Shown in pieces: positions 1 through 64,000 of a stretch of DNA of 64,000 nucleotides. The stretch is from Teretinema zuelzerae (GTDB taxonomy: Bacteria; Spirochaetota; Spirochaetia; Treponematales; Treponemataceae): assembly GCF_021021555.1 (NCBI RefSeq), contig NZ_JAINWA010000003.1, positions 1,116,001 through 1,180,000 on the forward strand, in the 5' to 3' direction. The notes under the pieces were generated by a model. It did no database searches. It saw nothing but the letters and a program-made list of their open reading frames with translations, and had not been told where the DNA came from. Made by a program: the position numbers and the translations under genes. Every line of letters begins with the position of its first letter. Positions within the stretch are counted from its first letter, which is position 1.

Positions 1-276
1 TCGTACGCGAAGACGCTGCGACACATCGTCATACCGCAGGCGGTCAGGAACGTCCTGCCGACCCTCGGAAACGAGTTCGTCGTCGTTATAAAAGAATCGT
101 CGATAGTTTCGGTGATCGGAATCGCGGAGCTCATGTACAAGGCGAACACCGTGAGGGGAAACACCTTCCAGCCATTCGAGCCCCTGCTGATCGCGGCCCT
201 CGTATACTTCCTCCTCACCTTCCCGCTCTCGAAATTCCTCGCACGCGTCGAAAGGAGAATGCGCACCCATGATTAA
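1..276 (+). CDS. Amino-acid ABC transporter permease, C-terminal part (partial)
   Basis: Open in frame 1 from the window edge, so only the last 91 residues are seen. The segment [19 protein letters not shown] followed by a [14 protein letters not shown] stretch is the cytoplasmic EAA-loop region typical of HisM/GlnP-type inner-membrane permeases for polar amino acids. A last membrane segment ([18 protein letters not shown]) follows, then a short basic tail. The stop codon overlaps the start of the ATPase gene by 8 nt, so the two are co-translated parts of one importer. The substrate cannot be read from this fragment; the solute-binding protein would lie upstream of the window. Confidence 0.9.
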
Positions 277-1006
277 AGTAGAAGCACTGCACAAGAATTT
301 CGGCAAGCTCCACGTTCTCCGCGGCATAGACGAACATATCGAACAGGGAGAAGTCGTCGTAATAATCGGACCCTCGGGTTCCGGAAAAAGCACCTTCCTC
401 CGCTGCCTCAACCTCCTGGAGGAGCCGACCGCCGGAAAAATCTGGTTCGACGGAGTCGAGATAACCGACAAAAACGAATGGAAGCGCGGAGGGCTCGACG
501 CTCACCGCAGGGACATGGGGATGGTTTTCCAGCATTTCAATCTTTTTCCCCACATGAACGTGCTTGAAAACATAGTCCTGAGCCCGGTTAAGGTAAAGGG
601 AGTTCCGCGGGCGGAAGCCGAAGAAACAGCGAAGGAGCTGCTTGAACAGGTCGGGCTGATGGACAAAATCCTCGCCCATCCGGCCCAGCTTTCAGGCGGG
701 CAAAAGCAGCGCATCGCGATAGTGCGGGCCCTCGCCATGAGGCCCAAGGTCATGCTCTTCGACGAACCGACGAGCGCCCTCGATCCGGAGATGGTCGGGG
801 AGGTTCTCTCCGTCATGAAAAATCTGGCGGGACAGGGGATGACGATGGCCGTTGTGACCCATGAAATGCGCTTCGCCCGGGAAGTCGGGTCGCGCATTCT
901 GTTCATGGATGAAGGAATAATCAGGGAACAGGGTACGCCGGAGGAACTCTTCGGAAACCCGCAGCACGCCCGTACACGGGAATTCCTCGCGAAGGTGACC
1001 GGCTAA
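269..1006 (+). CDS. Amino-acid ABC transporter ATP-binding protein (GlnQ/HisP family)
   Basis: A 245-residue single-domain ABC ATPase that would power the importer whose permease overlaps its start. Visible motifs: Walker [10 protein letters not shown] (34-42), Q-loop in [10 protein letters not shown] (about 87), signature [10 protein letters not shown] (141-150), Walker [13 protein letters not shown] (161-172) and the switch histidine in VTHEM (about 197). Length and spacing match the polar amino-acid uptake subfamily. One small oddity is IVRAL instead of the usual IARAL after the signature. Specificity for glutamine, arginine or another amino acid cannot be decided. Confidence 0.93.
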
Positions 1007-1019
1007 AGCGCATCGCGCC

Positions 1020-1727
1020 CTAGGACTGCCGATAGGCGGAGTCGAACCAGTAGCGGCCCATCAGACCCTGGTTGGCGATGTAAAAATCGGCGCGGGGCGC
1101 GAGCTCGGCCCGATCGATCTGCAAGACGGCGAACCCGGCGGACGAGCCGCCTCGGGGGCGGGCGGCGCTTCCGGGATTCAAGGCGGCGATCTTGCCGTAT
1201 TCCTCGAAAAAAGGAACATGGGTGTGGCCGAATACCGCAACGTCGCAATCCAGGGCGCGCGCGGAATCCACGAGAATCTCGGGGCTCACGTCAACCGAAT
1301 GGCGATGCCCGTGAACAAGCAGTATCGAAGAGCCGGCGACCCGAACAACCTGGCGGGAGGGAACCGGTATCGTCCGCCCCGGGGCTTCTTCGGGACTGGA
1401 CTCGGGAAAGCCCGAAGGCAGGCCGACCCGATAGCTGTCGCCGTCGCCGTTTCCCGCGACGAAACAGACGAGAGGCGGAAGCGCATCCCTGAGCCGTTCG
1501 TTTTCGAGAACGTTTTCAACATATTCGGCGACATCCCACATGCCGTCTCCGGCAAAAAGCAGAACATCCGACTGCGGCCCGAATTCCCTGACGATAGCCT
1601 CGAAAACTCCGTAATGCCCGTGAGTATCCGAAATAATCATTACAGACGCCCGCTCCGCTGAGGCGATCCGCTCGGCATCCTCTTCCGACCCCAGATACCC
1701 TTTGGCAGTCAACGACAGTTCATTCAT
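1020..1727 (-). CDS. YfcE/MJ0936-type metallophosphoesterase
   Basis: A calcineurin-like phosphodiesterase of 235 residues. The metal-ligand motifs are in the usual order: SDTHGHYG (33-40), FAGDGMWD, VAGNGD, a HGHRH motif and a C-terminal FGHTHVP. Such proteins hydrolyse phosphodiesters in the cytoplasm; the natural substrate is usually unknown. The reading frame stays open 28 codons further upstream, but that part is the antisense-like overlap with the preceding lipoprotein gene. I take ATG at 1727 (MNELSLTAKG) as the start. It overlaps the upstream stop by 8 nt, so translation is probably coupled to the DUF3798-like gene. Confidence 0.85.
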   Translation of the reverse strand: MNELSLTAKGYLGSEEDAERIASAERASVMIISDTHGHYGVFEAIVREFGPQSDVLLFAGDGMWDVAEYVENVLENERLRDALPPLVCFVAGNGDGDSYRVGLPSGFPESSPEEAPGRTIPVPSRQVVRVAGSSILLVHGHRHSVDVSPEILVDSARALDCDVAVFGHTHVPFFEEYGKIAALNPGSAARPRGGSSAGFAVLQIDRAELAPRADFYIANQGLMGRYWFDSAYRQS

Positions 1728-2583
1728 CCAGTCCGCCTCCCGGAAGCGCTTCCTCGGGAGCCTCGTCCGGCGCGGTTCCTCCGGAAACAGGCGCCGCGCC
1801 GCCGGCGGCATCGGCTATCCGCATGTCGAGAACGGCATGATTGAACGAGCGCAACCCTGAATCGGAATCGATCCAGGGCTCGAATCTCCATGACAGCGCG
1901 TATTTTTTCTTTCCCGACGCTTTTCTCGCGGCGAGGAGGCTTTCGGAAAGAATCGGGACAGGATTCGCTCCCGCGTCGAGTTTTTCGGCGGCGAGGGCTG
2001 CAGCGAGCAGGAGAAAGGAAATGTCGCTATCGGATAGCCCGGAGCCGGTTTCATCCGCAAGGATGGCTTTGTCGGCAAACTGGTCGACCACGAAGTCGGA
2101 AGAAGATTCGGCCGAAAGGGGGTCGTCTTCCGGAAGGAGCGACGCTATTCTGATTCCCGGCCGGGTATTCCGTATCCGCAATAGCTCTCTGAAAGTTCCT
2201 TCAGGACATCCCAGGGCAAGAACCGTCGAAACGCGCGAGTCGGAGGCTTCTGCGGCCAGGGCGGAAAGGCGAACCCGTCCTTCGACCTTGAAATCTTCGG
2301 GGTAGCGCATCACGCGCAGGCTTCCTCCGTCGGCTGAGCGCCCGTATTCGGCCGCAAGATCCGCGAGAATCTCCGGCCGCGCAGCCCAGGATTCGCCCAT
2401 GGCAAGCAAGACGGCAGGACCGCCGGAAGGCCGCCTGAAACGCGGTTTCTCCGGGGTCTTCGACTGGGCTCCATCGCCTGAAAGAACGAGGTTCGACGGA
2501 GATTCGCCGCGCGGTACGCAGGATGAAAAAGAGACAAGCGCGATAGACAGCGCGAAAACGGCATAAACTGGAAATTTCTTCAT
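1720..2583 (-). CDS. Putative lipoprotein, DUF3798-like
   Basis: A 287-residue exported protein with a lipoprotein signal: positive start MKK, hydrophobic core, then SFSSC as lipobox near residue 22. The central part (MRYPEDFKVEGRVRLSALA, then VLALGCPEGT, then RIRNTRPGIRIASLLPEDDP) resembles the DUF3798 family, a substrate-binding-like fold of unknown function common in spirochaetes and clostridia; the assignment is from memory of that family's pattern. The C-terminus is low-complexity (rich in G, A, P, E). It has a clear Shine-Dalgarno AAGGAG and is the first gene of a two-gene unit with the phosphodiesterase. Confidence 0.7.
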   Translation of the reverse strand: MKKFPVYAVFALSIALVSFSSCVPRGESPSNLVLSGDGAQSKTPEKPRFRRPSGGPAVLLAMGESWAARPEILADLAAEYGRSADGGSLRVMRYPEDFKVEGRVRLSALAAEASDSRVSTVLALGCPEGTFRELLRIRNTRPGIRIASLLPEDDPLSAESSSDFVVDQFADKAILADETGSGLSDSDISFLLLAAALAAEKLDAGANPVPILSESLLAARKASGKKKYALSWRFEPWIDSDSGLRSFNHAVLDMRIADAAGGAAPVSGGTAPDEAPEEALPGGGLDE

Positions 2584-2613
2584 GAATTATCATGATACTC
2601 CTTTCCCCGCGCG

Positions 2614-2642
2614 TTGAAAAGCGCGTTTTATTCTGATATTGT
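2614..2642 (+). promoter_or_regulatory. Promoter of Na/Pi symporter gene; predicted leaderless start
   Basis: TTGAAA (2614-2619), a 17-nt spacer, then TATTGT (2637-2642) with an extended TGA just before it. The start codon ATG is at 2649, only 6 nt after the -10 box, and there is no Shine-Dalgarno sequence. Transcription should therefore begin at or next to the A of the ATG. Confidence 0.6.
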
Positions 2643-2648
2643 GCAATC

Positions 2649-4310
2649 ATGCAGATAACAATCATCGTTTTCGAGATAATCGGCAGTCTGGGGCTTCTCC
2701 TCTACGGAATGAAGCTTATGAGCGACGGCATCCAGAAAAGCGCGGGAGAGGGCCTTCACCGGATCCTCAACTTCATGACCGGCAACCGTTTCATGGCGGT
2801 TCTGACCGGCCTCGGCATCACCGCGATCGTCCAGTCCTCGAGCGCGACGACGGTCATGACGGTTTCCTTCGTCAACGCGGGACTCCTCACGCTCACCCAG
2901 TCGATCGGCGTCATCTTCGGCGCTAATATCGGAACGACGATTACCGCGTGGATAGTTTCCCTCGTAGGATTCAAGTTCAAGCTGGCCCTCTTCGCCATCC
3001 CCGCGTTCGGCGTCGGATACTTCATCACCTTTTTCAAAAGACTTCACAGGGACGGTCTCGGCGAGGCGATCATGGGCTTCGGACTCCTGTTTCTCGGTCT
3101 CGACCTGCTTTCCAAGTCCATTCCGACCGTATCCGCCGACCAGCTCGAATTCGTAGCATTCTTCGCGGACAAGGGAACGCTGGGACTCGTTGCAGGCGTT
3201 ATGGCGGGATTGCTCATTACGATCATCCTCCACTCGTCGTCGGCCGCCACCGCGGTCATCCTGACCATGGCCCACAACGGACTGCTCGACTGGCCCTTCG
3301 CAGCCGCGATGGTGCTCGGAAGCAATATCGGAACGACGATAGACGCTGTCCTCGCGGCGATAGGAACCAAGGTGAACGCCCGACGGGCAGCCGCGGTCCA
3401 CGTGCTTTTCAACCTTACCGGCACGGTTCTGGCCATGATCTTCTTCAACCCCTTCCTCCGCCTTGTCGAATTCGTGGTTCCCGGCGGCATGGATCTTGAA
3501 TCGATCACCGTGCACCTGGCAATGCTCCACACGGTATTCAATACAGTCAACACCCTGATCTTCCTGCCCTTCGTAAACCAGATCGCGCATCTCGTGGAAT
3601 GGATCATCAAGCCGGGGGCCTTCGAACCGCCGCCCGCGTACAAACTGGAATTCCAGAGCGCGGGCATCAAGGAAAACGCAGAATCCTACGTATTCCGGGC
3701 CGAAAAGGAAATTCTCGAAATGTCCAGCTTGGTGCAGAAAATGGTAACCTGCATGAACAGCATCCTCGAGGACCGGTCGGCGGAGAATCTCTCACAGATC
3801 GTACCCCGGCTCGCCGTGCAGGAAGACTACGCCGACCAAATGCAGGAAGAACTGTCCCGCTTTCTGGTCAATACGTCCCACCTGCCGCTTTCCGAAAAAA
3901 CGGTGCACAACGTGCGCCTGATGATACGAATGGTCGACGATCTCGAAAGCATGACCGACGAAATCTACGCCATCTCTATGCTGTTCCAGCGGAGCGTCGA
4001 TAAAAAGATGAAATTCCGCGAAGAAGACATCAGCCTCCTGAAACCCTATATGGAACTTGCCGAACGCTTTATCCGCTTCGTCCACGAGCACCTCAACAAG
4101 CCGCTTTCCTCCGAACAGCTCGCACTGGCTCACGGAATGGAGGAGCAGATCGACATGTTCCGGAAAAACCTGAAAAAAATCGCGCGCAAGCGGCTTGAAG
4201 AAGGAGCGGACGTCAAGGCCGAACTCCTGTACATCGATATCGTGCGCTACGTAGAAAAGCTCGGAGACCACGCGTTCAGCATCTCCGAGGCGCTCGCTTC
4301 TACCAAATAA
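2649..4310 (+). CDS. Na+/phosphate cotransporter family protein with PhoU-like tail (NptA/YjbB type)
   Basis: A 553-residue membrane protein. The first ~330 residues hold two related halves of the Na/Pi cotransporter fold, each with a QSSSA-type motif: IVQSSSATTVMTVSFV (about 58-73) and ILHSSSAATAVILTMA (about 195-210), followed by GANIGTT and GSNIGTT repeats. The rest (about 350-553) is a soluble helical region resembling PhoU, as in bacterial YjbB proteins. The expected role is sodium-coupled phosphate transport or export across the inner membrane. The N-terminus GSLGLLLYGMKLMSDGIQ is typical for the family, which supports ATG 2649 despite the absence of a Shine-Dalgarno. The gene ends 2 nt from the stop of the convergent MBL gene. 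Confidence 0.9.
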   Translation: MQITIIVFEIIGSLGLLLYGMKLMSDGIQKSAGEGLHRILNFMTGNRFMAVLTGLGITAIVQSSSATTVMTVSFVNAGLLTLTQSIGVIFGANIGTTITAWIVSLVGFKFKLALFAIPAFGVGYFITFFKRLHRDGLGEAIMGFGLLFLGLDLLSKSIPTVSADQLEFVAFFADKGTLGLVAGVMAGLLITIILHSSSAATAVILTMAHNGLLDWPFAAAMVLGSNIGTTIDAVLAAIGTKVNARRAAAVHVLFNLTGTVLAMIFFNPFLRLVEFVVPGGMDLESITVHLAMLHTVFNTVNTLIFLPFVNQIAHLVEWIIKPGAFEPPPAYKLEFQSAGIKENAESYVFRAEKEILEMSSLVQKMVTCMNSILEDRSAENLSQIVPRLAVQEDYADQMQEELSRFLVNTSHLPLSEKTVHNVRLMIRMVDDLESMTDEIYAISMLFQRSVDKKMKFREEDISLLKPYMELAERFIRFVHEHLNKPLSSEQLALAHGMEEQIDMFRKNLKKIARKRLEEGADVKAELLYIDIVRYVEKLGDHAFSISEALASTK

Positions 4311-4312
4311 TC

Positions 4313-4975
4313 CTACATTTTTTCGTCGCGGACGAGGGTTTCCTCGCCGTGACCCGGCAGCACGCGAGTGCTTGCCGGCAGGGAAAACAGCCGCTCGAGG
4401 CTCCGGGACAGCGAATCCATGCTGCCTCCCGGCCCGTCCGTCCGCCCGTATCCTCTGCGGAACAGCGTATCGCCCGATACCAGAATAGAAAACTCTTCAT
4501 TATATAAGCACACAGAACCGGGCGAATGGCCGGGGGTATGAAGCACCTTCCATCCGCTCATCCCTGGAACCAAATCTCCGGGAAGGGCTTCGCCTTCCGA
4601 CAGGAGAATGTCGGGCGCGGGCAAATCTCCGCCGTAGCGGGCGACCATCCATCCGCAACCAAGGGCCTCGAAGAAAGCGCGGTGCCGCTCATGAGCTCCC
4701 GGTCCCAGCCACTCCGAGTCGGCCGGATGAATCGCGACGGGAACGCCGGGCCACCTCCTCTTCAGGGCAGGAAGCGCCGACAAATGATCGAAATGTCCGT
4801 GCGTAAGAAAAAAAACCGAAGGTTCGGCGTTCAACGCGGACAGATGTGATATAATCGAGTCGGCATCGCCTCCCGGATCCACTACAACAGCGCGGCCTGA
4901 GCCGCAATCGATGAACCAGGCATTGACCCCAAGCGGGCCGACGACCTCTCGGGAAACGGATGTAACAGCATTCAT
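4313..4975 (-). CDS. MBL-fold metallo-hydrolase (glyoxalase II-like)
   Basis: A 220-residue metallo-beta-lactamase-fold protein. The metal motif is THGHFDHLSAL (about 59-69), followed by the later histidine in TPGHSPGSVCLY, the aspartate in LVSGDTLF and the final histidine in VLPGHGEET. This pattern fits glyoxalase II-like thiolester hydrolases found alone in many bacteria; the true substrate is unknown. No Shine-Dalgarno precedes the ATG, but a TATAAT box lies 8 nt upstream, so the message may be leaderless. It is divergent from the membrane protein at 5008, with only 32 bp between the starts. Confidence 0.85.
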   Translation of the reverse strand: MNAVTSVSREVVGPLGVNAWFIDCGSGRAVVVDPGGDADSIISHLSALNAEPSVFFLTHGHFDHLSALPALKRRWPGVPVAIHPADSEWLGPGAHERHRAFFEALGCGWMVARYGGDLPAPDILLSEGEALPGDLVPGMSGWKVLHTPGHSPGSVCLYNEEFSILVSGDTLFRRGYGRTDGPGGSMDSLSRSLERLFSLPASTRVLPGHGEETLVRDEKM

Positions 4976-4983
4976 GATTACAG

Positions 4984-4989
4984 ATTATA
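4984..4989 (-). promoter_or_regulatory. -10 box (TATAAT) of the MBL hydrolase gene
   Basis: On the minus strand TATAAT is followed by 8 nt and then the ATG at 4975. No good -35 box is visible at 17 nt. Position and lack of Shine-Dalgarno suggest a 5' leader of only one or two bases. Confidence 0.45.
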
Positions 4990-5007
4990 CACCGGAGGAC
5001 AGCGGGA

Positions 5008-5751
5008 ATGATACCCAGACTCATCCTGGTAATCGTCGTTGCGATCGTGTTTTATTACGCCCTCCCCCTCTCGTTCAAAAAGCTGACGATGCGCCGCAGG
5101 GCGAAGGACGTCGGGCGTCTTTTGAGCCTGACCGATTCAAAACCGGTGAAAGGAACGCTTGTTTCCCTCAATGAAAACATTATGACCGCGGCCCCTGCCG
5201 GCTCCGGCGAAGAAATCCGCGTCGTGCCGAACCGCACCCGCTTTTATCTACGGGAAGAAAACGGGGTCATCGAACAATTAAACTGGGACTCGGTGTTTCT
5301 CGCCCAAAAGGGCTTGTCGATTCTCTGGCTTCCCGCAAAAAACCGCCTCGGCAAAAATCTCTGTCTGATTTCGCCTCCCGGCGAAGGGAGCGGAAAACAG
5401 GAAGAAGACGCCAAATTTGCGGAGATGCGGGAAGACGAAACGGCAAAGAAATGGTTCGTGGCGGCGGGAGCCTTCCTGGAATTCCTTTTTCTCGTAGAAG
5501 CATCGCGCTTCTCAGCCTATAAAGACATCGGAATCGCGGCTCTCATCGCCGTATTCGGAAAAGCCCTGCCCTATTGTCCGCCGGGCCTGATACTCACGAT
5601 AACCGCACATTACCTGAAGGCGCGCAATGAAAATCCGGACATAAAAAAAAGCCGGCTTCAACAGAAGACCGGCTTTGCGCTTGCCTTACTCGGCATTGTC
5701 CTCAACTGGGGGATTCTCTTCGTTCTCATCCGTGAAATCGGCTTCCTCTGA
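5008..5751 (+). CDS. Unknown membrane protein
   Basis: I do not recognise this 247-residue protein. It starts with a membrane segment (LILVIVVAIVFYYALPL), has a basic turn and a soluble part of about 120 residues that may be a small beta domain, then two or three C-terminal hydrophobic segments (about 150-165, 170-200, 222-244). It has a good Shine-Dalgarno GGAGG before ATG 5008. Its last 66 nt overlap the end of the convergent RNA-binding protein gene, and a hairpin that looks like that gene's terminator lies inside this coding region. Confidence 0.65.
   Translation: MIPRLILVIVVAIVFYYALPLSFKKLTMRRRAKDVGRLLSLTDSKPVKGTLVSLNENIMTAAPAGSGEEIRVVPNRTRFYLREENGVIEQLNWDSVFLAQKGLSILWLPAKNRLGKNLCLISPPGEGSGKQEEDAKFAEMREDETAKKWFVAAGAFLEFLFLVEASRFSAYKDIGIAALIAVFGKALPYCPPGLILTITAHYLKARNENPDIKKSRLQQKTGFALALLGIVLNWGILFVLIREIGFL
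5643..5675 (-). terminator. Intrinsic terminator of the RNA-binding protein gene, inside the opposing gene
   Basis: Read on the minus strand: a stem of AGCCGG-(T)-CTTC pairing with GAAGCCGGCT around a 4-nt loop, followed by a run of eight T. It lies just past the stop of the minus-strand gene (5686) and within the coding sequence of the plus-strand membrane protein. Confidence 0.8.
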
Positions 5752-6588
5752 AGAGGAGCCGTACTCGTCGGTGGCTTGGTCGTCTTCATAGGAGGATTCC
5801 GGGCCGGACGAATCGAAGGAATCGTCTGCTGCGGAAGATTCCTGTCCGTCGGAGTCGGCGTTATCCGGCGCGCCCTCTTCCCGCTTGCGGGAATAGCTGA
5901 CCGCGAGCTTTCTGCCCCGGTATTCTGATTCATTCAAGGCCGAGATAACCGCTTCCGCGTCGTCGGTGAGAACCTGCACGAAGGAGTAGTTGTCCAGAAC
6001 GCGGATTTCTCCGATATGTTCGCGCTCGATCTGCGCGGTCTGCATGATCAAACCGATCAGGTCCCGGGGGAATACCCGGCGGTTGCGGCCGATGCTGACG
6101 AAAAGGGTGGTGGAAACGTCTTCGGGAAGGACGGGACGGGGCTCGCTGACCCTGGCTTCCGAAGAGCGTTCGGAGAGGCGAGCCTTCCTGTTGGACGAGG
6201 CGTTGTCCTCGCTGCGGGATCCGCGCTCAGCGCGGGGGTTTTCGCGCGGGGCCTGTTTGCCTCCGCGCTGGCCGTTTTCGGATTTCTCCTGGCGCGGCGA
6301 CCGGTCGTTTCGGTCCTTGCGCGAAGAGCGATCTTCGCGGCCGCTTCTGCCTCCCCGTCCATTGCGGGAGGTTGACTGAAGCTTCGCAGGCATGACGCCT
6401 TCATCCAGCTGTTTGATGACCCAGGCCGCAAAATACGCGCGTAAGGTAAAAGGAACTGCCTTACGGAAAAGACGGCGATACTCGTTCAATTCCAAGGGGT
6501 CTATCTCGGTTTTGATTGCATTTACGCCGTTCTGAAGAAAGGCGAGGATTTGATCTTCGTTCAGGTCGGGTTTCTTGTTATTAGCCAC
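5686..6588 (-). CDS. RNA-binding protein with DbpA-type RNA-binding domain
   Basis: A 300-residue protein without any helicase motifs. Residues 1-65 are a helical acidic/hydrophobic segment. About 70-155 is a very charged low-complexity linker rich in R, G, S, D, E with RGG-like patches. About 157-235 (TTLFVSIGRNRRVFPRDLIG ... SYSRKRE) is a DbpA RNA-binding domain, the RRM-like module normally at the C-terminus of the DbpA/CsdA DEAD-box helicases. An acidic tail ends the protein. It starts at GTG 6588 with Shine-Dalgarno AGGAGAA. It probably acts on structured RNA or ribosome assembly; this is inference from the domain. Confidence 0.8.
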   Translation of the reverse strand: MANNKKPDLNEDQILAFLQNGVNAIKTEIDPLELNEYRRLFRKAVPFTLRAYFAAWVIKQLDEGVMPAKLQSTSRNGRGGRSGREDRSSRKDRNDRSPRQEKSENGQRGGKQAPRENPRAERGSRSEDNASSNRKARLSERSSEARVSEPRPVLPEDVSTTLFVSIGRNRRVFPRDLIGLIMQTAQIEREHIGEIRVLDNYSFVQVLTDDAEAVISALNESEYRGRKLAVSYSRKREEGAPDNADSDGQESSAADDSFDSSGPESSYEDDQATDEYGSSSEEADFTDENEENPPVEDNAE

Positions 6589-6633
6589 GATACATTCTCC
6601 TGGATTCTATAATGCCACATATCGGAAATATGC

Positions 6634-7548
6634 TCAATGGCAGGATGATTCGCTCAAATCGAGCACATGCAGATGGCCCTTGTCGGCAAAACCGCTGCGT
6701 ATCAGCACCGGTTCAAAGGCCGAAGGATAGACGGGAGGAGAGAACAGCAGCCAGCGGTAGCCTCTGGACGTCCAGTACTGGATAGTGCGCGACAAAAGCT
6801 CCTTGCCGATGCCGAGACCGCGGTATTCGGGAAAAACAGAGAGATCGACAAGCTGGGCCGACAAGAGGCTTCCTTCAGGGACCGGATGGGAAAAGGCCGA
6901 GCCGACTACTTCGCCTTCCGAGTTCTCGGCGACCATCACGCAGGAATCGTCTTCTTCATCCTGAAAACCGCGGATCCTGTTCCACACATCCAAAACCGAT
7001 TCCGCGAGCTCCCGGGGCATTTCCGCCGCGATCTCCCGTTCCACGGAAGACAACAGAATGTCCAGCTGGCCTTCGTCGTCGGGGCCGAATTCCCTGAACA
7101 GGAAGTCCTGGCTCACAATATCCGCCGTTTCTTCGGGCTCCATGCCGATCCGCTCGAGACCCCAGTATTCCCGGAGGCTGTTGTACCAATCGAAGACGAT
7201 GCGCCTGAGCTCCCTCTCCTTGAACTGATACCATAAACGCTCGACTTCAGGATGCCCCCGCAGAATATTCTTGAAGTTCCTGAACACGCCGTGGCCCGCC
7301 GAAAGCGCCGATCTGAGCTCCTCCCGAACGACGGGATTGCGGAGCTGCGCGGCGAAGCGGTCCATCATGCGAAAACCGCTCACCGAATCCCAGACGGGAA
7401 TAGCGAAATAGCGGTCGTCGTCCTCGTCGGATTCCTCGCGGACGGACACGCAGCGGCATTCGGCCGAATCGTAGAGGAAATGACCGGTCTGGTCCTCCAT
7501 CGCGAAGATTATCTCGTCGGTTATTTCCGGGGTTAAATCGAATTCCAT
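6634..7548 (-). CDS. UPF0158 domain fused to a GNAT acetyltransferase
   Basis: A 304-residue protein with two parts. About 1-140 looks like UPF0158: LTPEITDEIIFAMEDQTG, then FRNFKNILRGHPEVERLWYQ and a WYNSLREYWGLE ending. About 145-304 is a GNAT N-acetyltransferase: DLSVFPEYRGLGIGKELL carries the acetyl-CoA pyrophosphate loop (R/Q-x-x-G-x-G as YRGLGIG), and VLIRSGF is the typical C-terminal strand. Substrate unknown. No clear Shine-Dalgarno; TAAAAT lies 9-10 nt upstream of the ATG, so this may be another short-leader gene. Divergent from enolase. Confidence 0.75.
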   Translation of the reverse strand: MEFDLTPEITDEIIFAMEDQTGHFLYDSAECRCVSVREESDEDDDRYFAIPVWDSVSGFRMMDRFAAQLRNPVVREELRSALSAGHGVFRNFKNILRGHPEVERLWYQFKERELRRIVFDWYNSLREYWGLERIGMEPEETADIVSQDFLFREFGPDDEGQLDILLSSVEREIAAEMPRELAESVLDVWNRIRGFQDEEDDSCVMVAENSEGEVVGSAFSHPVPEGSLLSAQLVDLSVFPEYRGLGIGKELLSRTIQYWTSRGYRWLLFSPPVYPSAFEPVLIRSGFADKGHLHVLDLSESSCH

Positions 7549-7554
7549 GATAAT

Positions 7555-7583
7555 TTGATTTTACCACGGTTTACCCGTATTAT
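7555..7583 (+). promoter_or_regulatory. Enolase promoter
   Basis: TTGATT (7555-7560), exactly 17 nt, TATTAT (7578-7583). The leader runs about 30 nt to ATG 7619 and contains Shine-Dalgarno GGGAGG, so this gene has a conventional leader. Confidence 0.65.
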
Positions 7584-7600
7584 AAAGTAAGACTGATTAA

Positions 7601-8917
<1,317 letters not shown>

Positions 8918-8922
8918 GAAAA

Positions 8923-9013
8923 GCCGGACGCTCGAGCGTCCGGCCCCTTTCAAACGCCCGGTTGCAATCAAACGGACTACTGCCGCTCCCCTCCGGGGGA
9001 GCGGCTTTTTTTT
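8923..9013 (+). terminator. Tandem terminator hairpins after enolase
   Basis: First hairpin at 8923-8944: a perfect 10-bp stem GCCGGACGCT/AGCGTCCGGC with a short loop and a weak T run. Second at 8982-9005: GCCGCTCCCC pairs with GGGGAGCGGC, followed by eight T (9006-9013), a classic intrinsic terminator on the plus strand. Confidence 0.85.
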
Positions 9014-9024
9014 ACTTCGCCGCG

Positions 9025-10398
9025 CTATTGTTGAGCCGAGAGGCGAATCTTCAAACGGCCCGAGGCGAGCCCGTTGAAGAAACGACCGCCCGCGAGAAAG
9101 GTGAAACCGAGGGACACAACCGACGAAATGAAAATGGCGATCATGACCGAGGACAGATTCCGGCCGACGACATAGGCGCCGATGAAGCAGGCCGGCACAT
9201 TGAATACGTAGATCCTGACGATGGTGAGGCCGAGACTCCATCCGGCGAAACCGGAGGACGAAAGAATGGTGTTTATCATGAATATCGGAACCGAAGCGAA
9301 CGAGGCGGCGGCCATCCACACGGTGATCTGTCCGGCAAGCGAGAGAATTCCGGGATCGCTCTGGAATACGGCGTACAGACGGGAGCTTGAGAGGACGAAA
9401 GCCAGCAGCAGAGAGCCGGTGACCGCGAGCCCCATGCCGGAAGAAACGGCGGCGGCTTTTTTCATGCGGGGAATGTCTCCCGCGCCGGCCGCCTGCCCCG
9501 CCAGGGAGGAAAGCGCGCTCGAGAGGGACCAGATCGGGATGAGGGCGATTTGCTCGAGGCGGGAGTAGAGGGTGAAGGCCGTCAGGATCATCGGATTGAT
9601 GTCCGTCATAATCCTGTTGTAGAAAATGAAGCTGATGGACGACAGAAAGTTGAGAACGCTCTGGGGAAGCCCCACGCGCAAAATTTCCCCGACGACGGGA
9701 AAGGAAACGTTCGAAGCTTTCCAATGAATTTTCACGCTCGAACCCGGAGCGAGGAAGACCGTTACCAGGTAGATGAAACTCATCGCGTTTCCGACGGCGG
9801 TCGCCAATCCGGCTCCGGCCACGCCCATCTTCAGAACGAAGATGAATATCGGGTCGAGTATAATATTGGCGACGGTGCCGATCATCATCGCGGTCATCAT
9901 GTAGCGGGTCCGGCCTTCGCCTTGCAGGATTCCGGTAAACACAGCGGAGAGCAGCATGAAGGGAACGGTCGGCAACAACCAGAGAAGGTAGGAAAGACCG
10001 TACTCCAGCAGCTTGCCTTGCCCGCCGAAGAGCGTAAGCAGCGGGGTAGCAAAAGGATACATGAGCCCCAGGATGATGATGCTGGCCGCGAGAGCGAGAA
10101 AGATGCCGCTCTCGGCAGTTCGATCCAATTCGTCGGTCTTGCCCGCCCCTATCGCCCGGGATACAAGCGACGAAACGCCTCCGGAGATGCCGAAGCTCGA
10201 CGCGAGAAAAATGAAAAAGAGCGGGAACACGAGGCCGGTCGATCCGACGAGCCAGGGATCGGCGGTGTCGATGCGCGCGATGAACCAGGTGTCCACCAGG
10301 CTGTAGAGAAGATTGAACGCCTGTCCGATCAGAACAGGAAGCGAAAGCCGCACGAGAACCGGGCCGATGGGACCGTTGCGAATATCTGTTGTACTCAT
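9025..10398 (-). CDS. MATE-family efflux transporter
   Basis: A 457-residue protein with about 12 hydrophobic segments in two homologous halves, as in MATE (NorM/DinF-like) antiporters. Family features: N-terminal GPIGPVLVRLSLPVLIGQAFNLLYSLVDTWFIAR region, GVSSLVSRAIGAG after the second segment and the equivalent SSLAGQAAGAGD in the second half. The likely role is Na+- or H+-driven export of drugs or metabolites across the inner membrane. No Shine-Dalgarno precedes ATG 10398; a promoter with its -10 box 8 nt upstream suggests a leaderless message. Confidence 0.92.
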   Translation of the reverse strand: MSTTDIRNGPIGPVLVRLSLPVLIGQAFNLLYSLVDTWFIARIDTADPWLVGSTGLVFPLFFIFLASSFGISGGVSSLVSRAIGAGKTDELDRTAESGIFLALAASIIILGLMYPFATPLLTLFGGQGKLLEYGLSYLLWLLPTVPFMLLSAVFTGILQGEGRTRYMMTAMMIGTVANIILDPIFIFVLKMGVAGAGLATAVGNAMSFIYLVTVFLAPGSSVKIHWKASNVSFPVVGEILRVGLPQSVLNFLSSISFIFYNRIMTDINPMILTAFTLYSRLEQIALIPIWSLSSALSSLAGQAAGAGDIPRMKKAAAVSSGMGLAVTGSLLLAFVLSSSRLYAVFQSDPGILSLAGQITVWMAAASFASVPIFMINTILSSSGFAGWSLGLTIVRIYVFNVPACFIGAYVVGRNLSSVMIAIFISSVVSLGFTFLAGGRFFNGLASGRLKIRLSAQQ

Positions 10399-10406
10399 AG
10401 GGAAAG

Positions 10407-10435
10407 AAGGTAGTTCAAGATTTTTTTTGTTTCAA
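10407..10435 (-). promoter_or_regulatory. Promoter of the MATE gene; predicted leaderless
   Basis: Minus strand: TTGAAA (10430-10435), 17-nt spacer, TACCTT (10407-10412), then 8 nt to the ATG at 10398. The -10 box is weak but the -35 and spacing are good. Confidence 0.45.
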
Positions 10436-10491
10436 GCGGAAATTAATAAATGGTCGGTAATTTTTAAAAAAGGACTATCCGAAGAGGACAA

Positions 10492-10527
10492 TAAAAAAGC
10501 CCCCTCCGCGCAGATGCGAGAGGGAGC
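10492..10527 (-). terminator. Terminator after clpP
   Basis: Minus strand: GCTCCCTC pairs with GAGGGGGC (one G-U pair) around a 13-nt loop, then six T. It lies about 75 nt past the clpP stop. The ~200 nt between clpP and the MATE gene hold this hairpin and the MATE promoter; nothing else is seen. Confidence 0.7.
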
Positions 10528-10600
10528 CGTATTACAGCCGAACCGCTAACAAGACAGTGTTCCCGGGTCACAACGCCGTTGCGAGCGCCGGACCTGAACA

Positions 10601-11245
10601 TCAGGGAAGTTCGGCGCGGGAGGTTATCACCTTGGAAATGAGACCGTAGGAGGCCGCCTCGGGGGCGCTCATCCAGAAATCACGGTCGGTGTCTTTGGAA
10701 ACCTTTTCGATGGAAAGTCCGGTTTCCGCGGCGATCAGTTCGTTGATTCTAACGCGCATTTTCTCGAGCTCGAGGGCGTGAATCTCGATTTCAGTCGCGA
10801 CTCCCTTGATGCCGGAAAGCGGCTGGTGAATGAGGTAGTGGCTGTTCGGCAGGCCGAAACGGCGCTCCCTGGGAGCGGCGAGCAGGATGATGGAGCCGGC
10901 GCTTGCGACAAGGCCCATGCCAACGGTGATTACCGGGGCCTTGATGAAGCGGATCATGTCGAAAATTGCGTAGCCCGCGTCCGCGTCTCCTCCGGGGGAG
11001 TCGATGAAGATGCGGATCGGTTCATCGGAATCGGCTTCGAGAACCAGGAGCTGGCGGACGATTTTCTCCGCAAGGGGTTTGTTGATTTCGCCGGATAAAA
11101 GGATTTGGCGGGTTTTCAGGAACTTGTGCGCGAAGGGATCCATTCCTTCGGTTTTTTCGGACTTTTCTTCGTCTTCCGATTCTTCTTCGTTTCTGACCGC
11201 GAGGATGGGGCGTATTTTTTTCCCGTTCTGATAGGGTGTATGCAC
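10601..11245 (-). CDS. clpP: ATP-dependent Clp protease proteolytic subunit (ClpP family)
   Basis: A ClpP serine protease; with a ClpA/C/X ATPase it degrades unfolded or tagged proteins. The catalytic serine is in VASAGSIILL (family GxxASMG-type position), histidine in NSHYLIHQP, and aspartate in DTDRDFWMSAPEA. The frame is open to a TTG at 11311, but GTG 11245 has Shine-Dalgarno AAGGAG at good distance, so I take 214 residues. An acidic stretch (EESEDEEKSEKTEG) precedes the usual ClpP core, making the N-terminus longer than in housekeeping ClpP; it may be a second, variant ClpP. Confidence 0.9.
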   Translation of the reverse strand: MHTPYQNGKKIRPILAVRNEEESEDEEKSEKTEGMDPFAHKFLKTRQILLSGEINKPLAEKIVRQLLVLEADSDEPIRIFIDSPGGDADAGYAIFDMIRFIKAPVITVGMGLVASAGSIILLAAPRERRFGLPNSHYLIHQPLSGIKGVATEIEIHALELEKMRVRINELIAAETGLSIEKVSKDTDRDFWMSAPEAASYGLISKVITSRAELP

Positions 11246-11315
11246 AGGGATCTCCTTGAAATATGACTGGAAGAGGACGGCCGGGGCCGGCCTTATGCCG
11301 CTTCCAGACAATGTA

Positions 11316-14300
11316 CTAAAATTCCGCGTATAAGTACAGGGCTTTTTTCGGAACGGTTACCGGCCGGCCGCCTTCCGCTCCCGCGCGCGCGCCTGAGTCT
11401 CCCTTGAGCACGCCTGTTTCATCGCAGACAAGGCGCCAGGGGCCTCCCTTGAACGACGAGGGAAGCGCGACGATCTGCGGGATTTCCGCCGGATTGACCA
11501 GAACGCAGACGCCCTTCCATGCGTCCTGAACCGCATCCCCGTCGATGGTCCAGCCGAGTATGGGCGGGGCCGCAAGGCAGGACGCCGATTCGGCGGACGT
11601 TCCGGCGGCGGAATCGGCGGAGACGGCACCGTTTCCGGCTGCGGGATGAGGAGCGGGCTGTGAGGCGCTCTCCAAGAAGGAAAGTGACCGGGCAACCGCT
11701 TCGGCTGTTCCGAGCCGGAACAGGGGGTGAGCCTTCCGCAGGGCGATGAGGCCGCGCGTATATTCCACGACAGAGTCTTTTTCAGCCCGGCGGCTCCAGT
11801 CGAGGGCGTTGACGGCGTCTCCGAGGTTGTAGGTATTGTGGGAGAACGCCCGTTTTTTATCGCTCGTGCGCCACAGGTCGTAGAGGTCGGGGTGTTCTGC
11901 CAGAATGGAAGGAGGTATCTCCTTCGTGCGCAGAAATTCCATGCCCGCGTGAAGGATGGGCATTCCCTGGGACAGGACGACGAGGGCGATCGACAGCTTG
12001 GCGAGCGCTTCGTAGCGGGACTCGTCGGCTCGTTCCTCTACCAGGACAAGCTTATCGTAGAGCGTGGCGTTGTCGTGAATCTCCGCGTAATTGACCGAGG
12101 TTCCGGGATGGTCCGACCAGGGATTCGGATTGGCAGTGCCGTCCACCTTCCGGTTATGCACCTGGGGATGGAAGACCGCGCCGACCAGACCGAATTTAAC
12201 GGCTTCGCGATGGCTTCCGTCGTGGACGAATCCTCCTTCCATGGCGTTGAACACCGGACCCTTTATTCCGCAGCGGAAGGCGTCGTTGAAGAAACCGATG
12301 CCGGGCATCTTCCGGGCTTCCTTCATGCTCGCGCCGACCATTTTACCGGCGCGGTACATGTCCCAGCCTTCGCCGTATACCAGCACATCCCCTTTGATCC
12401 TGCGCAGCTCGCGCATGATTTCGTTCATGGTTTCCACATCGTGGAGGCCCATGAGGTCGAAGCGGAAGCCGGATAGCTTATACCGGGAAAGCCACCAGCA
12501 CAGGGACTGTTTCATGTACTCCCGGAACATGACGCGCTCGCTCGCGGTATCGTCTCCGGCCCCGGAATAGCTGTCCACGCGGAAGTAATAGCCGGGGACG
12601 CAGATGCCGAGGGGATGGTTCTGGGCAGCGGGCACGTGGTTGTACACGACGTCCATAATGACGCCCATTCCGGCCGCCGCGTAGTCCCGGACGAGGGTTT
12701 TCAGTTCGCGGATTCTGGCGGCTCCGTCCGAAGGATCGGACGAATACGAGCCCTCCGGAACCGAGTAGTTCCCGGGGTCGTAGCCCCAGTTGTATGCGCC
12801 GGAAACAAAACGCGAGCGGTACTCGGGATCGCGGGAACGGCTCTCGTCGACGCTGGAAAAATCGAAGACCGGCATGAGCTGCACGTGGGTGAAGCCCATC
12901 GTTTTCAGATGGTCGAAGCCGGTGGAAAAGCCCTTGAAAGAAGTTCCGGCAAGGGCCGCGCCTTCGTATGTCCGGCGGCTGGATTCAGGGCCGTCCCAGG
13001 TCGGGGACGAGGTGAGATCCGCGACGTGAACCTCGCAAACGACCGCGTCGCTCGGCGAACCGAGAGAAGGGGCGGCCGTCTTGTTCCAGCCGGGAGGATC
13101 GGTCGCCTCGGGGTCGACGACCTGGGACCGCAGTCCGTTGCATCCGCAGGCGCGCGCGTACGGATCGGGGGACTCGCGCGTGATTCCGTGCGCCGTAACC
13201 CGCCAGGCGTAATAGAGCCCGTGCTGGTCGCCCGGAAGAGAACGATCCCAGATTCCGGCCCTTCCTTCCTGGACTGTGCCTTCCCGGGCGGGAAGAACGG
13301 CGTCGGGTTCCGCTGAAGAATCGCCGCGGTAGAGAACCAGCTGAACGTTCCGGGCCGTCGGAGCCCACAGGCGGAAGACGGTTTCATCGCGAGAATAGAC
13401 AGCGCCCAGCTCCGCCTTCGTCCGGTATTTCTCGATAAAATAATCGGAATCGAAAAACCATTCGAGGGCCGCGGCGTTCGAGCCTCCTCCGTGCGGGCTT
13501 TTCATTCTCCCGGATAAAATCAGCTGTTCAAGCCAGTCGTCTCGATGTATAGCGCCGCAGAATTCTGCGTCGAAGCGGCGGGCGGGAAAGGACGGAGGAA
13601 AGGAGACGCCGGGTTCGGCGGCAGGCAAAAGGAATTCCAGGCTCTTGTCCGCTTCCAGCAGGCGGCCGCAGACCATGAGCGGGCGTAGGGAGAGACGGGA
13701 TCCCGTTTTATCAGGCGAGACGCCGGGATTCCATAGAAGAGAGCACCACACGCCCCCGTCGGCATCAGGACGGCGCAGCTCGATCGACAGCTTCCATCCC
13801 GGCCCGAAAAAGACTTCGGCGGCGACCCGGTTCATTCCCAGGGGAAGACAGGGGCGCAGTTCGATCTGGCGATCGATGAGCCGGGGATTGAAACCGACAA
13901 GGTCCTGAAAGGCGTTTCGGGCGAATTCAGAAACGCTCCATGCCTGGGACCAGGTTCCCGAAAGAACAGGTTTGCCGTCCGCGCCGGGCTCCGCATGGAT
14001 GTTTTCGCTCAAGGAGCCCGCGCAGCCGTCTTCCAGAATCATGCGGGCTTCTTCCCTCAAAAGGGCGGCCGCGAGATCGGGAAGCGTCCCTGATCCGGTG
14101 CCGGCGCGGGTTTGGGACAGGGCGGCGGCGGTTACGTAGGGACCGGTGTTCCACACCCAGATTGTTCCGTTATGATAAGCCGCGTCCTTGTGGTAGCGGC
14201 CGGGATACTCGTGGCGGGGATGAAAGAGGGGATCCTCCGGGGAGAGGCTGAACAGGCCGAACGGTGAAGCGAGTTCGCGGGTGACGTTTTCCAGCACGGC

Positions 14301-15821
14301 GTCGGACTGCGCGGCGTCCAGAAGGGCAGTTTCAAAGCCCTCTTTTCCCGAGGTTTGCGGGGAATCCAATATCGCCGGAGCGGTGAGCGCGAACAGCTGA
14401 TTCGGCCGTACGCGGAAATCCCGAAGCCATTCGCCGTGAGGCCCGGGGGGAAGATGATCCGCCAGGGCTTTTCTCGACGGACACCAGAATAGACGGCGGA
14501 AAGAGTCTTTCACCCTCCGGGCCTGAGCCGCGCGTTCCTCTGCGAGAGCGGGAAAGCCTTTCAGCCGGGCGATGCGGGATCCGATGACGAGGGCCGTATA
14601 CCACAAGCTTTGAATATCGTTCGCCCGGTCCCCGCGGGGAGACCAGGGCTCGTTGCCTCTGATGCGGGCGTCCATCCAGGTGTCCGCGTCGCCGTGGAGA
14701 AGCAAACCGTTCGAGTCCGTGCGGCGCGTGGCGTCCGACTGAAGGGCCAGATCGACGGTCGGACCGAGCTCCTCGAGAATCTCGAGATCTCCGGTATACT
14801 GCAGATACTCCCAGAGAGAACGGATGAACCAGAGAGTTCCGTCTGCCGTATTATATATAACGTCGTTCGATCCGCGGAACCGGTTGGGAATCCGTCCCCA
14901 GTCAGGACTCTCCGGATCCTTATTCTGATGGCAGGCGAAGGAGACGAGAACTTCTCTGGCTTCCTTAAACCTGCCGGACGTCAGCAGAATGCCGGAAAGA
15001 GCGATGAAGGTATCGCGGCCCCAGTTATCCCTGAACCAGGGAAGCCCGGCCCATATGCCGGGGCCGTGGTCGTTGACGGCGAGCATCCAGCCGGAAAAAC
15101 GAGCCCATTTTACCGCGGAATCGAAGGCAGGATCGCCTGTATCGAGGGCGCAGGAATCAACGAATTCTGCAACACTTTTCCGATGGGCGCACACCGCGTC
15201 CGAGGCGGCGAGAAACGCGGCTTTCGCGCAGGCGCGCTCGGGCGTCGATTCGAAAGCGAGATACCATCCCGGATTGGTCGAACCTTCGGCGTAAAGCACA
15301 GCGCGGTCCCGGTCCGGAGATTCCACGGTGAAGGGAGAAACGGAGGCGATCGCGGCGCCCGCATGATTGTGCCACACGACGGCCGACCCGTGCTCTGCCC
15401 GGGTCCAGCGGCCTCCTGAAAGAGAGGAATCGAATACAAGGCCGAAGCCCGCGTGGGGAACGGCCGCTGAACCGCGGGATGAATCGAATACGCGGGAGGC
15501 AGAAAGGGAGAGCCAGAACGCCTGTTCATTTATCAGAAGGGAGACGTGAAGCCCGAGCGAGCCGGAAGGATGGGCGGAGCTGGGGCGGTTGAAAATGACG
15601 GTCATGCCCTCGGGCCGGACAAGGGTCTCAGCGGCGTTGATCCGGTATAAGTCGGCGTGGTCCTCCGGACAGAGGAACACATCCGCAAGATAGCGGGTCT
15701 CTCCGCGGAAATACCCCCCGCCGCAGGAGTCGGCGGAACAGGAGAGAAGCTCGAAATAGCCGTTTTTCCGATCAGTCCATGCCATTCTGCGGGAATCGCC
15801 CGGAAGAATACGTATCATCAT
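11316..15821 (-). CDS. Fusion of GH133 amylo-alpha-1,6-glucosidase and GH13 type I pullulanase
   Basis: A 1501-residue protein joining two different alpha-1,6-debranching enzymes. Residues about 1-740 are a glycogen-debranching GH133 module: GIWAGLPWF and NWGRDTFIALSG (about 255-275), NTADGTLWFIRSLWEY, DADTWMDA, RPNQLFALT, YHNGTIWVWNTG, and GTWSQAWSVSEFAR. From about 800 on is a GH13 pullulanase: YNWGYDPGNYSVPEGSY (about 1008), VVYNHV, GFRFDLMGLHD with the nucleophile Asp (about 1120), VYGEGWD with the acid Glu (about 1150), and AEIHDN (about 1248). All catalytic residues of both halves are present. No signal peptide, so probably cytosolic, acting on glycogen or imported maltodextrins. Start ATG 15821 is chosen from the promoter and the end of homology; the frame is open further upstream. 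Confidence 0.88.
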   Translation of the reverse strand: MMIRILPGDSRRMAWTDRKNGYFELLSCSADSCGGGYFRGETRYLADVFLCPEDHADLYRINAAETLVRPEGMTVIFNRPSSAHPSGSLGLHVSLLINEQAFWLSLSASRVFDSSRGSAAVPHAGFGLVFDSSLSGGRWTRAEHGSAVVWHNHAGAAIASVSPFTVESPDRDRAVLYAEGSTNPGWYLAFESTPERACAKAAFLAASDAVCAHRKSVAEFVDSCALDTGDPAFDSAVKWARFSGWMLAVNDHGPGIWAGLPWFRDNWGRDTFIALSGILLTSGRFKEAREVLVSFACHQNKDPESPDWGRIPNRFRGSNDVIYNTADGTLWFIRSLWEYLQYTGDLEILEELGPTVDLALQSDATRRTDSNGLLLHGDADTWMDARIRGNEPWSPRGDRANDIQSLWYTALVIGSRIARLKGFPALAEERAAQARRVKDSFRRLFWCPSRKALADHLPPGPHGEWLRDFRVRPNQLFALTAPAILDSPQTSGKEGFETALLDAAQSDAVLENVTRELASPFGLFSLSPEDPLFHPRHEYPGRYHKDAAYHNGTIWVWNTGPYVTAAALSQTRAGTGSGTLPDLAAALLREEARMILEDGCAGSLSENIHAEPGADGKPVLSGTWSQAWSVSEFARNAFQDLVGFNPRLIDRQIELRPCLPLGMNRVAAEVFFGPGWKLSIELRRPDADGGVWCSLLWNPGVSPDKTGSRLSLRPLMVCGRLLEADKSLEFLLPAAEPGVSFPPSFPARRFDAEFCGAIHRDDWLEQLILSGRMKSPHGGGSNAAALEWFFDSDYFIEKYRTKAELGAVYSRDETVFRLWAPTARNVQLVLYRGDSSAEPDAVLPAREGTVQEGRAGIWDRSLPGDQHGLYYAWRVTAHGITRESPDPYARACGCNGLRSQVVDPEATDPPGWNKTAAPSLGSPSDAVVCEVHVADLTSSPTWDGPESSRRTYEGAALAGTSFKGFSTGFDHLKTMGFTHVQLMPVFDFSSVDESRSRDPEYRSRFVSGAYNWGYDPGNYSVPEGSYSSDPSDGAARIRELKTLVRDYAAAGMGVIMDVVYNHVPAAQNHPLGICVPGYYFRVDSYSGAGDDTASERVMFREYMKQSLCWWLSRYKLSGFRFDLMGLHDVETMNEIMRELRRIKGDVLVYGEGWDMYRAGKMVGASMKEARKMPGIGFFNDAFRCGIKGPVFNAMEGGFVHDGSHREAVKFGLVGAVFHPQVHNRKVDGTANPNPWSDHPGTSVNYAEIHDNATLYDKLVLVEERADESRYEALAKLSIALVVLSQGMPILHAGMEFLRTKEIPPSILAEHPDLYDLWRTSDKKRAFSHNTYNLGDAVNALDWSRRAEKDSVVEYTRGLIALRKAHPLFRLGTAEAVARSLSFLESASQPAPHPAAGNGAVSADSAAGTSAESASCLAAPPILGWTIDGDAVQDAWKGVCVLVNPAEIPQIVALPSSFKGGPWRLVCDETGVLKGDSGARAGAEGGRPVTVPKKALYLYAEF

Positions 15822-15828
15822 GAAGCTT

Positions 15829-15857
15829 ATGATAGCAGGAGAATTGCGAAATCTCAA
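15829..15857 (-). promoter_or_regulatory. Promoter of the debranching fusion; predicted leaderless
   Basis: Minus strand: TTGAGA (15852-15857), 17-nt spacer, TATCAT (15829-15834), then 7 nt to ATG 15821. There is no Shine-Dalgarno for this ATG or the next two, which supports a leaderless start. Confidence 0.6.
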
Positions 15858-15934
15858 GGTAAAGCGGTTTACCTGCCAGAAAAAAAGACATATACTCCGT
15901 TGCATCGGGCTTTTTTCCCGATCTGGAGGACAGG

Positions 15935-17761
15935 ATGAAGATGAATGCCGCGGCAGTATATCATCATTGCGGCGACGCCTGGTGTTCGGCATTGGACGCC
16001 GAAACCCTATTGATTCGCATCAGAACAGCGCGGGACGACATCGACCGCATAGACCTGGTCTACGCAGATCCCTTTGAATGGGATCGAAGCGGAACAGAAG
16101 CGCACTGGAACAGCGTTCTTTCTCCCATGGCCATATGCGGAAAAACCGCCGTCCATGATTACTGGGAGGCGCGGATTTCCCCTCCCTACGGCAGGCTGAA
16201 ATACTGGTTCATCCTGAATAAGGGCCGCCAGGCCTACGAATTCGGCGAGAAGGGAATCGTGGAGACGGTGGACCGGTGGAATACCTGGAACACCTTCATC
16301 TTCCCCTACATCCAGCCGACTGAAGTTTTCCATGCCCCGGACTGGGTAGCGGGCACGGTGTGGTACCAGATTTTTCCCGAGCGGTATCACAACGGAAACG
16401 GGGATCTCAATCCACGGAACACCCTCCCCTGGCACCACGGGCCGGTCACCAACGGGGAGTTCTACGGCGGAAATCTTCCCGGCATTACCGCGAAGCTCGA
16501 TCATATCGCGGAGCTCGGCTTCACCGGAATCTATCTCACGCCCATCTTCGATTCGCCGTCCGTTCACAAATACGACACCCGCGATTATATGAAGATCGAT
16601 CCTGCATTCGGCTCCGAGGGGGATTTGAAGGAACTGGTCAGAAAGGCGCATGCCAAAGGAATACGGGTGATTCTCGACGCGGTGTTCAATCACAGCGGGC
16701 GAAGTTTCGGCCCCTGGCAGGATGTACTGGAGAAAGGCGAGGAATCCCGGTATCGCGACTGGTTCGTCATCAAGGGTTTTCCGATTTTCGGCCGCGACCC
16801 CGAGACAGGTGCGGCTCTTTCCGATACGGGTGATTCCCACGGAACGAACCTGAGAACCTTCGCCTTCACCACGGGCATGCCGAAGCTGAACACGACGAAT
16901 CCGGAAGTCAGAGAGTATCTCCTGAACGTCGCGGAATACTGGATTAGAACCTGCGACATAGACGGCTGGCGGCTGGACGTCGCAAACGAGGTCGACCACG
17001 AATTCTGGCGGCATTTCCGGAAGAGGGTCAAGGCGGTCAAGAGAGATGCCTTCATAGTCGGGGAAATCTGGCACCATTCTATGGACTGGCTGCGCGGAGA
17101 CCAGTACGACGCCATCATGAACTATCACTTCGGCCAGGCCGTCGTCGATTTTTTGAACGAGTCGGCCGAAATACCGGACGCCCTGGCGCTCGCTCACCGC
17201 TTCACGACGCTGGAAATGTCGTACCCGCCGAACGTGGTGCGAAACAGCTTCAATCTTCTGGACTCCCACGACACGCCGCGGTTGATCCATCAAGTGAAGG
17301 ACAACATCGAAGCCGCGCGGCAGGCATGGCTCCTGCTCGCGGTTCTGCCGGCTCCGCCGTGTTTCTATTACGGAAGCGAATTCGGAATCACCGGCGGCTA
17401 CGATCCGGACTGCCGGCGCTGCATGCCCTGGGACGCCTCAGGCCAAACTCCCGGACAGTTCGGATTCATCAAAGAGATCGTCGCGCTCCGCAAGGACAAC
17501 AGCGTTCTGATCAACCGGGGAAAGCGCGAGTGGCTCGCAAGCCGGAAAACGCCCGGACTCTTCGGCGTGCGGATTACCGAAAGCCCGGACACGAAGGGAC
17601 TCATCCCCGAAGGAAAGCCCCGTTCCATAACAGTGCTCATAAACCGGAGTAAAAAGGACGCCTCTGGAAAAGACCTTTCAGCCCTCCTCCTCCCCGGCGA
17701 AATCGACGATCAAGCCTTCCGCAGGCTCGCGCCGAACGGCTTCGCCTGGCGCGCAAAATAA
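15935..17761 (+). CDS. GH13 alpha-glucosidase/cyclomaltodextrinase-neopullulanase type
   Basis: A 608-residue alpha-amylase family enzyme with an N-terminal beta domain (1-125), as in GH13 subfamily 20 (cyclomaltodextrinase, neopullulanase, maltogenic amylase). Barrel motifs: WYQIFPERYHNG start, DAVFNHSG (region I), GWRLDVANEVDHEFW with nucleophile Asp (about 348), VGEIWHH with acid Glu (about 376), LLDSHDTPR (about 443). No signal peptide, so an intracellular role on maltodextrins is likely. Shine-Dalgarno GGAGGA before ATG 15935. Divergent from the debranching fusion with about 110 bp between them, suggesting joint control. Confidence 0.92.
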   Translation: MKMNAAAVYHHCGDAWCSALDAETLLIRIRTARDDIDRIDLVYADPFEWDRSGTEAHWNSVLSPMAICGKTAVHDYWEARISPPYGRLKYWFILNKGRQAYEFGEKGIVETVDRWNTWNTFIFPYIQPTEVFHAPDWVAGTVWYQIFPERYHNGNGDLNPRNTLPWHHGPVTNGEFYGGNLPGITAKLDHIAELGFTGIYLTPIFDSPSVHKYDTRDYMKIDPAFGSEGDLKELVRKAHAKGIRVILDAVFNHSGRSFGPWQDVLEKGEESRYRDWFVIKGFPIFGRDPETGAALSDTGDSHGTNLRTFAFTTGMPKLNTTNPEVREYLLNVAEYWIRTCDIDGWRLDVANEVDHEFWRHFRKRVKAVKRDAFIVGEIWHHSMDWLRGDQYDAIMNYHFGQAVVDFLNESAEIPDALALAHRFTTLEMSYPPNVVRNSFNLLDSHDTPRLIHQVKDNIEAARQAWLLLAVLPAPPCFYYGSEFGITGGYDPDCRRCMPWDASGQTPGQFGFIKEIVALRKDNSVLINRGKREWLASRKTPGLFGVRITESPDTKGLIPEGKPRSITVLINRSKKDASGKDLSALLLPGEIDDQAFRRLAPNGFAWRAK

Positions 17762-17796
17762 AAAAAAAGCTGTCCGGTCCTTTCGGACCGGACAGC
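17760..17796 (-). terminator. Terminator after the 612-residue lipoprotein gene
   Basis: Minus strand: GCTGTCCGGTCC pairs with GGACCGGACAGC around a 4-nt loop (17769-17796), then nine T (17768-17760). The T run overlaps the stop of the convergent GH13 gene. On the plus strand there is no T run. Confidence 0.85.
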
Positions 17797-17838
17797 GGCT
17801 ATCCATGGGGGGCCATGGAAAACGCTCGATTCTAAATG

Positions 17839-19677
17839 CTAGAACAGCAGGCTCAAGAAGAAATCCGTCTGAAAATCGGACGCGAATGCCTCCAGATATT
17901 CTTCGGCTTCAACCGAGGCCGGGCCTTCGATATAATCGCGGGCTTCCTCGGGAAGCTTCGTCTCGTAGAGGGAGCCGAGCTCGGTCTGCAGGTCCGACAG
18001 CATATCGGACAGCTCGGCGGCGTCGGGAATGCTGATCTCGGAAGCGATTTCCGCGAAGAATTCCGCGCCGTAGCCGAACTCCTTGAACCACACTTCCACA
18101 TCCGCAGTCTCTCCGTCCTTCTTGGGGCGCCAGGCCGAAATCGAGGCGGCGAGGCCGTCTTCCCAGACAATCTGATACCAGCCGTTAAGCTCATCGGCCG
18201 CGTCTCCAACGCCCGGTTTATAGACCGACACCCTGAGGCCGGCCGGATCGTCGACGGGAGCGAACACGAAATACTGGCTTTCCCTGTCGTCGGGGTCGGC
18301 ATCGTCGACTGCATCAACCTCGTTATCGGCGCCGGTTTCATAGAGGCGAACCGTGACGGAACTGTCGAGGAAGTCTTCGAGGGTGCCGAAAAGGTCGGTT
18401 ACGAGATTAAAGGGGTCGATCGAACGGGGACGGGCGATGTCTGTCTCGGGAAGGCTGATGTCCGCGTCGTATTCGAAGGCGAAATAGTAGAGCTTTATCT
18501 TATTACGGGAGATCTCAATGCGCTCGGGAAGGTTGTTCGCTTTCCACACCAGGTCGTATTCCATCGGGGTAAGGAGAGCCGCTCCGCTCGTCTCGACGCG
18601 GGTCGGGAAGCCGGCGAGAGCGCCGGTTCCGCCCCAGTCCACGTCCACCTGGAGGGCGAGCGTATCTCCGTAATAGCTTTTTTTCGAGGTGATGCGATAC
18701 TCGTCGTCGCGTTCGAGCTCGACGCGGAGAGCTTCTTCAAGGCGCTTGTCGCTGCGCGATACCGACACGGGGTACCAGTCTGAGTCGAGATCGACGGTTC
18801 CCGTCCCGAAGCCGTCTTCATAGGAGAATGCGAACGTCAGCGCGCGGCCGTCGGTCATGCCTTCGATCGCTCCGTAGGAGGGCATGGAAAGAGATGGTAC
18901 CGTTAAGGAAACGGGAGCCGTTACATCGGACTTGAGGCGGAAATCCGCGGGAAGGGCCGGAGTCGAATCTGTAACGGCCTGGGCGCAGGAAACAGAGGGA
19001 ACGCTGACGGAATCGGGCGAGACGAGCTTTGAATCGCCGTTTACCGAAGTTATTCGCATATTCCAGCTGTCGGATTCAGGGAGGAAGTACCAGCGGGACG
19101 CGTCGTCGAATTCAGTTTCATTTGCAGAAAAATACGCAGTCGCTTCGAGCTTTCCGGCGGAGTCGCCGGATTCGGACCACTGGTAAAGCCAGGAATCGGT
19201 TCTATTGTCCGAAGCGTCGAACTTGTGCTGGGCGGTTAACAAGAGAGTCGGACTTCCGCTGACCGTGATGGTTTCATACTCGTAGGAGAACGTGTACTGG
19301 AGAACGGGAGAGCCCTCCAGGTAGCCGTAGTAGCTTGCCGACGCAAGGTCGCCGTCTTCGGTATAGGTGAAGGAACGGCTTTCGCTCAAAGAACCGGCGG
19401 CGTTTACGCGGTCTATCTGGGAAACCCGGCGCGAAGGCGCGGGGGCTGCGGAATCGACCCACCAGTATTCGGTGTATTTCAGGGTTCCTTCGGTCGCGGT
19501 ATCCGAGGGATACCACCATGATTCCTGGACTTCGACCTCGGCGTAGGTAGTTTTTTCAACCTTTGTATAGGCGGTGCTCGCCGGACCGCCTGAATCGTCG
19601 TCCTTGTCCATGAAACTGAAATCGCAGGAAGTAAGAACGGCCAGCATAACCGCCGCAAACACGAAAAATCGCTTCAT
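17839..19677 (-). CDS. Large lipoprotein of unknown function
   Basis: A 612-residue exported protein with signal peptide MKRFFVFAAVMLAVLTSC, lipobox LTSC at 15-18, followed by acidic residues. The body is rich in Y, W, S, T, D and G and alternates short beta-like stretches (for example SRSFTYTEDGDLASASYYGY), faintly like YD/RHS-type beta repeats, and ends in an acidic helical tail of about 70 residues. I do not recognise the family. Shine-Dalgarno AAGGGG. It is divergent from the barrel-like protein at 19778, so the pair may share control. Confidence 0.7.
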   Translation of the reverse strand: MKRFFVFAAVMLAVLTSCDFSFMDKDDDSGGPASTAYTKVEKTTYAEVEVQESWWYPSDTATEGTLKYTEYWWVDSAAPAPSRRVSQIDRVNAAGSLSESRSFTYTEDGDLASASYYGYLEGSPVLQYTFSYEYETITVSGSPTLLLTAQHKFDASDNRTDSWLYQWSESGDSAGKLEATAYFSANETEFDDASRWYFLPESDSWNMRITSVNGDSKLVSPDSVSVPSVSCAQAVTDSTPALPADFRLKSDVTAPVSLTVPSLSMPSYGAIEGMTDGRALTFAFSYEDGFGTGTVDLDSDWYPVSVSRSDKRLEEALRVELERDDEYRITSKKSYYGDTLALQVDVDWGGTGALAGFPTRVETSGAALLTPMEYDLVWKANNLPERIEISRNKIKLYYFAFEYDADISLPETDIARPRSIDPFNLVTDLFGTLEDFLDSSVTVRLYETGADNEVDAVDDADPDDRESQYFVFAPVDDPAGLRVSVYKPGVGDAADELNGWYQIVWEDGLAASISAWRPKKDGETADVEVWFKEFGYGAEFFAEIASEISIPDAAELSDMLSDLQTELGSLYETKLPEEARDYIEGPASVEAEEYLEAFASDFQTDFFLSLLF

Positions 19678-19777
19678 ATAATACCCCTTTACAAGCGCAG
19701 ATTTTCAACTTAAGGTTAATCCCGCAAGCGACTTTTTTTCTCATTCAGAAGTATACCCTAGAGGAGAGCTAAAAACC

Positions 19778-20869
19778 ATGAAAAAAGCCTGCAGGCAGTT
19801 CTTTTTACCGTTTACCCTCCTCTTTTACATTTCGTTTTATTCACCCGCGGAGCCCCTCGTGGTAATTACGCCTCCGACGCTCAACGGCGAGGGAAACGAC
19901 AGTTTGCAGGCTATGCTGAACGCGGCGTGTGCCGACTTCACCGGAGAGCTCGCGAACCTCGCCTCGGAATCGCTTGATAAACCCCTGTTTATGGAAGGAT
20001 TCGTGAACGCGGCGGCGCGAACTTTGCTCGTTCCGGGAGCGGTTCCGGGCAACGGAAAGATGACGATCTCGGTAGGAAGCACCGTTGCCGTATATTCGGA
20101 AGATCTCTCTCCTGCCATGATAGAACGCCTCGGCGAGCTGGACACCGAGTCCGACGAGCGGACCGGAGCCTGCACCCAGCCGATCACCATTTCCTTCGAA
20201 ATGCCCCTCGACATGATTTCGCCGCGGCTGCGGGCGGGGGTCTCGGGAGGCTGGATCAAGGCTGAAACGACCGAATACGGGCTTGAGGCATGGACGGTCG
20301 GAGGAGGCGCGAGCTGGAGAGTATTCCCCGCGCGTTCGGGGATGGCAGCGTGGGACGGCCTCGACGTCTCGTTCGGAGCCGATTACGGAAAAAATAAAAT
20401 CACCGCCCTCGTCCAGCCCGGACGAATGACCCAGACTGTCACCATCGACATAGACGACGACGGCCCCCTGGTCGGCATAGATACGATTCTTTCGATGGAG
20501 CCCGATATCCTCGGAGGAGTGGAGACCGGAGCCTTTTCCTTCAGGTTCCGCGCCTCTACCGGGGCGACCTTTTTCAGGGCGCTCGGACTTTCCGCCGGAG
20601 CCGGCTGGATGGCGGCGCGCGGAAGTTCCGCTGTAGCGATCGACACGGACGCGCCGATTGAAGTAGAAGGCACCCTCGGGGGAATGATCGAAGAAAACGG
20701 GAGCATAGTCATTACGGGGACGACGTCGAAGCGGGACTTTTTCACGCAGGCGTTCTTCCTGCAATCCGCGCTTTCCTTCGAAGTCGGCTCCTTCCGCCTG
20801 AGCATTCCGGTAATCTGGACGCCGGCGGACGGGGTGGGCGCGGGAGCCTTCGCGGGAGTGAGCTTTTGA
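19778..20869 (+). CDS. Exported protein of unknown function, possibly an outer-membrane barrel
   Basis: A 363-residue protein with a signal peptide (MKKACRQFFLPFTLLFYISFYSPAEP). After about residue 145 it shows alternating, glycine-rich beta-strand patterns (SPRLRAGVSGGWIKAETTEY, GAFSFRFRASTGATF, SAGAGWMAARGS) and ends in a hydrophobic strand terminating in Phe (GAGAFAGVSF), a typical outer-membrane barrel ending. Good Shine-Dalgarno GAGGAGA. The stop overlaps the TTG start of the OmpA gene, so they form one operon. Function unknown. Confidence 0.7.
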   Translation: MKKACRQFFLPFTLLFYISFYSPAEPLVVITPPTLNGEGNDSLQAMLNAACADFTGELANLASESLDKPLFMEGFVNAAARTLLVPGAVPGNGKMTISVGSTVAVYSEDLSPAMIERLGELDTESDERTGACTQPITISFEMPLDMISPRLRAGVSGGWIKAETTEYGLEAWTVGGGASWRVFPARSGMAAWDGLDVSFGADYGKNKITALVQPGRMTQTVTIDIDDDGPLVGIDTILSMEPDILGGVETGAFSFRFRASTGATFFRALGLSAGAGWMAARGSSAVAIDTDAPIEVEGTLGGMIEENGSIVITGTTSKRDFFTQAFFLQSALSFEVGSFRLSIPVIWTPADGVGAGAFAGVSF

Positions 20870-22149
20870 AACCGATCCGACGGACATTGAGACCCCTCCT
20901 GCGCGCGGCCGCGCTCATGGCTGCCGTAACTCTGCATGCTGAAGAACGCGAATGGCCGGGAACCACCCTGCTCACGGAAACCTCATGGGAAGGCCAGGCT
21001 CTCCCCGGAGGCTTCGGAGCGCGCGCCGGTTTCGCCGTCGGCGGATGGCCGCGAAAGGAAACGGTATTCTCGCTTTCAGGCGATTACCGGTGGGAGACTC
21101 CCGACGGCGGAGAACCGATTCCCCAGCCGGGAGCGAACCTGTCGGCCGGCTGGCGGATGCCCCTTTTCGGGTTGCTTCGAGTCATGCCCCGCGCGGGGCT
21201 CGGCGCCGGAGCGGTTTTTTCGCCTTCTAGCGCCGCCTTCGTTCAATACGCCGAATTCGGACTTCAAGCCTCGGTGCGGCTCGGCGGACGGGACTATTTT
21301 TCTGTCGAACCGGCGGTCAGAGTGCCGTTTTTTTCCTCCGGCGGGGCGTCTTCGCCGCAGTTTTCGCTTGCCTTCGGGTTGAGAAAGGAAACGCCGTGGA
21401 TCATGCCGCTCAGGCGGGTGCAGCCGGCGCTTTCGATCTCGCCTGAGCGTTTTTCCCCGGACGGGGACGGCATCGACGAAACGGCCCGCATCGGCGTATC
21501 GCTCAAACGGCCGAAAAACGCGGTCCGGTGGAAGGCCTCTATTCTTGACGCCGGAGATGCCGAACTGTGGACCGCCGAGGGTTCGGCTGCGCCTGAAAAC
21601 GGCTTGGAATGGAACGGGACGGGGAAAAACGGAGCCGAGCCCGAACCCGCCTTCGATTACCGCTGCGTCCTGGAAACCGAAGACCTGATCGGGAGAACCG
21701 AACGGACCGAGGCCTTCATAACAGTCGACATTTTGGTTATTCGGGACGGCGACCGGTACAAGATCCGCGTTCCGGCCATCAAATTTCCATCCTACGAAAC
21801 CGACTTCGCCGCCGGCCAATCGCGGGAGCTTCTGGAAGAAAACCGCGCGACCCTGGAACGCATCGCCCTGCTGTTCGCGCGCTTTCCGGAGTATACGCTC
21901 ACCGTGGAAGGCCACGCGAACGCCGTCTACTGGGCCGACCCGAAACGGCGCGACCGCGAACAGACGGAAACGCTCGTTCCCCTTTCGCGGAAACGGGCGG
22001 AGAATGTGCGGGAAGCGCTGATATTGCTCGGAATAGAAGAAAACCGGATCAGGGCGGTCGGCATGGGCGGCTCGCGGCCGGTGGTTCCCTTCGGGAAAAG
22101 CGACGAAATATGGAAAAACCGGAGAGTCGAGTTCATCCTCTCGAAGTAA
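20866..22149 (+). CDS. OmpA-family outer-membrane protein
   Basis: A 427-residue protein. Residues 1-26 are a signal peptide (LLRAAALMAAVTLHA). About 30-180 is a barrel-like glycine-rich region. About 185-285 looks like an Ig/FlgD-like linker (SPERFSPDGDGIDETARIGV). About 295-427 is an OmpA peptidoglycan-binding domain: IKFPSYETDFAAG, TLTVEGHANAVYW, RAENVREALILLGIEENRI, VGMGGSRPV and the closing KNRRVEFILSK. It starts at TTG 20866, sharing four bases (TTGA) with the previous stop, so it is translationally coupled. It likely ties the outer membrane to the cell wall. Confidence 0.85.
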   Translation: MKPIRRTLRPLLRAAALMAAVTLHAEEREWPGTTLLTETSWEGQALPGGFGARAGFAVGGWPRKETVFSLSGDYRWETPDGGEPIPQPGANLSAGWRMPLFGLLRVMPRAGLGAGAVFSPSSAAFVQYAEFGLQASVRLGGRDYFSVEPAVRVPFFSSGGASSPQFSLAFGLRKETPWIMPLRRVQPALSISPERFSPDGDGIDETARIGVSLKRPKNAVRWKASILDAGDAELWTAEGSAAPENGLEWNGTGKNGAEPEPAFDYRCVLETEDLIGRTERTEAFITVDILVIRDGDRYKIRVPAIKFPSYETDFAAGQSRELLEENRATLERIALLFARFPEYTLTVEGHANAVYWADPKRRDREQTETLVPLSRKRAENVREALILLGIEENRIRAVGMGGSRPVVPFGKSDEIWKNRRVEFILSK

Positions 22150-22188
22150 GGAGATACACCGGGGACGGAAGGGAAACCCGCGCCGGAT

Positions 22189-22665
22189 TTAGTCGGAAGA
22201 AGCGCCTCCGCTCTGATCCGGAACGCCTTCCGGATTCGCGGGTTCGCGCCGGATATCCGACAGGATGAGGCGGAGGGCGGAAAAGCCCGCCGCGAGCACC
22301 GAACCGGAAACGGCGAAAGAGAGGCCGCGATGGAGGCGGCCGCTGTCAGGGCCCCGGGTCAGGGACGAAAAGGTTTCGCTTATGCCGAAGACCGCGAGCG
22401 CCATTCCGCCGATCGTGCAGGCAAAGGCCGCCCGCGAGGCGATCTTTTTCGCGCGGGGAGAAAGGCCCGAGGGCACCGCCGAAGCGGTATCGGGCGGCGG
22501 CGGAAGCCACTGAGGGAGCGGATCGCCCGGAGAAGGGCCGGCAGACGGTTCACTGTGCGCAGGAACAGGCGTTTCAGCCGCAGCGGGGCGCGGAGTTTGC
22601 CCTGACAGCGGAATAAGAGTCGAGACAGTTAAAACAGCAAGAAAAGAAGCGATACCACGTTTCAT
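22189..22665 (-). CDS. Small exported or membrane protein of unknown function
   Basis: 158 residues: N-terminal hydrophobic signal (MKRGIASFLAVLTVSTLIPLSGQ), a long proline/alanine-rich linker (24-70), then two hydrophobic segments (about 76-97 and 112-135) and a polar tail. Shine-Dalgarno AAGGAAG. It follows mazG by 16 nt on the same strand, so it is probably the last gene of pth-mazG. I do not recognise it. Confidence 0.55.
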   Translation of the reverse strand: MKRGIASFLAVLTVSTLIPLSGQTPRPAAAETPVPAHSEPSAGPSPGDPLPQWLPPPPDTASAVPSGLSPRAKKIASRAAFACTIGGMALAVFGISETFSSLTRGPDSGRLHRGLSFAVSGSVLAAGFSALRLILSDIRREPANPEGVPDQSGGASSD

Positions 22666-22681
22666 GCCGCGTACTTCCTTT

Positions 22682-23509
22682 TTAGGATTTATTTTTTTCC
22701 ATTTTTTTGGCTTCGTCCCAGTAGCGGTCCATCGTCGCCAGATTGTCCTGAGTCATGGGGATTCCGGCGGCCTTCATGGATTTTTCGACATGCTTGAAGC
22801 GGCGGGTGAACTTCGCGTTCGTCCGGGTAAGGGCGACTCCGGGATCGACCTTGAGGCGGCGCGCGAGATTGACGACGGCAAAGAGGACGTCGCCCAGTTC
22901 GTCTTCGATCGCTTCCGCCTGTCCTGAGGAAACGGCATGGCGCAGTTCGGCGAGCTCTTCGTCGACCTTGGGCCAGATGTCGTCGAGGGAAGCCCAGTCG
23001 AAGCCGGACTTGGCCGCCTTTTTCTGGAGCTTGTGGGACCGCTCGAGGGCGGGCATTCCCCGGGAAACCTCGTCGAGAACCGAGTCGGCGGTGCGGCCTT
23101 CGATGCCGCGCTTGATCTGATCCCACTGGGCGAGAACCTTCTCCGCAGTATCGGTGCGTCCGGCGGAGTCGGGGCCGGCGAAGCCTTCGGTCGCGCCGAA
23201 AACGTGGGGATGGCGGCGGATGAGCTTGTCGGAAACGCCGTCCAGCGCTTCTGCGACGGTGAAGGATCCTTCCTGTTCGTACATATAGCCGAGCATCACC
23301 GCGTTGAGGAATACGTCGCCGAGCTCCTCGCACACGTGGCCGCTTTCGCCGTCGGTGATCGCTTCCACGGTTTCGTAGGCTTCCTCGATGAGGGTTTCGC
23401 GGAGGGAAAGCGGGGTTTGCTCGATGTCCCAGGGGCAGCCGCCCGGGCCGCGCAGGCGTTTGATCGTTTCGTAGAGACGCTCGAAGGAACCGCACAATTC
23501 GGCATTCAT
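22682..23509 (-). CDS. mazG: Nucleoside triphosphate pyrophosphohydrolase
   Basis: A 275-residue MazG protein that hydrolyses NTPs to NMP and pyrophosphate, removing non-canonical or excess nucleotides. The helix motifs are LRGPGGCPWDIEQTP, ETLIEEAYETVEAI (the EExxE metal helix), CEELGDVFLNAVM, and the second repeat ELAELRHAV and EDELGDVLFAVVNLARRL. The reading frame is open 31 codons further upstream, but ATG 23509 has Shine-Dalgarno GGGAG and matches the family N-terminus. It follows pth by 34 nt. Confidence 0.94.
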   Translation of the reverse strand: MNAELCGSFERLYETIKRLRGPGGCPWDIEQTPLSLRETLIEEAYETVEAITDGESGHVCEELGDVFLNAVMLGYMYEQEGSFTVAEALDGVSDKLIRRHPHVFGATEGFAGPDSAGRTDTAEKVLAQWDQIKRGIEGRTADSVLDEVSRGMPALERSHKLQKKAAKSGFDWASLDDIWPKVDEELAELRHAVSSGQAEAIEDELGDVLFAVVNLARRLKVDPGVALTRTNAKFTRRFKHVEKSMKAAGIPMTQDNLATMDRYWDEAKKMEKNKS

Positions 23510-23543
23510 ATTGTTTCTCCCTTTTGTATCGACGGCGCCGGAT

Positions 23544-24128
23544 TCAACCGGTGATTTTCTTTTTCGCCCATTCCTTGAGATACGCTTCCGGGCCGTTCGC
23601 AAGAACGTTCTCCAGGAGGTCTCCGGCGGGGGGCCAGACGAGAGACAGGCTGATGCGCTCGTCCGCGGTGAAATCCGAGAGCACCCACGAGGAGACGTCC
23701 GGATGCGGTGGCCGGCCGATGCCGAACCTGAGGCGCCAGAAGTCCGGAGTGGAGAGCACGGTTTTGGTCGAGCGGAGGCCGTTGTGGCCCCCGAGGCCGC
23801 CGGACCATTTGAGGCTCACGGTTCCCAGGGGAAGTTCGAGTTCGTCGTGGACGACCAGGACCTGCTCGGGTTTCAGCCGGTAAAAGGAGCACGCCTCCCC
23901 GATCGCCTCGCCGGAAAGGTTCATGAAGGTTTCCGGCTTCAAAAAGTGGATCTGAACGCGCTCGCCGTTCTGTTCGACGGAGAGGGAGGCGTATTTACCG
24001 CGGAATTTCTTCTGCCAGGACAGGGACGACTCGAAGGAAAGGGACTCCGCGAACTGCCAGGCGACGTTGTGCCGGTTGCCCGCGTACTGCTTTCCGTGGT
24101 TCCCCAAAAAAGCCACAAGTTGAATCAT
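23544..24128 (-). CDS. pth: Peptidyl-tRNA hydrolase
   Basis: A 194-residue Pth that recycles peptidyl-tRNA. Visible: FLGNHGKQYAGNRHNVAW with the catalytic His (about 21), KPETFMNLSGEAIG, VVHDELELPLGTVSLKWSG with the catalytic Asp (about 93), and GGHNGLRS. The glycine-rich start reads FLGNHGK where most homologues have GLGNPGK. No Shine-Dalgarno; TACAAT lies 10 nt before the ATG, again hinting at a very short leader. Divergent from the pyrophosphatase gene. Confidence 0.94.
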   Translation of the reverse strand: MIQLVAFLGNHGKQYAGNRHNVAWQFAESLSFESSLSWQKKFRGKYASLSVEQNGERVQIHFLKPETFMNLSGEAIGEACSFYRLKPEQVLVVHDELELPLGTVSLKWSGGLGGHNGLRSTKTVLSTPDFWRLRFGIGRPPHPDVSSWVLSDFTADERISLSLVWPPAGDLLENVLANGPEAYLKEWAKKKITG

Positions 24129-24138
24129 GATGAGCCGG

Positions 24139-24144
24139 ATTGTA
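24139..24144 (-). promoter_or_regulatory. -10 box (TACAAT) of pth
   Basis: TACAAT on the minus strand, 10 nt before ATG 24128. No clear -35 box; predicted leader only about 3 nt. Confidence 0.35.
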
Positions 24145-24202
24145 CCGGAAAAAGCGTAAATAGTGTATACTTTTCCCGAAACATACGAGAGTTAAGGAAA
24201 AC

Positions 24203-25876
24203 ATGAAACCGAACACGCACCAAAGACGAGTGTACATTATCGGACACCGGAATCCGGACACCGATTCCGTCGTATCCGCGGCGGCCTACGCGGCCCTCAA
24301 GCAGGCTCAAGGCCAGGCGGATTACCACGCTGCCCGCGCCGGAAAGCCGACGCCCCAGACAGAGTATATCTTTAACCGATTTAAGGTCCCTCTGCCGGAG
24401 TTTCTGGCCGATCTCGTGCCGAAAGTCGCCTACCACTACAAGCCGAACATCCGCACCATCGGAGAGGGGACCTCGCTCTGGGAAGCGATGGAAGTTCTGG
24501 AAAAAAACGAGATACGCGCGCTGCCGGTAGTCGACGGCGAAGGCCGCTATCATTCTCTCCTCCATTACAGCTCCTTCGCCCAGAAAATCCTGAAGATGAT
24601 CAACCCCCAGCAGAAGACGGTCATCCAGACGAGCATAGACCTCTTGTCCTCGGTGCTGCACACCCAGGCCCTCGTGGTCAGGAACGAGAAGGAAGTGCGC
24701 AAAAGCCCGATCGTAATCGCCGCCGCGGAGTTCGACACCTTCAAGGAGCACCTCGGAGCGCACATTCCCGCCAACACCATCGTCATCACCGGGAACCGGA
24801 AGGACATCCAGGAGCACGCGATAGAAAGCGGAGTGAGGGCCCTGATCATCACCAACGGGAACATGATCAGCAAGGAGCTCCGCTCCCGAGCGGAGGAACG
24901 GGACGTGTCCGTCCTCATCAGCCCATACGACACGGCTTCCACCGCCCTCCTGATCATCTACTCCATGCCGGTCACCTGCATGTCGAACGCGGCGGTCAAG
25001 CCGGTAAGCAGGAACGACACGACGCGCAAGGTCGCTCCGCTTCTGGCGAACTCTCCGGGGAAAAGCCTTCCGGTAGTGGACGACTCGGGCGCCGTCATCG
25101 GGGTGATCTCCGAGAGCGACCTCTACGGAGACCCCAACATCGAGCTGATAATGGTCGACCATAACGAGCAGAGCCAGGCGATCGAGGGAGTCGAGCACTA
25201 TCGGATTCTCGAAATCATCGACCACCACCGGCTGGGAAATCCGCCGAGCAGGGAGCCCATCACCTTCATCAACAAGCCGGTCGGAGCGACGAGCACGATC
25301 ATCACCACGCTGTACCAGGAACAGCGCATCCCCATCAGGCCGGAGATTGCGTCCATTCTGCTGTGCGGAATTCTCGCGGACACGCTCGTCCTGCAGTCCG
25401 CCACCACGACGCAGATCGACCGCTCGGCGGCAGAATACCTCTCGAACATCACCAATCTGGACATCGAAACGCTCGGCAAGGATCTGTTGAACGCCGCGAG
25501 CAACATCTCCGGCCGTACGGAAGAAGATTTGATCGGCCAGGATATGAAGGAATACGCCGAAGGCGAATACAGCTTTACCGTCAGCCAGATCGAAGTGGAA
25601 GACCCGCATGAAATACTCGGCAGAAAGAAGGCCTTCATCGAGAATCTGGAGGCGAGAAGACAGCGCGGAGGGCATTTGTTCAGCGCCCTGCTCGTAACGG
25701 ACATCACCGAGCTTTCGAGCCTCCTCCTCGTGGCAGGGGACTCGGGATTCGAGCAGTCCATGGGGCTGCCGAAGATGGAGGATTCCGTCTACGTGCTGAG
25801 GGACGTGGTGTCGCGCAAAAAGCAGCTCATGCCGATTCTCTCTGAAATAACCGAACGGTTCAGGGACGAGCGATGA
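24203..25876 (+). CDS. Manganese-dependent inorganic pyrophosphatase, family II, with CBS and DRTGG domains
   Basis: A 557-residue family II pyrophosphatase. The DHH domain begins with IIGHRNPDTDSVVSA (metal ligands) and is interrupted by a regulatory insert: CBS1 (about 70-130), a DRTGG domain (about 150-250; SPIVIAAAEF ... VRALIITNG), CBS2 (about 255-310; SLPVVDDSGAVIGVISESDL). The DHH core resumes with IMVDHNEQSQAIEG and EIIDHHRLGN, and the DHHA2 domain follows. It hydrolyses PPi in the cytosol and is expected to be controlled by adenine nucleotides through the CBS pair. Shine-Dalgarno AAGGA. Overlaps the pseudouridine synthase start by 4 nt. Confidence 0.93.
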   Translation: MKPNTHQRRVYIIGHRNPDTDSVVSAAAYAALKQAQGQADYHAARAGKPTPQTEYIFNRFKVPLPEFLADLVPKVAYHYKPNIRTIGEGTSLWEAMEVLEKNEIRALPVVDGEGRYHSLLHYSSFAQKILKMINPQQKTVIQTSIDLLSSVLHTQALVVRNEKEVRKSPIVIAAAEFDTFKEHLGAHIPANTIVITGNRKDIQEHAIESGVRALIITNGNMISKELRSRAEERDVSVLISPYDTASTALLIIYSMPVTCMSNAAVKPVSRNDTTRKVAPLLANSPGKSLPVVDDSGAVIGVISESDLYGDPNIELIMVDHNEQSQAIEGVEHYRILEIIDHHRLGNPPSREPITFINKPVGATSTIITTLYQEQRIPIRPEIASILLCGILADTLVLQSATTTQIDRSAAEYLSNITNLDIETLGKDLLNAASNISGRTEEDLIGQDMKEYAEGEYSFTVSQIEVEDPHEILGRKKAFIENLEARRQRGGHLFSALLVTDITELSSLLLVAGDSGFEQSMGLPKMEDSVYVLRDVVSRKKQLMPILSEITERFRDER

Positions 25877-26763
25877 GCGAACGCATCGAAATCCTTTTCG
25901 AGGACGACTGGATCGTGGTCGCGCGGAAGCCTGCCGGAATGCTTTCTGTGGGGTATCCGGGATACCGGGGAAAAAGCGCTCAGGACATTCTCACCGAACG
26001 GTATAAAAACCGCGGGAAAATCCGCATCGCGGTGATTCATCGGCTGGACAGGGAGACGTCCGGCATTATGGTGTTCGCAAAAACCGGAGAAGCGAAAAAA
26101 CGCTTCATGGACAGCTGGCAGGAAATCGTCACGGAGCGGACCTACCGGTGCGTGTGCGTTCGCGCGCGCGGAGCCGAGCCCCTGAGCGACTCGGGAACGA
26201 TAGACGCACCGATTTCGTATAACGCCCAGGACAAGGGTTATGTAGATAAAAAGGGAGACCCCAAGGCTCAGCGGGCGGTGACCAGGTATCGGGTGATAGA
26301 ACGCGGAGCAGAGAGGGATCTGCTGGAATGCGAACTTGAAACCGGAAGAAAAAACCAGATCAGGGTCCACATGGCGCATCTCGGCCATCCGGTATCCGGC
26401 GATTCTTTGTACGGAATCTCTTCGAACGAGGGCGGGAAGGACGAACAGCTTGCACTGCACGCCCGGGTGCTCGCCTTTAATCATCCGTTCACCGGCGAAA
26501 CGCTCCGGTTCGAAGATCCGGAGCCGGCCTTTTTCAAAACGCTGGCAGGCGGAGAACCGAAGAAAGGCGCGGTAAAAGCCGGAACGGCGAAGGTTGCGCC
26601 GGACGCGCGCAAGCTGAAAGGCGGAGCGCCGAGCTCACGAGCGCCGAAAGAACGAGACGCAAAAAGGACTGAAGAAATCAGGCCGGCAGCCGAGCGGACC
26701 GCGGAGGGAAAGCTGCGGCCCCGAAAAGGCTCGGGCGGCAGCCGCTTCATCCCCGGCAAATAA
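25873..26763 (+). CDS. RluA-family RNA pseudouridine synthase
   Basis: A 296-residue pseudouridine synthase without an S4 domain. The catalytic motif is HRLDRETSGIMVFAKT with the nucleophile Asp, followed by GRKNQIRVHMAHLGHPVSGD, both typical of RluA/RluC enzymes that modify rRNA or tRNA uridines. The last ~65 residues are a basic, low-complexity tail (K, R, A, P rich) not needed for the fold. ATG overlaps the pyrophosphatase stop (ATGA), so translation is coupled. Target RNA unknown. Confidence 0.9.
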   Translation: MSERIEILFEDDWIVVARKPAGMLSVGYPGYRGKSAQDILTERYKNRGKIRIAVIHRLDRETSGIMVFAKTGEAKKRFMDSWQEIVTERTYRCVCVRARGAEPLSDSGTIDAPISYNAQDKGYVDKKGDPKAQRAVTRYRVIERGAERDLLECELETGRKNQIRVHMAHLGHPVSGDSLYGISSNEGGKDEQLALHARVLAFNHPFTGETLRFEDPEPAFFKTLAGGEPKKGAVKAGTAKVAPDARKLKGGAPSSRAPKERDAKRTEEIRPAAERTAEGKLRPRKGSGGSRFIPGK

Positions 26764-26851
26764 GGCCGTTCTCATCGCCGTCCGAACGGACGCCCTTCAG
26801 GACATCCCGTCATGAAGATCAGCAGGGAACGCGCCTTTTAATCAAGTTTTT

Positions 26852-27637
26852 TTAGTCCTTCCAGGGGAAGATAAAGCTCTTGAAGCTCCGGTAGCCGACC
26901 GTTTCAACATCGTCGGCTATCAACTCCTCCCAGGGAATCGATTTGCGGGCGATACGGGCGTCCAGTTCGGGGTGCTTTTCCATCCAGTCGTATTTATAGA
27001 GCCTCAGGCGGAATGCTTCGTTCTGCGCGAGCATGATTCCCGTTATTCCGGGAAGGAGCATGACGCACACGAGAGAAAGCCCCAGCAGAACCAGCGAATA
27101 AAAGAACATGAACAGGGAAAATCCCGGGTTGTCGAAAAAGACGATGAAGGATTTTTTCAGACATTTCACGAAGTTGTCGTCCAGCTGCGAGCGTATGGGA
27201 AGAAACCACTGGAGAGACAGGAGGACGATGATCGCGAGCCAGAACAGCAGCATGCCGAGGGCGAAGCCGACCATGTTGCCTATGCCGAAATAGTACGGCG
27301 TTGTCACGAAAAACAGCAGCGCGATGCCGACGGCGAGCAGGGAAAAAAGGGCTCCGTGCTTCCAGGTCGAACGGATCGCTTCAAGAAAATCCTTCCAGCC
27401 GAAACTCCGGTACGAGGCGATCCGGGCCAGCATTTTAGAGGCGGCAGTCCACAGGATGCCTTCGGCGATCGCGGTTGCCAGCAAAATCCCCATGGAAAGA
27501 AGCATCATGTCGGAGGCGGCCCCGGCGAGAAAAAAGCCGCCGAAGCCGACGCACAGAAATATCACATTCAGGATTAAAATCTGGAACAGATTATCCCAGC
27601 CGTCAAAAAAAGCCTTCTTGATAAAAAAACCGATCAT
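26852..27637 (-). CDS. Unknown polytopic membrane protein
   Basis: A 261-residue protein with about five or six hydrophobic segments (12-35, 43-62, 93-113, 121-142, 171-197). It resembles YesL/DUF624-like small membrane proteins in pattern, but this is not certain. I take ATG 27637 (MIGFFIKKAFFDGWDNLFQ); the frame is open 38 codons upstream, without support. There is no Shine-Dalgarno, and TGCTACTCT lies 6 nt upstream of the ATG. Divergent from the nucleoside ABC operon. Confidence 0.65.
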   Translation of the reverse strand: MIGFFIKKAFFDGWDNLFQILILNVIFLCVGFGGFFLAGAASDMMLLSMGILLATAIAEGILWTAASKMLARIASYRSFGWKDFLEAIRSTWKHGALFSLLAVGIALLFFVTTPYYFGIGNMVGFALGMLLFWLAIIVLLSLQWFLPIRSQLDDNFVKCLKKSFIVFFDNPGFSLFMFFYSLVLLGLSLVCVMLLPGITGIMLAQNEAFRLRLYKYDWMEKHPELDARIARKSIPWEELIADDVETVGYRSFKSFIFPWKD

Positions 27638-27655
27638 GGATTCAGAGTAGCATAA

Positions 27656-30248
<2,593 letters not shown>

Positions 30249-30252
<4 letters not shown>

Positions 30253-31292
30253 AACGAGCGCTCATCCCCATCCTCGCCTTTCTTTCTGCCATCGCCGCGA
30301 TTATCGTCGTATTAAGCCTTTCGTCGCCCCGGCCGGTCGATTCCCTGCAGGCGTTTTTCGCCGGCCCGTTCTCCTCGCCCTGGCATCTGGGAGTTCTGCT
30401 TGACCGAACTGCCCTCCTGCTGCTCGCCGCCCTCGGAGCCTCGGCCGCCCTCAAGGCGGGGGCCTTCAATCTCGGCGGCGAAGCGCAGATCTACGCTCCG
30501 GCCCTGCTTACCGCAGCCCTCCTCGCTCCGGGAGGCAACCCTGATTTCGCTCGCCTCATGCCGGCGGCGGCCTTTGCCGCGGCGATAGGACTCGGCGCAC
30601 TCCTGGGAGGAATCCCCGGAATCCTCCGCGCCCGCCGGGGAACCAGCGAACTGCTCACTTCGTTTCTTCTTTCGGCTGCGGTCGTGCCGGTAGTGGATTA
30701 CCTTATCCAGGGGCCGCTCCGCGATCCCGAGAGGAATCTTCTCGCCACACGAGCGATCGCCCGCCAATGGCGCGTCGGAGATCTCCTCCCGGGTCTTCAG
30801 GCGAACATATTCCTTCCGTTTTCTCTCCTGCTCGCCGCGCTCTTGTTCTTCTTTTTGCGGAACACGGCTCCGGGCTTCCGCTACAGGCTGACCGGAACCG
30901 CTCCCGAATTCTCCCGCTCGCTCGGATACCCTGCCCGGCTGATCCCGGCCGCGGGAATGGCTCTTTCGGGAGCCTTCCACGGAGCAGCCGGCTTTGCGGC
31001 GGTTACGGGAACCTGGTTCATGTGTCATACGGGGCTTACCGCCGGAATGGGCTGGAGCGCTCTCGCCGTCGCCCTCATAGCGCGGGCGAATCCGCTTGCG
31101 GCAGCAGCCGCGGCCTTTCTCTACGCCTGGCTGGAAACCGCGTCGGAAACCGCCCTTCTTTCGTCCCGGTTCAGCTTCGATTCTGCCTCTCTGGTCCAGG
31201 GACTCATCTTCCTGGTGGTCTCGGCGCGAACCCTGAAGCTGCCGTCGTTTTTCCGCGAATTCAAACCGAAAAAGGCTCGCGCACATGACTGA
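30249..31292 (+). CDS. Nucleoside ABC transporter permease 1 (NupB/YufP type)
   Basis: A 347-residue inner-membrane permease of the branched-chain/ribose BPD_transp_2 family with about nine membrane segments. LGASAALKAGAFNLGGEAQIY is the characteristic family motif (GxxNLGxEGQ type), and RRGTSELLTSFLLSAAVVPVVDYL follows. It starts at TTG 30249 overlapping the ATPase stop (TTGA). Ends 8 nt inside the next gene. Confidence 0.9.
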
Positions 31293-32136
31293 GATTCTTT
31301 CTGCCGTACTCGCCTCTTCCGCCCCGCTTCTTTTCGCCGCCCTCGGCGCCCTCGCGACCGAATACGCGGGCGTGCTTGCCGTGTTCATGGACGGCGCGAT
31401 CAACCTTGCGGCCTTCATCTGCATCGCGGTAACCGCGTCGACCGGTTCGCCTCTTGCCGGATTCGCCGCCGCGGCTGCCGGCACGATCGTCTTCGTCGGA
31501 GCGGCCGCCCTCTATACCGAGGCGACCGGAGCCAATCCCTTCCTCACCGGTTTGTCGCTGAACCTTTTTTCCGCGGGGATAACATCCCTCCTGTCGACGC
31601 TCGTTTTCGGCACGCGGGGAGTCGTCCCCCTGCCCTTCTCCGGCGAGGCGGAGTACATCGCCTTTTCCGCAGGCCTCAGGCAGTTCGCCTTTCCGGCCGC
31701 GCTGGCGGCCGCCGTCCTCATGGCCTTCTTCTTCCATAACACGAAACCCGGCGCCGCCCTGCGAGCCTCGGGAAGCTCTCCGAGGGTTCTGGAAGCCCGC
31801 GGACTCCATCCTGACCGCTACCGCGTCTTTTCCTGGATGATAGCGGCCGTATTCGCCGCTCTGGCGGGAACCGCTCTCAGCCTGCCGCTGGGGGCCTGGG
31901 TGCCGAACGTCAGCTCTGGCCGCGGCTGGACGGCCCTCGCCGCGGTATATCTCGGACTCCGCAACCCGCTCGGATGCGTGCTCGCGGCGCTGCTTTTCTC
32001 CGCGGCCGAATACGCGGCGAACATCCTTCAGGGAACCGGGCAGGTTTCCGGAACCCTCATATTGGGACTCCCCTACGCCCTCGCCCTGGCGGTTTTTATC
32101 CTGAAAAGAAAGGACCTCGGAACTCAAACAACGTAA
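31285..32136 (+). CDS. Nucleoside ABC transporter permease 2 (NupC/YufQ type)
   Basis: A 283-residue permease, partner of the previous one. The family motif is LGALATEYAGVLAVFMDGAINLAAF with degenerate glycines, then TGANPFLTGLSLNLFSAGITS and RASGSSPRVLEARGLHPDRYR, which is the cytoplasmic coupling loop. It closes the importer operon; starts in the last codons of permease 1. Confidence 0.9.
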   Translation: MTEILSAVLASSAPLLFAALGALATEYAGVLAVFMDGAINLAAFICIAVTASTGSPLAGFAAAAAGTIVFVGAAALYTEATGANPFLTGLSLNLFSAGITSLLSTLVFGTRGVVPLPFSGEAEYIAFSAGLRQFAFPAALAAAVLMAFFFHNTKPGAALRASGSSPRVLEARGLHPDRYRVFSWMIAAVFAALAGTALSLPLGAWVPNVSSGRGWTALAAVYLGLRNPLGCVLAALLFSAAEYAANILQGTGQVSGTLILGLPYALALAVFILKRKDLGTQTT

Positions 32137-32175
32137 AAAGAAAGCATATTTCAGTGTTTTTTTCCCCCGGCGGGC

Positions 32176-32181
32176 TATACT
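32176..32181 (+). promoter_or_regulatory. -10 box (TATACT) of the HD-domain gene
   Basis: TATACT followed by exactly 7 nt and ATG 32189, with no Shine-Dalgarno. The -35 region is poor. Predicted transcription start coincides with the ATG. Confidence 0.45.
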
Positions 32182-32188
32182 TAACCCG

Positions 32189-33130
32189 ATGAAATCCGAT
32201 TCCGGTTCTTCGACAGACGAATATCTCTCCAGACTCTTCAATCCGGCTAACCGAGAAGATGTTATAACCGAGGATTTCGAAATAATCGAGGCGCGTCTGG
32301 CTCCGGAAGAAAAAAACCGCCTCGAACACTGCTGGAAACTGACTAAAGACCTCTATTACGGAAACTTTCCCGGATACCGTTCGTGCAACACCGAATATCA
32401 CGATTACAACCATACCTGCGATGTATTCGGCGCCTCGGCACGCCTGTGCGACGGAATGCTCGCCGAAGGAAGAGATCTCCCGCCCGAACTCTACGCCGAT
32501 ATCTGCATCGCGGCGATGCTCCACGACGCCGGCTATATTCAGGAGGCCTCCGACACGGAAGGCACCGGAGCCAAATACACCCGCACACACGTCAAACGAA
32601 GCATGGAGTTTTCCCGGCGGCACCGCGAAGATTTTCATCTTTCGGAAGAACGCTGCGACAGAATCTGCCTTATGATAGCGGCAACCGATTTGGCGACGCC
32701 GATCCCGGATATTCCGTTCGAAGACGAATCGACCCTCTATGCGGCGAAAGTGCTTGCCACCGGGGACCTTCTGGGGCAGATGGCCGACCGAACCTATCTG
32801 GAAAAGCTGCTCTTCCTGTATTATGAATTCTCGGAGGCGGGCTTTCCCGGCTACGAAACCGAGTTCGATATGCTGAGGAAAACCCTCGGCTTCTATGAAA
32901 TGACGAAAAAACGCCTTTCTGAAACCCTCAACGGCGCCGCGGATCTCGCGAGATCCCATTTTAAAGCCCGCTACGGCCTCGACAGAAACCTCTACATCGA
33001 ATCCATCGAACGACAGATAGACTATCTCGGCTCGATAATGGAGGATTCGTCCGTTAATTTCAGAAAGAAACTCAAGCGGATGGATCTCGAAACCATCAGC
33101 AGAACGCATAGGGAAAGCGTCCACGCCTGA
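32189..33130 (+). CDS. HD-domain phosphohydrolase
   Basis: A 313-residue cytosolic protein with a cyclic-nucleotide-phosphodiesterase-like HD core (about 60-200): YHDYNHTCDVFGASARL (first His), IAAMLHDAGYI (His-Asp pair), YTRTHVKRSM and MIAATDLAT (last Asp). The C-terminal ~90 residues are helical. Substrate unknown; related proteins act on phosphomonoesters or cyclic nucleotides. Followed by a bidirectional terminator shared with lysS. Confidence 0.82.
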   Translation: MKSDSGSSTDEYLSRLFNPANREDVITEDFEIIEARLAPEEKNRLEHCWKLTKDLYYGNFPGYRSCNTEYHDYNHTCDVFGASARLCDGMLAEGRDLPPELYADICIAAMLHDAGYIQEASDTEGTGAKYTRTHVKRSMEFSRRHREDFHLSEERCDRICLMIAATDLATPIPDIPFEDESTLYAAKVLATGDLLGQMADRTYLEKLLFLYYEFSEAGFPGYETEFDMLRKTLGFYEMTKKRLSETLNGAADLARSHFKARYGLDRNLYIESIERQIDYLGSIMEDSSVNFRKKLKRMDLETISRTHRESVHA

Positions 33131-33186
33131 ACGCCAGGACCCGAAACCCGCGCGCCGCGTAAATCGCCGGCGATCCGCCCACGCTC

Positions 33187-33230
33187 AAAAAAAAGGCTGC
33201 CCGCGCAGACGTCTGCAGGACAGCCTTTTT
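33187..33230. terminator. Bidirectional terminator between HD gene and lysS
   Basis: A run of A (33187-33194), GGCTG, an inner GCAGAC/GTCTGC hairpin (33205-33216), CAGCC and a run of five T. It works as an intrinsic terminator in both directions for the convergent genes. Confidence 0.85.
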
Positions 33231-33247
33231 AGCTAGCCGACTCTAAT

Positions 33248-34834
33248 TCAATATCCGGCGAGAATCTTTTCCAGCCGCTCGCGTCCGATTATTTTCATGA
33301 ACGAGGCAAGCCGGGGGCCCTGATCCTTTGCGATGAGAGCCTGATAGGTCGCGGTAAAAAGGGCTTTCGCTTCGATTCCGCATTCCGTCGCTACGGCGTA
33401 GCAAAGCTCGGACAGGGCCTTTTCGTCGACGCCGTCCATCTTCGGCACCACCTCGTCTCGAAGCTTTCGCACTGCCTCGAGCTCGGCTCCTTCAAGGGCG
33501 GCCTTCGAGCCGTCGAGGCGGAGAGCGAAGCGGAAATCCTCCGGAGAGCACTCGGTAATCCAGTACCAGGCGCACCTGGCGCGGGTGCGGAGCCGGTCGA
33601 TCTGGGCTTCCTCGACGCCGGGGAGCGACGCGATCACCGCTTCGATGTCTCCGCTCGCCGTCTGCAGAAGGTTGCACAGATGGCGGAAGGGCACCTGATA
33701 GGAAATGCAGGACGGCAGTTCGCCCACCTGAGAAAGCTCGTAAATGCGGCGTTCCTTGGCGAAGACGTCGTCGTTCTTGGCCTTTTCCGCGCCCCAGGCA
33801 ATGCGTTCGGTTTTGTCGAAATCCTCGTAAATCTTGATGACGTCGAGGTCGAAGCTGATGACGAATTCCGTATTGGGCCGGGTTCCCGCGAAAAGATAAC
33901 GGACGACCTCCGGCTGATACACGCGCAGCACGTCGTACAGGTCGACAACCTTGCCCTTCGACGAGGACATCTTTCCCGGAGTTCCCTTGATGCCGATGAA
34001 ATCGTAGCGGAAGGTGACCGGCGGGTTCCAGCCGAATACCTGCTCGGAAACGAGCTTTGCCGTGTCGAAGGAGCCGCCGTGGGAGTGGTGGTCCTTTCCG
34101 GCGGGCTCGAATACAGTATTTTCATGCGCCCAGCGCATAGGCCAGTCGACGCGCCAGCCGAGCTTCGCGCCCTTGGTCTTGCGGAGGTCTACCGTCTCCC
34201 GGTTGCCGCATTCGCACGAATATTCAAGGCCCCAGTCGCCGTCCCAGCCTTCGATGGTCGTGGTGTCGCGGTTGCATTTTTCGCAGAACATCGCGACCGG
34301 CCAGTATTCCTCGGATTCGGGGATTTTATGGGCGTCGTCGCGGTAGTGGTTGAGGCATTCCTTGATCTTCGCGCGGGAATTCATGGCGAGCTTCATGCCG
34401 TCCGCGTACAGATGCGCGCGGTAGCGGCTTGCCTGATAGAGGAATTCGGGCTTGATTCCGACTGCGGGAAGGATGGTCTCCACGTCCACCTCGTGATGGC
34501 GGGCGTAGCTTTCGTCGCGCTCGAAGGGATCGGGAACCATGGTGATCGGATAGCGCAGATGCTTTTCCAGCACGTCCTGATTCGGCATGTTGACCGGAAC
34601 TTTTCGGAACACGTCGTAATCGTCCCATGAATATATGAAGCGCACGTTTTTTCCGCGCGCGCGCAGAGCCCGCACAACGAGGTCGACGGAGATGATCTCC
34701 CGGAAGTTGCCGATATGAACCGTTCCGGAAGGAGTGATTCCGGACGCGCAGGTGTAAGAGTCGAGATCGCCCCGCTCCCGTATGATCTTGTCGGCGGTTT
34801 GATCCGCCCAATGCGATAGTTGAGCCTTTTCCAT
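33248..34834 (-). CDS. lysS: Lysyl-tRNA synthetase, class I
   Basis: A 528-residue class I LysRS, the archaeal-type enzyme also used by spirochaetes. It charges tRNA-Lys. HIGH-like motif: GTVHIGNFREI (about 33-43). KMSKS-like motif: PGKMSSSKGKVV (about 284-295). Zinc-type cysteine pairs in CEKCNRD and YSCECGN. The presence of this enzyme supports a spirochaete. No Shine-Dalgarno; TATACT lies 9 nt upstream of the ATG. Confidence 0.96.
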   Translation of the reverse strand: MEKAQLSHWADQTADKIIRERGDLDSYTCASGITPSGTVHIGNFREIISVDLVVRALRARGKNVRFIYSWDDYDVFRKVPVNMPNQDVLEKHLRYPITMVPDPFERDESYARHHEVDVETILPAVGIKPEFLYQASRYRAHLYADGMKLAMNSRAKIKECLNHYRDDAHKIPESEEYWPVAMFCEKCNRDTTTIEGWDGDWGLEYSCECGNRETVDLRKTKGAKLGWRVDWPMRWAHENTVFEPAGKDHHSHGGSFDTAKLVSEQVFGWNPPVTFRYDFIGIKGTPGKMSSSKGKVVDLYDVLRVYQPEVVRYLFAGTRPNTEFVISFDLDVIKIYEDFDKTERIAWGAEKAKNDDVFAKERRIYELSQVGELPSCISYQVPFRHLCNLLQTASGDIEAVIASLPGVEEAQIDRLRTRARCAWYWITECSPEDFRFALRLDGSKAALEGAELEAVRKLRDEVVPKMDGVDEKALSELCYAVATECGIEAKALFTATYQALIAKDQGPRLASFMKIIGRERLEKILAGY

Positions 34835-34843
34835 AGTCTTTCA

Positions 34844-34849
34844 AGTATA
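34844..34849 (-). promoter_or_regulatory. -10 box (TATACT) of lysS
   Basis: TATACT on the minus strand, 9 nt before ATG 34834. The -35 candidate TTCACC at 17 nt is weak. Predicted 5' leader of 2-3 nt. Confidence 0.45.
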
Positions 34850-34879
34850 ACGAAATATCGTTCTCAGGTGAAGTGCCTC

Positions 34880-34908
34880 TTGGAAAAAGGGGCCTTTCAG
34901 GCTACACT
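34880..34908 (+). promoter_or_regulatory. Promoter of ppnP
   Basis: TTGGAA (34880-34885), 17 nt, TACACT (34903-34908). A leader of about 55 nt follows, with Shine-Dalgarno AGGAGA before ATG 34969. Confidence 0.55.
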
Positions 34909-34968
34909 GCCGGCGTCTATCCTTCCAAGGGCGGATGCGAAGACGAAACCCTCAACAGGAGAACACCA

Positions 34969-35286
34969 ATGGATGCATTTGAAAACGTAACCGCGGTCAA
35001 AAAGGCGAACGTATATTTCGGCGGAAAGGTCACCAGCAGAACCATTCTCTTTCCCTCGGGCGAGAAAAAAACCCTGGGAATCATGCTCGCCGGCGACTAC
35101 GAGTTCTCCACCGGCAACGCCGAAATAATGGAAGTGCTCTCAGGATCGATGGACGTTCTTCTTCCGGGCGAAACCGAGTGGAAAACCTTCGCCGCGGGAA
35201 CCTCCTATACGGTGAAAGCCGATTCGTCCTTCAAGCTCCGCGTCCCTGAAATCGCCGACTACTGCTGCTCCTACCTTCCCCGGTAA
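34969..35286 (+). CDS. ppnP: Pyrimidine/purine nucleoside phosphorylase (PpnP, DUF1255)
   Basis: A 105-residue cupin-fold protein of the YaiE/PpnP family, which phosphorolyses many nucleosides. Typical segments: [68 protein letters not shown] and [19 protein letters not shown] 34969 has a good Shine-Dalgarno; the frame is open further upstream without support. It is followed after 4 nt by the DUF2786 gene, suggesting an operon. Confidence 0.92.
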
Positions 35287-35290
35287 CCGC

Positions 35291-35983
35291 ATGGACAAGG
35301 CCGCCGGAGACGTTCTCGACAAGGTAAAAAAACTGATGGCTCTGGGAGCCTCTCCGAGCGAAGCCGAAGCCGCGAGCGCGATCGAAAAGGCCCGCCTTCT
35401 GCTGGCCCGCCACGGCCTCACCCTTACCGACCTTGAAGCCCACGATCCGGAAATCGTGGAAGGCGTGCTTCTTGAAAAAAAGCGCCTGCGGTCCTGGGAA
35501 TCCATGCTCATACAGGTCGTCGCCCGCGCCACCTTCACGCAGGCTCTCCACGTCCGCAGGGGAGACTGCGCGCAGATCCTCCTGATCGGACGGGAGGTGA
35601 ACACCGCCGCGGCGGAAAACCTCTTCGAATACCTGTATCTGATCGTTCTCAAGCTGGGAAGGGAGCATAGTTCTCAGGTTGCCCACCTGGAAAGCTTCAA
35701 ATGCGGCGTAGTCGAGCGGATCGGAGAACGCCTGATCGAGAGCATCGCAGGCGAAGAAGCGGACGCAAAAGCCCAATCGCCTGACGGAGAAAAAGCTCTG
35801 GCGCTCAGGATGGACAAAACCGCGGAAAAAGAAAACAAGAACTTTATAGAAAATAAATACGGAAAAACAGGTTCGAAACGGATCGGCCGCCGGGTGGAAG
35901 CCGAATCCTATCTACGCGGAAGAACAGAAGGCGGAAAGGTCTCGCTTAATCGGCAGATCCGCTCTGATCAGGCAGGGAGATAG
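35291..35983 (+). CDS. DUF2786 domain protein
   Basis: A 230-residue protein. Residues 8-47 (VLDKVKKLMALGASPSEAEA ... LLARHGLTLTDL) match the DUF2786 helical motif, followed by the usual WESMLIQVVARATF and LIGREVNTAAAENLFEYLY region. The last ~75 residues are charged and low-complexity. Function unknown; the family often occurs on phages and plasmids. No own Shine-Dalgarno, so it is probably translated after ppnP. Its last 38 nt overlap the convergent membrane-protein gene. Confidence 0.75.
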   Translation: MDKAAGDVLDKVKKLMALGASPSEAEAASAIEKARLLLARHGLTLTDLEAHDPEIVEGVLLEKKRLRSWESMLIQVVARATFTQALHVRRGDCAQILLIGREVNTAAAENLFEYLYLIVLKLGREHSSQVAHLESFKCGVVERIGERLIESIAGEEADAKAQSPDGEKALALRMDKTAEKENKNFIENKYGKTGSKRIGRRVEAESYLRGRTEGGKVSLNRQIRSDQAGR

Positions 35984-36746
35984 CCGAAGAAGGCTCCATG
36001 GTTTCCCGGGCGAGATTAATCCTGATAAACCACCAGGAAAGCGCGATCGACCAGAGAATATCCGAGCCGTACAGCGCGACGGACGCAAGAAACAGCGCAG
36101 GCTTCGAATCCGTAATCATGACGAAGGCAGAAAGCGCGATAAGAATTCCGTGGTACGCGGCATACGCGCGAAGCAGCCGCTTCCCGTCGAACGAAATCAT
36201 TTTACGGCTTATTTCCACCGCCCGCGCCGGCGGCAGGGCATTAGTCGAACAGCAGATATGCGGCACGAAAATCAGCTTGAAGGCGACGACCGCGTAAATA
36301 GCCAGGTACAAGGAAAGAAGGATCGTAAACAGAACCGCGAAGGAAGATCCGACTGCCTCGCCGGTAAAAGAGGCGGGATCCGCGAACATCATATACACGA
36401 AGACGACCCCGATCGACGCCATGAAAAACCAAAGCGTCGCGCGCAGAAAATACGCGGCGTAGATTCTCAACGTTTCCGCCGCCGATACCGCGAAACGGGT
36501 TTTCACCTCCCGGTACGACGAAACGATGCGGTAATAAAAGTACATCCGGTTAACCAGTATGAGAACCGACGCCGCCAGCGAGATGAACGCGTAGACGGAT
36601 ATCGAAAGCGAAGACGCGTCAGCACCTTCCGGGCCGGTGAGCAGATTCGACATGACGGAAAGAGCGGCGTAGACGAGCGTGAAAATCCCGACTGCCCGTG
36701 TATTGCGTTTGATGAAATCGATCAATTCGTGATGCATGGAAACCAT
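35946..36746 (-). CDS. Unknown polytopic membrane protein
   Basis: About 266 residues with six hydrophobic segments (about 17-35, 44-65, 92-117, 130-160, 193-215, 217-240), of unknown family. Start is uncertain: ATG at 36761, 36746 or 36737 is possible and none has a Shine-Dalgarno. I chose 36746 because an extended -10 box TG-T-TATATG lies 5 nt upstream. Overlaps the DUF2786 gene end. Confidence 0.6.
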   Translation of the reverse strand: MVSMHHELIDFIKRNTRAVGIFTLVYAALSVMSNLLTGPEGADASSLSISVYAFISLAASVLILVNRMYFYYRIVSSYREVKTRFAVSAAETLRIYAAYFLRATLWFFMASIGVVFVYMMFADPASFTGEAVGSSFAVLFTILLSLYLAIYAVVAFKLIFVPHICCSTNALPPARAVEISRKMISFDGKRLLRAYAAYHGILIALSAFVMITDSKPALFLASVALYGSDILWSIALSWWFIRINLARETMEPSSAISLPDQSGSAD

Positions 36747-36782
36747 AGTGTCATATAACAAGCGATTGGAAAAGCCGTCCGT

Positions 36783-36811
36783 TTGTCAAAACCGCGGCTT
36801 CCCTTTACACT
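36783..36811 (+). promoter_or_regulatory. Promoter of the adenosine deaminase gene
   Basis: TTGTCA (36783-36788), 17 nt, TACACT (36806-36811), then a leader of about 45 nt with Shine-Dalgarno AAGGAGG before ATG 36864. Confidence 0.6.
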
Positions 36812-36863
36812 AGAGCGGTGCGGCTCATCAGGCAAAACGGCCCTGAATTTCAAGGAGGCTCCC

Positions 36864-38075
36864 ATGCAGACTTTTCCAGACGCGTTTTTGCGCGAAATCC
36901 CCAAAACGGACGTGCATCTCCATCTTGACGGCTCGCTCAGAATATCGACGCTGATAGAACTCGCGCAAAAAAAAGGCGTCCCGCTTCCCGCCGCCGACGA
37001 ACAGGGATTGCGGGAAACAGTGTTTAAGGATTCCTACGCCTCCCTCGACGAATACCTCAGGGGATTTTCCCTCACCACAGCCGTGATGGACGACCGGGAG
37101 TCCGTCGAACGCATAGCGTACGAGCTGGCGGAGGATTCCTTCGCAGAAGGAGTCAGATACATCGAGGTGCGCCTTGCCCCGCAGCTTCATATCAGGGACG
37201 ATTTTCCGATGGAAGATGTGCTCGGCGCCGTCGATTCGGGGCTGAACAAGGCCAAGGAGGAATGGAACCGCGCGCTCGCGGAAAACGAGCCGGAATACGA
37301 CTTCGGAATCATCGTGTGCGCCATGAGATATTGCAACGGGCACTTCTCGCCCTGGTACAAGTCTTTTTTCGAGACCCACCGCTACTCCGATCCGGAAGAA
37401 GTAATGCGCCTCGCCTCGCTCGAGCTCGTCAGGGGTGCGGTAAAAATCCGGGATTCGCAGGGCTTGAGGATCGTCGGCTTCGACATTGCGGGAAGCGAAA
37501 AGGGCTACCCCGCCTCGAATCACAAAGACGCGTACGAATACGCGCATAAAAACTTCCTGCACAAAACCGTTCACGCCGGAGAAGCCTACGGCGCGGAATC
37601 GATCTTCACCGCGATAACCAAGTGCCATGCCGACCGCATCGGCCACGGCCTCCTCTTGTTCAGCGAGGAGGACATCGCCGACCCGGACATCGCCGACAAA
37701 AAAGCCTATGCGCAGAATCTGGCGAACTACATCGCGGACAGGCGCATAACCATAGAAGTCTGCCTCACGAGCAATCTCCAGACGAACCCCCGCTTCCGCG
37801 ACATCCGGGAGCACTCGCTCGGCAAAATGCTCGAGGCGGGAATTTCCGTCTCGTTCTGCACCGACAACCGCCTTGTCTCGAACACGACCGTCTGCAAGGA
37901 GCTCAGGCTGGCGCTGGACAATTTTCCGATCAGCGGGCGGAAGCTCAGGGACATCGTCGTCTACGGGTTCAAGCGGTCCTTCCGCTTCGGCTCCTACCGG
38001 GAAAAAAGAAAATACGTTCGGTCATGCATCGACTGGTACGATTCCGTCGCGGAAAAATACGGAATCTCCGACTGA
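36864..38075 (+). CDS. add: Adenosine deaminase family protein
   Basis: A 403-residue amidohydrolase-fold adenosine deaminase, turning adenosine to inosine for purine salvage. Motifs: TDVHLHLDGSLR (zinc His pair, about 14-25), a FDIAGSEKGYP motif, TVHAGEAYG (zinc His and catalytic Glu region), GHGLLL (His), and CTDNRLVSNTT (zinc Asp; most relatives have STDDP). ATG 36864 with strong Shine-Dalgarno; the frame is open upstream without support. It fits with the nucleoside importer and phosphorylases nearby. Adenine deaminase or a related activity cannot be excluded. Confidence 0.88.
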   Translation: MQTFPDAFLREIPKTDVHLHLDGSLRISTLIELAQKKGVPLPAADEQGLRETVFKDSYASLDEYLRGFSLTTAVMDDRESVERIAYELAEDSFAEGVRYIEVRLAPQLHIRDDFPMEDVLGAVDSGLNKAKEEWNRALAENEPEYDFGIIVCAMRYCNGHFSPWYKSFFETHRYSDPEEVMRLASLELVRGAVKIRDSQGLRIVGFDIAGSEKGYPASNHKDAYEYAHKNFLHKTVHAGEAYGAESIFTAITKCHADRIGHGLLLFSEEDIADPDIADKKAYAQNLANYIADRRITIEVCLTSNLQTNPRFRDIREHSLGKMLEAGISVSFCTDNRLVSNTTVCKELRLALDNFPISGRKLRDIVVYGFKRSFRFGSYREKRKYVRSCIDWYDSVAEKYGISD

Positions 38076-38084
38076 CGAACGCGT

Positions 38085-38702
38085 CTACTTGGCGAGGACG
38101 CTCGCCTCGCCGCCGTCGACCGCGATCGCCTGCGCGTTGCTGATCGGCCGCAGATTCAGCTGGGAATCGTAGCGGGCGATGATTTTCTCGGCGGCCTTTT
38201 TAAACGGAAAGTTCGTATAGTGCGGGAGGGGATAAAAAGGAACGAGGCCGAGCGAGTCGTAAGAGTCAAGGCCGGGCGCGGCGGCGCAGTCGTCCATATC
38301 TTTCGCGTACTCGATGTTCGGCGACGCGATTATGGAGCCGGCGGATTCGCCGATGTACATCTTGCCGCCTTTCACCTCTTCGAGAATCGCCGAATCGGCT
38401 CCGGTTCGTTTTAATTCCTGCAGAAGAAAAAAGGTATTGCCGCCGGAAACGTAGATATACGGGCTGGCTCCCAGTTTGCGGACGATCTCGCCGCGCGGCG
38501 CCGTCGAGACATCGAGTTCGTCGATCGTCATGCCGAGCTTGGCGAAAGCCTTCCGGGCCCTTTCCACGTAGAACACCACTTTTTCCGTGTTGCTCGCGGT
38601 GGGGATGAATACGACGGATTTTCCGCGCAATTCCTCCCCGACCCATTGTTGAAACACTCCGCTCACGTCCGCGAAGGACGAAGCCAAAAACAACCTGCTC
38701 AT
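38085..38702 (-). CDS. Peptidase E-like serine peptidase (S51 family)
   Basis: A 205-residue protein with SGGNTFFLLQEL, then the nucleophile elbow YIGESAGSIIASPNIEY (Ser about 120) and PLPHYTNFP, as in alpha-aspartyl dipeptidase/cyanophycinase relatives. It would cleave N-terminal Asp dipeptides or similar in the cytoplasm. ATG 38702 has Shine-Dalgarno AAAGGAG. The reading frame is open upstream for 32 more codons, where the sequence QAIAVDGGEA repeats the protein's own C-terminus: a relic of a second copy. Confidence 0.82.
   Translation of the reverse strand: MSRLFLASSFADVSGVFQQWVGEELRGKSVVFIPTASNTEKVVFYVERARKAFAKLGMTIDELDVSTAPRGEIVRKLGASPYIYVSGGNTFFLLQELKRTGADSAILEEVKGGKMYIGESAGSIIASPNIEYAKDMDDCAAAPGLDSYDSLGLVPFYPLPHYTNFPFKKAAEKIIARYDSQLNLRPISNAQAIAVDGGEASVLAK
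38103..38132. repeat. 30-bp direct repeat, copy 1 (inside peptidase E gene end)
   Basis: Encodes the AIAVDGGEA part of the peptidase C-terminus. Copy 2 at 38745-38774 differs by one base and lies just upstream of the gene's start in the same reading frame. Confidence 0.85.
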
Positions 38703-38744
38703 GGATAGCTCCTTTCCGTCGACCGCGGCCGCCAGCGCGATCCG

Positions 38745-38774
38745 CGCCTCGCCGCCGTCGACAGCGATCGCCTG
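38745..38774. repeat. 30-bp direct repeat, copy 2 (remnant upstream of peptidase E)
   Basis: One mismatch to 38103-38132. In frame it reads QAIAVDGGEA, as at the end of the intact gene. It looks like the tail of a lost tandem copy of the peptidase gene. Confidence 0.8.
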
Positions 38775-38786
38775 AGTCTGCCATAG

Positions 38787-38933
38787 AAAGCATGACAACT
38801 GTGTGTCATGCTTTCGCGCGATTTTTAGGGCACCTCGAAAAACTCGGTTAGTTTTCCTCGGTGCCCTTGTAAATCCTTACAGGATTTACACCTGTATTAA
38901 GGTAGACCTCTAAAAACTGAAGTTTTTAGAGGT
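38787..38933. repeat. Cluster of four palindromes between peptidase E and leuD
   Basis: Four hairpins in 147 bp: 38787-38814 (AAAGCATGACA, 11-bp perfect stem); 38827-38867 (AGGGCACC/GGTGCCCT with an inner A/T-rich stem); 38869-38889 (GTAAATCCT, 9 bp); 38906-38933 (ACCTCTAAAAACT, 13 bp, very short loop). The last one follows leuD on the minus strand and could end its transcript, though there is no clean T run. The motif GGGCACC recurs at 38828 and in GGTGCCC at 38931. This fills most of the 236-bp gap between the genes; no ORF is seen. Confidence 0.75.
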
Positions 38934-38938
38934 GCCCT

Positions 38939-39475
38939 TTAGTAATTAGCGGCGGCGTAGGCAACCCAGCCGCCGGCGGACACCAGGGCCGACTCGAACT
39001 CGCCGAGCTTGAACGAATACTTTTTTTCCGACACCGCCCCGTTTTTTACCGCGCGGAAAGACAGCGTCCCCGCCGCCATATCGACCGAAAGCTCGGTCTC
39101 CAAACCGGCAAAGGTTTTAAACACCTCGTCGATCTCTTCGGCCTTCAGCTCGGTCGCGATCATTCCGCAGTTGTACATGTTCTGCCGGAAAATGCGCGCG
39201 AAGCCCTCCGCCACGACTATCGTGATTCCGTTCACTTCCAGCGCCCACGGCGCGTGCTCGCGGCTCGAACCGCAGCCGAAATTCGCCCGGGTCACGATCG
39301 CGGTTTTCCCGGCGATATCGGTCTTCGGATTAAATCCCTCGACCTTCAAATCCTCCAGGCAGAACGGCTTGAGCGCCTCCTTGGAAATCTCGGTCAAATA
39401 CTTCGCCGGAATGATCTCGTCGGTATTTATATCGCTGCGGTCCAGAAACAGAACCTTGCCGTTAAAATTGTTCAT
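38939..39475 (-). CDS. leuD: 3-isopropylmalate dehydratase small subunit (archaeal-type LeuD/aconitase-like)
   Basis: A 178-residue swivel-domain subunit: FLDRSDINTDEIIPAKYLTE, then TRANFGCGSSREHAPWAL (substrate-binding GSSREH motif) and GFARIFRQNMYNCG. With LeuC it isomerises 2-isopropylmalate to 3-isopropylmalate in leucine synthesis. ATG 39475 has Shine-Dalgarno AAGGAG. It follows leuC after a 145-nt spacer with small GC-rich hairpins. No leuA/leuB nearby, so a related hydro-lyase role is possible. Confidence 0.88.
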   Translation of the reverse strand: MNNFNGKVLFLDRSDINTDEIIPAKYLTEISKEALKPFCLEDLKVEGFNPKTDIAGKTAIVTRANFGCGSSREHAPWALEVNGITIVVAEGFARIFRQNMYNCGMIATELKAEEIDEVFKTFAGLETELSVDMAAGTLSFRAVKNGAVSEKKYSFKLGEFESALVSAGGWVAYAAANY

Positions 39476-39524
39476 CGCATGCTCCTTGCCTTCAAAAGAA
39501 TTCAGCCGGACTCTCCGGGGCGGC

Positions 39525-39597
39525 CTGCGCTCCGCGCAGCCGCGCCGGCTCCGGGCTACGGTTCCGCCTTTCGGCGGGAACACGGCCTTTCGGCCGT
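39525..39597. repeat. REP-like GC-rich hairpins in the leuC-leuD spacer
   Basis: Three small hairpins: CTGCGC-TCC-GCGCAG (39525-39539), TTCCGCC-TTTC-GGCGGGAA (39562-39580) and ACGGCC-TTTC-GGCCGT (39582-39597). Two share the GCC-TTTC-GGC core. No reading frame of its own. It might modulate the leuC:leuD expression ratio, which is inference. Confidence 0.6.
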
Positions 39598-39620
39598 CCC
39601 TCCGCGTCGCTGCCGCGGTT

Positions 39621-40904
39621 CTACGCCTCGCAGATGCTTCCGGCTATCGCCGTGGCGGCGGCGCTCGCCGGGCTCATCAGATGAACCGTTCCGCCCTTTC
39701 CCATGCGGCCGAAAAAGTTGCGGTTCGTGGTGGACGCGCACACCTCGCCGTCGGCGAGAACGCCGTTCGACATGCCCAGGCACGCGCCGCAGGTCGGATT
39801 GGTTACGCAAAAGCCTGCATCCATGAAAATCTTGATGATTCCCTCTTCCATCGCCTGCTGGTAGACGGCGGGAGTCGCCGGGCTCACGATGCCGCGCACT
39901 CCGGGAGCGACGCTCTTGGCCTTCAGCACGGCCGCCGCCTGGCGGAGATCCTCGATGCGGCCGTTCGTGCAGCTTCCGATGTACACCTGATCGACCTTCG
40001 TCCCGGCGAGCTCCTTGATCGTCTTCACCTGATCGGGCTTGAAACCGAAGGTGGCGACGGGCGAAAGGGTCGAAACGTCGATCTTGTGAACGGCGTCGTA
40101 CTGAGCGTCCGGATCGGAATGCCACTTTTTAAAGTCGGCAAGGGCTTCTTCCTTCGTGCGGTAGACTCCCTCTCCTTCCGGTCCGATGAATTTCCACAGA
40201 TAGTCGACGGTGACGGCGTCCGGCATGCAGACTCCGCTGGTTCCGCCGGCCTCGATCGCCATGTTGCACATCGTCATGCGGCCTTCCATGGACATTGAAT
40301 CGATCGCGCTGCCGGCGAATTCCATCACCTTGTTCGTCGCTCCGTTCACGCCGATCATCTTGATGATGGAAAGGATCGCGTCCTTCGGAGTAACGCCGCA
40401 GGGGAACTTTCCGTCGAGCTCGAAGCGTATCGTTCCCGGATACTGGAAGGCGCATACGCCCTTCAGGATTCCCACTTCGAGGTCCGTCGTTCCGACTCCG
40501 GCCGCGAAGGCGCCGAAGGCTCCGTGGGTGCAAGTATGGCTGTCGCCCATGATGACGGTGAACCCGGGCCGCACGAAGCCCTTCTCCGGGAATATCGCGT
40601 GGCATACGCCGTTCTTTCCGATATCGAAAAAATCCTTTATCGCATGGCGTTCCGCCCACTTCCGGATCACCCTGCCCTGTTCGGCTGTTTTCGAATCCTT
40701 GGCGGGGGTTACGTGGTCGATGACTGCCTTAATCTTGTCCGGATCGAATACCGTATCCATGCCGCGGCTGACCAGATCGTTGATGGCTACCGGCGTGGTG
40801 ATTTCATGGCAGAACACCCGGTCCAGCTTGAGAACCCAGGCTTCGCCGAACGGCTTGTCCACTACATGGGACTCGAATATCTTCTGCGCAAGCGTTTTAC
40901 CCAT
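39621..40904 (-). CDS. leuC: 3-isopropylmalate dehydratase large subunit (archaeal-type LeuC)
   Basis: A 427-residue aconitase-family large subunit, the shorter archaeal/bacterial type. Motifs: MGDSHTCTHGAFGAFAAGVG with the first cluster Cys, YIGSCTNGRIEDLR and TNPTCGACLGM giving the other [4Fe-4S] cysteines, FGRMGKGG near the end. Works with LeuD downstream. Promoter and an operator-like palindrome lie just upstream, and a LacI-type regulator gene is next on the same strand. Shine-Dalgarno GAGGAGA. Confidence 0.92.
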   Translation of the reverse strand: MGKTLAQKIFESHVVDKPFGEAWVLKLDRVFCHEITTPVAINDLVSRGMDTVFDPDKIKAVIDHVTPAKDSKTAEQGRVIRKWAERHAIKDFFDIGKNGVCHAIFPEKGFVRPGFTVIMGDSHTCTHGAFGAFAAGVGTTDLEVGILKGVCAFQYPGTIRFELDGKFPCGVTPKDAILSIIKMIGVNGATNKVMEFAGSAIDSMSMEGRMTMCNMAIEAGGTSGVCMPDAVTVDYLWKFIGPEGEGVYRTKEEALADFKKWHSDPDAQYDAVHKIDVSTLSPVATFGFKPDQVKTIKELAGTKVDQVYIGSCTNGRIEDLRQAAAVLKAKSVAPGVRGIVSPATPAVYQQAMEEGIIKIFMDAGFCVTNPTCGACLGMSNGVLADGEVCASTTNRNFFGRMGKGGTVHLMSPASAAATAIAGSICEA

Positions 40905-40918
40905 TCTTGTCTCCTCTT

Positions 40919-40934
40919 ACGAACAGTACTTCGT
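40919..40934. promoter_or_regulatory. Operator-like palindrome upstream of leuC
   Basis: ACGAA-CAGTAC-TTCGT, a 16-bp symmetric site centred between the -10 box and the leuC Shine-Dalgarno. Size and symmetry fit a LacI-family operator; the LacI-type gene at 41086-42090 is the obvious candidate regulator. Confidence 0.5.
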
Positions 40935-40946
40935 ATTTAACTATAC

Positions 40947-40975
40947 TGTATATATTGAAGCTCTGCTTAAGTCAA
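40947..40975 (-). promoter_or_regulatory. leuC promoter
   Basis: Minus strand: TTGACT (40970-40975), 17 nt, TATACA (40947-40952). A second inverted repeat, GCTCTGC/GCAGAGC (40960-40966 and 40978-40984), straddles the -35 box and could be another operator. The rest of the ~180-bp gap to lacI shows no gene. Confidence 0.65.
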
Positions 40976-41085
40976 GAGCAGAGCCGAACTATACCAACCT
41001 ATCAAAAAAAGCGATTTTCATACAGGGGACGTGTGCGGATTCCCGAGCGTACACAGCCCGGGGCAGAGCGGGAAAAGCCCGGGAT

Positions 41086-42090
41086 TCAGGCGGTTTCCCG
41101 GGGCACGATTTCCGGAACGATGATCAGATCCGATCCAGGTCCGAGCACTGCGGACTCGAGGGCGAGCACGAGGGCGCCGGCTCCCGCTATCATCAGACGC
41201 TGGCGGATGGTGGTGAGCGCCGGAGATACCAGGGAGGCAAGAGGCAGATCGTCGTAGCCGATCACCGCGATATCGGAAGGAACCTGCACGCCGTTTTTTC
41301 TCGCCTCGGTTATGAAGCCGATGGCGGTCATGTCTCCAGACGCGCAGACGAGTCCGTCCGGCAGGGGCCTTCGGCCGGAAAAATACTCGAAGCCGTGGGC
41401 TCCCGAATCGCCGTCGTAATCCTGGGTTTCGTAGACGAGCTTCTCGTCGAAGTTCATTCCCAGCCGGTGGAGGGCCATCAGATATCCGATCAGGCGCTCG
41501 GAGGGGCTTGAGCCGGGTTCCGCGACGCTCGAAGGCCCGTTCATCAGGGCGATTCTTCTGCATCCCCGGTTATAGAGATAGTCGACAGCCATCGACATGC
41601 CCTTTTGATTCTCCAATAGAACCGAAAGGCTGCCCTGAACCTTCGACTGGCACAGAACGAGAGCCTTTCCAACGCTTTTGTATCGTTCAACGATCGATTC
41701 CGAGGGAGACACGTTCAGGGTAATGACCGCGTCTATCATATTAAAAGGAAGAAGGGAAGCAAGAAGCTCTTCCCGAAGCGCGGGAGAATGGCGGGTCGGG
41801 AAGGTCATCATGTTCAGATTTAAACCCAAAGCCGACATGGCGCGGTCGATGCCGCGGTATATTTCGGTTCCGGAAAGCGAATCCACCGAAGACGAGATGA
41901 CGGCGACCATCGATCCCTTCGATCCGCCCTTCCAGCGCGAAAATGTTTCAAGATAGCCTGTTTCGCGGATGACGCGCATCACATGGCGCACCACTTCAGG
42001 CTCCAGAGAAGACGGGCTGACCAGAACTTCGAGAATCGTTTCGCAGGACAGAGACGCCGCGCGCGCGACGTCCCGAATCGTAATAGCCAT
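41086..42090 (-). CDS. LacI-family transcriptional regulator with unusual recognition helix
   Basis: A 334-residue regulator: N-terminal HTH (ITIRDVARAASLSCETILEV) and a periplasmic-binding-like effector domain (GSMVAVISSSVDSLSG, AVDYLYNRGCRRIALMNGPS, AVIGYDDLPLASLVSPALTT, RQRLMIAGAGALVL). The usual TVSRVLN recognition helix and the hinge-helix alanine/arginine pattern are not recognisable (CETILEVLVSP instead), so DNA recognition may differ from classical LacI. Encoded just upstream of leuC on the same strand. Effector unknown. Confidence 0.85.
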   Translation of the reverse strand: MAITIRDVARAASLSCETILEVLVSPSSLEPEVVRHVMRVIRETGYLETFSRWKGGSKGSMVAVISSSVDSLSGTEIYRGIDRAMSALGLNLNMMTFPTRHSPALREELLASLLPFNMIDAVITLNVSPSESIVERYKSVGKALVLCQSKVQGSLSVLLENQKGMSMAVDYLYNRGCRRIALMNGPSSVAEPGSSPSERLIGYLMALHRLGMNFDEKLVYETQDYDGDSGAHGFEYFSGRRPLPDGLVCASGDMTAIGFITEARKNGVQVPSDIAVIGYDDLPLASLVSPALTTIRQRLMIAGAGALVLALESAVLGPGSDLIIVPEIVPRETA

Positions 42091-42110
42091 ATCTCGTCCC
42101 CCCGGGACTT

Positions 42111-42527
42111 TTAGAAAGAAAGAGGCATGCTCAGGCCGTTCGCTTCCACGACCGCAAGCCCGTCGGCGATATTTTCCACCTTGAAAATAATCACCGCGGT
42201 TTCGCCGACTTTGTCGAGAGCGGCGTACAGGTACTCGATGTTTATGCGGTTTTTTTCAAACAGGGACAGCACGTCGGCAAGGCTTCCCACCTTGTCTGAA
42301 ACGGTTACGGCGAGCACGTCGGTCGTCTTCGTGGTGAAATGCGCGTCGGTCAGGATTTTCAGCGCCTTCCCGGGATCGTCCACGATCACCCGAAGGATGC
42401 CGAAATCGGCCGTGTCGGCAATCATGATGGCGCGGAGATTCACCCCGCCGTCCTTGAATACGCGGGTTACCTCGGCGAGCCGGCCGGAAGAATTTTCAAG
42501 AAATATCGAAATCTGCTGTATCTTCAT
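42111..42527 (-). CDS. Tandem ACT-domain protein
   Basis: A 138-residue protein made of two ACT domains: ISIFLENSSGRLAEVTRVFK (1-68) and LAVTVSDKVGSLADVLSLFE (72-138). Such small ACT proteins are often next to phenylacetate-CoA ligase genes, as here (9 nt downstream of paaK). It probably binds an amino acid, perhaps an aromatic one, to regulate the pathway; that is inference. Confidence 0.9.
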   Translation of the reverse strand: MKIQQISIFLENSSGRLAEVTRVFKDGGVNLRAIMIADTADFGILRVIVDDPGKALKILTDAHFTTKTTDVLAVTVSDKVGSLADVLSLFEKNRINIEYLYAALDKVGETAVIIFKVENIADGLAVVEANGLSMPLSF

Positions 42528-42536
42528 GTGTACTCC

Positions 42537-43841
42537 TTACAGGTGGCGTTTGTCGATGACGCGCTTGGCCTTGCCGATGGAGCGTTCGAGGCTCTTGGGC
42601 TCCACGAGCTTGACCTTCATGGAAATGCCGAGCTTGCTCTTCATGACGGACTCGATCTTGTTCCGCATCGCTTCCATATCCTTGGTTTCGTCCGAGAAGG
42701 CGTCCGGATTGACCTCCACGTGGAGTTCCGCTTCGTCCAGGTGCGTCTGCGCGCTCCGGTCCACGATGATGAGATAGTTCGGCTCGACTCCCTGGATTTC
42801 GATGAGGGCGTGCTCGATCTGGCTCGGGAATACGTTTACTCCGCGGATGATCAGCAGATCGTCGGTTCTGCCGAAGAGGCGGTGGATGCGCCGGGTCGTC
42901 CGCCCGCAGCCGCAGCGTTCCGGGATGATGAAGGTGATGTCTCGCGTCCGGTAGCGGATGAGCGGGGTGCCTTCCTTGGTGATGGTGGTGATGACCAGCT
43001 CGCCCTTTTCGCCGTCGGGAAGGGGCTTCCCGGTCGCAGGATCGATGATTTCAGGATACCAGAGGTCCTCGTTCACGTGCATGCCGTACTGGCCTTCGCA
43101 TTCGAAGGCGACTCCCGGTCCGGTTATTTCGGTCAAACCGTAGATGTCGTAAGCCTTGATGTTCCAGGCCTTTTCGATCTCCTTGCGCATGTTCTCGCTC
43201 CAGGGCTCAGCTCCGAAGCAGCCGGCGCGGAGTCCGAGCTTGGTCGGATCGATGCCGAATTCCTTCGCCTGCTCGGCCATGTACAACGCGTAGGAGGGAG
43301 TACAGGTGATGAGGGTGCTCTTGAAATCGCGGATGAGCATGAGCTGTTTTTCCGTATTGCCGGAAGAGATCGGGATGATGGTCGCGCCGATGCGCTGGGA
43401 GCCGTAGTGGGTTCCCAGGCCTCCGGTGAAAAGACCGTATCCGTAGGCGTTCTGGACGGTGTCGTTGCGGGTGGCTCCGGCTCCGGAAAGGGTTCGCGCC
43501 ATGCCTTCTGCCCAGTCGTCCATATCGCGACGGGTGTAGGCGTCGACTACGGGCGTTCCCGTCGTTCCGCTGGACATGTGGATTTCCACGATTTCCGACT
43601 GCGGAACCGCTAAAAGGCCGTAGGGATAGGTGTCGCGAAGATCGTCCTTCGAGGTGAACGGCAGCTTCGCGATGTCTGAGAGGGTTTTAATGTCGGCGGG
43701 ACAGATTCCCGCCGCTTCCAGCTTTTTCCGGTAGAAGGGCACGTTGGTGTACACCCGCTCTACCAAATTTTTCAACCGGGCGAACTGCAGCGTCTGCAGC
43801 GACTCCGGACTCATGCATTCGTGTTCAGGGTTCCAGATCAT
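42537..43841 (-). CDS. paaK: Phenylacetate-CoA ligase (copy 1)
   Basis: A 434-residue AMP-forming ligase activating phenylacetate or a similar arylacetate to the CoA thioester. Visible: [19 protein letters not shown] (phosphate-binding motif), [70 protein letters not shown] lies 10 nt before ATG 43841 and there is no Shine-Dalgarno. Paralogue of the ligase at 45302-46621, from which it is separated by the barrel gene. Confidence 0.93.
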
Positions 43842-43851
43842 AATGGAATCG

Positions 43852-43857
43852 ATTATA
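43852..43857 (-). promoter_or_regulatory. -10 box (TATAAT) of paaK copy 1
   Basis: TATAAT on the minus strand 10 nt before ATG 43841; no good -35 box at 17 nt. Predicted leader of about 3 nt. Confidence 0.4.
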
Positions 43858-43928
43858 CACCGATTCCCCGAATGAGACCATAAAAAAGAAGCAGAGAATC
43901 GGCGCTACAGCCGCATGCCGAAGACGCG

Positions 43929-45212
43929 CTACATCTGCATTCCGACGGCGGCGCTGAAGGCGAGGCGGGACGCGGCGGCGTTCCATCCGGCGCTTATGCC
44001 GACGGCGGGAACCGCGACTTTCCGCAGAAAGATGGTGAAGGCCGCTCCCGGTCCGTGAAAGAAGCCGCCTTCTTTTTCGCCTTCCAGACCCTGGGATGCG
44101 AAGCCCGATTCATAGAAGGCTCCTGCCGTGAAAATTCCCCAGGAGGTTTGGGCGAACGGATAGTCTATCGAGGCCCTGCCGGCGATCCATTTGTCGGAGC
44201 GGAGCGTAATGCCCTGAAGGAGCTGCAGGCGGGTAAGCTCGGTTTCCGCCGAGGGCGGGCGGTCGGAGAATTCGCCGGCGGCTAAAATCTGGAAGGCTGT
44301 CTCTTTCGGGAGTTTGAAACCGGCCGCGAGGTTCGCCCGCGCGGAATTCCATTGAGACTCGCCCTCCACGGGAAATCCGTGCCTGAAATCCAGAGAGGCC
44401 GAAAGGCCCGAATCATAGAAAAGCCGGCGCGTTTTGTCTGACCAGTAGACGCCGACTACCGGCGATATCCACAGGGAATCCTGAGGGGCGGCGAAAGATT
44501 GAGAGGCGTCGTAGAGGCGGGAAATGCGGGCCTCGGTTCCGGCAGTGACGCCGAACTTGGGAGACAGGGGAAAGGCGGCGTCTGCGCTGACCCGGCTGTC
44601 CAGAGACTTCCAGGACCGGTAGGAAGAGCCTTCTACGAAGTCGGTCGTTTCCTCGCCCCGCGTGAGGTTGGAGAAGAAGGTGAAGCCGGGGCTTTCCTTG
44701 TCTATCTGGTAATTGACGAGAAACATCGCGAATTGCTTATCGGGGGAGCCGAAGCCTCCCGTTACAAGGGTCGCGCCGGTGGAAAAAAGGTTCGCCTCGA
44801 TGACGAAGAGGCCGAACATCTGCGTGCTCGACGAGGCGTACACGAGGGGTACAGGAATAAAAGTCCGCTTTTCCTGAAGCGTTACCACCAGAAACACCGC
44901 TTCCTCCCGTTGGTCGAGCGCGAGCTCTACTTCGCTGAAAAGACCGGTTTTCAGGTAGCGTTGTTCTATTTCTTCCAGAGCAAGAGTAGAAAGAGGGTCT
45001 CCCCGGGAAACGCCGGAAAGCTCGCGCGCCCGCTCCGGGTCGAGTTTGAACTTTCCGCGAAGCTCGACGTCCGTTACGGGAAGGTCGCCGAGCTCGGCGA
45101 TGAGAGACTGCTGGCGCTCGCGGGTGAAGGCGGCGGCTTCGGCGAACGAGAGAGCGGAAAGGAAAAGGAGAGCGGCGCAGAAAACGGCGTTTTTGTTTCG
45201 AAGCACGGTCAT
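43929..45212 (-). CDS. Outer-membrane protein with one POTRA-like domain and a beta barrel
   Basis: A 427-residue exported protein: signal peptide (AALLFLSALSFAEAAA), a single POTRA-like domain (about 40-110: VTDVELRGKFKLDPERAREL ... LSTLALEEIEQRYLKTGLFSEVEL), then an Omp85/BamA-like barrel of alternating strands ending GMQM rather than the usual aromatic residue. Far shorter than BamA, with one POTRA only. ATG 45212 has Shine-Dalgarno GGAGGA; an earlier ATG is 4 codons upstream. It could assemble or secrete a partner protein, or act as a pore. Its place between the two paaK genes is odd. Confidence 0.75.
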   Translation of the reverse strand: MTVLRNKNAVFCAALLFLSALSFAEAAAFTRERQQSLIAELGDLPVTDVELRGKFKLDPERARELSGVSRGDPLSTLALEEIEQRYLKTGLFSEVELALDQREEAVFLVVTLQEKRTFIPVPLVYASSSTQMFGLFVIEANLFSTGATLVTGGFGSPDKQFAMFLVNYQIDKESPGFTFFSNLTRGEETTDFVEGSSYRSWKSLDSRVSADAAFPLSPKFGVTAGTEARISRLYDASQSFAAPQDSLWISPVVGVYWSDKTRRLFYDSGLSASLDFRHGFPVEGESQWNSARANLAAGFKLPKETAFQILAAGEFSDRPPSAETELTRLQLLQGITLRSDKWIAGRASIDYPFAQTSWGIFTAGAFYESGFASQGLEGEKEGGFFHGPGAAFTIFLRKVAVPAVGISAGWNAAASRLAFSAAVGMQM

Positions 45213-45301
45213 ACTGTCCTCCATACTGCGAATATACGCATGGTCGAGCGGCGACGACTATGACTTAATCACACTGAGACACCGAAAGAGCGACATGCTC
45301 G

Positions 45302-46621
45302 TCACTCTTTGGGCCGCAAATCGCTCACCCGTTTCGCCTTGCCTTCCGAGACGGGCAAACTGCCGGGCTGTTTTATCTCCAATACGGGATTTATCGTTAT
45401 GAGGGCCTGCAATTCGCTTTTAAGCCGTTCGCGCAGGGCGTTGATGACGCGGGAATCGTCGGCGAACATTTCCGGGGTTATCTCTACCTGGACGGTGAGC
45501 TTGTCCAGGACGCCGTCCTTGTCCACGATGATGAAGTAGTTCGCGCCGACGCCCTTTGTGCGCAGCAGCACTTCCTCGATCTGGCTGGGGAAGACGTTGA
45601 CGCCGTTGATGATGAGCATGTCGTCGGTGCGGCCGGTGAAGCGCGCGATGCGGCGGTGGGTGCGGCCGCAGGCGCAGGGTTCGGGGATGAAGCGGGTGAG
45701 GTCCCGCGTCCGGTAGCGGAGAAGGGGCATCGCGTCGCGGCAGAGGATGGTCAGCACGAGCTCGCCGATTTCGCCTTCCGGGACGGGAAGCAGGGTGTCG
45801 GGGTCGAGAATTTCGGCGATGTAGCGGTCTTCCCACACGTGCATGCCGGCGCGGTGGACGCATTCGAAGGCGACGCCCGGGCCGTTCATCTCGCTCATTC
45901 CGTAGCAGTTGTACACTTCGATGCCGAGCTTGTCCTGGATTTTGAGGCGGAGTTCCTCGGAATGGGGCTCGGCTCCGGTGACGGCCATGCGGAGGCGGAG
46001 GTCGCCGCGCGAGTAGCCTTCGTCGGCGATGGCCTGGTGGAGGTGCAGCAGATAGCTGGGAGTGGCATGCACCATCGTGGTGCCGAAGTCCTTCATGAAT
46101 TTGAGCTGGCGCAAGGTGTTGCCGGCGCTGGTCGGAATGACCATGGCGCCGAGGAGTTCGGCTCCGTAATGGAAGCAGAGCCCGCCGGTGAAAAGGCCGT
46201 AGGTCATCATGTTTTGCACGACGTCGCCGCTGGTCGCTCCGGCGGCCGTGAGGCAGCGGGCCATGGTGTCGCTCGCGAGATCGAGGTCTTTCTGGGTAAG
46301 GTAGATGACGGTCGGCGTTCCGGTGGTGCCGCTGGAGGCGTGCACGCGGACGACCTGGTCCTTGGGCACTGCCAGGAGGCCGAAGGGATAGGCCTCCCGG
46401 AGATCGCCCTTCGAGGTGAATGGTATCCGGGAGAGGTCCGCAAGGCTCCGGATCTCGTCCGGGGAGGAAAGGCCGGCCTCCTCCAGGCGCGGGCGGTAGA
46501 ACGGCGTTTTGAGGGCCTGGGCTATCTGGGTTCTCAGCGCGGCCGTCTGGATCTTTTCGATTTCAGGCCTCGGGGCGGTCTCTATCGCTTTGTCCCGGAA
46601 GGGAACGGATCTTTCAGCCAT
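45302..46621 (-). CDS. paaK: Phenylacetate-CoA ligase (copy 2)
   Basis: A 439-residue AMP-forming ligase, same family as copy 1: [58 protein letters not shown] and [21 protein letters not shown]. It directly follows iorB (4-nt gap), so it is the copy most tightly bound to the IorAB enzyme. Likely interconverts arylacetyl-CoA and arylacetate. Confidence 0.93.
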   Translation of the reverse strand: MAERSVPFRDKAIETAPRPEIEKIQTAALRTQIAQALKTPFYRPRLEEAGLSSPDEIRSLADLSRIPFTSKGDLREAYPFGLLAVPKDQVVRVHASSGTTGTPTVIYLTQKDLDLASDTMARCLTAAGATSGDVVQNMMTYGLFTGGLCFHYGAELLGAMVIPTSAGNTLRQLKFMKDFGTTMVHATPSYLLHLHQAIADEGYSRGDLRLRMAVTGAEPHSEELRLKIQDKLGIEVYNCYGMSEMNGPGVAFECVHRAGMHVWEDRYIAEILDPDTLLPVPEGEIGELVLTILCRDAMPLLRYRTRDLTRFIPEPCACGRTHRRIARFTGRTDDMLIINGVNVFPSQIEEVLLRTKGVGANYFIIVDKDGVLDKLTVQVEITPEMFADDSRVINALRERLKSELQALITINPVLEIKQPGSLPVSEGKAKRVSDLRPKE

Positions 46622-46625
46622 GCTC

Positions 46626-47192
46626 TTACGCCTTTTCCCCGAGGGCGAGCGCTTTCATGTTGATGTCCACGAGCTTCGGGTCTTTTTTGGCGAAGGTATC
46701 ATGCACGCTTTGCGCAAGGGCTTTTTCGCTCACCGGGAGGGAAGAACTCGCCGCGCCGATGAGGACCATGTTGACGGATTTAAGGTTTCCGGCTTCGCGG
46801 GCAAGGGCTTCGGCGGCGACAATGCGGCTGCGCTTGAGAGTGCGGATTGCGGCGTAGAGGGTTTCGACCTCCGGATAATCCGGAATGTTGACGAAGGGCT
46901 CGGCAGCCGTAACCAGGATGCCTTCAGGCTTGAGCCAGGACAGATAGCGCAGGGATTCCATGGGCTCCATGGCGAGGATCATATCCGCCCCCCCGGTGGG
47001 GATGAGGTCGGAGGAGATGGGGCCGTCTGCTATGCGCATGTGGGCCTGGACGCCGCCGCCGCGCTGGCTCATGCCGTGAACCTCGGATTGGCGAACCGTA
47101 AGGCCGTCGATCATGGCGGCCCGGGCGATTATCGTCGCGATGGAGAGAACTCCCTGTCCGCCGACTCCGGCGAGAATAATATCGTATGTCAT
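46626..47192 (-). CDS. iorB: Indolepyruvate:ferredoxin oxidoreductase beta subunit
   Basis: A 188-residue gamma-type domain of 2-oxoacid:ferredoxin oxidoreductases: YDIILAGVGGQGVLSIATII, VRQSEVHGMSQRGGGVQAHM, PTGGADMILAMEPMESLRYL. With IorA it oxidatively decarboxylates arylpyruvates (indole-, phenyl-, hydroxyphenylpyruvate) to arylacetyl-CoA. ATG overlaps the iorA stop by 4 nt. Confidence 0.95.
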   Translation of the reverse strand: MTYDIILAGVGGQGVLSIATIIARAAMIDGLTVRQSEVHGMSQRGGGVQAHMRIADGPISSDLIPTGGADMILAMEPMESLRYLSWLKPEGILVTAAEPFVNIPDYPEVETLYAAIRTLKRSRIVAAEALAREAGNLKSVNMVLIGAASSSLPVSEKALAQSVHDTFAKKDPKLVDINMKALALGEKA

Positions 47193-48853
47193 TTCGAGGC
47201 CTCCCCGGCGGCGGATTCTTTTTTCTTTCTGAGACGATGGGCTTCAAGGCATTCGCGCACCATGATGATGACGGAAAGGCCGCGATGCTCGGCTTCTTCC
47301 ATGAAAACAGCGGCGTTCTGCTCGATCATGTTCGGCTTCGCCTCGATCACCCGCAGGTGGGCGGGGTCCACGCCGAGGCCGATCACGGCCTTTTCCAGCT
47401 GGTTCGAGGGGAGCATGGTCGGCTGGCAGCCGGTCATCGCGACGATGGAGTTGTCGAGGATGATGACGGTCATCGGCGTTTTGGAGGCGACGGCGTCCAC
47501 GATGCCGGTCAGGCCTGAATGGAGGAAGGTAGAGTCTCCGATGACGCCGAAGGCGTATTTGTATCCGGCGTCCGCGGCTCCGCGGGCCATGCCGATGGAG
47601 GCGCCCATACAGACGATGGTTTCGATCGCCTTGAGCGGGGCGACGGCTCCGAGGGCGTAGCAGCCGATGTCGGCGGCCACGACGGTGGACACCTTGCCTT
47701 CTTTCGCGTTCAGCCGTTCGACGGCAAGATTGAGCGCACTGTAGGAGTCGTGGTGGGGACAGCCCTTGCAGAGCTGGGGCGGACGCGCGGAGAGAGCGGG
47801 CATCTTGAAGCCGTCGAGGGCGGTGGCCCGGGCGGGAAGGCCGAGGGCGGCGCGAACGAGTTCGGGATTAAGCTCGCCGGTGCGAGGGAGGCTGCCGGTA
47901 AGCTTGCCGATCACTTTGACGCGTCCGGGCAGGATGCCCGCAAGCTGGCGCTCGAGGAAGGGCATGCCCTCCTCGATGACGAGGATGGTTTCAACCTTCT
48001 CGGCGAGGCTGCGGATAAGGTCGGCAGGGAACGGAAGGGCCGCAACATGGAGGATCGAGGGAAGCCCCTCTTTTCCGCAAAGATCTGCGTATTCGGCCAT
48101 GTTTTCGGCGAGGTAGTTTTTGCCCAGGCCGCTGGTGACGATGGCGAGGTCTTTGCGAGCGGGATTGAGCGCGAGCGTGTTGCGCGGATAGTCTTTGGCC
48201 CACTCGCGGAGCGTTGTCTGCTTATCGAGCATCTTGGCGTAGTTTTTGCGGGCAAGCGCCGGCAGGAGCATCCAGTCCGCGGGGCTGCCCTTCTCGAGCG
48301 CGTTTTGCGCGCGCGCGGTGTCCGCGACATGAACGACGGCGCGGGAGTGCGCGAGGCGGGTGACCATCCGCATGATGACGGGAACGGCAAGGCGCTCTGA
48401 AAGCTCGAAGGCCTCGGCTACCATCTCGTAGGCTTCCTGCTGGTTCACCGGTTCGAAGAGGGGAACCATGGCGAAATCCGCGTAGTAGCGGGTATCCTGT
48501 TCGCCCTGGCTGGAGTGCATGGAGGGGTCGTCGGCGACGACGCAGATCAGGCCGCCCTTTATCTGGCACAGCGACGAGTTCATGAAGGGATCGGCGGCCA
48601 CGTTGAGACCGACGTGCTTCATGGTCACGATAGAGCGCTTGCCGGCGAAGGAAACGCCGAGAGCTGATTCGTAGGCGGTTTTTTCGTTCGCGCACCAACG
48701 GGCCACGGGACCGCCCCTGGTTTCGAACTCGTCGACCAGATATTCGAGAATCTCGGTGGAGGGGGTGCCGGGATACCCGTAACTGCCGGACACGCCGGCA
48801 TGAAGGGCGCCCAGGGCAAGGGCCTCGTCTCCGAGCAACACTAATTCTTTCAT
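47189..48853 (-). CDS. iorA: Indolepyruvate:ferredoxin oxidoreductase alpha subunit, lacking the C-terminal ferredoxin domain
   Basis: A 554-residue subunit carrying the pyrimidine (GYPGTPSTEILEYL) and TPP (ADIGCYALG; GDSTFLHSGLTGIVDAVA with N and NSIVAMTGCQPT) domains, and the CPHHDSYSAL motif. Typical IorA proteins continue with a domain holding two [4Fe-4S] clusters (CxxCxxCxxxCP twice); here the protein stops after VIIMVRECLEAHRLRKKKE without any of these cysteines. ATG 48853 with Shine-Dalgarno AGGTGA is preferred to GTG 48862. Reaction: arylpyruvate + CoA to arylacetyl-CoA, CO2 and reduced ferredoxin. Confidence 0.93.
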   Translation of the reverse strand: MKELVLLGDEALALGALHAGVSGSYGYPGTPSTEILEYLVDEFETRGGPVARWCANEKTAYESALGVSFAGKRSIVTMKHVGLNVAADPFMNSSLCQIKGGLICVVADDPSMHSSQGEQDTRYYADFAMVPLFEPVNQQEAYEMVAEAFELSERLAVPVIMRMVTRLAHSRAVVHVADTARAQNALEKGSPADWMLLPALARKNYAKMLDKQTTLREWAKDYPRNTLALNPARKDLAIVTSGLGKNYLAENMAEYADLCGKEGLPSILHVAALPFPADLIRSLAEKVETILVIEEGMPFLERQLAGILPGRVKVIGKLTGSLPRTGELNPELVRAALGLPARATALDGFKMPALSARPPQLCKGCPHHDSYSALNLAVERLNAKEGKVSTVVAADIGCYALGAVAPLKAIETIVCMGASIGMARGAADAGYKYAFGVIGDSTFLHSGLTGIVDAVASKTPMTVIILDNSIVAMTGCQPTMLPSNQLEKAVIGLGVDPAHLRVIEAKPNMIEQNAAVFMEEAEHRGLSVIIMVRECLEAHRLRKKKESAAGEASK

Positions 48854-48909
48854 GAAAATCACCTCTTAAAAATATATATGCGAGAGAAAATTATCCTGTT
48901 TTTGCCGGA

Positions 48910-50370
48910 TCAATCGGAAAACGCGCGATCGATCACCGAGGAGTCAACCTTCGGTGTGACGAGGCTCACCGCCGGAACCACGATAAAGGGAACCAGCATG
49001 GCGATGCTCGAAGCAAGCGGAGAACGAGGCGCGCCGAGCACGAAAAACAGCGTTACGGCCGTTCCGGCTCCGGCGAAAAAGCCCGCGTAGGCGCCGGCCT
49101 TGGTCACTCCCTTCCAGAAGATTCCCAGAATGTATGGTGCCATAAAAGCTCCCGAAAGAACACCCCAGGACAGGGACATGAGGGTGACGATGAAGCCGAT
49201 CTGCATCCTCGAGATGGCCCAGGAGCAGAGAATGAACACGCCGCTGAGGATTCTGATCATCAGGAGGGAGGTTTTATCGCTTACCTCGGGATGGAGATAG
49301 CCCTTGTACAGGTCGATGGTGATCGCGGAAGAAGAAACCAAAATCATGGACGCGAGGGTGGACATGGATGCCGAAAGAACCAGCAGCATGATGAGGGCCA
49401 TCAGCGCCTCCGGCAGGTGGGTCGTCAGGAGAGTCGGTACGATGAGATCGTAGTTGACGGCGCCCGAGGCGAGCCGGGGAACCGAGTCGAGGTCGAGGAA
49501 CACATGGCCGAGCATGCCCGTGCCGTAGGCGCATACGCCGATGATCAGGGCGAACACGGTCGTGATCACCGCCGCGCGGCGGATCATCAGTTCGTCCTTG
49601 ATGGCGTAGAATTTCTGGACCATTTGAGGCAGTCCCCAGGTTCCGAAACTGGTCATGAATATGAGAGAACCCATGGTCAGCAGAGACGGCCTGCGGCCTT
49701 GGGGAACATGTTCCTCATACCCCTGAGCGACCGCCTGCAAGGCGCTTTGGAGCCCGCCGGCCTTGGAAACCAGTATGACGAGCATCGATACGGCTCCGAC
49801 GATCATGATGAAGCCCTGGATGAAATCGGTGAGGGTTACGGCGAAGTAGCCGCCGAGAATCAGATACAAACCGGTGATTCCGACCAGCACGAGAAGGGCG
49901 AAGTCGTAGGAAATGCCGAAGGTGGACTCGAACAGGTGCCCCAGCCCTTTGAATACGGATGCCGAATACGGAAGCAAAAAAACGAAGATGAGAACGGCGG
50001 CGATCATTTTAAGGTGGTCTGATCCGTAGCGGGCTTCAAGAAACTCGGGCATCGTCATGACGTCGAGGCGCTGCGTCATGCGGCGGGTTCGCTTGCCGAG
50101 GACGAGCCAGGCGCCGAGAGCTCCGAACAGCGCGTTTCCGACGCCGATCCAGATCGCATTCAAACCCATATTCCAGCCCTGATTTCCGGCGAATCCGATG
50201 AAGATGACGGCGGAAAAGTAGGTGGTTCCGTACGCGAAGGCGGAAAGCCAGGGGCCGAGCGTTCGGCCGCCCAAAAAGAAATCCCCCAGGGTGCTGGTCT
50301 TTTTCATTCCCCAGACGCCGACGGAAACCATAACGACAAGAAAAGCTAAAAGCATTACCAGACTATACAT
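48910..50370 (-). CDS. Sodium:solute symporter (SSS family)
   Basis: A 486-residue protein with about 13 membrane segments. SSS signatures: DFFLGGRTLGPWLSAFAYGTTYFSA near the start, RYGSDHLKMIAAVLIFVFLL, TSFGTWGLPQMVQKFYAIKD, and LVLSASMSTLASMILVSSSA around segment 8 (sodium-site serines). First gene of the cluster that holds iorAB and paaK, so an aromatic or other carboxylate/amino acid is a plausible substrate; this is inference. The 108 nt upstream hold a TATACT box about 40 nt before the ATG, a normal leader. Confidence 0.9.
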   Translation of the reverse strand: MYSLVMLLAFLVVMVSVGVWGMKKTSTLGDFFLGGRTLGPWLSAFAYGTTYFSAVIFIGFAGNQGWNMGLNAIWIGVGNALFGALGAWLVLGKRTRRMTQRLDVMTMPEFLEARYGSDHLKMIAAVLIFVFLLPYSASVFKGLGHLFESTFGISYDFALLVLVGITGLYLILGGYFAVTLTDFIQGFIMIVGAVSMLVILVSKAGGLQSALQAVAQGYEEHVPQGRRPSLLTMGSLIFMTSFGTWGLPQMVQKFYAIKDELMIRRAAVITTVFALIIGVCAYGTGMLGHVFLDLDSVPRLASGAVNYDLIVPTLLTTHLPEALMALIMLLVLSASMSTLASMILVSSSAITIDLYKGYLHPEVSDKTSLLMIRILSGVFILCSWAISRMQIGFIVTLMSLSWGVLSGAFMAPYILGIFWKGVTKAGAYAGFFAGAGTAVTLFFVLGAPRSPLASSIAMLVPFIVVPAVSLVTPKVDSSVIDRAFSD

Positions 50371-50479
50371 GACTCTACTCCGCTCTCAGTGATGAAGGTG
50401 GAGCCAGTATAGCCTGAAATTCGGAAAACGGGAATTGAAAATTGCAGTCTCGCTGTAGAAACTGCTTTTTTACTGAACG

Positions 50480-51664
50480 TCAGAGACTGTAGATCAGTTC
50501 CCCGGCAAGAATTTCTCCGGCGAGTTTTTTCCGGGCGGCGTCAAGGGCCGCGCTTTTGGTTTTAGCCGTCTCGGTGTGGGAAAGCGTCGTTCGGAACAGC
50601 TCGGAGCCGTCCAGAAGATCCCGGGCCGCGACGCTTGCGGTGATGCTGCAGGTCCATAGACCTTCCGCGTTCTGTTCAAGGGATTCGATCCGGGTGGTGC
50701 CGAAAATATATCGGCGCACGGCTCCGGCGAACTGATTTTTTGCCGCCTGAACGATCGTTTCTTCGCTTTCGCTTGCGAGCCTGGCAGGGAAATCCGCCAT
50801 GCCGATCCGTGAAAATCCTTTTTGAACCAGGGGCATCAGGAGGGCCGTGGCGCTCGCGTTAGAGGAGAGCACCGGCTTTCCGGCGGCGTCGTGGTCGAGA
50901 ATCGCGATAGTCGTGGGCACGGAGCGTGCCGAAGCGGAGACCAGATACGGGAAGCCGGCGCCGAGGGAGCCGGAGCGCTTCAAGGCTTCTATTTTATCGG
51001 AAACAACCGGATCGCGCGAACCCATCGAAGCGGCGATCGCAAGAGTGCCCTTTGCCGAGCGTTCGGGAACCGGGGCTGCGAACGAGCAGAGGCCGGCCTC
51101 GTCGGTTACGAGGTTCCGGGTTTCCATGGCTATTGATCCGTCCGGCGAACGGACGGGAAGCCAGACCATGCAGGACAAGCCGGCTGCGGGCGCGGATTCT
51201 CCGCCGATCAGGCGGGTCGCGCGGACCGCGAAGTCTTTTTTAAAGGCTTTTCCGGCTGTCGTTTCGGGAGGAACAGACACCGCCTCGAAGGAAAGAGATT
51301 CCAGTGCGGCGGTTATCCGGGCGCGAGCGGACTCCAGGCGAACGGCGGCCGCGGGCGAATCCGAAGCGGAAAGCAGCGAATACAGGGATTCGCCGGCGGA
51401 AAGCGCGAGCGCAAGATCGAAGGCTCCCAGAGCCTGATCGAGATCGGCTTCGTACAGGCTTGCGCGGGCGAGCAGATCCTCGTCCCGGGTCTTTGAAATA
51501 CCGGAAAGATGGGCGCCTTTTTGCGGATCCCCGGAAACTTCCTCGGCCGAGCCCGACAACAGCGAAAACCGCGAGGCCGAAGGCTCGAGCCTCAGGGACG
51601 GAACAGTCGAACAGGAAACCAGCAACAGCGCGGAGGCGCTCACGATCAATAAACGGCGAATCAT
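50480..51664 (-). CDS. Lipoprotein of unknown function
   Basis: A 394-residue lipoprotein: signal MIRRLLIVSASALLLVSC with lipobox LLVSC at 14-18. Helical region to about 150 (repeated A, L, S), then a beta-like middle and a C-terminal segment KKLAGEILAGELIYSL resembling LPP20/LPS-assembly-type lipoprotein tails. I do not recognise the family. Shine-Dalgarno TGAGGT. Divergent from alr. Confidence 0.65.
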   Translation of the reverse strand: MIRRLLIVSASALLLVSCSTVPSLRLEPSASRFSLLSGSAEEVSGDPQKGAHLSGISKTRDEDLLARASLYEADLDQALGAFDLALALSAGESLYSLLSASDSPAAAVRLESARARITAALESLSFEAVSVPPETTAGKAFKKDFAVRATRLIGGESAPAAGLSCMVWLPVRSPDGSIAMETRNLVTDEAGLCSFAAPVPERSAKGTLAIAASMGSRDPVVSDKIEALKRSGSLGAGFPYLVSASARSVPTTIAILDHDAAGKPVLSSNASATALLMPLVQKGFSRIGMADFPARLASESEETIVQAAKNQFAGAVRRYIFGTTRIESLEQNAEGLWTCSITASVAARDLLDGSELFRTTLSHTETAKTKSAALDAARKKLAGEILAGELIYSL

Positions 51665-51716
51665 CGAATAAACCTCATCTCATGAATAACTTTTGTAATC
51701 AGGATATCACGTATTC

Positions 51717-51745
51717 TTGCATAGAACAAACTCAAGGGATAGAAT
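51717..51745 (+). promoter_or_regulatory. alr promoter; predicted leaderless
   Basis: TTGCAT (51717-51722), 17 nt, TAGAAT (51740-51745), then 5 nt to ATG 51751. AAGGGA at 51734-51739 lies inside the spacer, too far upstream to be in such a transcript. Confidence 0.55.
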
Positions 51746-51750
51746 ACCGT

Positions 51751-52887
51751 ATGCGTGCAACCCGAGCAATCATACATTTGGAAAATTTACAGTACAACAT
51801 CGGCCTTATCCGCGAGAGGCTGCCCAAGGGGACGAAGCTCTGCGTTCCGGTCAAAGCCGACGCCTACGGACACGGAGCCCTGCGCGTGGCGGTGGCGGCA
51901 ATCAGGTCGGGAGCCCATTTTCTCGCGGTTGCCTCGGTGCAGGAGGGGATAGATCTCCGGGAAGCGGGAATCGTCGCGCCGATACTGTCCTTAAGCCTCC
52001 CGATACCGGAAGAAATCCCCCTCATCATAGAACACGAACTGACTCCCCTTGTAGTCGACGGAGAGTTCATCCATCAGCTCGGAGAAGTCGCCAAGCTGAT
52101 GGGAAAGAAAGTTCCGGTTCATCTGAAAATCGACACCGGCATGAGCAGGATCGGCTGCGCGCCGGGACAGGCGGCCTTTTTAGCCAAACAGATCGCTCAG
52201 GAAAAACACCTCGTTCTCGAAGGAACAGCCACGCACCTGGCGGCGGCCGATTCGACCGCGCCGCAAGACATCGCGTTCACGCGCGGACAGCTCGCGCAGT
52301 TCGACCGGGCGCTCGAGGAAATCAGAAACGAAGGAATAGATCCGGGAATCGCCCACGCCGCGAATTCAGGAGCTGTTTGCCAATATCCCGAGGCCGCGTA
52401 CGGAATGGTCCGGCCGGGAATACTCATTTACGGGTATCCGCCGTCGGAAGATTTAAAGGACTGCATTCCCGTAAAACCGGTGATGGAGCTGGAAACCAGA
52501 GTAGTCGCCATCAAGAAGATCGAAGCGGGGACGGCAGTGTCCTACAACCGGACATGGACGGCCCCGGAGGACACCTATATCGCGACGCTGCCGGTCGGGT
52601 ACGCTGACGGCTTGCTCCGCCGGCTCTCGCCGGGAATGAGCGTCCGCATCGGAGACAAGCGGTTTCCCGTGGTGGGAAGAATCTGCATGGATCAGTGCAT
52701 GGTGGACATCGGGCCGGACCCCTGGGTTCAGCGCTGGGACGTAGCCACCATATTCGGCCCGGAACCTTGCGGAGAATCGGCGAGGGATCTGGCCGGGCTG
52801 GCCGATACGATTCCCTACGAAATTACCTGCGGCATAAACCGCCGCGTTCCCCGCGTCTATCTCGGAGACGAAGCGAGAAACTGGTAG
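51751..52887 (+). CDS. alr: Alanine racemase
   Basis: A 378-residue PLP enzyme making D-alanine for peptidoglycan. CVPVKADAYGHGAL carries the PLP lysine (about 33); HLKIDTGMSRIGC, AHAANSGAVCQYPEA, RPGILIYGYPPSED, the second-base tyrosine region VSYNRTWTAPEDTYIATLPVGYADG, and GRICMDQCMVDIG are typical. The frame is open far upstream, but the family N-terminus (MRATRAIIHLENLQYNIG) and promoter position indicate ATG 51751. Followed directly by the 22-bp tandem repeats. Confidence 0.96.
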   Translation: MRATRAIIHLENLQYNIGLIRERLPKGTKLCVPVKADAYGHGALRVAVAAIRSGAHFLAVASVQEGIDLREAGIVAPILSLSLPIPEEIPLIIEHELTPLVVDGEFIHQLGEVAKLMGKKVPVHLKIDTGMSRIGCAPGQAAFLAKQIAQEKHLVLEGTATHLAAADSTAPQDIAFTRGQLAQFDRALEEIRNEGIDPGIAHAANSGAVCQYPEAAYGMVRPGILIYGYPPSEDLKDCIPVKPVMELETRVVAIKKIEAGTAVSYNRTWTAPEDTYIATLPVGYADGLLRRLSPGMSVRIGDKRFPVVGRICMDQCMVDIGPDPWVQRWDVATIFGPEPCGESARDLAGLADTIPYEITCGINRRVPRVYLGDEARNW

Positions 52888-52889
52888 GC

Positions 52890-53121
52890 CTAGGCGGAGC
52901 CTTGGCCGGGACTAGGCGGAGCCTTGGCCGGGACTAGGCGGAGCCTTGGCCGGGACTAGGCGGAGCCTTGGCCGGGACTAGGCGGAGCCTTGGCCGGGAC
53001 TAGGCGGAGCCTTGGCCGGGACTAGGCGGAGCCTTGGCCGGGACTAGGCGGAGCCTTGGCCGGGACTAGGCGGAGCCTTGGCCGGGACTAGGCGGAGCCT
53101 TGGCCGGGACTAGGCGGAGCC
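52890..53121. repeat. 22-bp tandem repeat (minisatellite), 10 full copies plus a partial
   Basis: Ten exact copies of a 22-bp unit beginning CTAGGCGGAGCC and ending TTGGCCGGGA, plus the first 12 bases of an eleventh, starting 2 nt after the alr stop. Copies appear identical. The unit is GC-rich, has partial self-complementarity (GGCGGAGCC, TTGGCC) and is not a multiple of three. It fills the gap between the convergent alr and mutarotase-like genes; no gene is seen in it. Confidence 0.95.
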
Positions 53122-53147
53122 GCGCCCTGCAGGGTTCCGGCAGCGTT

Positions 53148-53185
53148 GCGCCGGCAAAGACCCCGGCGCGGCCTTATTTTTTTCC
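53148..53185 (+). terminator. Possible terminator after alr
   Basis: GCGCCGG (53148-53154) pairs with CCGGCGC (53163-53169), then GGCC and a T-rich run. The T run is a few bases away and also encodes the lysines at the end of the opposing gene, so confidence is moderate. Confidence 0.4.
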
Positions 53186-54073
53186 CGCGGTCCACACCCG
53201 TTCCCAGGTCATGATGTCGCCGCTTTCGATTTTAAATGAATAAAAGAGCTCGGGGCTGATGACGCCCGCGTTGCCCCACAAATGCACGCCGGACGGCTTG
53301 AACGAGCCGCATTCGCAGAGCGACAGGCCGGTTCTCTCGTCGGTAAGCGTCCAGCCGGCGGCGAGGCCGTCCTTCTCGCCTACTCCCTCGGACAATCCGC
53401 CGAGGTAGAAATCATGGCGGGGCCGGCAGCGGAACTCGATATCCTTTTCATTGAGGGCGAGCACGCCGTCGGGATTCACGTTTTCGATCAGCCGCGAAGG
53501 CTCGGGAGCGAAGGGCAGGATGAGCCGGTATCCGGGACCGACAGGACGTCCGTCGAAGGACAAAAAGTTGTGTACATATTCGTCGGTCTCGATGACCTTC
53601 TCGCCGATGTTCTCGAGCGTATAGGAAATCTTGAGGGAGGGTCCTTCGATGCGGACTTCTTTCGTGTACCGCCAGCCCCAGCCGTTGCGAACGCCGGAAT
53701 CCGAATGAAATACGGCCCGGTCTTTAGCCGGGTTTTCCCAGGACGTTTGAACCGGCTCGACCTGGTACCGGGTATAAAAGAAATACGGCTTTTCATCGCG
53801 GCGGAGCCAGCCGGTCCCGATTTTCGGGAACCATTCGCCGGGAGCGACGTCGTCGTATCCGAGAACCTTCTTAATCCCGAATTCGTTGTGCAAACCGCGG
53901 CCGAAAATCTTCGGATTCCGATGGAACGCGGGCTTCTCCTGGCCGAGCAGCTCGTTTCCCTTCCATCGAAAGGACGAAACGAGGCCGTTCCAGTCGAAGC
54001 GGCTTCCCCGGTATCGCTCGCCGGCTGTTTCAATCTGTATTTTCAGTTCATCGTTCTTCAGTTTTATTGCCAT
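53174..54073 (-). CDS. Aldose 1-epimerase/galactose mutarotase-like protein
   Basis: A 299-residue beta-sandwich protein: WNGLVSSFRWKGNELLGQE near the N-terminus, GRGLHNEFGI with a candidate catalytic His, LKISYTLENIGEKVIETDEYVHNFLSF, and a C-terminal YSFKIESGDIMTWERVW. This fold rearranges or recognises sugars. The specific substrate is unknown. ATG 54073 follows the stop of the DUF4954 gene at once (TAATATG), with AAGGTG further upstream as Shine-Dalgarno, so the two are one operon. Confidence 0.75.
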   Translation of the reverse strand: MAIKLKNDELKIQIETAGERYRGSRFDWNGLVSSFRWKGNELLGQEKPAFHRNPKIFGRGLHNEFGIKKVLGYDDVAPGEWFPKIGTGWLRRDEKPYFFYTRYQVEPVQTSWENPAKDRAVFHSDSGVRNGWGWRYTKEVRIEGPSLKISYTLENIGEKVIETDEYVHNFLSFDGRPVGPGYRLILPFAPEPSRLIENVNPDGVLALNEKDIEFRCRPRHDFYLGGLSEGVGEKDGLAAGWTLTDERTGLSLCECGSFKPSGVHLWGNAGVISPELFYSFKIESGDIMTWERVWTAGKK

Positions 54074-54074
54074 A

Positions 54075-56276
54075 TTACGCTCGCACCTTTTCAACCATGG
54101 CCGCGAAATCGACCGACTCTTTCCGCGCGGTTTTAATGAATGAATTGTCTTCTACCTTGCCGAGAACGGCGTCTCGTTCGGCGTCGTTCCGGTAGGTTAT
54201 GCCCCGGAAGGGATTGGCGTAATCCTTCTTTTTGGTGATGTATACCTGCTCTTCCACGTATTTGCGGATTTCCAGTCCCTGATCCAGCAGCCCGTTCCAT
54301 TCGGCCTTCGATATCGAGGCCTTTCCGGTAAGGCGGCGGAGAATCTCCCAGGCGTTTTCTGCCTTGTCGCGGGGATACACGGCCCACCACTGGTCGTATT
54401 GGGCGTGCACATCCTTCCACGAATCGATGATGCCCGAACGCACCGCGTCGCGAAGTCCGTCGACCTTCGCCTCCGGAGCGAGCTGGCCGCCCAGATTAAC
54501 CCACTCGAGGGAGACTTTCGCGGGAACCTGCGCCGCGAAATAGTCGAAATGGATGGCGTACTTCGAGAGGTAGGAGGCGACGGTTCTTATGCCGTAGAAG
54601 AGGAGCATTTGCCGATAGGCGCGCCAGGCGCGGACGGCTTTCACGATCCTGACCGGGCGCTTGCCCTGCTCCATTTCCTCGGCGGAAATAAAGAGCGCGT
54701 CGACTACTTCAGGCTGGCCTTCCAGGAGCTCCCGGCCCTTCGCCGCCAGTTCTGCGTCGGAAGGCAGCGGTTTGGAAGAAGCGTCGTTCTGCGCGCGATA
54801 CCAGGCCCGGCCGGTCAAACGCTCAAGAATGAGAATTCCGTCCATCAGCTCCTTCGCCGTGTCGGGGGCGAGGTGGTCGGCTTCGATGCGCTGGACTATC
54901 GTTTTCCGCTTGTCTCGAGTGCTGTACTTCCAGCTGTTCCGCTCGAGGGCGTACATGTTGTACATCCAGTAGTACGCGGGCATGATGTTGAGGGTGTCGG
55001 ATTTGCGGTCTTCGTACACCATGCTGAACGGCAGGGGGATGTTCATCTCCGCCGGGTAGCTTCCCTTGGTGAGCAGGGTGTAGCTCGCGAAGCGGCAGTT
55101 GTGCTTGAGGGTGCTGGAAAGCCCGGGCCAGAAGCCGCGGCCTGCGATGATTTCGCCGTCGTTTCCGCGGCTGTTGTGGTTGGAGCCGACCGTCGCTCCG
55201 GCGGCCATGTTCGATTGACCCATCACCAGGGTCGCGATGAGGAAGGAATTGTTGTGGTGCTGTTCGTGGGCCGGGAAAACGAGATTGTTCAGAACCTCGC
55301 AGCAGGAAATCGTCGAGTTGTCTCCTAAAATGGAATGGATGAGGCGGGCTCCGTATTTCAGGGACGAGTTGTTGCCCAGCACGAAGCGGACGGCCTTGAC
55401 GCCGTAAAATACCCGGCAGCCGTAGCCGATGATGCCGTTGACGAGTTCGCAGCCCTCTCCGATCTGGGTGGGTTCCTGCGGACTCGACTTGATGGTGAGG
55501 TTTTTCAGCTTATTCGCGCCCTTTACATAGCTCGAAGGGCCGAAATTGACGTCCTTGACGACCTGGCAGCTCTTGACGACCGAGCCGTCGCCGACGACGC
55601 CGTACCAGCCGCGGCGGGAGTCGGCCTGATTTTGCGTGATTTCCTTAAAGCGGTCCATCAGCTTCGCGTCGTCGCGGTAAATGGTCCAGAGGTAGGCGTC
55701 TGCGCAGATCATGTCGGCGAAGGGCAGGACAGAGCGGCCGCCGGCTTCGTTGAGCGGATCTATCCAAATTCGGACGTCCTCGCTCTCGCCGTCTTTTATG
55801 ATGCCTTCTCCGAATTTCGCGTGATTCGTCGTCGCCATCTCGTCGATCCGGCTCATGATGACCTTCTCTCCGATGATGTAATGAGCCAGATTCGCGCAGT
55901 CGTGGATGGCGCAGTCCTTCCCGATATCGCAGGCGATGATCCGCGAATTCGTAACTCCGACGGGCACGACGAAATCGTGGTATTGCAGATATTTCGCCTC
56001 GAGCGGACCGAAGCGGACAAGGCCGGCGAAGAGGCTGTTGCGAATGAGGCCGGGATCGAAAGGATCCTCGACCAGAAACTGCATCCAATCGGTGCAGGTG
56101 TTTCCGTTGCGCGCGAGGGTTTCGATCTCTTCGGACGAAAGGTGCCTCCATTTTCGCGAGGCGGCGTTGGATTGCATGTCGCGGAAGGCATATTCATGCG
56201 GATTCCCGGCTAGATATTCAGGAGGAATGAAGCCGTAGCCGAACTGGTCGGCAGGCAATGTCGTTATTTCGCTCAT
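54075..56276 (-). CDS. DUF4954 family protein (left-handed beta-helix)
   Basis: A 733-residue protein of the DUF4954 family: RHLSSEEIETLARNGNTCTD, DPGLIRNSLFAGLVRFG, then hexapeptide-like repeats (RIIACDIGKDCAIHDCANL, GYGCRVFYGVKAVRF, HSILGDNSTISCCEVLNNLV) that suggest a left-handed beta helix like sugar O-acyl- or nucleotidyltransferases, and an alpha-helical C-terminal half. Function not established; with the mutarotase-like partner a sugar-nucleotide role is plausible but inferred. Start ATG 56276; the frame is open well upstream over the opposing deoD gene. No strong Shine-Dalgarno. Confidence 0.82.
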   Translation of the reverse strand: MSEITTLPADQFGYGFIPPEYLAGNPHEYAFRDMQSNAASRKWRHLSSEEIETLARNGNTCTDWMQFLVEDPFDPGLIRNSLFAGLVRFGPLEAKYLQYHDFVVPVGVTNSRIIACDIGKDCAIHDCANLAHYIIGEKVIMSRIDEMATTNHAKFGEGIIKDGESEDVRIWIDPLNEAGGRSVLPFADMICADAYLWTIYRDDAKLMDRFKEITQNQADSRRGWYGVVGDGSVVKSCQVVKDVNFGPSSYVKGANKLKNLTIKSSPQEPTQIGEGCELVNGIIGYGCRVFYGVKAVRFVLGNNSSLKYGARLIHSILGDNSTISCCEVLNNLVFPAHEQHHNNSFLIATLVMGQSNMAAGATVGSNHNSRGNDGEIIAGRGFWPGLSSTLKHNCRFASYTLLTKGSYPAEMNIPLPFSMVYEDRKSDTLNIMPAYYWMYNMYALERNSWKYSTRDKRKTIVQRIEADHLAPDTAKELMDGILILERLTGRAWYRAQNDASSKPLPSDAELAAKGRELLEGQPEVVDALFISAEEMEQGKRPVRIVKAVRAWRAYRQMLLFYGIRTVASYLSKYAIHFDYFAAQVPAKVSLEWVNLGGQLAPEAKVDGLRDAVRSGIIDSWKDVHAQYDQWWAVYPRDKAENAWEILRRLTGKASISKAEWNGLLDQGLEIRKYVEEQVYITKKKDYANPFRGITYRNDAERDAVLGKVEDNSFIKTARKESVDFAAMVEKVRA

Positions 56277-56298
56277 AGCTTTCAGGCTAGCACAGAAT

Positions 56299-56327
56299 TT
56301 GCATAATCTGCAATTCCCTGCTAGTAT
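56299..56327 (+). promoter_or_regulatory. deoD promoter
   Basis: TTGCAT (56299-56304), 17 nt, TAGTAT (56322-56327). The ~80-nt leader holds a GCGCGG/CCGCGC hairpin (56379-56398) immediately before the Shine-Dalgarno AAGGAG, which could influence translation. Confidence 0.55.
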
Positions 56328-56411
56328 ACTCCTTGCGTCTTTCGGGAACGACTCAGCCCCGGAAACAAATGATGCATAGCGCGGAGTGATAGCCGCGCGA
56401 AGGAGAAACAC

Positions 56412-57116
56412 ATGAGTACGCACATCGGAGCGAAACCCGGAGAAATCGCGGAAGCGATCCTGCTGCCGGGAGACCCCCTCCGGGCGAAGTTCATCGCCGA
56501 AACCTATTTGGAAAATCCTGTCTGCTACAACGAAATACGGGGCATGTACGGCTTTACCGGCACGTACAAGGGCAAAAAAGTGTCCGTTCAGGGAACCGGA
56601 ATGGGACAGCCGTCCCTGTCGATCTATGTCAACGAATTGTTCAGATTTTACGGCGTTCAGAAAGCCGTCCGCGTCGGAACGGCCGGTGCGGTCCATGACT
56701 CGACGAAGCTCCGGGATATCGTAATCGCCATGAGCGCCTGCACCGATTCGGCTCTCAACACCCACCGCTTCGAGGGCCGCCATTTCGCTCCCACCGCAAG
56801 CTGGAACCTGGTGAAAAAATCCTGGGACGCCGCCGCCGCGAAGGGAATCACGCCTCTGGTTGGTTCGGTCGCGTCTTCCGACATGTTCTACGACGACGAT
56901 TCCTTCTGGAAACGCTGGGCACAGTACGGAGTTCTCGCGATAGAAATGGAAGCGGCCGAGCTCTATACCCTCGCCGCCCAGTTCAACCGCGAAGCGCTCG
57001 CGATCCTGACGATTTCCGACCATATCGCAAAGGGAACCGCGACGACCGCAGAAGAAAGGCAGACCACCTTCAAATCGATGATGGAAGTCGCGCTGGACGC
57101 GATTACGGCCGACTGA
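56412..57116 (+). CDS. deoD: Purine nucleoside phosphorylase
   Basis: A 234-residue DeoD-type hexameric phosphorylase: [76 protein letters not shown] (the EMEA ribose-binding motif) and [10 protein letters not shown] with the catalytic Asp. It splits purine (deoxy)nucleosides with phosphate, completing the salvage set with adenosine deaminase and PpnP. Confidence 0.97.
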
Positions 57117-57121
57117 CGGAC

Positions 57122-57337
57122 ATGACCGAACTTCAGCCGACTGAAATCGAGCTGACGAACAGGAAAAAGCCCTCTGCCGGCAAACCGCGGAAGCGGGTTA
57201 TTTTCCTGGTCTCCGTCCTCGTGATCATACTTATTGTAACTGTATTGACGGGCATCCTGGCCAACCAGGCGTCCCGCGATCCGTCCATCGTTCAACCGGG
57301 AGAGCTTCCCGTGGCGGAAACGCCGATCGCGCCCTGA
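57122..57337 (+). CDS. Small single-span membrane protein
   Basis: 71 residues: a polar, basic N-terminal half, one membrane segment (VIFLVSVLVIILIVTVLTGI, about 27-46) and a short proline-rich outer tail. Starts 5 nt after deoD, so probably co-transcribed. Function unknown; the ORF is short but the arrangement is protein-like. Confidence 0.55.
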   Translation: MTELQPTEIELTNRKKPSAGKPRKRVIFLVSVLVIILIVTVLTGILANQASRDPSIVQPGELPVAETPIAP

Positions 57338-57338
57338 C

Positions 57339-57367
57339 TTGACAGCTTCCGCCGATTCCTATATATT
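57339..57367 (+). promoter_or_regulatory. tRNA-Leu promoter
   Basis: TTGACA (57339-57344), 17 nt, TATATT (57362-57367), near-consensus. The tRNA begins at 57395. Confidence 0.75.
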
Positions 57368-57394
57368 CGATTTTGCCCTGTAACGCAGGGCGAT

Positions 57395-57478
57395 CCCCGG
57401 ATGGTGGAATTGGTAGACACGCTAGTTTCAGGTACTAGTGCTCTCACGGGCATGGAAGTTCAAGTCTTCTTCCGGGGA
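57395..57478 (+). tRNA. tRNA-Leu (anticodon CAG)
   Basis: Acceptor stem CCCCGGA (57395-57401) pairs with TCCGGGG (57471-57477), discriminator A. D-arm GGTGGAATTGGTAGACAC, anticodon stem CTAGT/ACTAG with loop TTCAGGT giving CAG, a long variable arm (TGCTCTCACGGGCA) as expected for leucine, and TTCAAGT in the T-loop. CCA is not encoded. This tRNA is the likely chromosomal target of the neighbouring integrase. Confidence 0.95.
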
Positions 57479-57481
57479 CTC

Positions 57482-57517
57482 AGGCAAATCCTTATGGTAT
57501 AAGGGTTTGCCTTTTTT
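57482..57517 (+). terminator. Terminator after tRNA-Leu
   Basis: AGGCAAATCCTTA (57482-57494) pairs with TAAGGGTTTGCCT (57500-57512), 13 bp with one G-T pair, then a T run. It lies between the tRNA and the integrase. Confidence 0.9.
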
Positions 57518-57551
57518 ATTTCCCAAGCCCTAAAAGCTTCGGAAATGCCAC

Positions 57552-57580
57552 TGTCAGATAGAATGTCAGATGGACTGACG
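57552..57580. repeat. Short repeats before the integrase
   Basis: TGTCAGAT occurs at 57552-57559 and 57564-57571 (12-bp period), followed by CTGAC as the inverse of GTCAG. Such spaced repeats near an attachment site could bind the recombinase or an excisionase; this is inference. Confidence 0.4.
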
Positions 57581-57591
57581 AGGTATCTTTC

Positions 57592-58815
57592 GTGTGGCAT
57601 ACTCCCTTTTCCCTGTACCGCCGCCGCGTTTCCTACAGCCGAAAGCGCTCCTTTTACGTTCAATTTTGGGATCCCGAAAAAGGATCCTATCGTACCGGCG
57701 TATCCATACGCCAAATCGCAGTCAGAATGAATCTCGATCCCGACGAATGGGACATCGCAAGCCCTGCCGGTGCCCGCGCCGTGGCCACGGAAGCCATCAA
57801 ACGCGGGCTCGTCGCCACCAGGGGCCTCGGAGACCGGAAGGCGGGCGACTACCTCGCCGAGTTCTGGGACTGGGATACCAGCCCGTACATCAAGGGACGA
57901 CTCGCCCGAAAGAGCGATGCCCTTGGCAGAACCTACTGCCGAACCTGCAAGAGCTGGGTGGTCAGGTACTTCAATCCCTCCCTGGGAGAGCTGAAGCTCT
58001 CCCAGATCACCACGGGCAAGCTCGAAAGCTGGTTCATGGGCCTGAAGGACAAGAGTGGGCTGCACCCGCAGACCCTCAACAACATCCTCCAATCCGTCTC
58101 CATCGGCTTCAAGGAAGCCTACCGTCTCGGGATCATCCCCAGAAACCCGGCTGCCTCCATCCGTCCTCTCGGCGCTAAAACCGCCGAAAAGGGTATCCTC
58201 GACACGAAGGAGGTCAAAGCCCTCCTTGCCCTCGATTGGCCCGACGAACGCGGACGCCTCGCCTTTACCCTCGCCCTTATGGCCGGGCTCCGGCTTGGCG
58301 AGATCCAGGCCCTCTGCAAGGAGGACATTATGGACGACCACCTTCTCATTAGTCATTCCTGGGATAAAATGTACGGAATGAAATCCCCGAAAGGCAAGCG
58401 TTCCCGCATCGTGCCGGTACCCGAATCCGTCCTTTCGGAACTTCGGGATTTGGCTGGCAGGAATCCCTGGCTTAACGGGTTCGTCTTCTGGGACGAGAAA
58501 ACGGGAGAAAGACCCCTCGTTACGAGGCGCATCGAGAACTGGTATTACGCCGCCCTTGAGAGAATCGGGATTCCCGGGGATACCGGCGAGAAACCCTCGC
58601 CCAAGAGCAGGCATGGCCGCGCGCTGTATTTCCATGGTCTTCGTCACCTTTGTAACTCCCTACTCCGGGGCGTATTGCCCGACGACAAGCTCAGGGCCGT
58701 CATCGGGCATGCCGACATATCCATGACCCGGCACTACGATCACCTGACCGACGTGGACCGGAAACTCGTGCTTGAAGCCCAGAAAGAGCGTTTCCTGGGC
58801 CTCATGCCGAAATGA
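57592..58815 (+). CDS. Tyrosine recombinase/integrase (copy 1, tRNA-proximal)
   Basis: A 407-residue phage-type integrase. Catalytic set visible: Arg 234 (AGLRLGEIQAL), lysine hairpin region (MKSPKGKRSRIVPVP), His 348 and Arg 351 (FHGLRHLCNSLL), His 373 (IGHADISM) and Tyr 382 (RHYDH). A SAM-like core-binding domain precedes (about 85-185). Starts at GTG 57592 with GAGGT upstream. Placed next to and reading away from tRNA-Leu, the usual arrangement for a tRNA-targeting element. Its base composition is like the host, unlike the following AT-rich genes. Related to copy 2 (shared HSW-K-G-KSPK pattern). Confidence 0.93.
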   Translation: MWHTPFSLYRRRVSYSRKRSFYVQFWDPEKGSYRTGVSIRQIAVRMNLDPDEWDIASPAGARAVATEAIKRGLVATRGLGDRKAGDYLAEFWDWDTSPYIKGRLARKSDALGRTYCRTCKSWVVRYFNPSLGELKLSQITTGKLESWFMGLKDKSGLHPQTLNNILQSVSIGFKEAYRLGIIPRNPAASIRPLGAKTAEKGILDTKEVKALLALDWPDERGRLAFTLALMAGLRLGEIQALCKEDIMDDHLLISHSWDKMYGMKSPKGKRSRIVPVPESVLSELRDLAGRNPWLNGFVFWDEKTGERPLVTRRIENWYYAALERIGIPGDTGEKPSPKSRHGRALYFHGLRHLCNSLLRGVLPDDKLRAVIGHADISMTRHYDHLTDVDRKLVLEAQKERFLGLMPK

Positions 58816-59055
58816 GGGAGAGGGCTGTTTAGTAGACCCTCTCCTACAGCACACGGAATGCTGCAGGAGAGGTGTCGTAAAAAAGACCTACCTCATGATA
58901 GGGTAAGAAATCGAAGTGATAAATCAATAAGCTATTCCCCAAAATTCGTGAGAACCGCTTACCAAGGAAAAAGGTATTGATTGCGAACCTCTCATAAAAC
59001 ACCGAAAATACAGTATGAGAGGTTTGAAACCCCTTTGAAACCCTGAAGTGTAGGA
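58816..59055. other. Non-coding structured region after the integrase
   Basis: No gene seen. Three complementary arms follow the integrase stop: A GGAGAGGG (58817-58824), B CCCTCTCC (58837-58844, extended CCTCTCCTACAGCA to 58851) and C TGCTGCAGGAGAGG (58859-58872). B can pair with A or with C, but not both. A further hairpin with an 11-bp stem AACCTCTCATA/TATGAGAGGTT is at 58986-59024. A short direct repeat TTGAAACCC is at 59024 and 59035. Confidence 0.6.
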
Positions 59056-59406
59056 TTAACCCTCAACCACTTCAACAAAACCTAACGGCATATAGTCAGA
59101 TCCCCAAGGATTGGAATAGACAACCTCCGGAGGCCAAGTGAACCCGTCTTCATCAATATATGAAGCCTTCTCTTGATTCCATTCATAATCGAGATAGTAG
59201 TTCCTCACAGCATTTTCTAGGACCTCCATAGCAGGTTCTTCTATAAGCGGAGGGAGATTAGGGAAAAGCGCAATCAAATTTTTCCATTCCTTAATTGCGT
59301 CTTCCCTAAGATCGGCAGCCCATTTATATCGTCTTGATAACCAAACGAACTGCGAAACCAAGAGAGTAAACTGAACTTGAACCCAAGATTCCATAATACT
59401 GTCCAT
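59056..59406 (-). CDS. Small unknown protein of the element, paralogue A
   Basis: 116 residues, soluble, acidic, no known motif. It shares with the next protein (59508-59900) the pattern FV-LS ... W--L---P--P ... E--E---RNYY, so the two are diverged duplicates. I take ATG 59406 because AAAGGA is well placed for it; an ATG three codons upstream is too close to it. The second half is rich in W, Y, P, D. Function unknown. Confidence 0.65.
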   Translation of the reverse strand: MDSIMESWVQVQFTLLVSQFVWLSRRYKWAADLREDAIKEWKNLIALFPNLPPLIEEPAMEVLENAVRNYYLDYEWNQEKASYIDEDGFTWPPEVVYSNPWGSDYMPLGFVEVVEG

Positions 59407-59507
59407 AAAATCCATCCTTTGAGGCCAAACCTTCTGGCCTCGTACTGCGAATTTGTGATGCGGGGTTATCCACCCCGCTATGCTTTGATATTTAAATCGC
59501 CTACGTA

Positions 59508-59900
59508 TTACTCATCAACATCGTCGTCATCGTCATCTTCGTCGTCATCTTCATCATCTTCAAAATACAAAGGAGGCCTGCACCAGTCGTCTCCCAACAG
59601 GGTAAAAAACGAATCATCCTGAAAACAGATTGAGTCGTCCTCATTCGTTAGTGATGCGTTTGGCTGCGACGCCCCAATGCATAACACAAAATAATTCCTT
59701 AGGGATTTTTCCATAAATTCCCAAGCGCCAATAGGAATCGCCGATGGGATATCGGGATGAAGCTTGTTCAGTTTTTGCCACTGACCATCAGCTATTTCGA
59801 GTAGCTTGTCAGCTAGCTCCTCATTGCCAGATAACCTAACGAACTCCGAAAAATAGCGTACGGCATGGGCCTTCGCCCAACGTCTCATGATCTTCTGCAT
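59508..59900 (-). CDS. Small unknown protein of the element, paralogue B with acidic tail
   Basis: 130 residues. Residues about 18-73 match paralogue A (FVRLSGNEE ... QWQKLNKLHPDIP ... WEFMEKSLRNYF). The last ~18 residues are almost pure Asp/Glu (DDEDDDEDDDDDDVDE), as in DNA-mimic or histone-like-protein-binding proteins; this is only a resemblance. Good Shine-Dalgarno AAGGAG. A GCGGGGT/ACCCCGC hairpin (59460-59478) lies just downstream, in the gap to paralogue A. Confidence 0.65.
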   Translation of the reverse strand: MQKIMRRWAKAHAVRYFSEFVRLSGNEELADKLLEIADGQWQKLNKLHPDIPSAIPIGAWEFMEKSLRNYFVLCIGASQPNASLTNEDDSICFQDDSFFTLLGDDWCRPPLYFEDDEDDDEDDDDDDVDE

Positions 59901-60077
59901 GCATTCACTCCTTAGAGGTCGTTCCTTGTGACCTCACAATGTTAGTCATTCGCGCGTGCGGTCCTATGCCCCGCCCTAATACTTCTCAGCTGTGATAAAA
60001 TCCAGGTTCAAATGAGTAAAGATGTTACTCGCCTTAACCGCAGATCTTCCATTCATTCTCACTGCCAGAAATCGAGG

Positions 60078-60100
60078 GATGCTCTTCTTGGAAGAGCATC
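60078..60100. terminator. Hairpin after integrase copy 2
   Basis: GATGCTCTTC-TTG-GAAGAGCATC, a perfect 10-bp stem with a 3-nt loop, 10 nt past the minus-strand integrase stop. There is no T run, so termination is uncertain. The rest of the ~210-nt gap up to 59901 shows no convincing gene. Confidence 0.5.
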
Positions 60101-60109
60101 TCTCATTCA

Positions 60110-61306
60110 TCACGCAGTTGCCCCCCTTGCCGTGAATGGAATTATCGGGAAAGCTAACTCCTGGGCATCTTTTACCATTCGCAATTCGATGTCTGTGACG
60201 TGATGATAGTGGTCGGTCATTTCGGGGCTACTATGCCCGATGACCTTGCGTAGAGCCTCATTCTGAAGATGCGGTGCCATCATCGAGTTGAAGTAATGCC
60301 GCGTACTATGGAACCGAAGATTTCGTTCCCGTTGTTGTTCTTCGGTTATGCCAATCCCTTGAAGAGCACGATTCAGAGCCCACCTTGGTAATTTGTCGGA
60401 CACGGGCTTTCCCGAATTTGATGAAGCGAAGACGAAAGCATCGTCATTCTTTTCCTGACCGACAAATGACCAGAGCTGATTCCACAGCCATGCCGGAATT
60501 GGTACGGTCCTCGTTTTCCCGCTCTTCGGGGATTTCAGCCCATGCGTCTTCGACCAGGAGTGCGTTATTGCGACGAGATACAGCTCGCCCGTCCCGTTTA
60601 CACGGCATTGAAGATCTCCCTTTTTCAATGCAAGGATCTCCCCCATGCGCATACCCGTATGTATCGCGACCATGAACATAAGCTTACCGATGAGGGATTC
60701 CCATCCTAATGACAACAAGGAATTCACTTCGAACTGCTCAAAGCAGCCTGTAATTTTACGGCGTGCCGCAAAAGCAAGGATATTTTCAGTCGGATCCCGT
60801 TGGATTATCCATTGCGTTGCAGCGTACCGAAGTGGCTTTGTCAGGGACGCAAAAATCGCGTTGATCGTTTGTGGCGTTAGCTTTGGATATTTGTCACGAA
60901 GTTCCCGTTGGACTCTCCTTAACCAAAACGGCGTGACCTCAGCCAGGATGATGTCGTCACCGATAATCCTTTTTAGGTACCGAGCGAAGTAACTTCTCGT
61001 TGCCCGTATATGGTCCGACAAGAAGGCATTCTCATCCCGTTCCCTTTTTTCGGCGTACCATGATGAGTTCTCTTCTCCATAAAACCACTCAACGTAACGT
61101 CCGACGGGCATCTTTGCGGTAATTACCGTCATGCGCTGTTCATCGAGAAACTGCCTATACGCACGAGCCGCAACCTTTTCAGCTTCTGACCTATTTCTGG
61201 CACCTGTTGAACGGGCTTTCATCTCCTTTCCGGTGATGGGATCAAAGAAAATGTAATAATAGACTCCGTTACTCCGGCGGTAGATACGGTATTTTCGAAG
61301 TATCAT
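60110..61306 (-). CDS. Tyrosine recombinase/integrase (copy 2)
   Basis: A 398-residue phage-type recombinase with the full catalytic set: Arg 220 (HTGMRMGEILAL), lysine hairpin (LKSPKSGKTRTVPIP), His 333 and Arg 336 (FHSTRHYFNSMM), His 358 (IGHSSPEMT), Tyr 367 (DHYHHV). N-terminal DNA-binding part RKYRIYRRSNGVYYYIFFDP. It overlaps the upstream 213-residue gene by 4 nt and ends the minus-strand operon. Clearly homologous to copy 1 but diverged and of different base composition. Confidence 0.93.
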   Translation of the reverse strand: MILRKYRIYRRSNGVYYYIFFDPITGKEMKARSTGARNRSEAEKVAARAYRQFLDEQRMTVITAKMPVGRYVEWFYGEENSSWYAEKRERDENAFLSDHIRATRSYFARYLKRIIGDDIILAEVTPFWLRRVQRELRDKYPKLTPQTINAIFASLTKPLRYAATQWIIQRDPTENILAFAARRKITGCFEQFEVNSLLSLGWESLIGKLMFMVAIHTGMRMGEILALKKGDLQCRVNGTGELYLVAITHSWSKTHGLKSPKSGKTRTVPIPAWLWNQLWSFVGQEKNDDAFVFASSNSGKPVSDKLPRWALNRALQGIGITEEQQRERNLRFHSTRHYFNSMMAPHLQNEALRKVIGHSSPEMTDHYHHVTDIELRMVKDAQELAFPIIPFTARGATA

Positions 61307-61944
61307 AGTACGTCCTCGTTGCTCCTTTCGTTCATAAGGTACATCGCCAGCATTACCTGACTCGCAGGGTTGGCATTTTGTAGGGTTAACGCCTTCTTTT
61401 CAGTCATCTCCTCAAATGCGGAAACGATGAAGGGGTTTGCAAAATCTCGGAAGGCTTCCACAGACGCAATCGAATCTTCACCTGTCTTGATACGATCCAA
61501 AGACTCAAGCAGGACGTCAAAACTCTTTAGGAAATCTCGCACCGCCGGTACATGCAGCCAGAAAATTAACAGGTCCTTTACGTAGACATTCGGATACCCA
61601 TAACCCCGGGAGGATCGATTTTCAGGATGTGCAGCTCCGAGGTACTCATCCATTACCTTCCTGAAGTCCTTGATAGTGAGAACCTTGATTTGAAGAAAAA
61701 TCTCATGATCGCTCATCAAATTTCCATCATCGTCGTACGCGTAACCGAACTCTATAGCCAGATGCCGATAAATGAGCTTTGTCGATCTCACGTACGCATC
61801 GTACAGCTGGAAAATAGTCTTTGGCTGAGTGCTTCTCCCAAGCGGTGAAGTACCCGAAACGCATAGGTACACAAGAAAAAAGAGACCAGAATTCCTTATC
61901 AAGAACAGGAATTCTTCGTAATGAACCATAAGGGCTGTTCTCAT
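61303..61944 (-). CDS. Unknown protein of the element, upstream of integrase copy 2
   Basis: 213 residues, mostly helical, soluble apart from one hydrophobic stretch near the start (FLFLIRNSGLFFLVYLCVS). I do not recognise it. Its stop overlaps the integrase start (ATGA), so it is made together with the recombinase and could be an accessory recombination or helicase-loading factor; inferred from position only. Shine-Dalgarno GGAGTGA. Confidence 0.65.
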   Translation of the reverse strand: MRTALMVHYEEFLFLIRNSGLFFLVYLCVSGTSPLGRSTQPKTIFQLYDAYVRSTKLIYRHLAIEFGYAYDDDGNLMSDHEIFLQIKVLTIKDFRKVMDEYLGAAHPENRSSRGYGYPNVYVKDLLIFWLHVPAVRDFLKSFDVLLESLDRIKTGEDSIASVEAFRDFANPFIVSAFEEMTEKKALTLQNANPASQVMLAMYLMNERSNEDVL

Positions 61945-61990
61945 ACAACTTCACTCCATATCGCATTTCGCAGGCTGTACGTATTACGAA

Positions 61991-63091
61991 TCATGACAGC
62001 CTCCCGTTTATTGCAGCCGTCGCGTAGTTCTGGATGAGCCAAGTAAAATAGATATCCAGATTCTCCTGCGTCGCAAGCCTTGACTCGAAGAAAAAATCCC
62101 GTTGATCTTTCTGGATTACTTTTCGGAAGGGAATATAGAAGGTTCTGTCAGAAATCGTCGATTCAGTTCCGTACTGCGGTTTCAAAGGATAGTTAGAATC
62201 ACAAAAGAATTTGCACTGCGGATAAAACAGACGAAGCGAGTGAGTAACGAATGGATTCACTATTCCATCCCGGCCGGTAACTCTCTTGATAGCTGCCTCA
62301 TTGAAAATCGAATCCTTCCCTAGCTCATCGATTCTCAAAAACCGAATACCTGAGCTTGTAAAGAGTTCCTTTGCCAAACGTTCTTCTTTTGATGGATGAA
62401 ACCAATCGGGAGGAAATGTTGCGGAATAAGATCCGAACATCTTTTCGATAAGCTTGAATACCGTGCTTTTCCCAGCATTCTTTGGCCCCACGATACTCAC
62501 AAACATCTTCAGAGTTTGCCAACCAATGAGACAGGTAGCAAAGAAAAAATGCAGGAGGTTTGACGTTGCTTCATCCCCTACGCATGAATCGATATAGTCC
62601 TTGATGGCTATAGTTCTAAGCCCCAAGTATTCAGATTCGAATTTCGCTCCTGTTTGGTACGTCAAACGATGAGCGATATAACGTCCGCTATCATGGATCC
62701 ATTTATCCAGTCTACTTAGCGGGTCCTCGCCCCTTTCCAAAAGATTCATGAAGGCAGCAAAATTAAGTACCTTACGATTGGGCATCACTAGGAGGTGTTC
62801 AGACATGTAATTCATGAACTCAACCCGCAATTCAGGAAATTGCGCTAGGAGATCCGTCGGATTCCGTGGGACGGATCCTCCAGTACAGATAACGGCTTCC
62901 CTTAGAATAGTGAAGAGAACCCCCATACCAATCAAGAAATAGAGTCCGAATAAAATATGGAAGGCACGGTAACGGCCACCGCCATCTTGGGTATAGGCAT
63001 AATTGTTCGGATTCATATCTTGATTTCCCTTTTCATCCTGAGGGATAAAATTGGGAACAGGTAACCCCTCTTCCATTTCATGCCGGTACAT
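61991..63091 (-). CDS. Phage/plasmid SF3 helicase (D5/P4 primase C-terminal type)
   Basis: A 366-residue protein. Walker A VGPKNAGKSTVFKLI (201-215), Walker B-like RFLRIDELGKDS (250-261), the SF3 C motif FFCDSNYPLKP (296-305) and an Arg in SDRTFYIPF (about 316). The N-terminal ~100 residues include two hydrophobic stretches. No primase/polymerase domain is present, unlike full P4-type alpha proteins. It should unwind DNA for replication of the element. ATG 63091 has strong Shine-Dalgarno GGGAGGTGAT; the frame is open 16 codons further upstream. Overlaps the previous gene end by 14 nt. Confidence 0.85.
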   Translation of the reverse strand: MYRHEMEEGLPVPNFIPQDEKGNQDMNPNNYAYTQDGGGRYRAFHILFGLYFLIGMGVLFTILREAVICTGGSVPRNPTDLLAQFPELRVEFMNYMSEHLLVMPNRKVLNFAAFMNLLERGEDPLSRLDKWIHDSGRYIAHRLTYQTGAKFESEYLGLRTIAIKDYIDSCVGDEATSNLLHFFFATCLIGWQTLKMFVSIVGPKNAGKSTVFKLIEKMFGSYSATFPPDWFHPSKEERLAKELFTSSGIRFLRIDELGKDSIFNEAAIKRVTGRDGIVNPFVTHSLRLFYPQCKFFCDSNYPLKPQYGTESTISDRTFYIPFRKVIQKDQRDFFFESRLATQENLDIYFTWLIQNYATAAINGRLS

Positions 63092-63404
63092 TATCACCTC
63101 CCTCATAATCATCAAAATCGGAAGGCTCATATCCAGCAAATGAACAGCAGGGTTTTACCAGCTCGAGTACGAGATTGGATCGAGAGGACTGTGCGGGAGT
63201 AGTTTCGATAAGAAAATTCTCGGCACCAAATCTTTCGCCAAACTCATGGGAAACTTGCACTGGCCTCACATATAAAACGAGATTGGGCGTGATGGGAAAA
63301 TTGTGATGTTTTACCGAGTAGAAAACACGGAAAACCCTAGATCGCTTGTAACAGCGATACACGCGAACACGCATAGACAATTTCTGGAATAGGGTACGTA
63401 TCAT
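63078..63404 (-). CDS. Small unknown protein of the element
   Basis: 108 residues. Basic first half (MIRTLFQKLSMRVRVYRCYK), then mixed, ending acidic (PSDFDDYEGGDNVPA). No recognised motif. Strong Shine-Dalgarno AAGGAGGTG selects ATG 63404. First gene of the operon that continues with the helicase. Could be a DNA-binding replication accessory, but that is only a guess from charge and place. Confidence 0.6.
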   Translation of the reverse strand: MIRTLFQKLSMRVRVYRCYKRSRVFRVFYSVKHHNFPITPNLVLYVRPVQVSHEFGERFGAENFLIETTPAQSSRSNLVLELVKPCCSFAGYEPSDFDDYEGGDNVPA

Positions 63405-63653
63405 GTACACCTCCTTGGCCACTAATCTGGCGCAAAAGGCGCACCTCAAGAAATTGAGATTGATCAGATTTATCGAAGCACTGAGTCTCTTGATTACTAT
63501 TTTTTTTGGAATTTGGAAAAATCTATAATGTAAAAATAAAGTATTGTATTATATATATTTAAGTAACAATTCAATTTAAAATTGAGAAAGGCTCTTTCAG
63601 TTTTTACTTCTTCGAAAGAGCCTTCCTGAAAAAAGATTTTATCTTTTTATTTC
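63405..63653. other. AT-rich non-coding region
   Basis: No gene seen. 63481-63600 is very AT-rich (runs of T and a TATATATATT stretch at 63549-63558) and contains the palindrome CAATTTAAAATTG nearby. Promoter-like hexamers for the minus strand are abundant, so the helicase operon promoter probably lies here. An origin of replication for the element is also possible next to its helicase. Confidence 0.45.
63588..63624. terminator. Terminator-like hairpin after the last gene
   Basis: AAGGCTCTTTC (63588-63598) pairs perfectly with GAAAGAGCCTT (63614-63624), 15-nt loop. It lies about 30 nt past the minus-strand stop at 63654; only a modest T content follows. Confidence 0.55.
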
Positions 63654-63995
63654 TCAAGTCTTCTTTTTAGTGTCTTTTGTGGGTAGGTGCGGCAGTACAA
63701 GTTGCAAGAAATCTCGTGTTTCATCTTGATCATCATGTCTGACCGAATGTATAGATTTTACTGTACAACTAAACTCAGTGGACTCAAATAAATCACCCCA
63801 GAAAGAATCAGGCATCCGTTTTTCAGACAGTGAATTTAATAAACTAATTACCCTTATAAAAGCTTTCTCTGAAAATTCCGGTTTTATCTTGATGCGAGGT
63901 CCATTATTGGAAGCTGTAATCTTTTGAATTACATCTTCATACGATTGAAGTTTTTGTGGGAGCGTAATTTTAATGAACTCGAGATACGGGTTCAT
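63654..63995 (-). CDS. Unknown protein at window edge
   Basis: 113 residues, soluble, lysine-rich at the end (PTKDTKKKT). No known motif. AGGAT precedes the ATG within the 5 remaining bases, so the start may be right, but a longer form beginning outside the window is possible. Confidence 0.5.
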   Translation of the reverse strand: MNPYLEFIKITLPQKLQSYEDVIQKITASNNGPRIKIKPEFSEKAFIRVISLLNSLSEKRMPDSFWGDLFESTEFSCTVKSIHSVRHDDQDETRDFLQLVLPHLPTKDTKKKT

Positions 63996-64000
63996 ATCCT

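Follow-up and report, generated by a model that had tools for sequence, protein, structure and literature searches.

Animals and fungi handle glycogen with a fused enzyme, the glycogen debranching enzyme (AGL/GDE), in which a GH13_25 and a GH133 module act on branch points within one polypeptide. The eukaryotic GH133 module has a glucoamylase-like pocket (PMC4837477) and takes off the single remaining glucose (PMC4837477, PMC4236520); in CgGDE, mutation showed that D1078 and D1241 are both needed (PMC4837477). GH133 proteins also occur on their own, as in Thermococcus gammatolerans (structure 7vma), Massilia and Kiritimatiellia, and the archaeal enzyme is reported to cut maltodextrin branches of DP 13-24 directly, preferring them (PMC9142091). 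Type I pullulanases, including those of Paenibacillus barengoltzii (6jeq) and Bacillus subtilis (AmyX, 2e8y), combine CBM48 with GH13 and require two or more glucoses in each chain (PMC3443597); glycogen is a poor substrate for pullulanase (PMC3443597, Table 3). Two alpha-glucan enzymes are likewise joined in one bacterial protein in Neisseria (GlgB-MalQ; PMC11046441), but the enzymes there are different ones, a branching enzyme and a 4-alpha-glucanotransferase.

We analysed a 64-kb stretch of Teretinema zuelzerae DNA (the window) that encodes another combination, a GH133 module followed by a type I pullulanase. Compared with eukaryotic GDE, the order is reversed, GH133 being N-terminal, and the GH13 partner is a type I pullulanase rather than a 4-alpha-glucanotransferase; the eukaryotic-type GDE model TIGR01531 scored 55.6 against a cut-off of 1399.6. 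The stand-alone GH133 proteins have the same fold and catalytic positions, and the bacterial ones share a C-terminal KDxLxxI segment with the fusion, but they end where its pullulanase begins. Type I pullulanases share CBM48 and GH13, the YNWGYDP motif and the catalytic D/E/D, and the fusion differs from them by an additional N-terminal GH133 half of 760 residues and by forming its own clade among spirochaete pullulanases. No account of this architecture was found in the open-access literature, a scope outside which CAZy, InterPro and most subscription journals lie. The fusion is a real, conserved architecture built from two known kinds of enzyme. Its features are listed in the table.

Table. 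Features of the fusion gene and its surroundings; positions are those of the window unless another locus is named, and residues are those of the fusion protein.
Feature	Position	Strand	Remarks
Fusion gene, GH133 + type I pullulanase	11316..15821	-	1501 aa; no signal peptide apparent
GH133 half, residues 1-761	13539..15821	-	AlphaFold pLDDT 85, pTM 0.91
GH133 subdomains			N-terminal beta-sandwich ~1-190; (alpha/alpha)6 barrel ~225-645; C-terminal beta domain ~650-735
GH133 D270 (WGRD)	15012..15014	-	aligned with CgGDE D1078 (glucose-binding Asp); kept in all fusions; the sequence around it is degraded in G007
GH133 general acid D384 (TWMD)	14670..14672	-	aligned with CgGDE D1241; invariant in the alignment
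GH133 likely general base E606 (LSEN)	14004..14006	-	from motif and conservation; presumed equivalent of CgGDE E1492
Fusion junction, residues 762-794	13440..13538	-	KDxLxxLIxSGR segment (ancestral GH133 C-terminus), then pullulanase N-terminus
Type I pullulanase half, residues 795-1501	11319..13439	-	CBM48, GH13 barrel, C-terminal domain
Pullulanase nucleophile D1122 (GFRFDLMG)	12456..12458	-	aligned with 6jeq D350
Pullulanase acid/base E1151 (YGEGWDM)	12369..12371	-	YGEGW motif
Pullulanase transition-state stabiliser D1250 (HDN)	12072..12074	-	aligned with 6jeq D470
Sigma-70-like promoter TTGAGA-N17-TATCAT	15829..15857	-	read from sequence; ends 7 nt before ATG
LacI-type operator-like palindrome GTAAACCGCTTTAC	15859..15872	-	between the divergent genes; one base upstream of the promoter
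Sites of motif GTAAACCGSTTTAC	window 15859-15872; G000 C1:736279-736313, C1:924731, C1:1195076; L116 6483
Divergent cyclomaltodextrinase/maltodextrin-glucosidase-like GH13	15935..17761	+	608 aa; Alpha-amylase_N domain; no signal peptide apparent

The minus strand carries a single uninterrupted reading frame between 15992 and 11316. The sequence-only reading had placed the start at 15821, and alignment with relatives agreed: homologues begin at the ATG-ATG at this point, which gives the length of 1501 residues.

In the N-terminal half, Pfam GDE_C (PF06202) matched residues 251-634 with 229 bits against a cut-off of 21. The solved relatives are distant ones, the eukaryotic glycogen debranching enzyme and the archaeal amylo-1,6-glucosidase. 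When an AlphaFold model of residues 1-800 was compared by VIA-align, the archaeal structure 7vma was the top match (Z 33.1, 4.2 Å, 545 residues) and CgGDE reached Z 30.7. Other (alpha/alpha)6 families scored close to the GH133 structures, so fold similarity by itself is insufficient for assignment; the GH133 identity is diagnosed by the sequence profile together with the catalytic positions. Among the latter, E606 is likely the base.

The C-terminal half carries CBM48 at residues 804-889, followed by a GH13 (alpha-amylase) domain, and scored 568.2 bits with the NCBIfam type I pullulanase equivalog TIGR02104 (cut-off 504.5); with the GlgX model TIGR02100 the fusion protein stayed below the cut-off (111 vs 640.9 bits). 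YNWGYDP and the catalytic D/E/D are present. The nearest solved structures are Paenibacillus and Bacillus enzymes, with 6jeq matching at E 2e-122. A two-domain AlphaFold model of residues 230-1428, covering both catalytic domains, matched the pullulanase 6jfj with Z 40.3 and 1.9 Å over 564 residues at 42% identity, and its first part matched GH133 structures. The pTM of 0.81 of this joint model is compatible with a fixed arrangement of the two predicted domains. The initial proposal from the DNA alone, that one polypeptide contains two non-homologous debranching modules, each of them complete, was thus borne out by GDE_C, CBM48 plus GH13, and TIGR02104. The proposal that both active sites are intact was upheld as well, by alignment for D270, D384, D1122 and D1250, by motif for E1151 and, as the likely base, by motif and conservation for E606.

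No missed stop or frameshift that would separate two genes was found around residues 740-800: 30 further genomes, from isolates and MAGs alike, read through this junction, and the junction segment is conserved, which excludes an assembly or frameshift artefact. Nothing in the window favoured a false joining of two neighbouring genes, whether by assembly or by gene calling. The one copy pointing that way is that of Brucepastera, which is split by a frameshift, but there the neighbouring gene and both GH77 genes are frameshifted too. We regard an artefact as having a negligible probability. In the complete genome of Brucepastera parasyntrophica (L037 5291-11833), the frameshifts are likely sequencing errors because they also break these other genes.

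Nor is the fusion a singular protein. It recurs in 30 other spirochaete genomes, some thirty species that span four or more families of a single order. Among 59 relatives, 13 have it, within the genus and family of T. zuelzerae as well as three further families of the order. Scanning 84,980 species genomes gave 205 relatives, of which the best 80 were inspected; 26 of these were fusions, every one from a spirochaete, with Treponema porcinum, Gracilinema and Brucepastera among them. None of these best 80 was a fusion from outside the spirochaetes, the other coverage being a within-phylum census. That census of 296 spirochaete genomes found strong GH133 in 32, fused in six, all of the same order; the remaining strong GH133s stand alone in frames of 500-907 aa.

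We also examined the origin of the fusion. In a quick tree of spirochaete pullulanases, the 29 fused halves tested grouped in a single clade whose SH-aLRT support was full and whose stem measured 0.66. In the GH133 tree, the 31 fused cores, together with nine spirochaete cores not seen fused, formed one fully supported clade. Both trees fit a single fusion event at the ancestral GH133 C-terminus. Two separate fusions, which the GH133 tree with its unresolved trichotomy would by itself allow, are countered by the single clade of pullulanase halves in the quick tree. The junction falls where stand-alone GH133 proteins have their conserved C-terminus, the position expected if a stop codon was lost between adjacent genes. 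The C-terminal KDxLxxI segment occurs also in GH133 proteins of Massilia and Verrucomicrobia, so it represents the ancestral GH133 C-terminus and is ruled out as a vestige marking former fusions. Rectinema subterraneum has a GH133 gene in the syntenic position (L070 7173-9713) that still contains the junction segment, with the pullulanase absent. Since this species is nested among fused members and retains the segment, secondary loss of the pullulanase is indicated.

The fusion gene is divergent from a cyclomaltodextrinase-like GH13 gene, with which it shares the intergenic operator-like motif. The sequence-only reading assigned the linear products to this neighbour, a role that it may have. 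This neighbour is 64% identical between species and occupies the same place in two other genomes (G002, G005) and in Brucepastera. It stands in the window's genus and Brucepastera instead of the divergent secreted GH13 found in other families of the order, where the locus comprises MalE-, MalF- and MalG-like genes, a small gene, the secreted GH13 and the fusion, followed, where the contig reaches, by a convergent PUD-domain pullulanase. A conserved gene of ~300 aa without a Pfam match follows MalG in this maltodextrin locus (L026 13719-14615; L070 4411-5409). Elsewhere, the T. zuelzerae genome encodes two GH77 (MalQ) enzymes, a GlgX above the TIGR02100 cut-off, two phosphorylases and a secreted amylase/pullulanase cluster. 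GH77 was found in 57 of the 59 relatives, including every fusion-bearing one among them. The idea that the fusion acts in place of a glucanotransferase was therefore rejected; with GlgX/GlgP, the second phosphorylase and two MalQ present, it adds to the usual enzyme set.

The operator-like motif has the features usual for LacI-family sites (PMC4052901): it is palindromic with an even length, has CG at its centre and lies 30-140 bp ahead of the start. Of the 26 fusion genes examined, 11 have it 33-127 bp upstream, compared with a background frequency of 0.023 per kb. This makes it ~75 times denser there than in the rest of the same loci (p = 3e-15 with kinship ignored, a value that overstates the case because the species compared are related). 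All 12 examined copies of one Treponema clade (L038-L065) lack it. Within the T. zuelzerae genome, 16 matches with at most one mismatch were found, compared with three for a reversed control pattern. Sites of the same motif accompany malQ, glgP and an ABC-importer operon with a gene for a LacI-family regulator (G000 C1:731486-732517), and a looser form occurs at the secreted PUD-pullulanase. Judged by this shared motif, GTAAACCGSTTTAC probably marks a maltodextrin regulon comprising the fusion, the importer/LacI operon, malQ, glgP and the secreted pullulanase, and the fusion gene apparently shares its control with sugar-import genes. A copy of the palindrome with one mismatch (G000 C1:657652; L151 5653) lies upstream of a second ABC-importer operon, which carries a LacI-family regulator and a gene that resembles GH43 by eye.

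From these observations, we consider it somewhat probable that the fusion is a cytoplasmic debrancher with two active sites, belonging to a maltodextrin-utilisation regulon, that acts on imported branched maltodextrins and splits the labour by stub length. Branched maltodextrins would be cut outside the cell by secreted pullulanases and amylases and would enter via a MalEFG-type ABC transporter. The GH13 half would then hydrolyse alpha-1,6 bonds bearing side chains of at least two glucoses, and the GH133 half would remove single alpha-1,6-linked glucose stubs. Its substrates may include panose-type ends produced by the neopullulanase-like neighbour, as neopullulanases of this kind also make panose (PMC3443597). 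Phosphorylase and MalQ would finish the linear products. Because pullulanase needs at least two glucoses and eukaryotic GH133 takes a single one, the two halves would complement each other on limit dextrins taken up by the cell. The suggestion in the sequence-only reading that the modules serve different branch lengths is consistent with these specificities, although we infer the division itself, as we do the cytoplasmic location, the substrate and the repressor. Weighing against this explanation are the archaeal report on DP 13-24 branches, the eroded GH133 halves described below, the presence of GlgX, MalQ and phosphorylase, and the motif-less Treponema clade.

If the archaeal specificity applied here, the GH133 range would lie beside or above that of the pullulanase. 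The labour would then be reversed, with GH133 debranching medium-length side chains directly and the pullulanase removing short ones, and 7vma, the enzyme with this preference, is indeed the closest solved structure, ahead of CgGDE. However, the archaeal enzyme is just 18% identical to the fusion GH133 over the aligned part and was assayed at 70 °C and pH 4 (PMC9142091), and the glucoamylase-like pocket of CgGDE, like the catalytic positions held in common, agrees with an exo-acting glucosidase; we therefore consider the reversed division unlikely. Improbable, too, is a role on the cell's own glycogen, in which the fusion would act after phosphorylase as a bacterial AGL counterpart. AGL also pairs GH13 with GH133 (PMC4837477), and one of the two phosphorylase genes bears the same operator motif (L115), but a GlgX gene lies directly upstream of that very glgP, the fusion adjoins maltodextrin import genes in other families, and pullulanase is weak on glycogen.

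A further alternative is that the GH133 half serves the pullulanase chiefly as a scaffold or glucan-binding appendage, its own catalysis being gradually lost. Of 31 fusions, 29 retain the catalytic positions of GH133; those of the pullulanase are kept in every one of the 31 examined that is long enough to show them, some being cut by contig ends. The two exceptions are sister species of one genus. In G001 (L032 6641-11053), E606 is replaced by G and the likely base is lost, and in G007 (L029 322-4722) the WAGLPWFRDNWG motif is replaced with D270 itself retained. Only the GH133 half is eroded and accelerated in them, with branch lengths of 1.02 and 2.01, respectively, against 0.40 and 0.30 for the pullulanase; their joining in the GH133 tree may be a long-branch effect. 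Since key motifs are lost while the pullulanase stays, GH133 activity appears dispensable in these two species. In all other fusions, that of T. zuelzerae included, every catalytic position is kept, and conservation of the GH133 core is on a par with that of the pullulanase (70% vs 62-64% to the nearest relatives), which makes a mere scaffold very unlikely.

Returning to the dual-site debrancher, a more far-reaching version is that the fusion is an independently evolved bacterial GDE counterpart, in which a branched dextrin would pass between two fixed sites so that short-stub dextrins are debranched faster or more completely than by an unfused pair. This we regard as doubtful. Compared with the animal and fungal enzyme, the bacterial fusion has its modules the other way round and another GH13 enzyme as the partner of GH133, and both sites were kept while a spirochaete order diversified. 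Fused proteins, the unfused one of Rectinema and the half-eroded ones of the two sister species form a natural comparison set for testing whether coupling matters. The fusion protein could also serve starch processing as a one-piece debrancher.

The placement of the promoter is similar in other treponeme fusion copies. Within the family of T. zuelzerae (L035, L036, L044, L048), the -10 box ends ~6-9 nt before the ATG, and this spacing suggests that the fusion mRNA may be leaderless or near-leaderless there. In other families (L050, L053, L058, L059), a Shine-Dalgarno-like GGAG precedes the fusion gene.

Follow-up and report, generated by a model that had tools for sequence, protein, structure and literature searches.

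We propose, tentatively and with somewhat less than even confidence, that two small neighbouring genes of Teretinema zuelzerae, here called A and B, are orphan cargo of a defence-rich tRNA-Leu island and represent a duplicated helical binding domain with an acidic tail on one of the two copies. The pair is located in a stretch of 64,000 nucleotides that was analysed as a whole and is referred to below as the window.

Two diverged paralogues and an acidic tail

The two open reading frames that the first-pass annotation had placed at 59056-59900 are both present there on the minus strand. They are arranged in tandem and co-directionally, B being followed by A, and both are downstream of the integrase gene int2 in the direction of transcription. 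B (P0002; 59508..59900, minus strand) encodes 130 aa with a net charge of -20 and is preceded by a good Shine-Dalgarno sequence (AAGGAG). A (59056..59406, minus strand) encodes 116 aa with a net charge of -12, lacks an acidic run and corresponds to P0001 minus the first three residues. A longer reading of A (59056-59415) comprises 119 aa; translation probably starts at its fourth codon, at 59406, because this codon is preceded by AAAGGA at a distance of 8 nt and its methionine aligns with Met1 of B. The G+C content of the pair is 0.417 and 0.458. Located between the two genes is a GC-rich 7-bp hairpin (59460..59478), which is not accompanied by a T run on the minus strand and is a possible attenuator.

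That A and B are paralogues, as had been suggested from shared sequence patterns, is borne out by pairwise statistics. BLASTP aligned them with 31/88 identical residues (35% over 88 aa; 47.8 bits, E 6e-13). Their local score of 113, compared with a shuffle mean of 29.2 (sd 5.0), was reached in none of 5000 shuffles, and the same holds for the score of 107 obtained without the C-terminal parts (shuffle mean 24.9; 0/5000). Among 565 stop-to-stop frames of at least 80 aa in 114 kb, the best match of either protein is the other one alone (E ~2e-9), the runner-up being at E 0.25. The part common to both comprises residues 1-71, and the shared motifs are FV.LS, W..L..L.P..P and RNY[YF]; the second had been given as W--L---P--P, one residue short. 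DNA identity of the two genes amounts to 0.52 and drops to 0.22-0.28 once the two sequences are offset by 1-3 bases. Broken down by codon position (71 gap-free codons), identity is 0.49 at first, 0.65 at second and 0.42 at third positions, and this prevalence of second positions fits the expectation for protein-level constraint on the pair. As to the earlier proposal that the duplication took place inside the element, its place and time cannot be told from the sequences, no relative outside having been detected.

One of the proteins had been said to end with about 16 Asp/Glu residues. This is the case for B, whose C-terminal end is EDDEDDDEDDDDDDVDE; 16 of the last 17 residues are acidic (59511..59561, minus strand). 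The tail is the only run of at least 10 Asp/Glu (GAN) codons in the genome (3.62 Mb, 3 contigs): a ten-GAN-codon search returned five overlapping places, all within the tail, and the control returned zero. The underlying DNA is a trinucleotide-based imperfect tandem repeat (TRF: period 18, 1.9 copies, 94% matches) and, given this repeat-like nature, growth of the tail by slippage is likely. The acidic run is confined to B, whose negative charge sits in the unstructured C-terminal part; residues 1-71 have a net charge of +2 in B (pI 9.2) and of -3 in A.

It could be that the acidic tail of B has no function and arose by neutral expansion of a repeat. We consider it quite improbable that the same applies to both genes as a whole, i.e., that they are decaying or neutral island ORFs devoid of a present function, with the tail as a mere slippage product. 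The repeat DNA of the tail is compatible with such a scenario, as is the lack of conservation elsewhere in the genus-to-phylum samples described below, but the two frames are intact and equipped with Shine-Dalgarno sites, and the diverged copies have kept a signal at the protein level.

Structure prediction, which had been proposed as a follow-up, yielded the same three helices for both proteins, with good confidence for A and moderate confidence for B. In the AlphaFold2 model of A (mean pLDDT 67.4; 82-92 in blocks covering residues 1-60) the helices comprise residues 2-23, 27-47 and 57-76, and in that of B (mean pLDDT only 58.2; 73-83 in blocks covering residues 1-50 and below 50 at residues 76-127) residues 2-23, 27-47 and 57-78. 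This agreement is partly built in because both models were based on a two-row alignment in which each protein took the sequence of the other. The prediction for both A and B is thus a domain of three helices, about 75 aa long, with a poorly structured C-terminal part behind it, and the acidic end of B is predicted to be unstructured. Foldseek searches of the PDB with the two models gave no significant match (best E 4.9 and 4.4), nor did a comparison of model A with viral models (best E 1.3). With VIA-align the best match of model A was rubrerythrin (Z 6.5 over 50 residues), a likeness that we rejected as being inside the chance range for helical bundles. The missing structural match is no evidence for a new fold.

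Search for relatives and the MCUGI lead

The profile searches that had been suggested as a check found no match of the pair to a known family in Pfam, PHROGs, NCBIfam or PADLOC, which sustains the earlier statement that no such family is recognisable. Specifically, hmmscan of A and B against Pfam returned zero families at E up to 10, PHROGs gave chance-level unrelated matches only (E 0.21 and 0.36), and zero families of PADLOC-DB matched either protein; nothing credible emerged from any of the four libraries. A tblastn search of phages and plasmids yielded one chance match (E 0.8) and no relative, and scans of viral contigs and of genome contigs were likewise negative for relatives of the pair.

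Genomes were sampled at five taxonomic levels, and these samples overlap one another. Only the own genome was found in the samples of the genus (1/12; E up to 0.01), the order (1/390), the class (1/268) and the phylum (1/392; E up to 0.001 for the latter three). The family sample (E up to 0.01) returned 3/274 genomes, namely the own genome and two weak matches, G226 (E 0.003) and G166 (E 0.009). Both were rejected as chance matches since they lie inside much longer open frames, the one in G226 reading as a protein kinase by eye (HRDIKPDN). When the pair profile was run against 2630 frames of at least 40 aa from the window and the fetched loci, after ten loci duplicating the region of the window itself (L001-L004, L007-L009, L012-L014) had been omitted, only the pair itself and the weak frames of G226 and G166 scored below E 0.8. 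The orphan status of the pair refers to these samples of taxa and to seed-based scans.

Sequence searches of the PDB gave gp84 as the best match of A (E 0.3), the Rubisco small subunit for the pair profile (E 0.34) and MCUGI (8ain_B) as the best match of B (E 0.18 over 75 aa). The last of these leads to the idea of a nucleic-acid mimic, be it a diverged uracil-DNA glycosylase inhibitor of the SAUGI/MCUGI type or another anti-defence mimic, which we regard as very unlikely. None of 5000 shuffles of the MCUGI stretch reached its score with B, but MCUGI had been picked from 177635 sequences. As a remaining lead, EFVRLSGNEELA of B is locally similar to EFVQLGIEELA of MCUGI, in another register and with one extra residue between the acidic positions. 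Recombinases are carried by SCCmec cassettes as well. It is in these cassettes that SAUGI-type genes reside according to excerpts of PMC10303552, a setting that speaks for a mimic.

By contrast, A resembles MCUGI at chance level (score reached by 2663/5000 shuffles), and the Pfam SAUGI profile (PF06106), which is weak even on the MCUGI stretch itself (0.0029), yields no hit across the own genome at E up to 10. The Ung-binding strand/helix displays the acidic pattern E-X(6)-[ED]-[ED] (PMC10303552, in excerpts); in B this pattern occurs only inside the acidic tail and is absent from the core, and in A it is found at residue 79. The same excerpts (PMC10303552) describe the MCUGI stretch as a strand, but AlphaFold2 predicts a helix in the corresponding part of B, and Foldseek with the models of A and B, which are of limited confidence, listed no SAUGI at E up to 10. 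In view of the chance-level score of A, the missing profile match and the lack of the acidic pattern in the B core, we do not assign the pair to MCUGI/SAUGI.

The island, its integrases and its cargo

The pair is part of an island of 38.4 kb delimited by two identical 53-bp direct repeats, of which the left one (57427..57479, plus strand) is the 3' part of a tRNA-Leu CAG gene and the right one lies at 95793-95845 (numbering carried on past the window). The G+C content of the island is 0.432, compared with 0.587 before and 0.559 after it in the sampled flanks. The tRNA-Leu 3' end recurs (1 mismatch in 20) at 96096 in carried-on numbering, about 270 bp past the right repeat, perhaps as a trace of another integration.

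An integrase had been noted next to the pair, and int2 indeed adjoins it; there are, however, two integrases, one on each side. Both are located at one end of the island (57592-61306), flank the pair and point towards it. The tyrosine integrase gene int2 (60110..61306, minus strand; Pfam Phage_integrase 2e-17, phrog_1 1.1e-40) is directly upstream of the pair and co-oriented, and int1 (57592..58815, plus strand), likewise assigned to the tyrosine integrases by Pfam and PHROGs, is located beside the tRNA-Leu gene and is convergent with the pair. The two integrases are 35% identical over the matched part. A 14-bp inverted repeat (58838..58872; 93% complementary, 7-nt loop) separates the convergent genes int1 and A. 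We rejected the idea that int2 marks a separate element of its own since no second att pair was found in 114 kb: no exact 15-mer of 58816-60110 recurs there in direct or inverted orientation.

Upstream of int2 follow a 213-aa ORF (61303..61944, minus strand) whose family was not recognised in Pfam or PHROGs, and the C-terminal half of a P4-type primase/helicase (61991..63139, minus strand; TIGR01613 2.5e-20, which is below the cut-off of this model, and phrog_1156 4.5e-21). The N-terminal part of the latter was not recognised, and an overlapping ORF is present upstream at 63078-63449; this is perhaps a decayed replication module.

This neighbourhood would suit a role of the pair in element housekeeping, i.e., in regulating int2 and thereby the directionality of excision and integration, or in the replication of the P4-like module. 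The pair is situated directly downstream of int2 on the same strand and has a similar G+C content, and the primase part lies upstream. On the other hand, no integration or excision family was matched in PHROGs or NCBIfam, and acidic proteins are atypical among DNA-binding excisionases. Relatives of int2 (E up to 1e-18) occur in 149/380 order genomes, and the examined flanks of int2 relatives (loci L015-L043) contain no recognisable copy of the pair. On balance, we consider a housekeeping role unlikely.

According to PADLOC and Pfam, the island cargo includes a type I restriction subunit (PDLC03040, E 0) and an Eco57I-type methyltransferase, along with PDC-S11, AbiD/Abi_2, an RmrA-like gene, RT-Toprim retron parts, HATPase genes and an HNH gene. 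The candidate defence protein PDC-S11 (L004:15918-17090, minus strand; E 7e-164, DUF4268) is encoded within the restriction cluster, where its gene adjoins the AbiD gene and an ORF named HsdS-like by eye. The retron-type RT-Toprim (L005:1200-2965, minus strand, outside the window) is split into separate ORFs for RT and Toprim, with a one-base overlap. It corresponds to PADLOC I-C, which is labelled 'single gene'; RT covers positions 7-289 and Toprim positions 303-550 of the 568-position model, and the split may be either natural, as a two-gene version, or the product of sequencing or a frameshift. Also inside the island are three transposase-like ORFs (by eye) of 403 aa that look identical (L005:10174-11385, 11543-12754 and 14110-15321, minus strand), one of them between HATPase-type genes.

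An alternative is that A and B are tandem immunity or antitoxin-like genes directed against a toxin carried elsewhere. The diverged paralogues stand in tandem, and both are small and, on the whole, acidic; small immunity genes commonly form paralogous arrays, and orphan immunity genes occur without toxins. For T7SS, arrays of non-identical immunity paralogues are described in excerpts of PMC9484751. Since no toxin-like gene was recognised adjoining the pair and matches to immunity families in Pfam or NCBIfam numbered zero, an immunity function appears improbable to us.

Proposed role and comparison with known systems

An anti-defence, immunity or mimic function had been suggested for the pair and is plausible. 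The defence-rich island fits a conflict role of this kind, whereas the usual globular, whole-protein DNA mimic is disfavoured because residues 1-71 carry the charges given above and the charge of B sits in its unstructured end. The evidence presented here singles out no mechanism, and orphan pairs in defence islands are, in our judgement, nothing unusual.

If the pair is indeed orphan cargo with a duplicated binding domain, the three-helix domain would serve as a protein-binding module, engaging in homo- or heterodimers or contacting a partner protein, and within the element it would act in conflict or in regulation. By analogy, the repeat-expanded tail of B may be a polyanionic competitor of nucleic acid, binding to a basic surface either on the partner or on the complex itself. 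A bacterial precedent is Hfq, in which the acidic tip and RNA compete for basic residues (PMC5606850, in excerpts). Tailless A would do the basic job, so that the tail would tune a common function rather than constitute it. Excerpts of PMC9122126 describe small defence genes carried next to conserved genes in satellites and prophages, in one case between cI and the integrase gene. We count against this reading that a 209-nt gap containing a hairpin separates int2 from the pair and that the region directly upstream of the pair yielded no promoter-like site.

It is tempting to speculate, as a long shot, about a two-gene inhibitor module in which a helical heterodimer sits on an enzyme that processes nucleic acid, whether from the host, a phage or a rival element, the B tail is a flexible decoy in the cleft, and tailless A sets the strength of inhibition. 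If restriction or some other nucleic-acid enzyme were its target, the pair would represent an inhibitor family missed by all profile libraries searched, and an activity against restriction would be testable against the restriction system of the island itself. Otherwise the pair is a further case of orphan cargo, for which the annotation as paralogous, co-directional, three-helix and acidic-tailed is useful and holds no surprise.

With SAUGI/MCUGI (PF06106) the pair shares the small size, the overall acidity and the location in a mobile cassette, and B shows the weak 75-aa resemblance to MCUGI. Unlike these inhibitors, A shows no resemblance, the pair has no SAUGI profile match, and the core is predicted to be all-helical and lacks the acidic pattern. 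The antirestriction DNA mimics ArdA and Ocr are small, strongly negative proteins of mobile elements. A and B are likewise small and negative and come from a mobile element, and the island carries type I restriction; however, they match no family, the charge of B is in the flexible C-terminal part with a basic core, and the net charges of residues 1-71 (+2 in B, -3 in A) would speak against a folded, strongly acidic surface.

The anti-phage hotspots of P2 phages and P4 satellites resemble the present locus in that small cargo is found near an integrase and a P4-type primase in a defence-rich setting (PMC9122126, in excerpts). Here, by contrast, it is a whole 38.4-kb island with two integrases, and any activity of the pair is putative. 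The closest parallel to the predicted architecture of B is provided by Hfq, where a disordered acidic C-terminus likewise follows a folded domain with basic residues. No sequence relation between the two was recognised, and B is to be seen as a works-like analogy and not as a member of this family. The tip of E. coli Hfq is short (DSEETE; PMC5606850, in excerpts), compared with a tail in B of which 16/17 residues are acidic.
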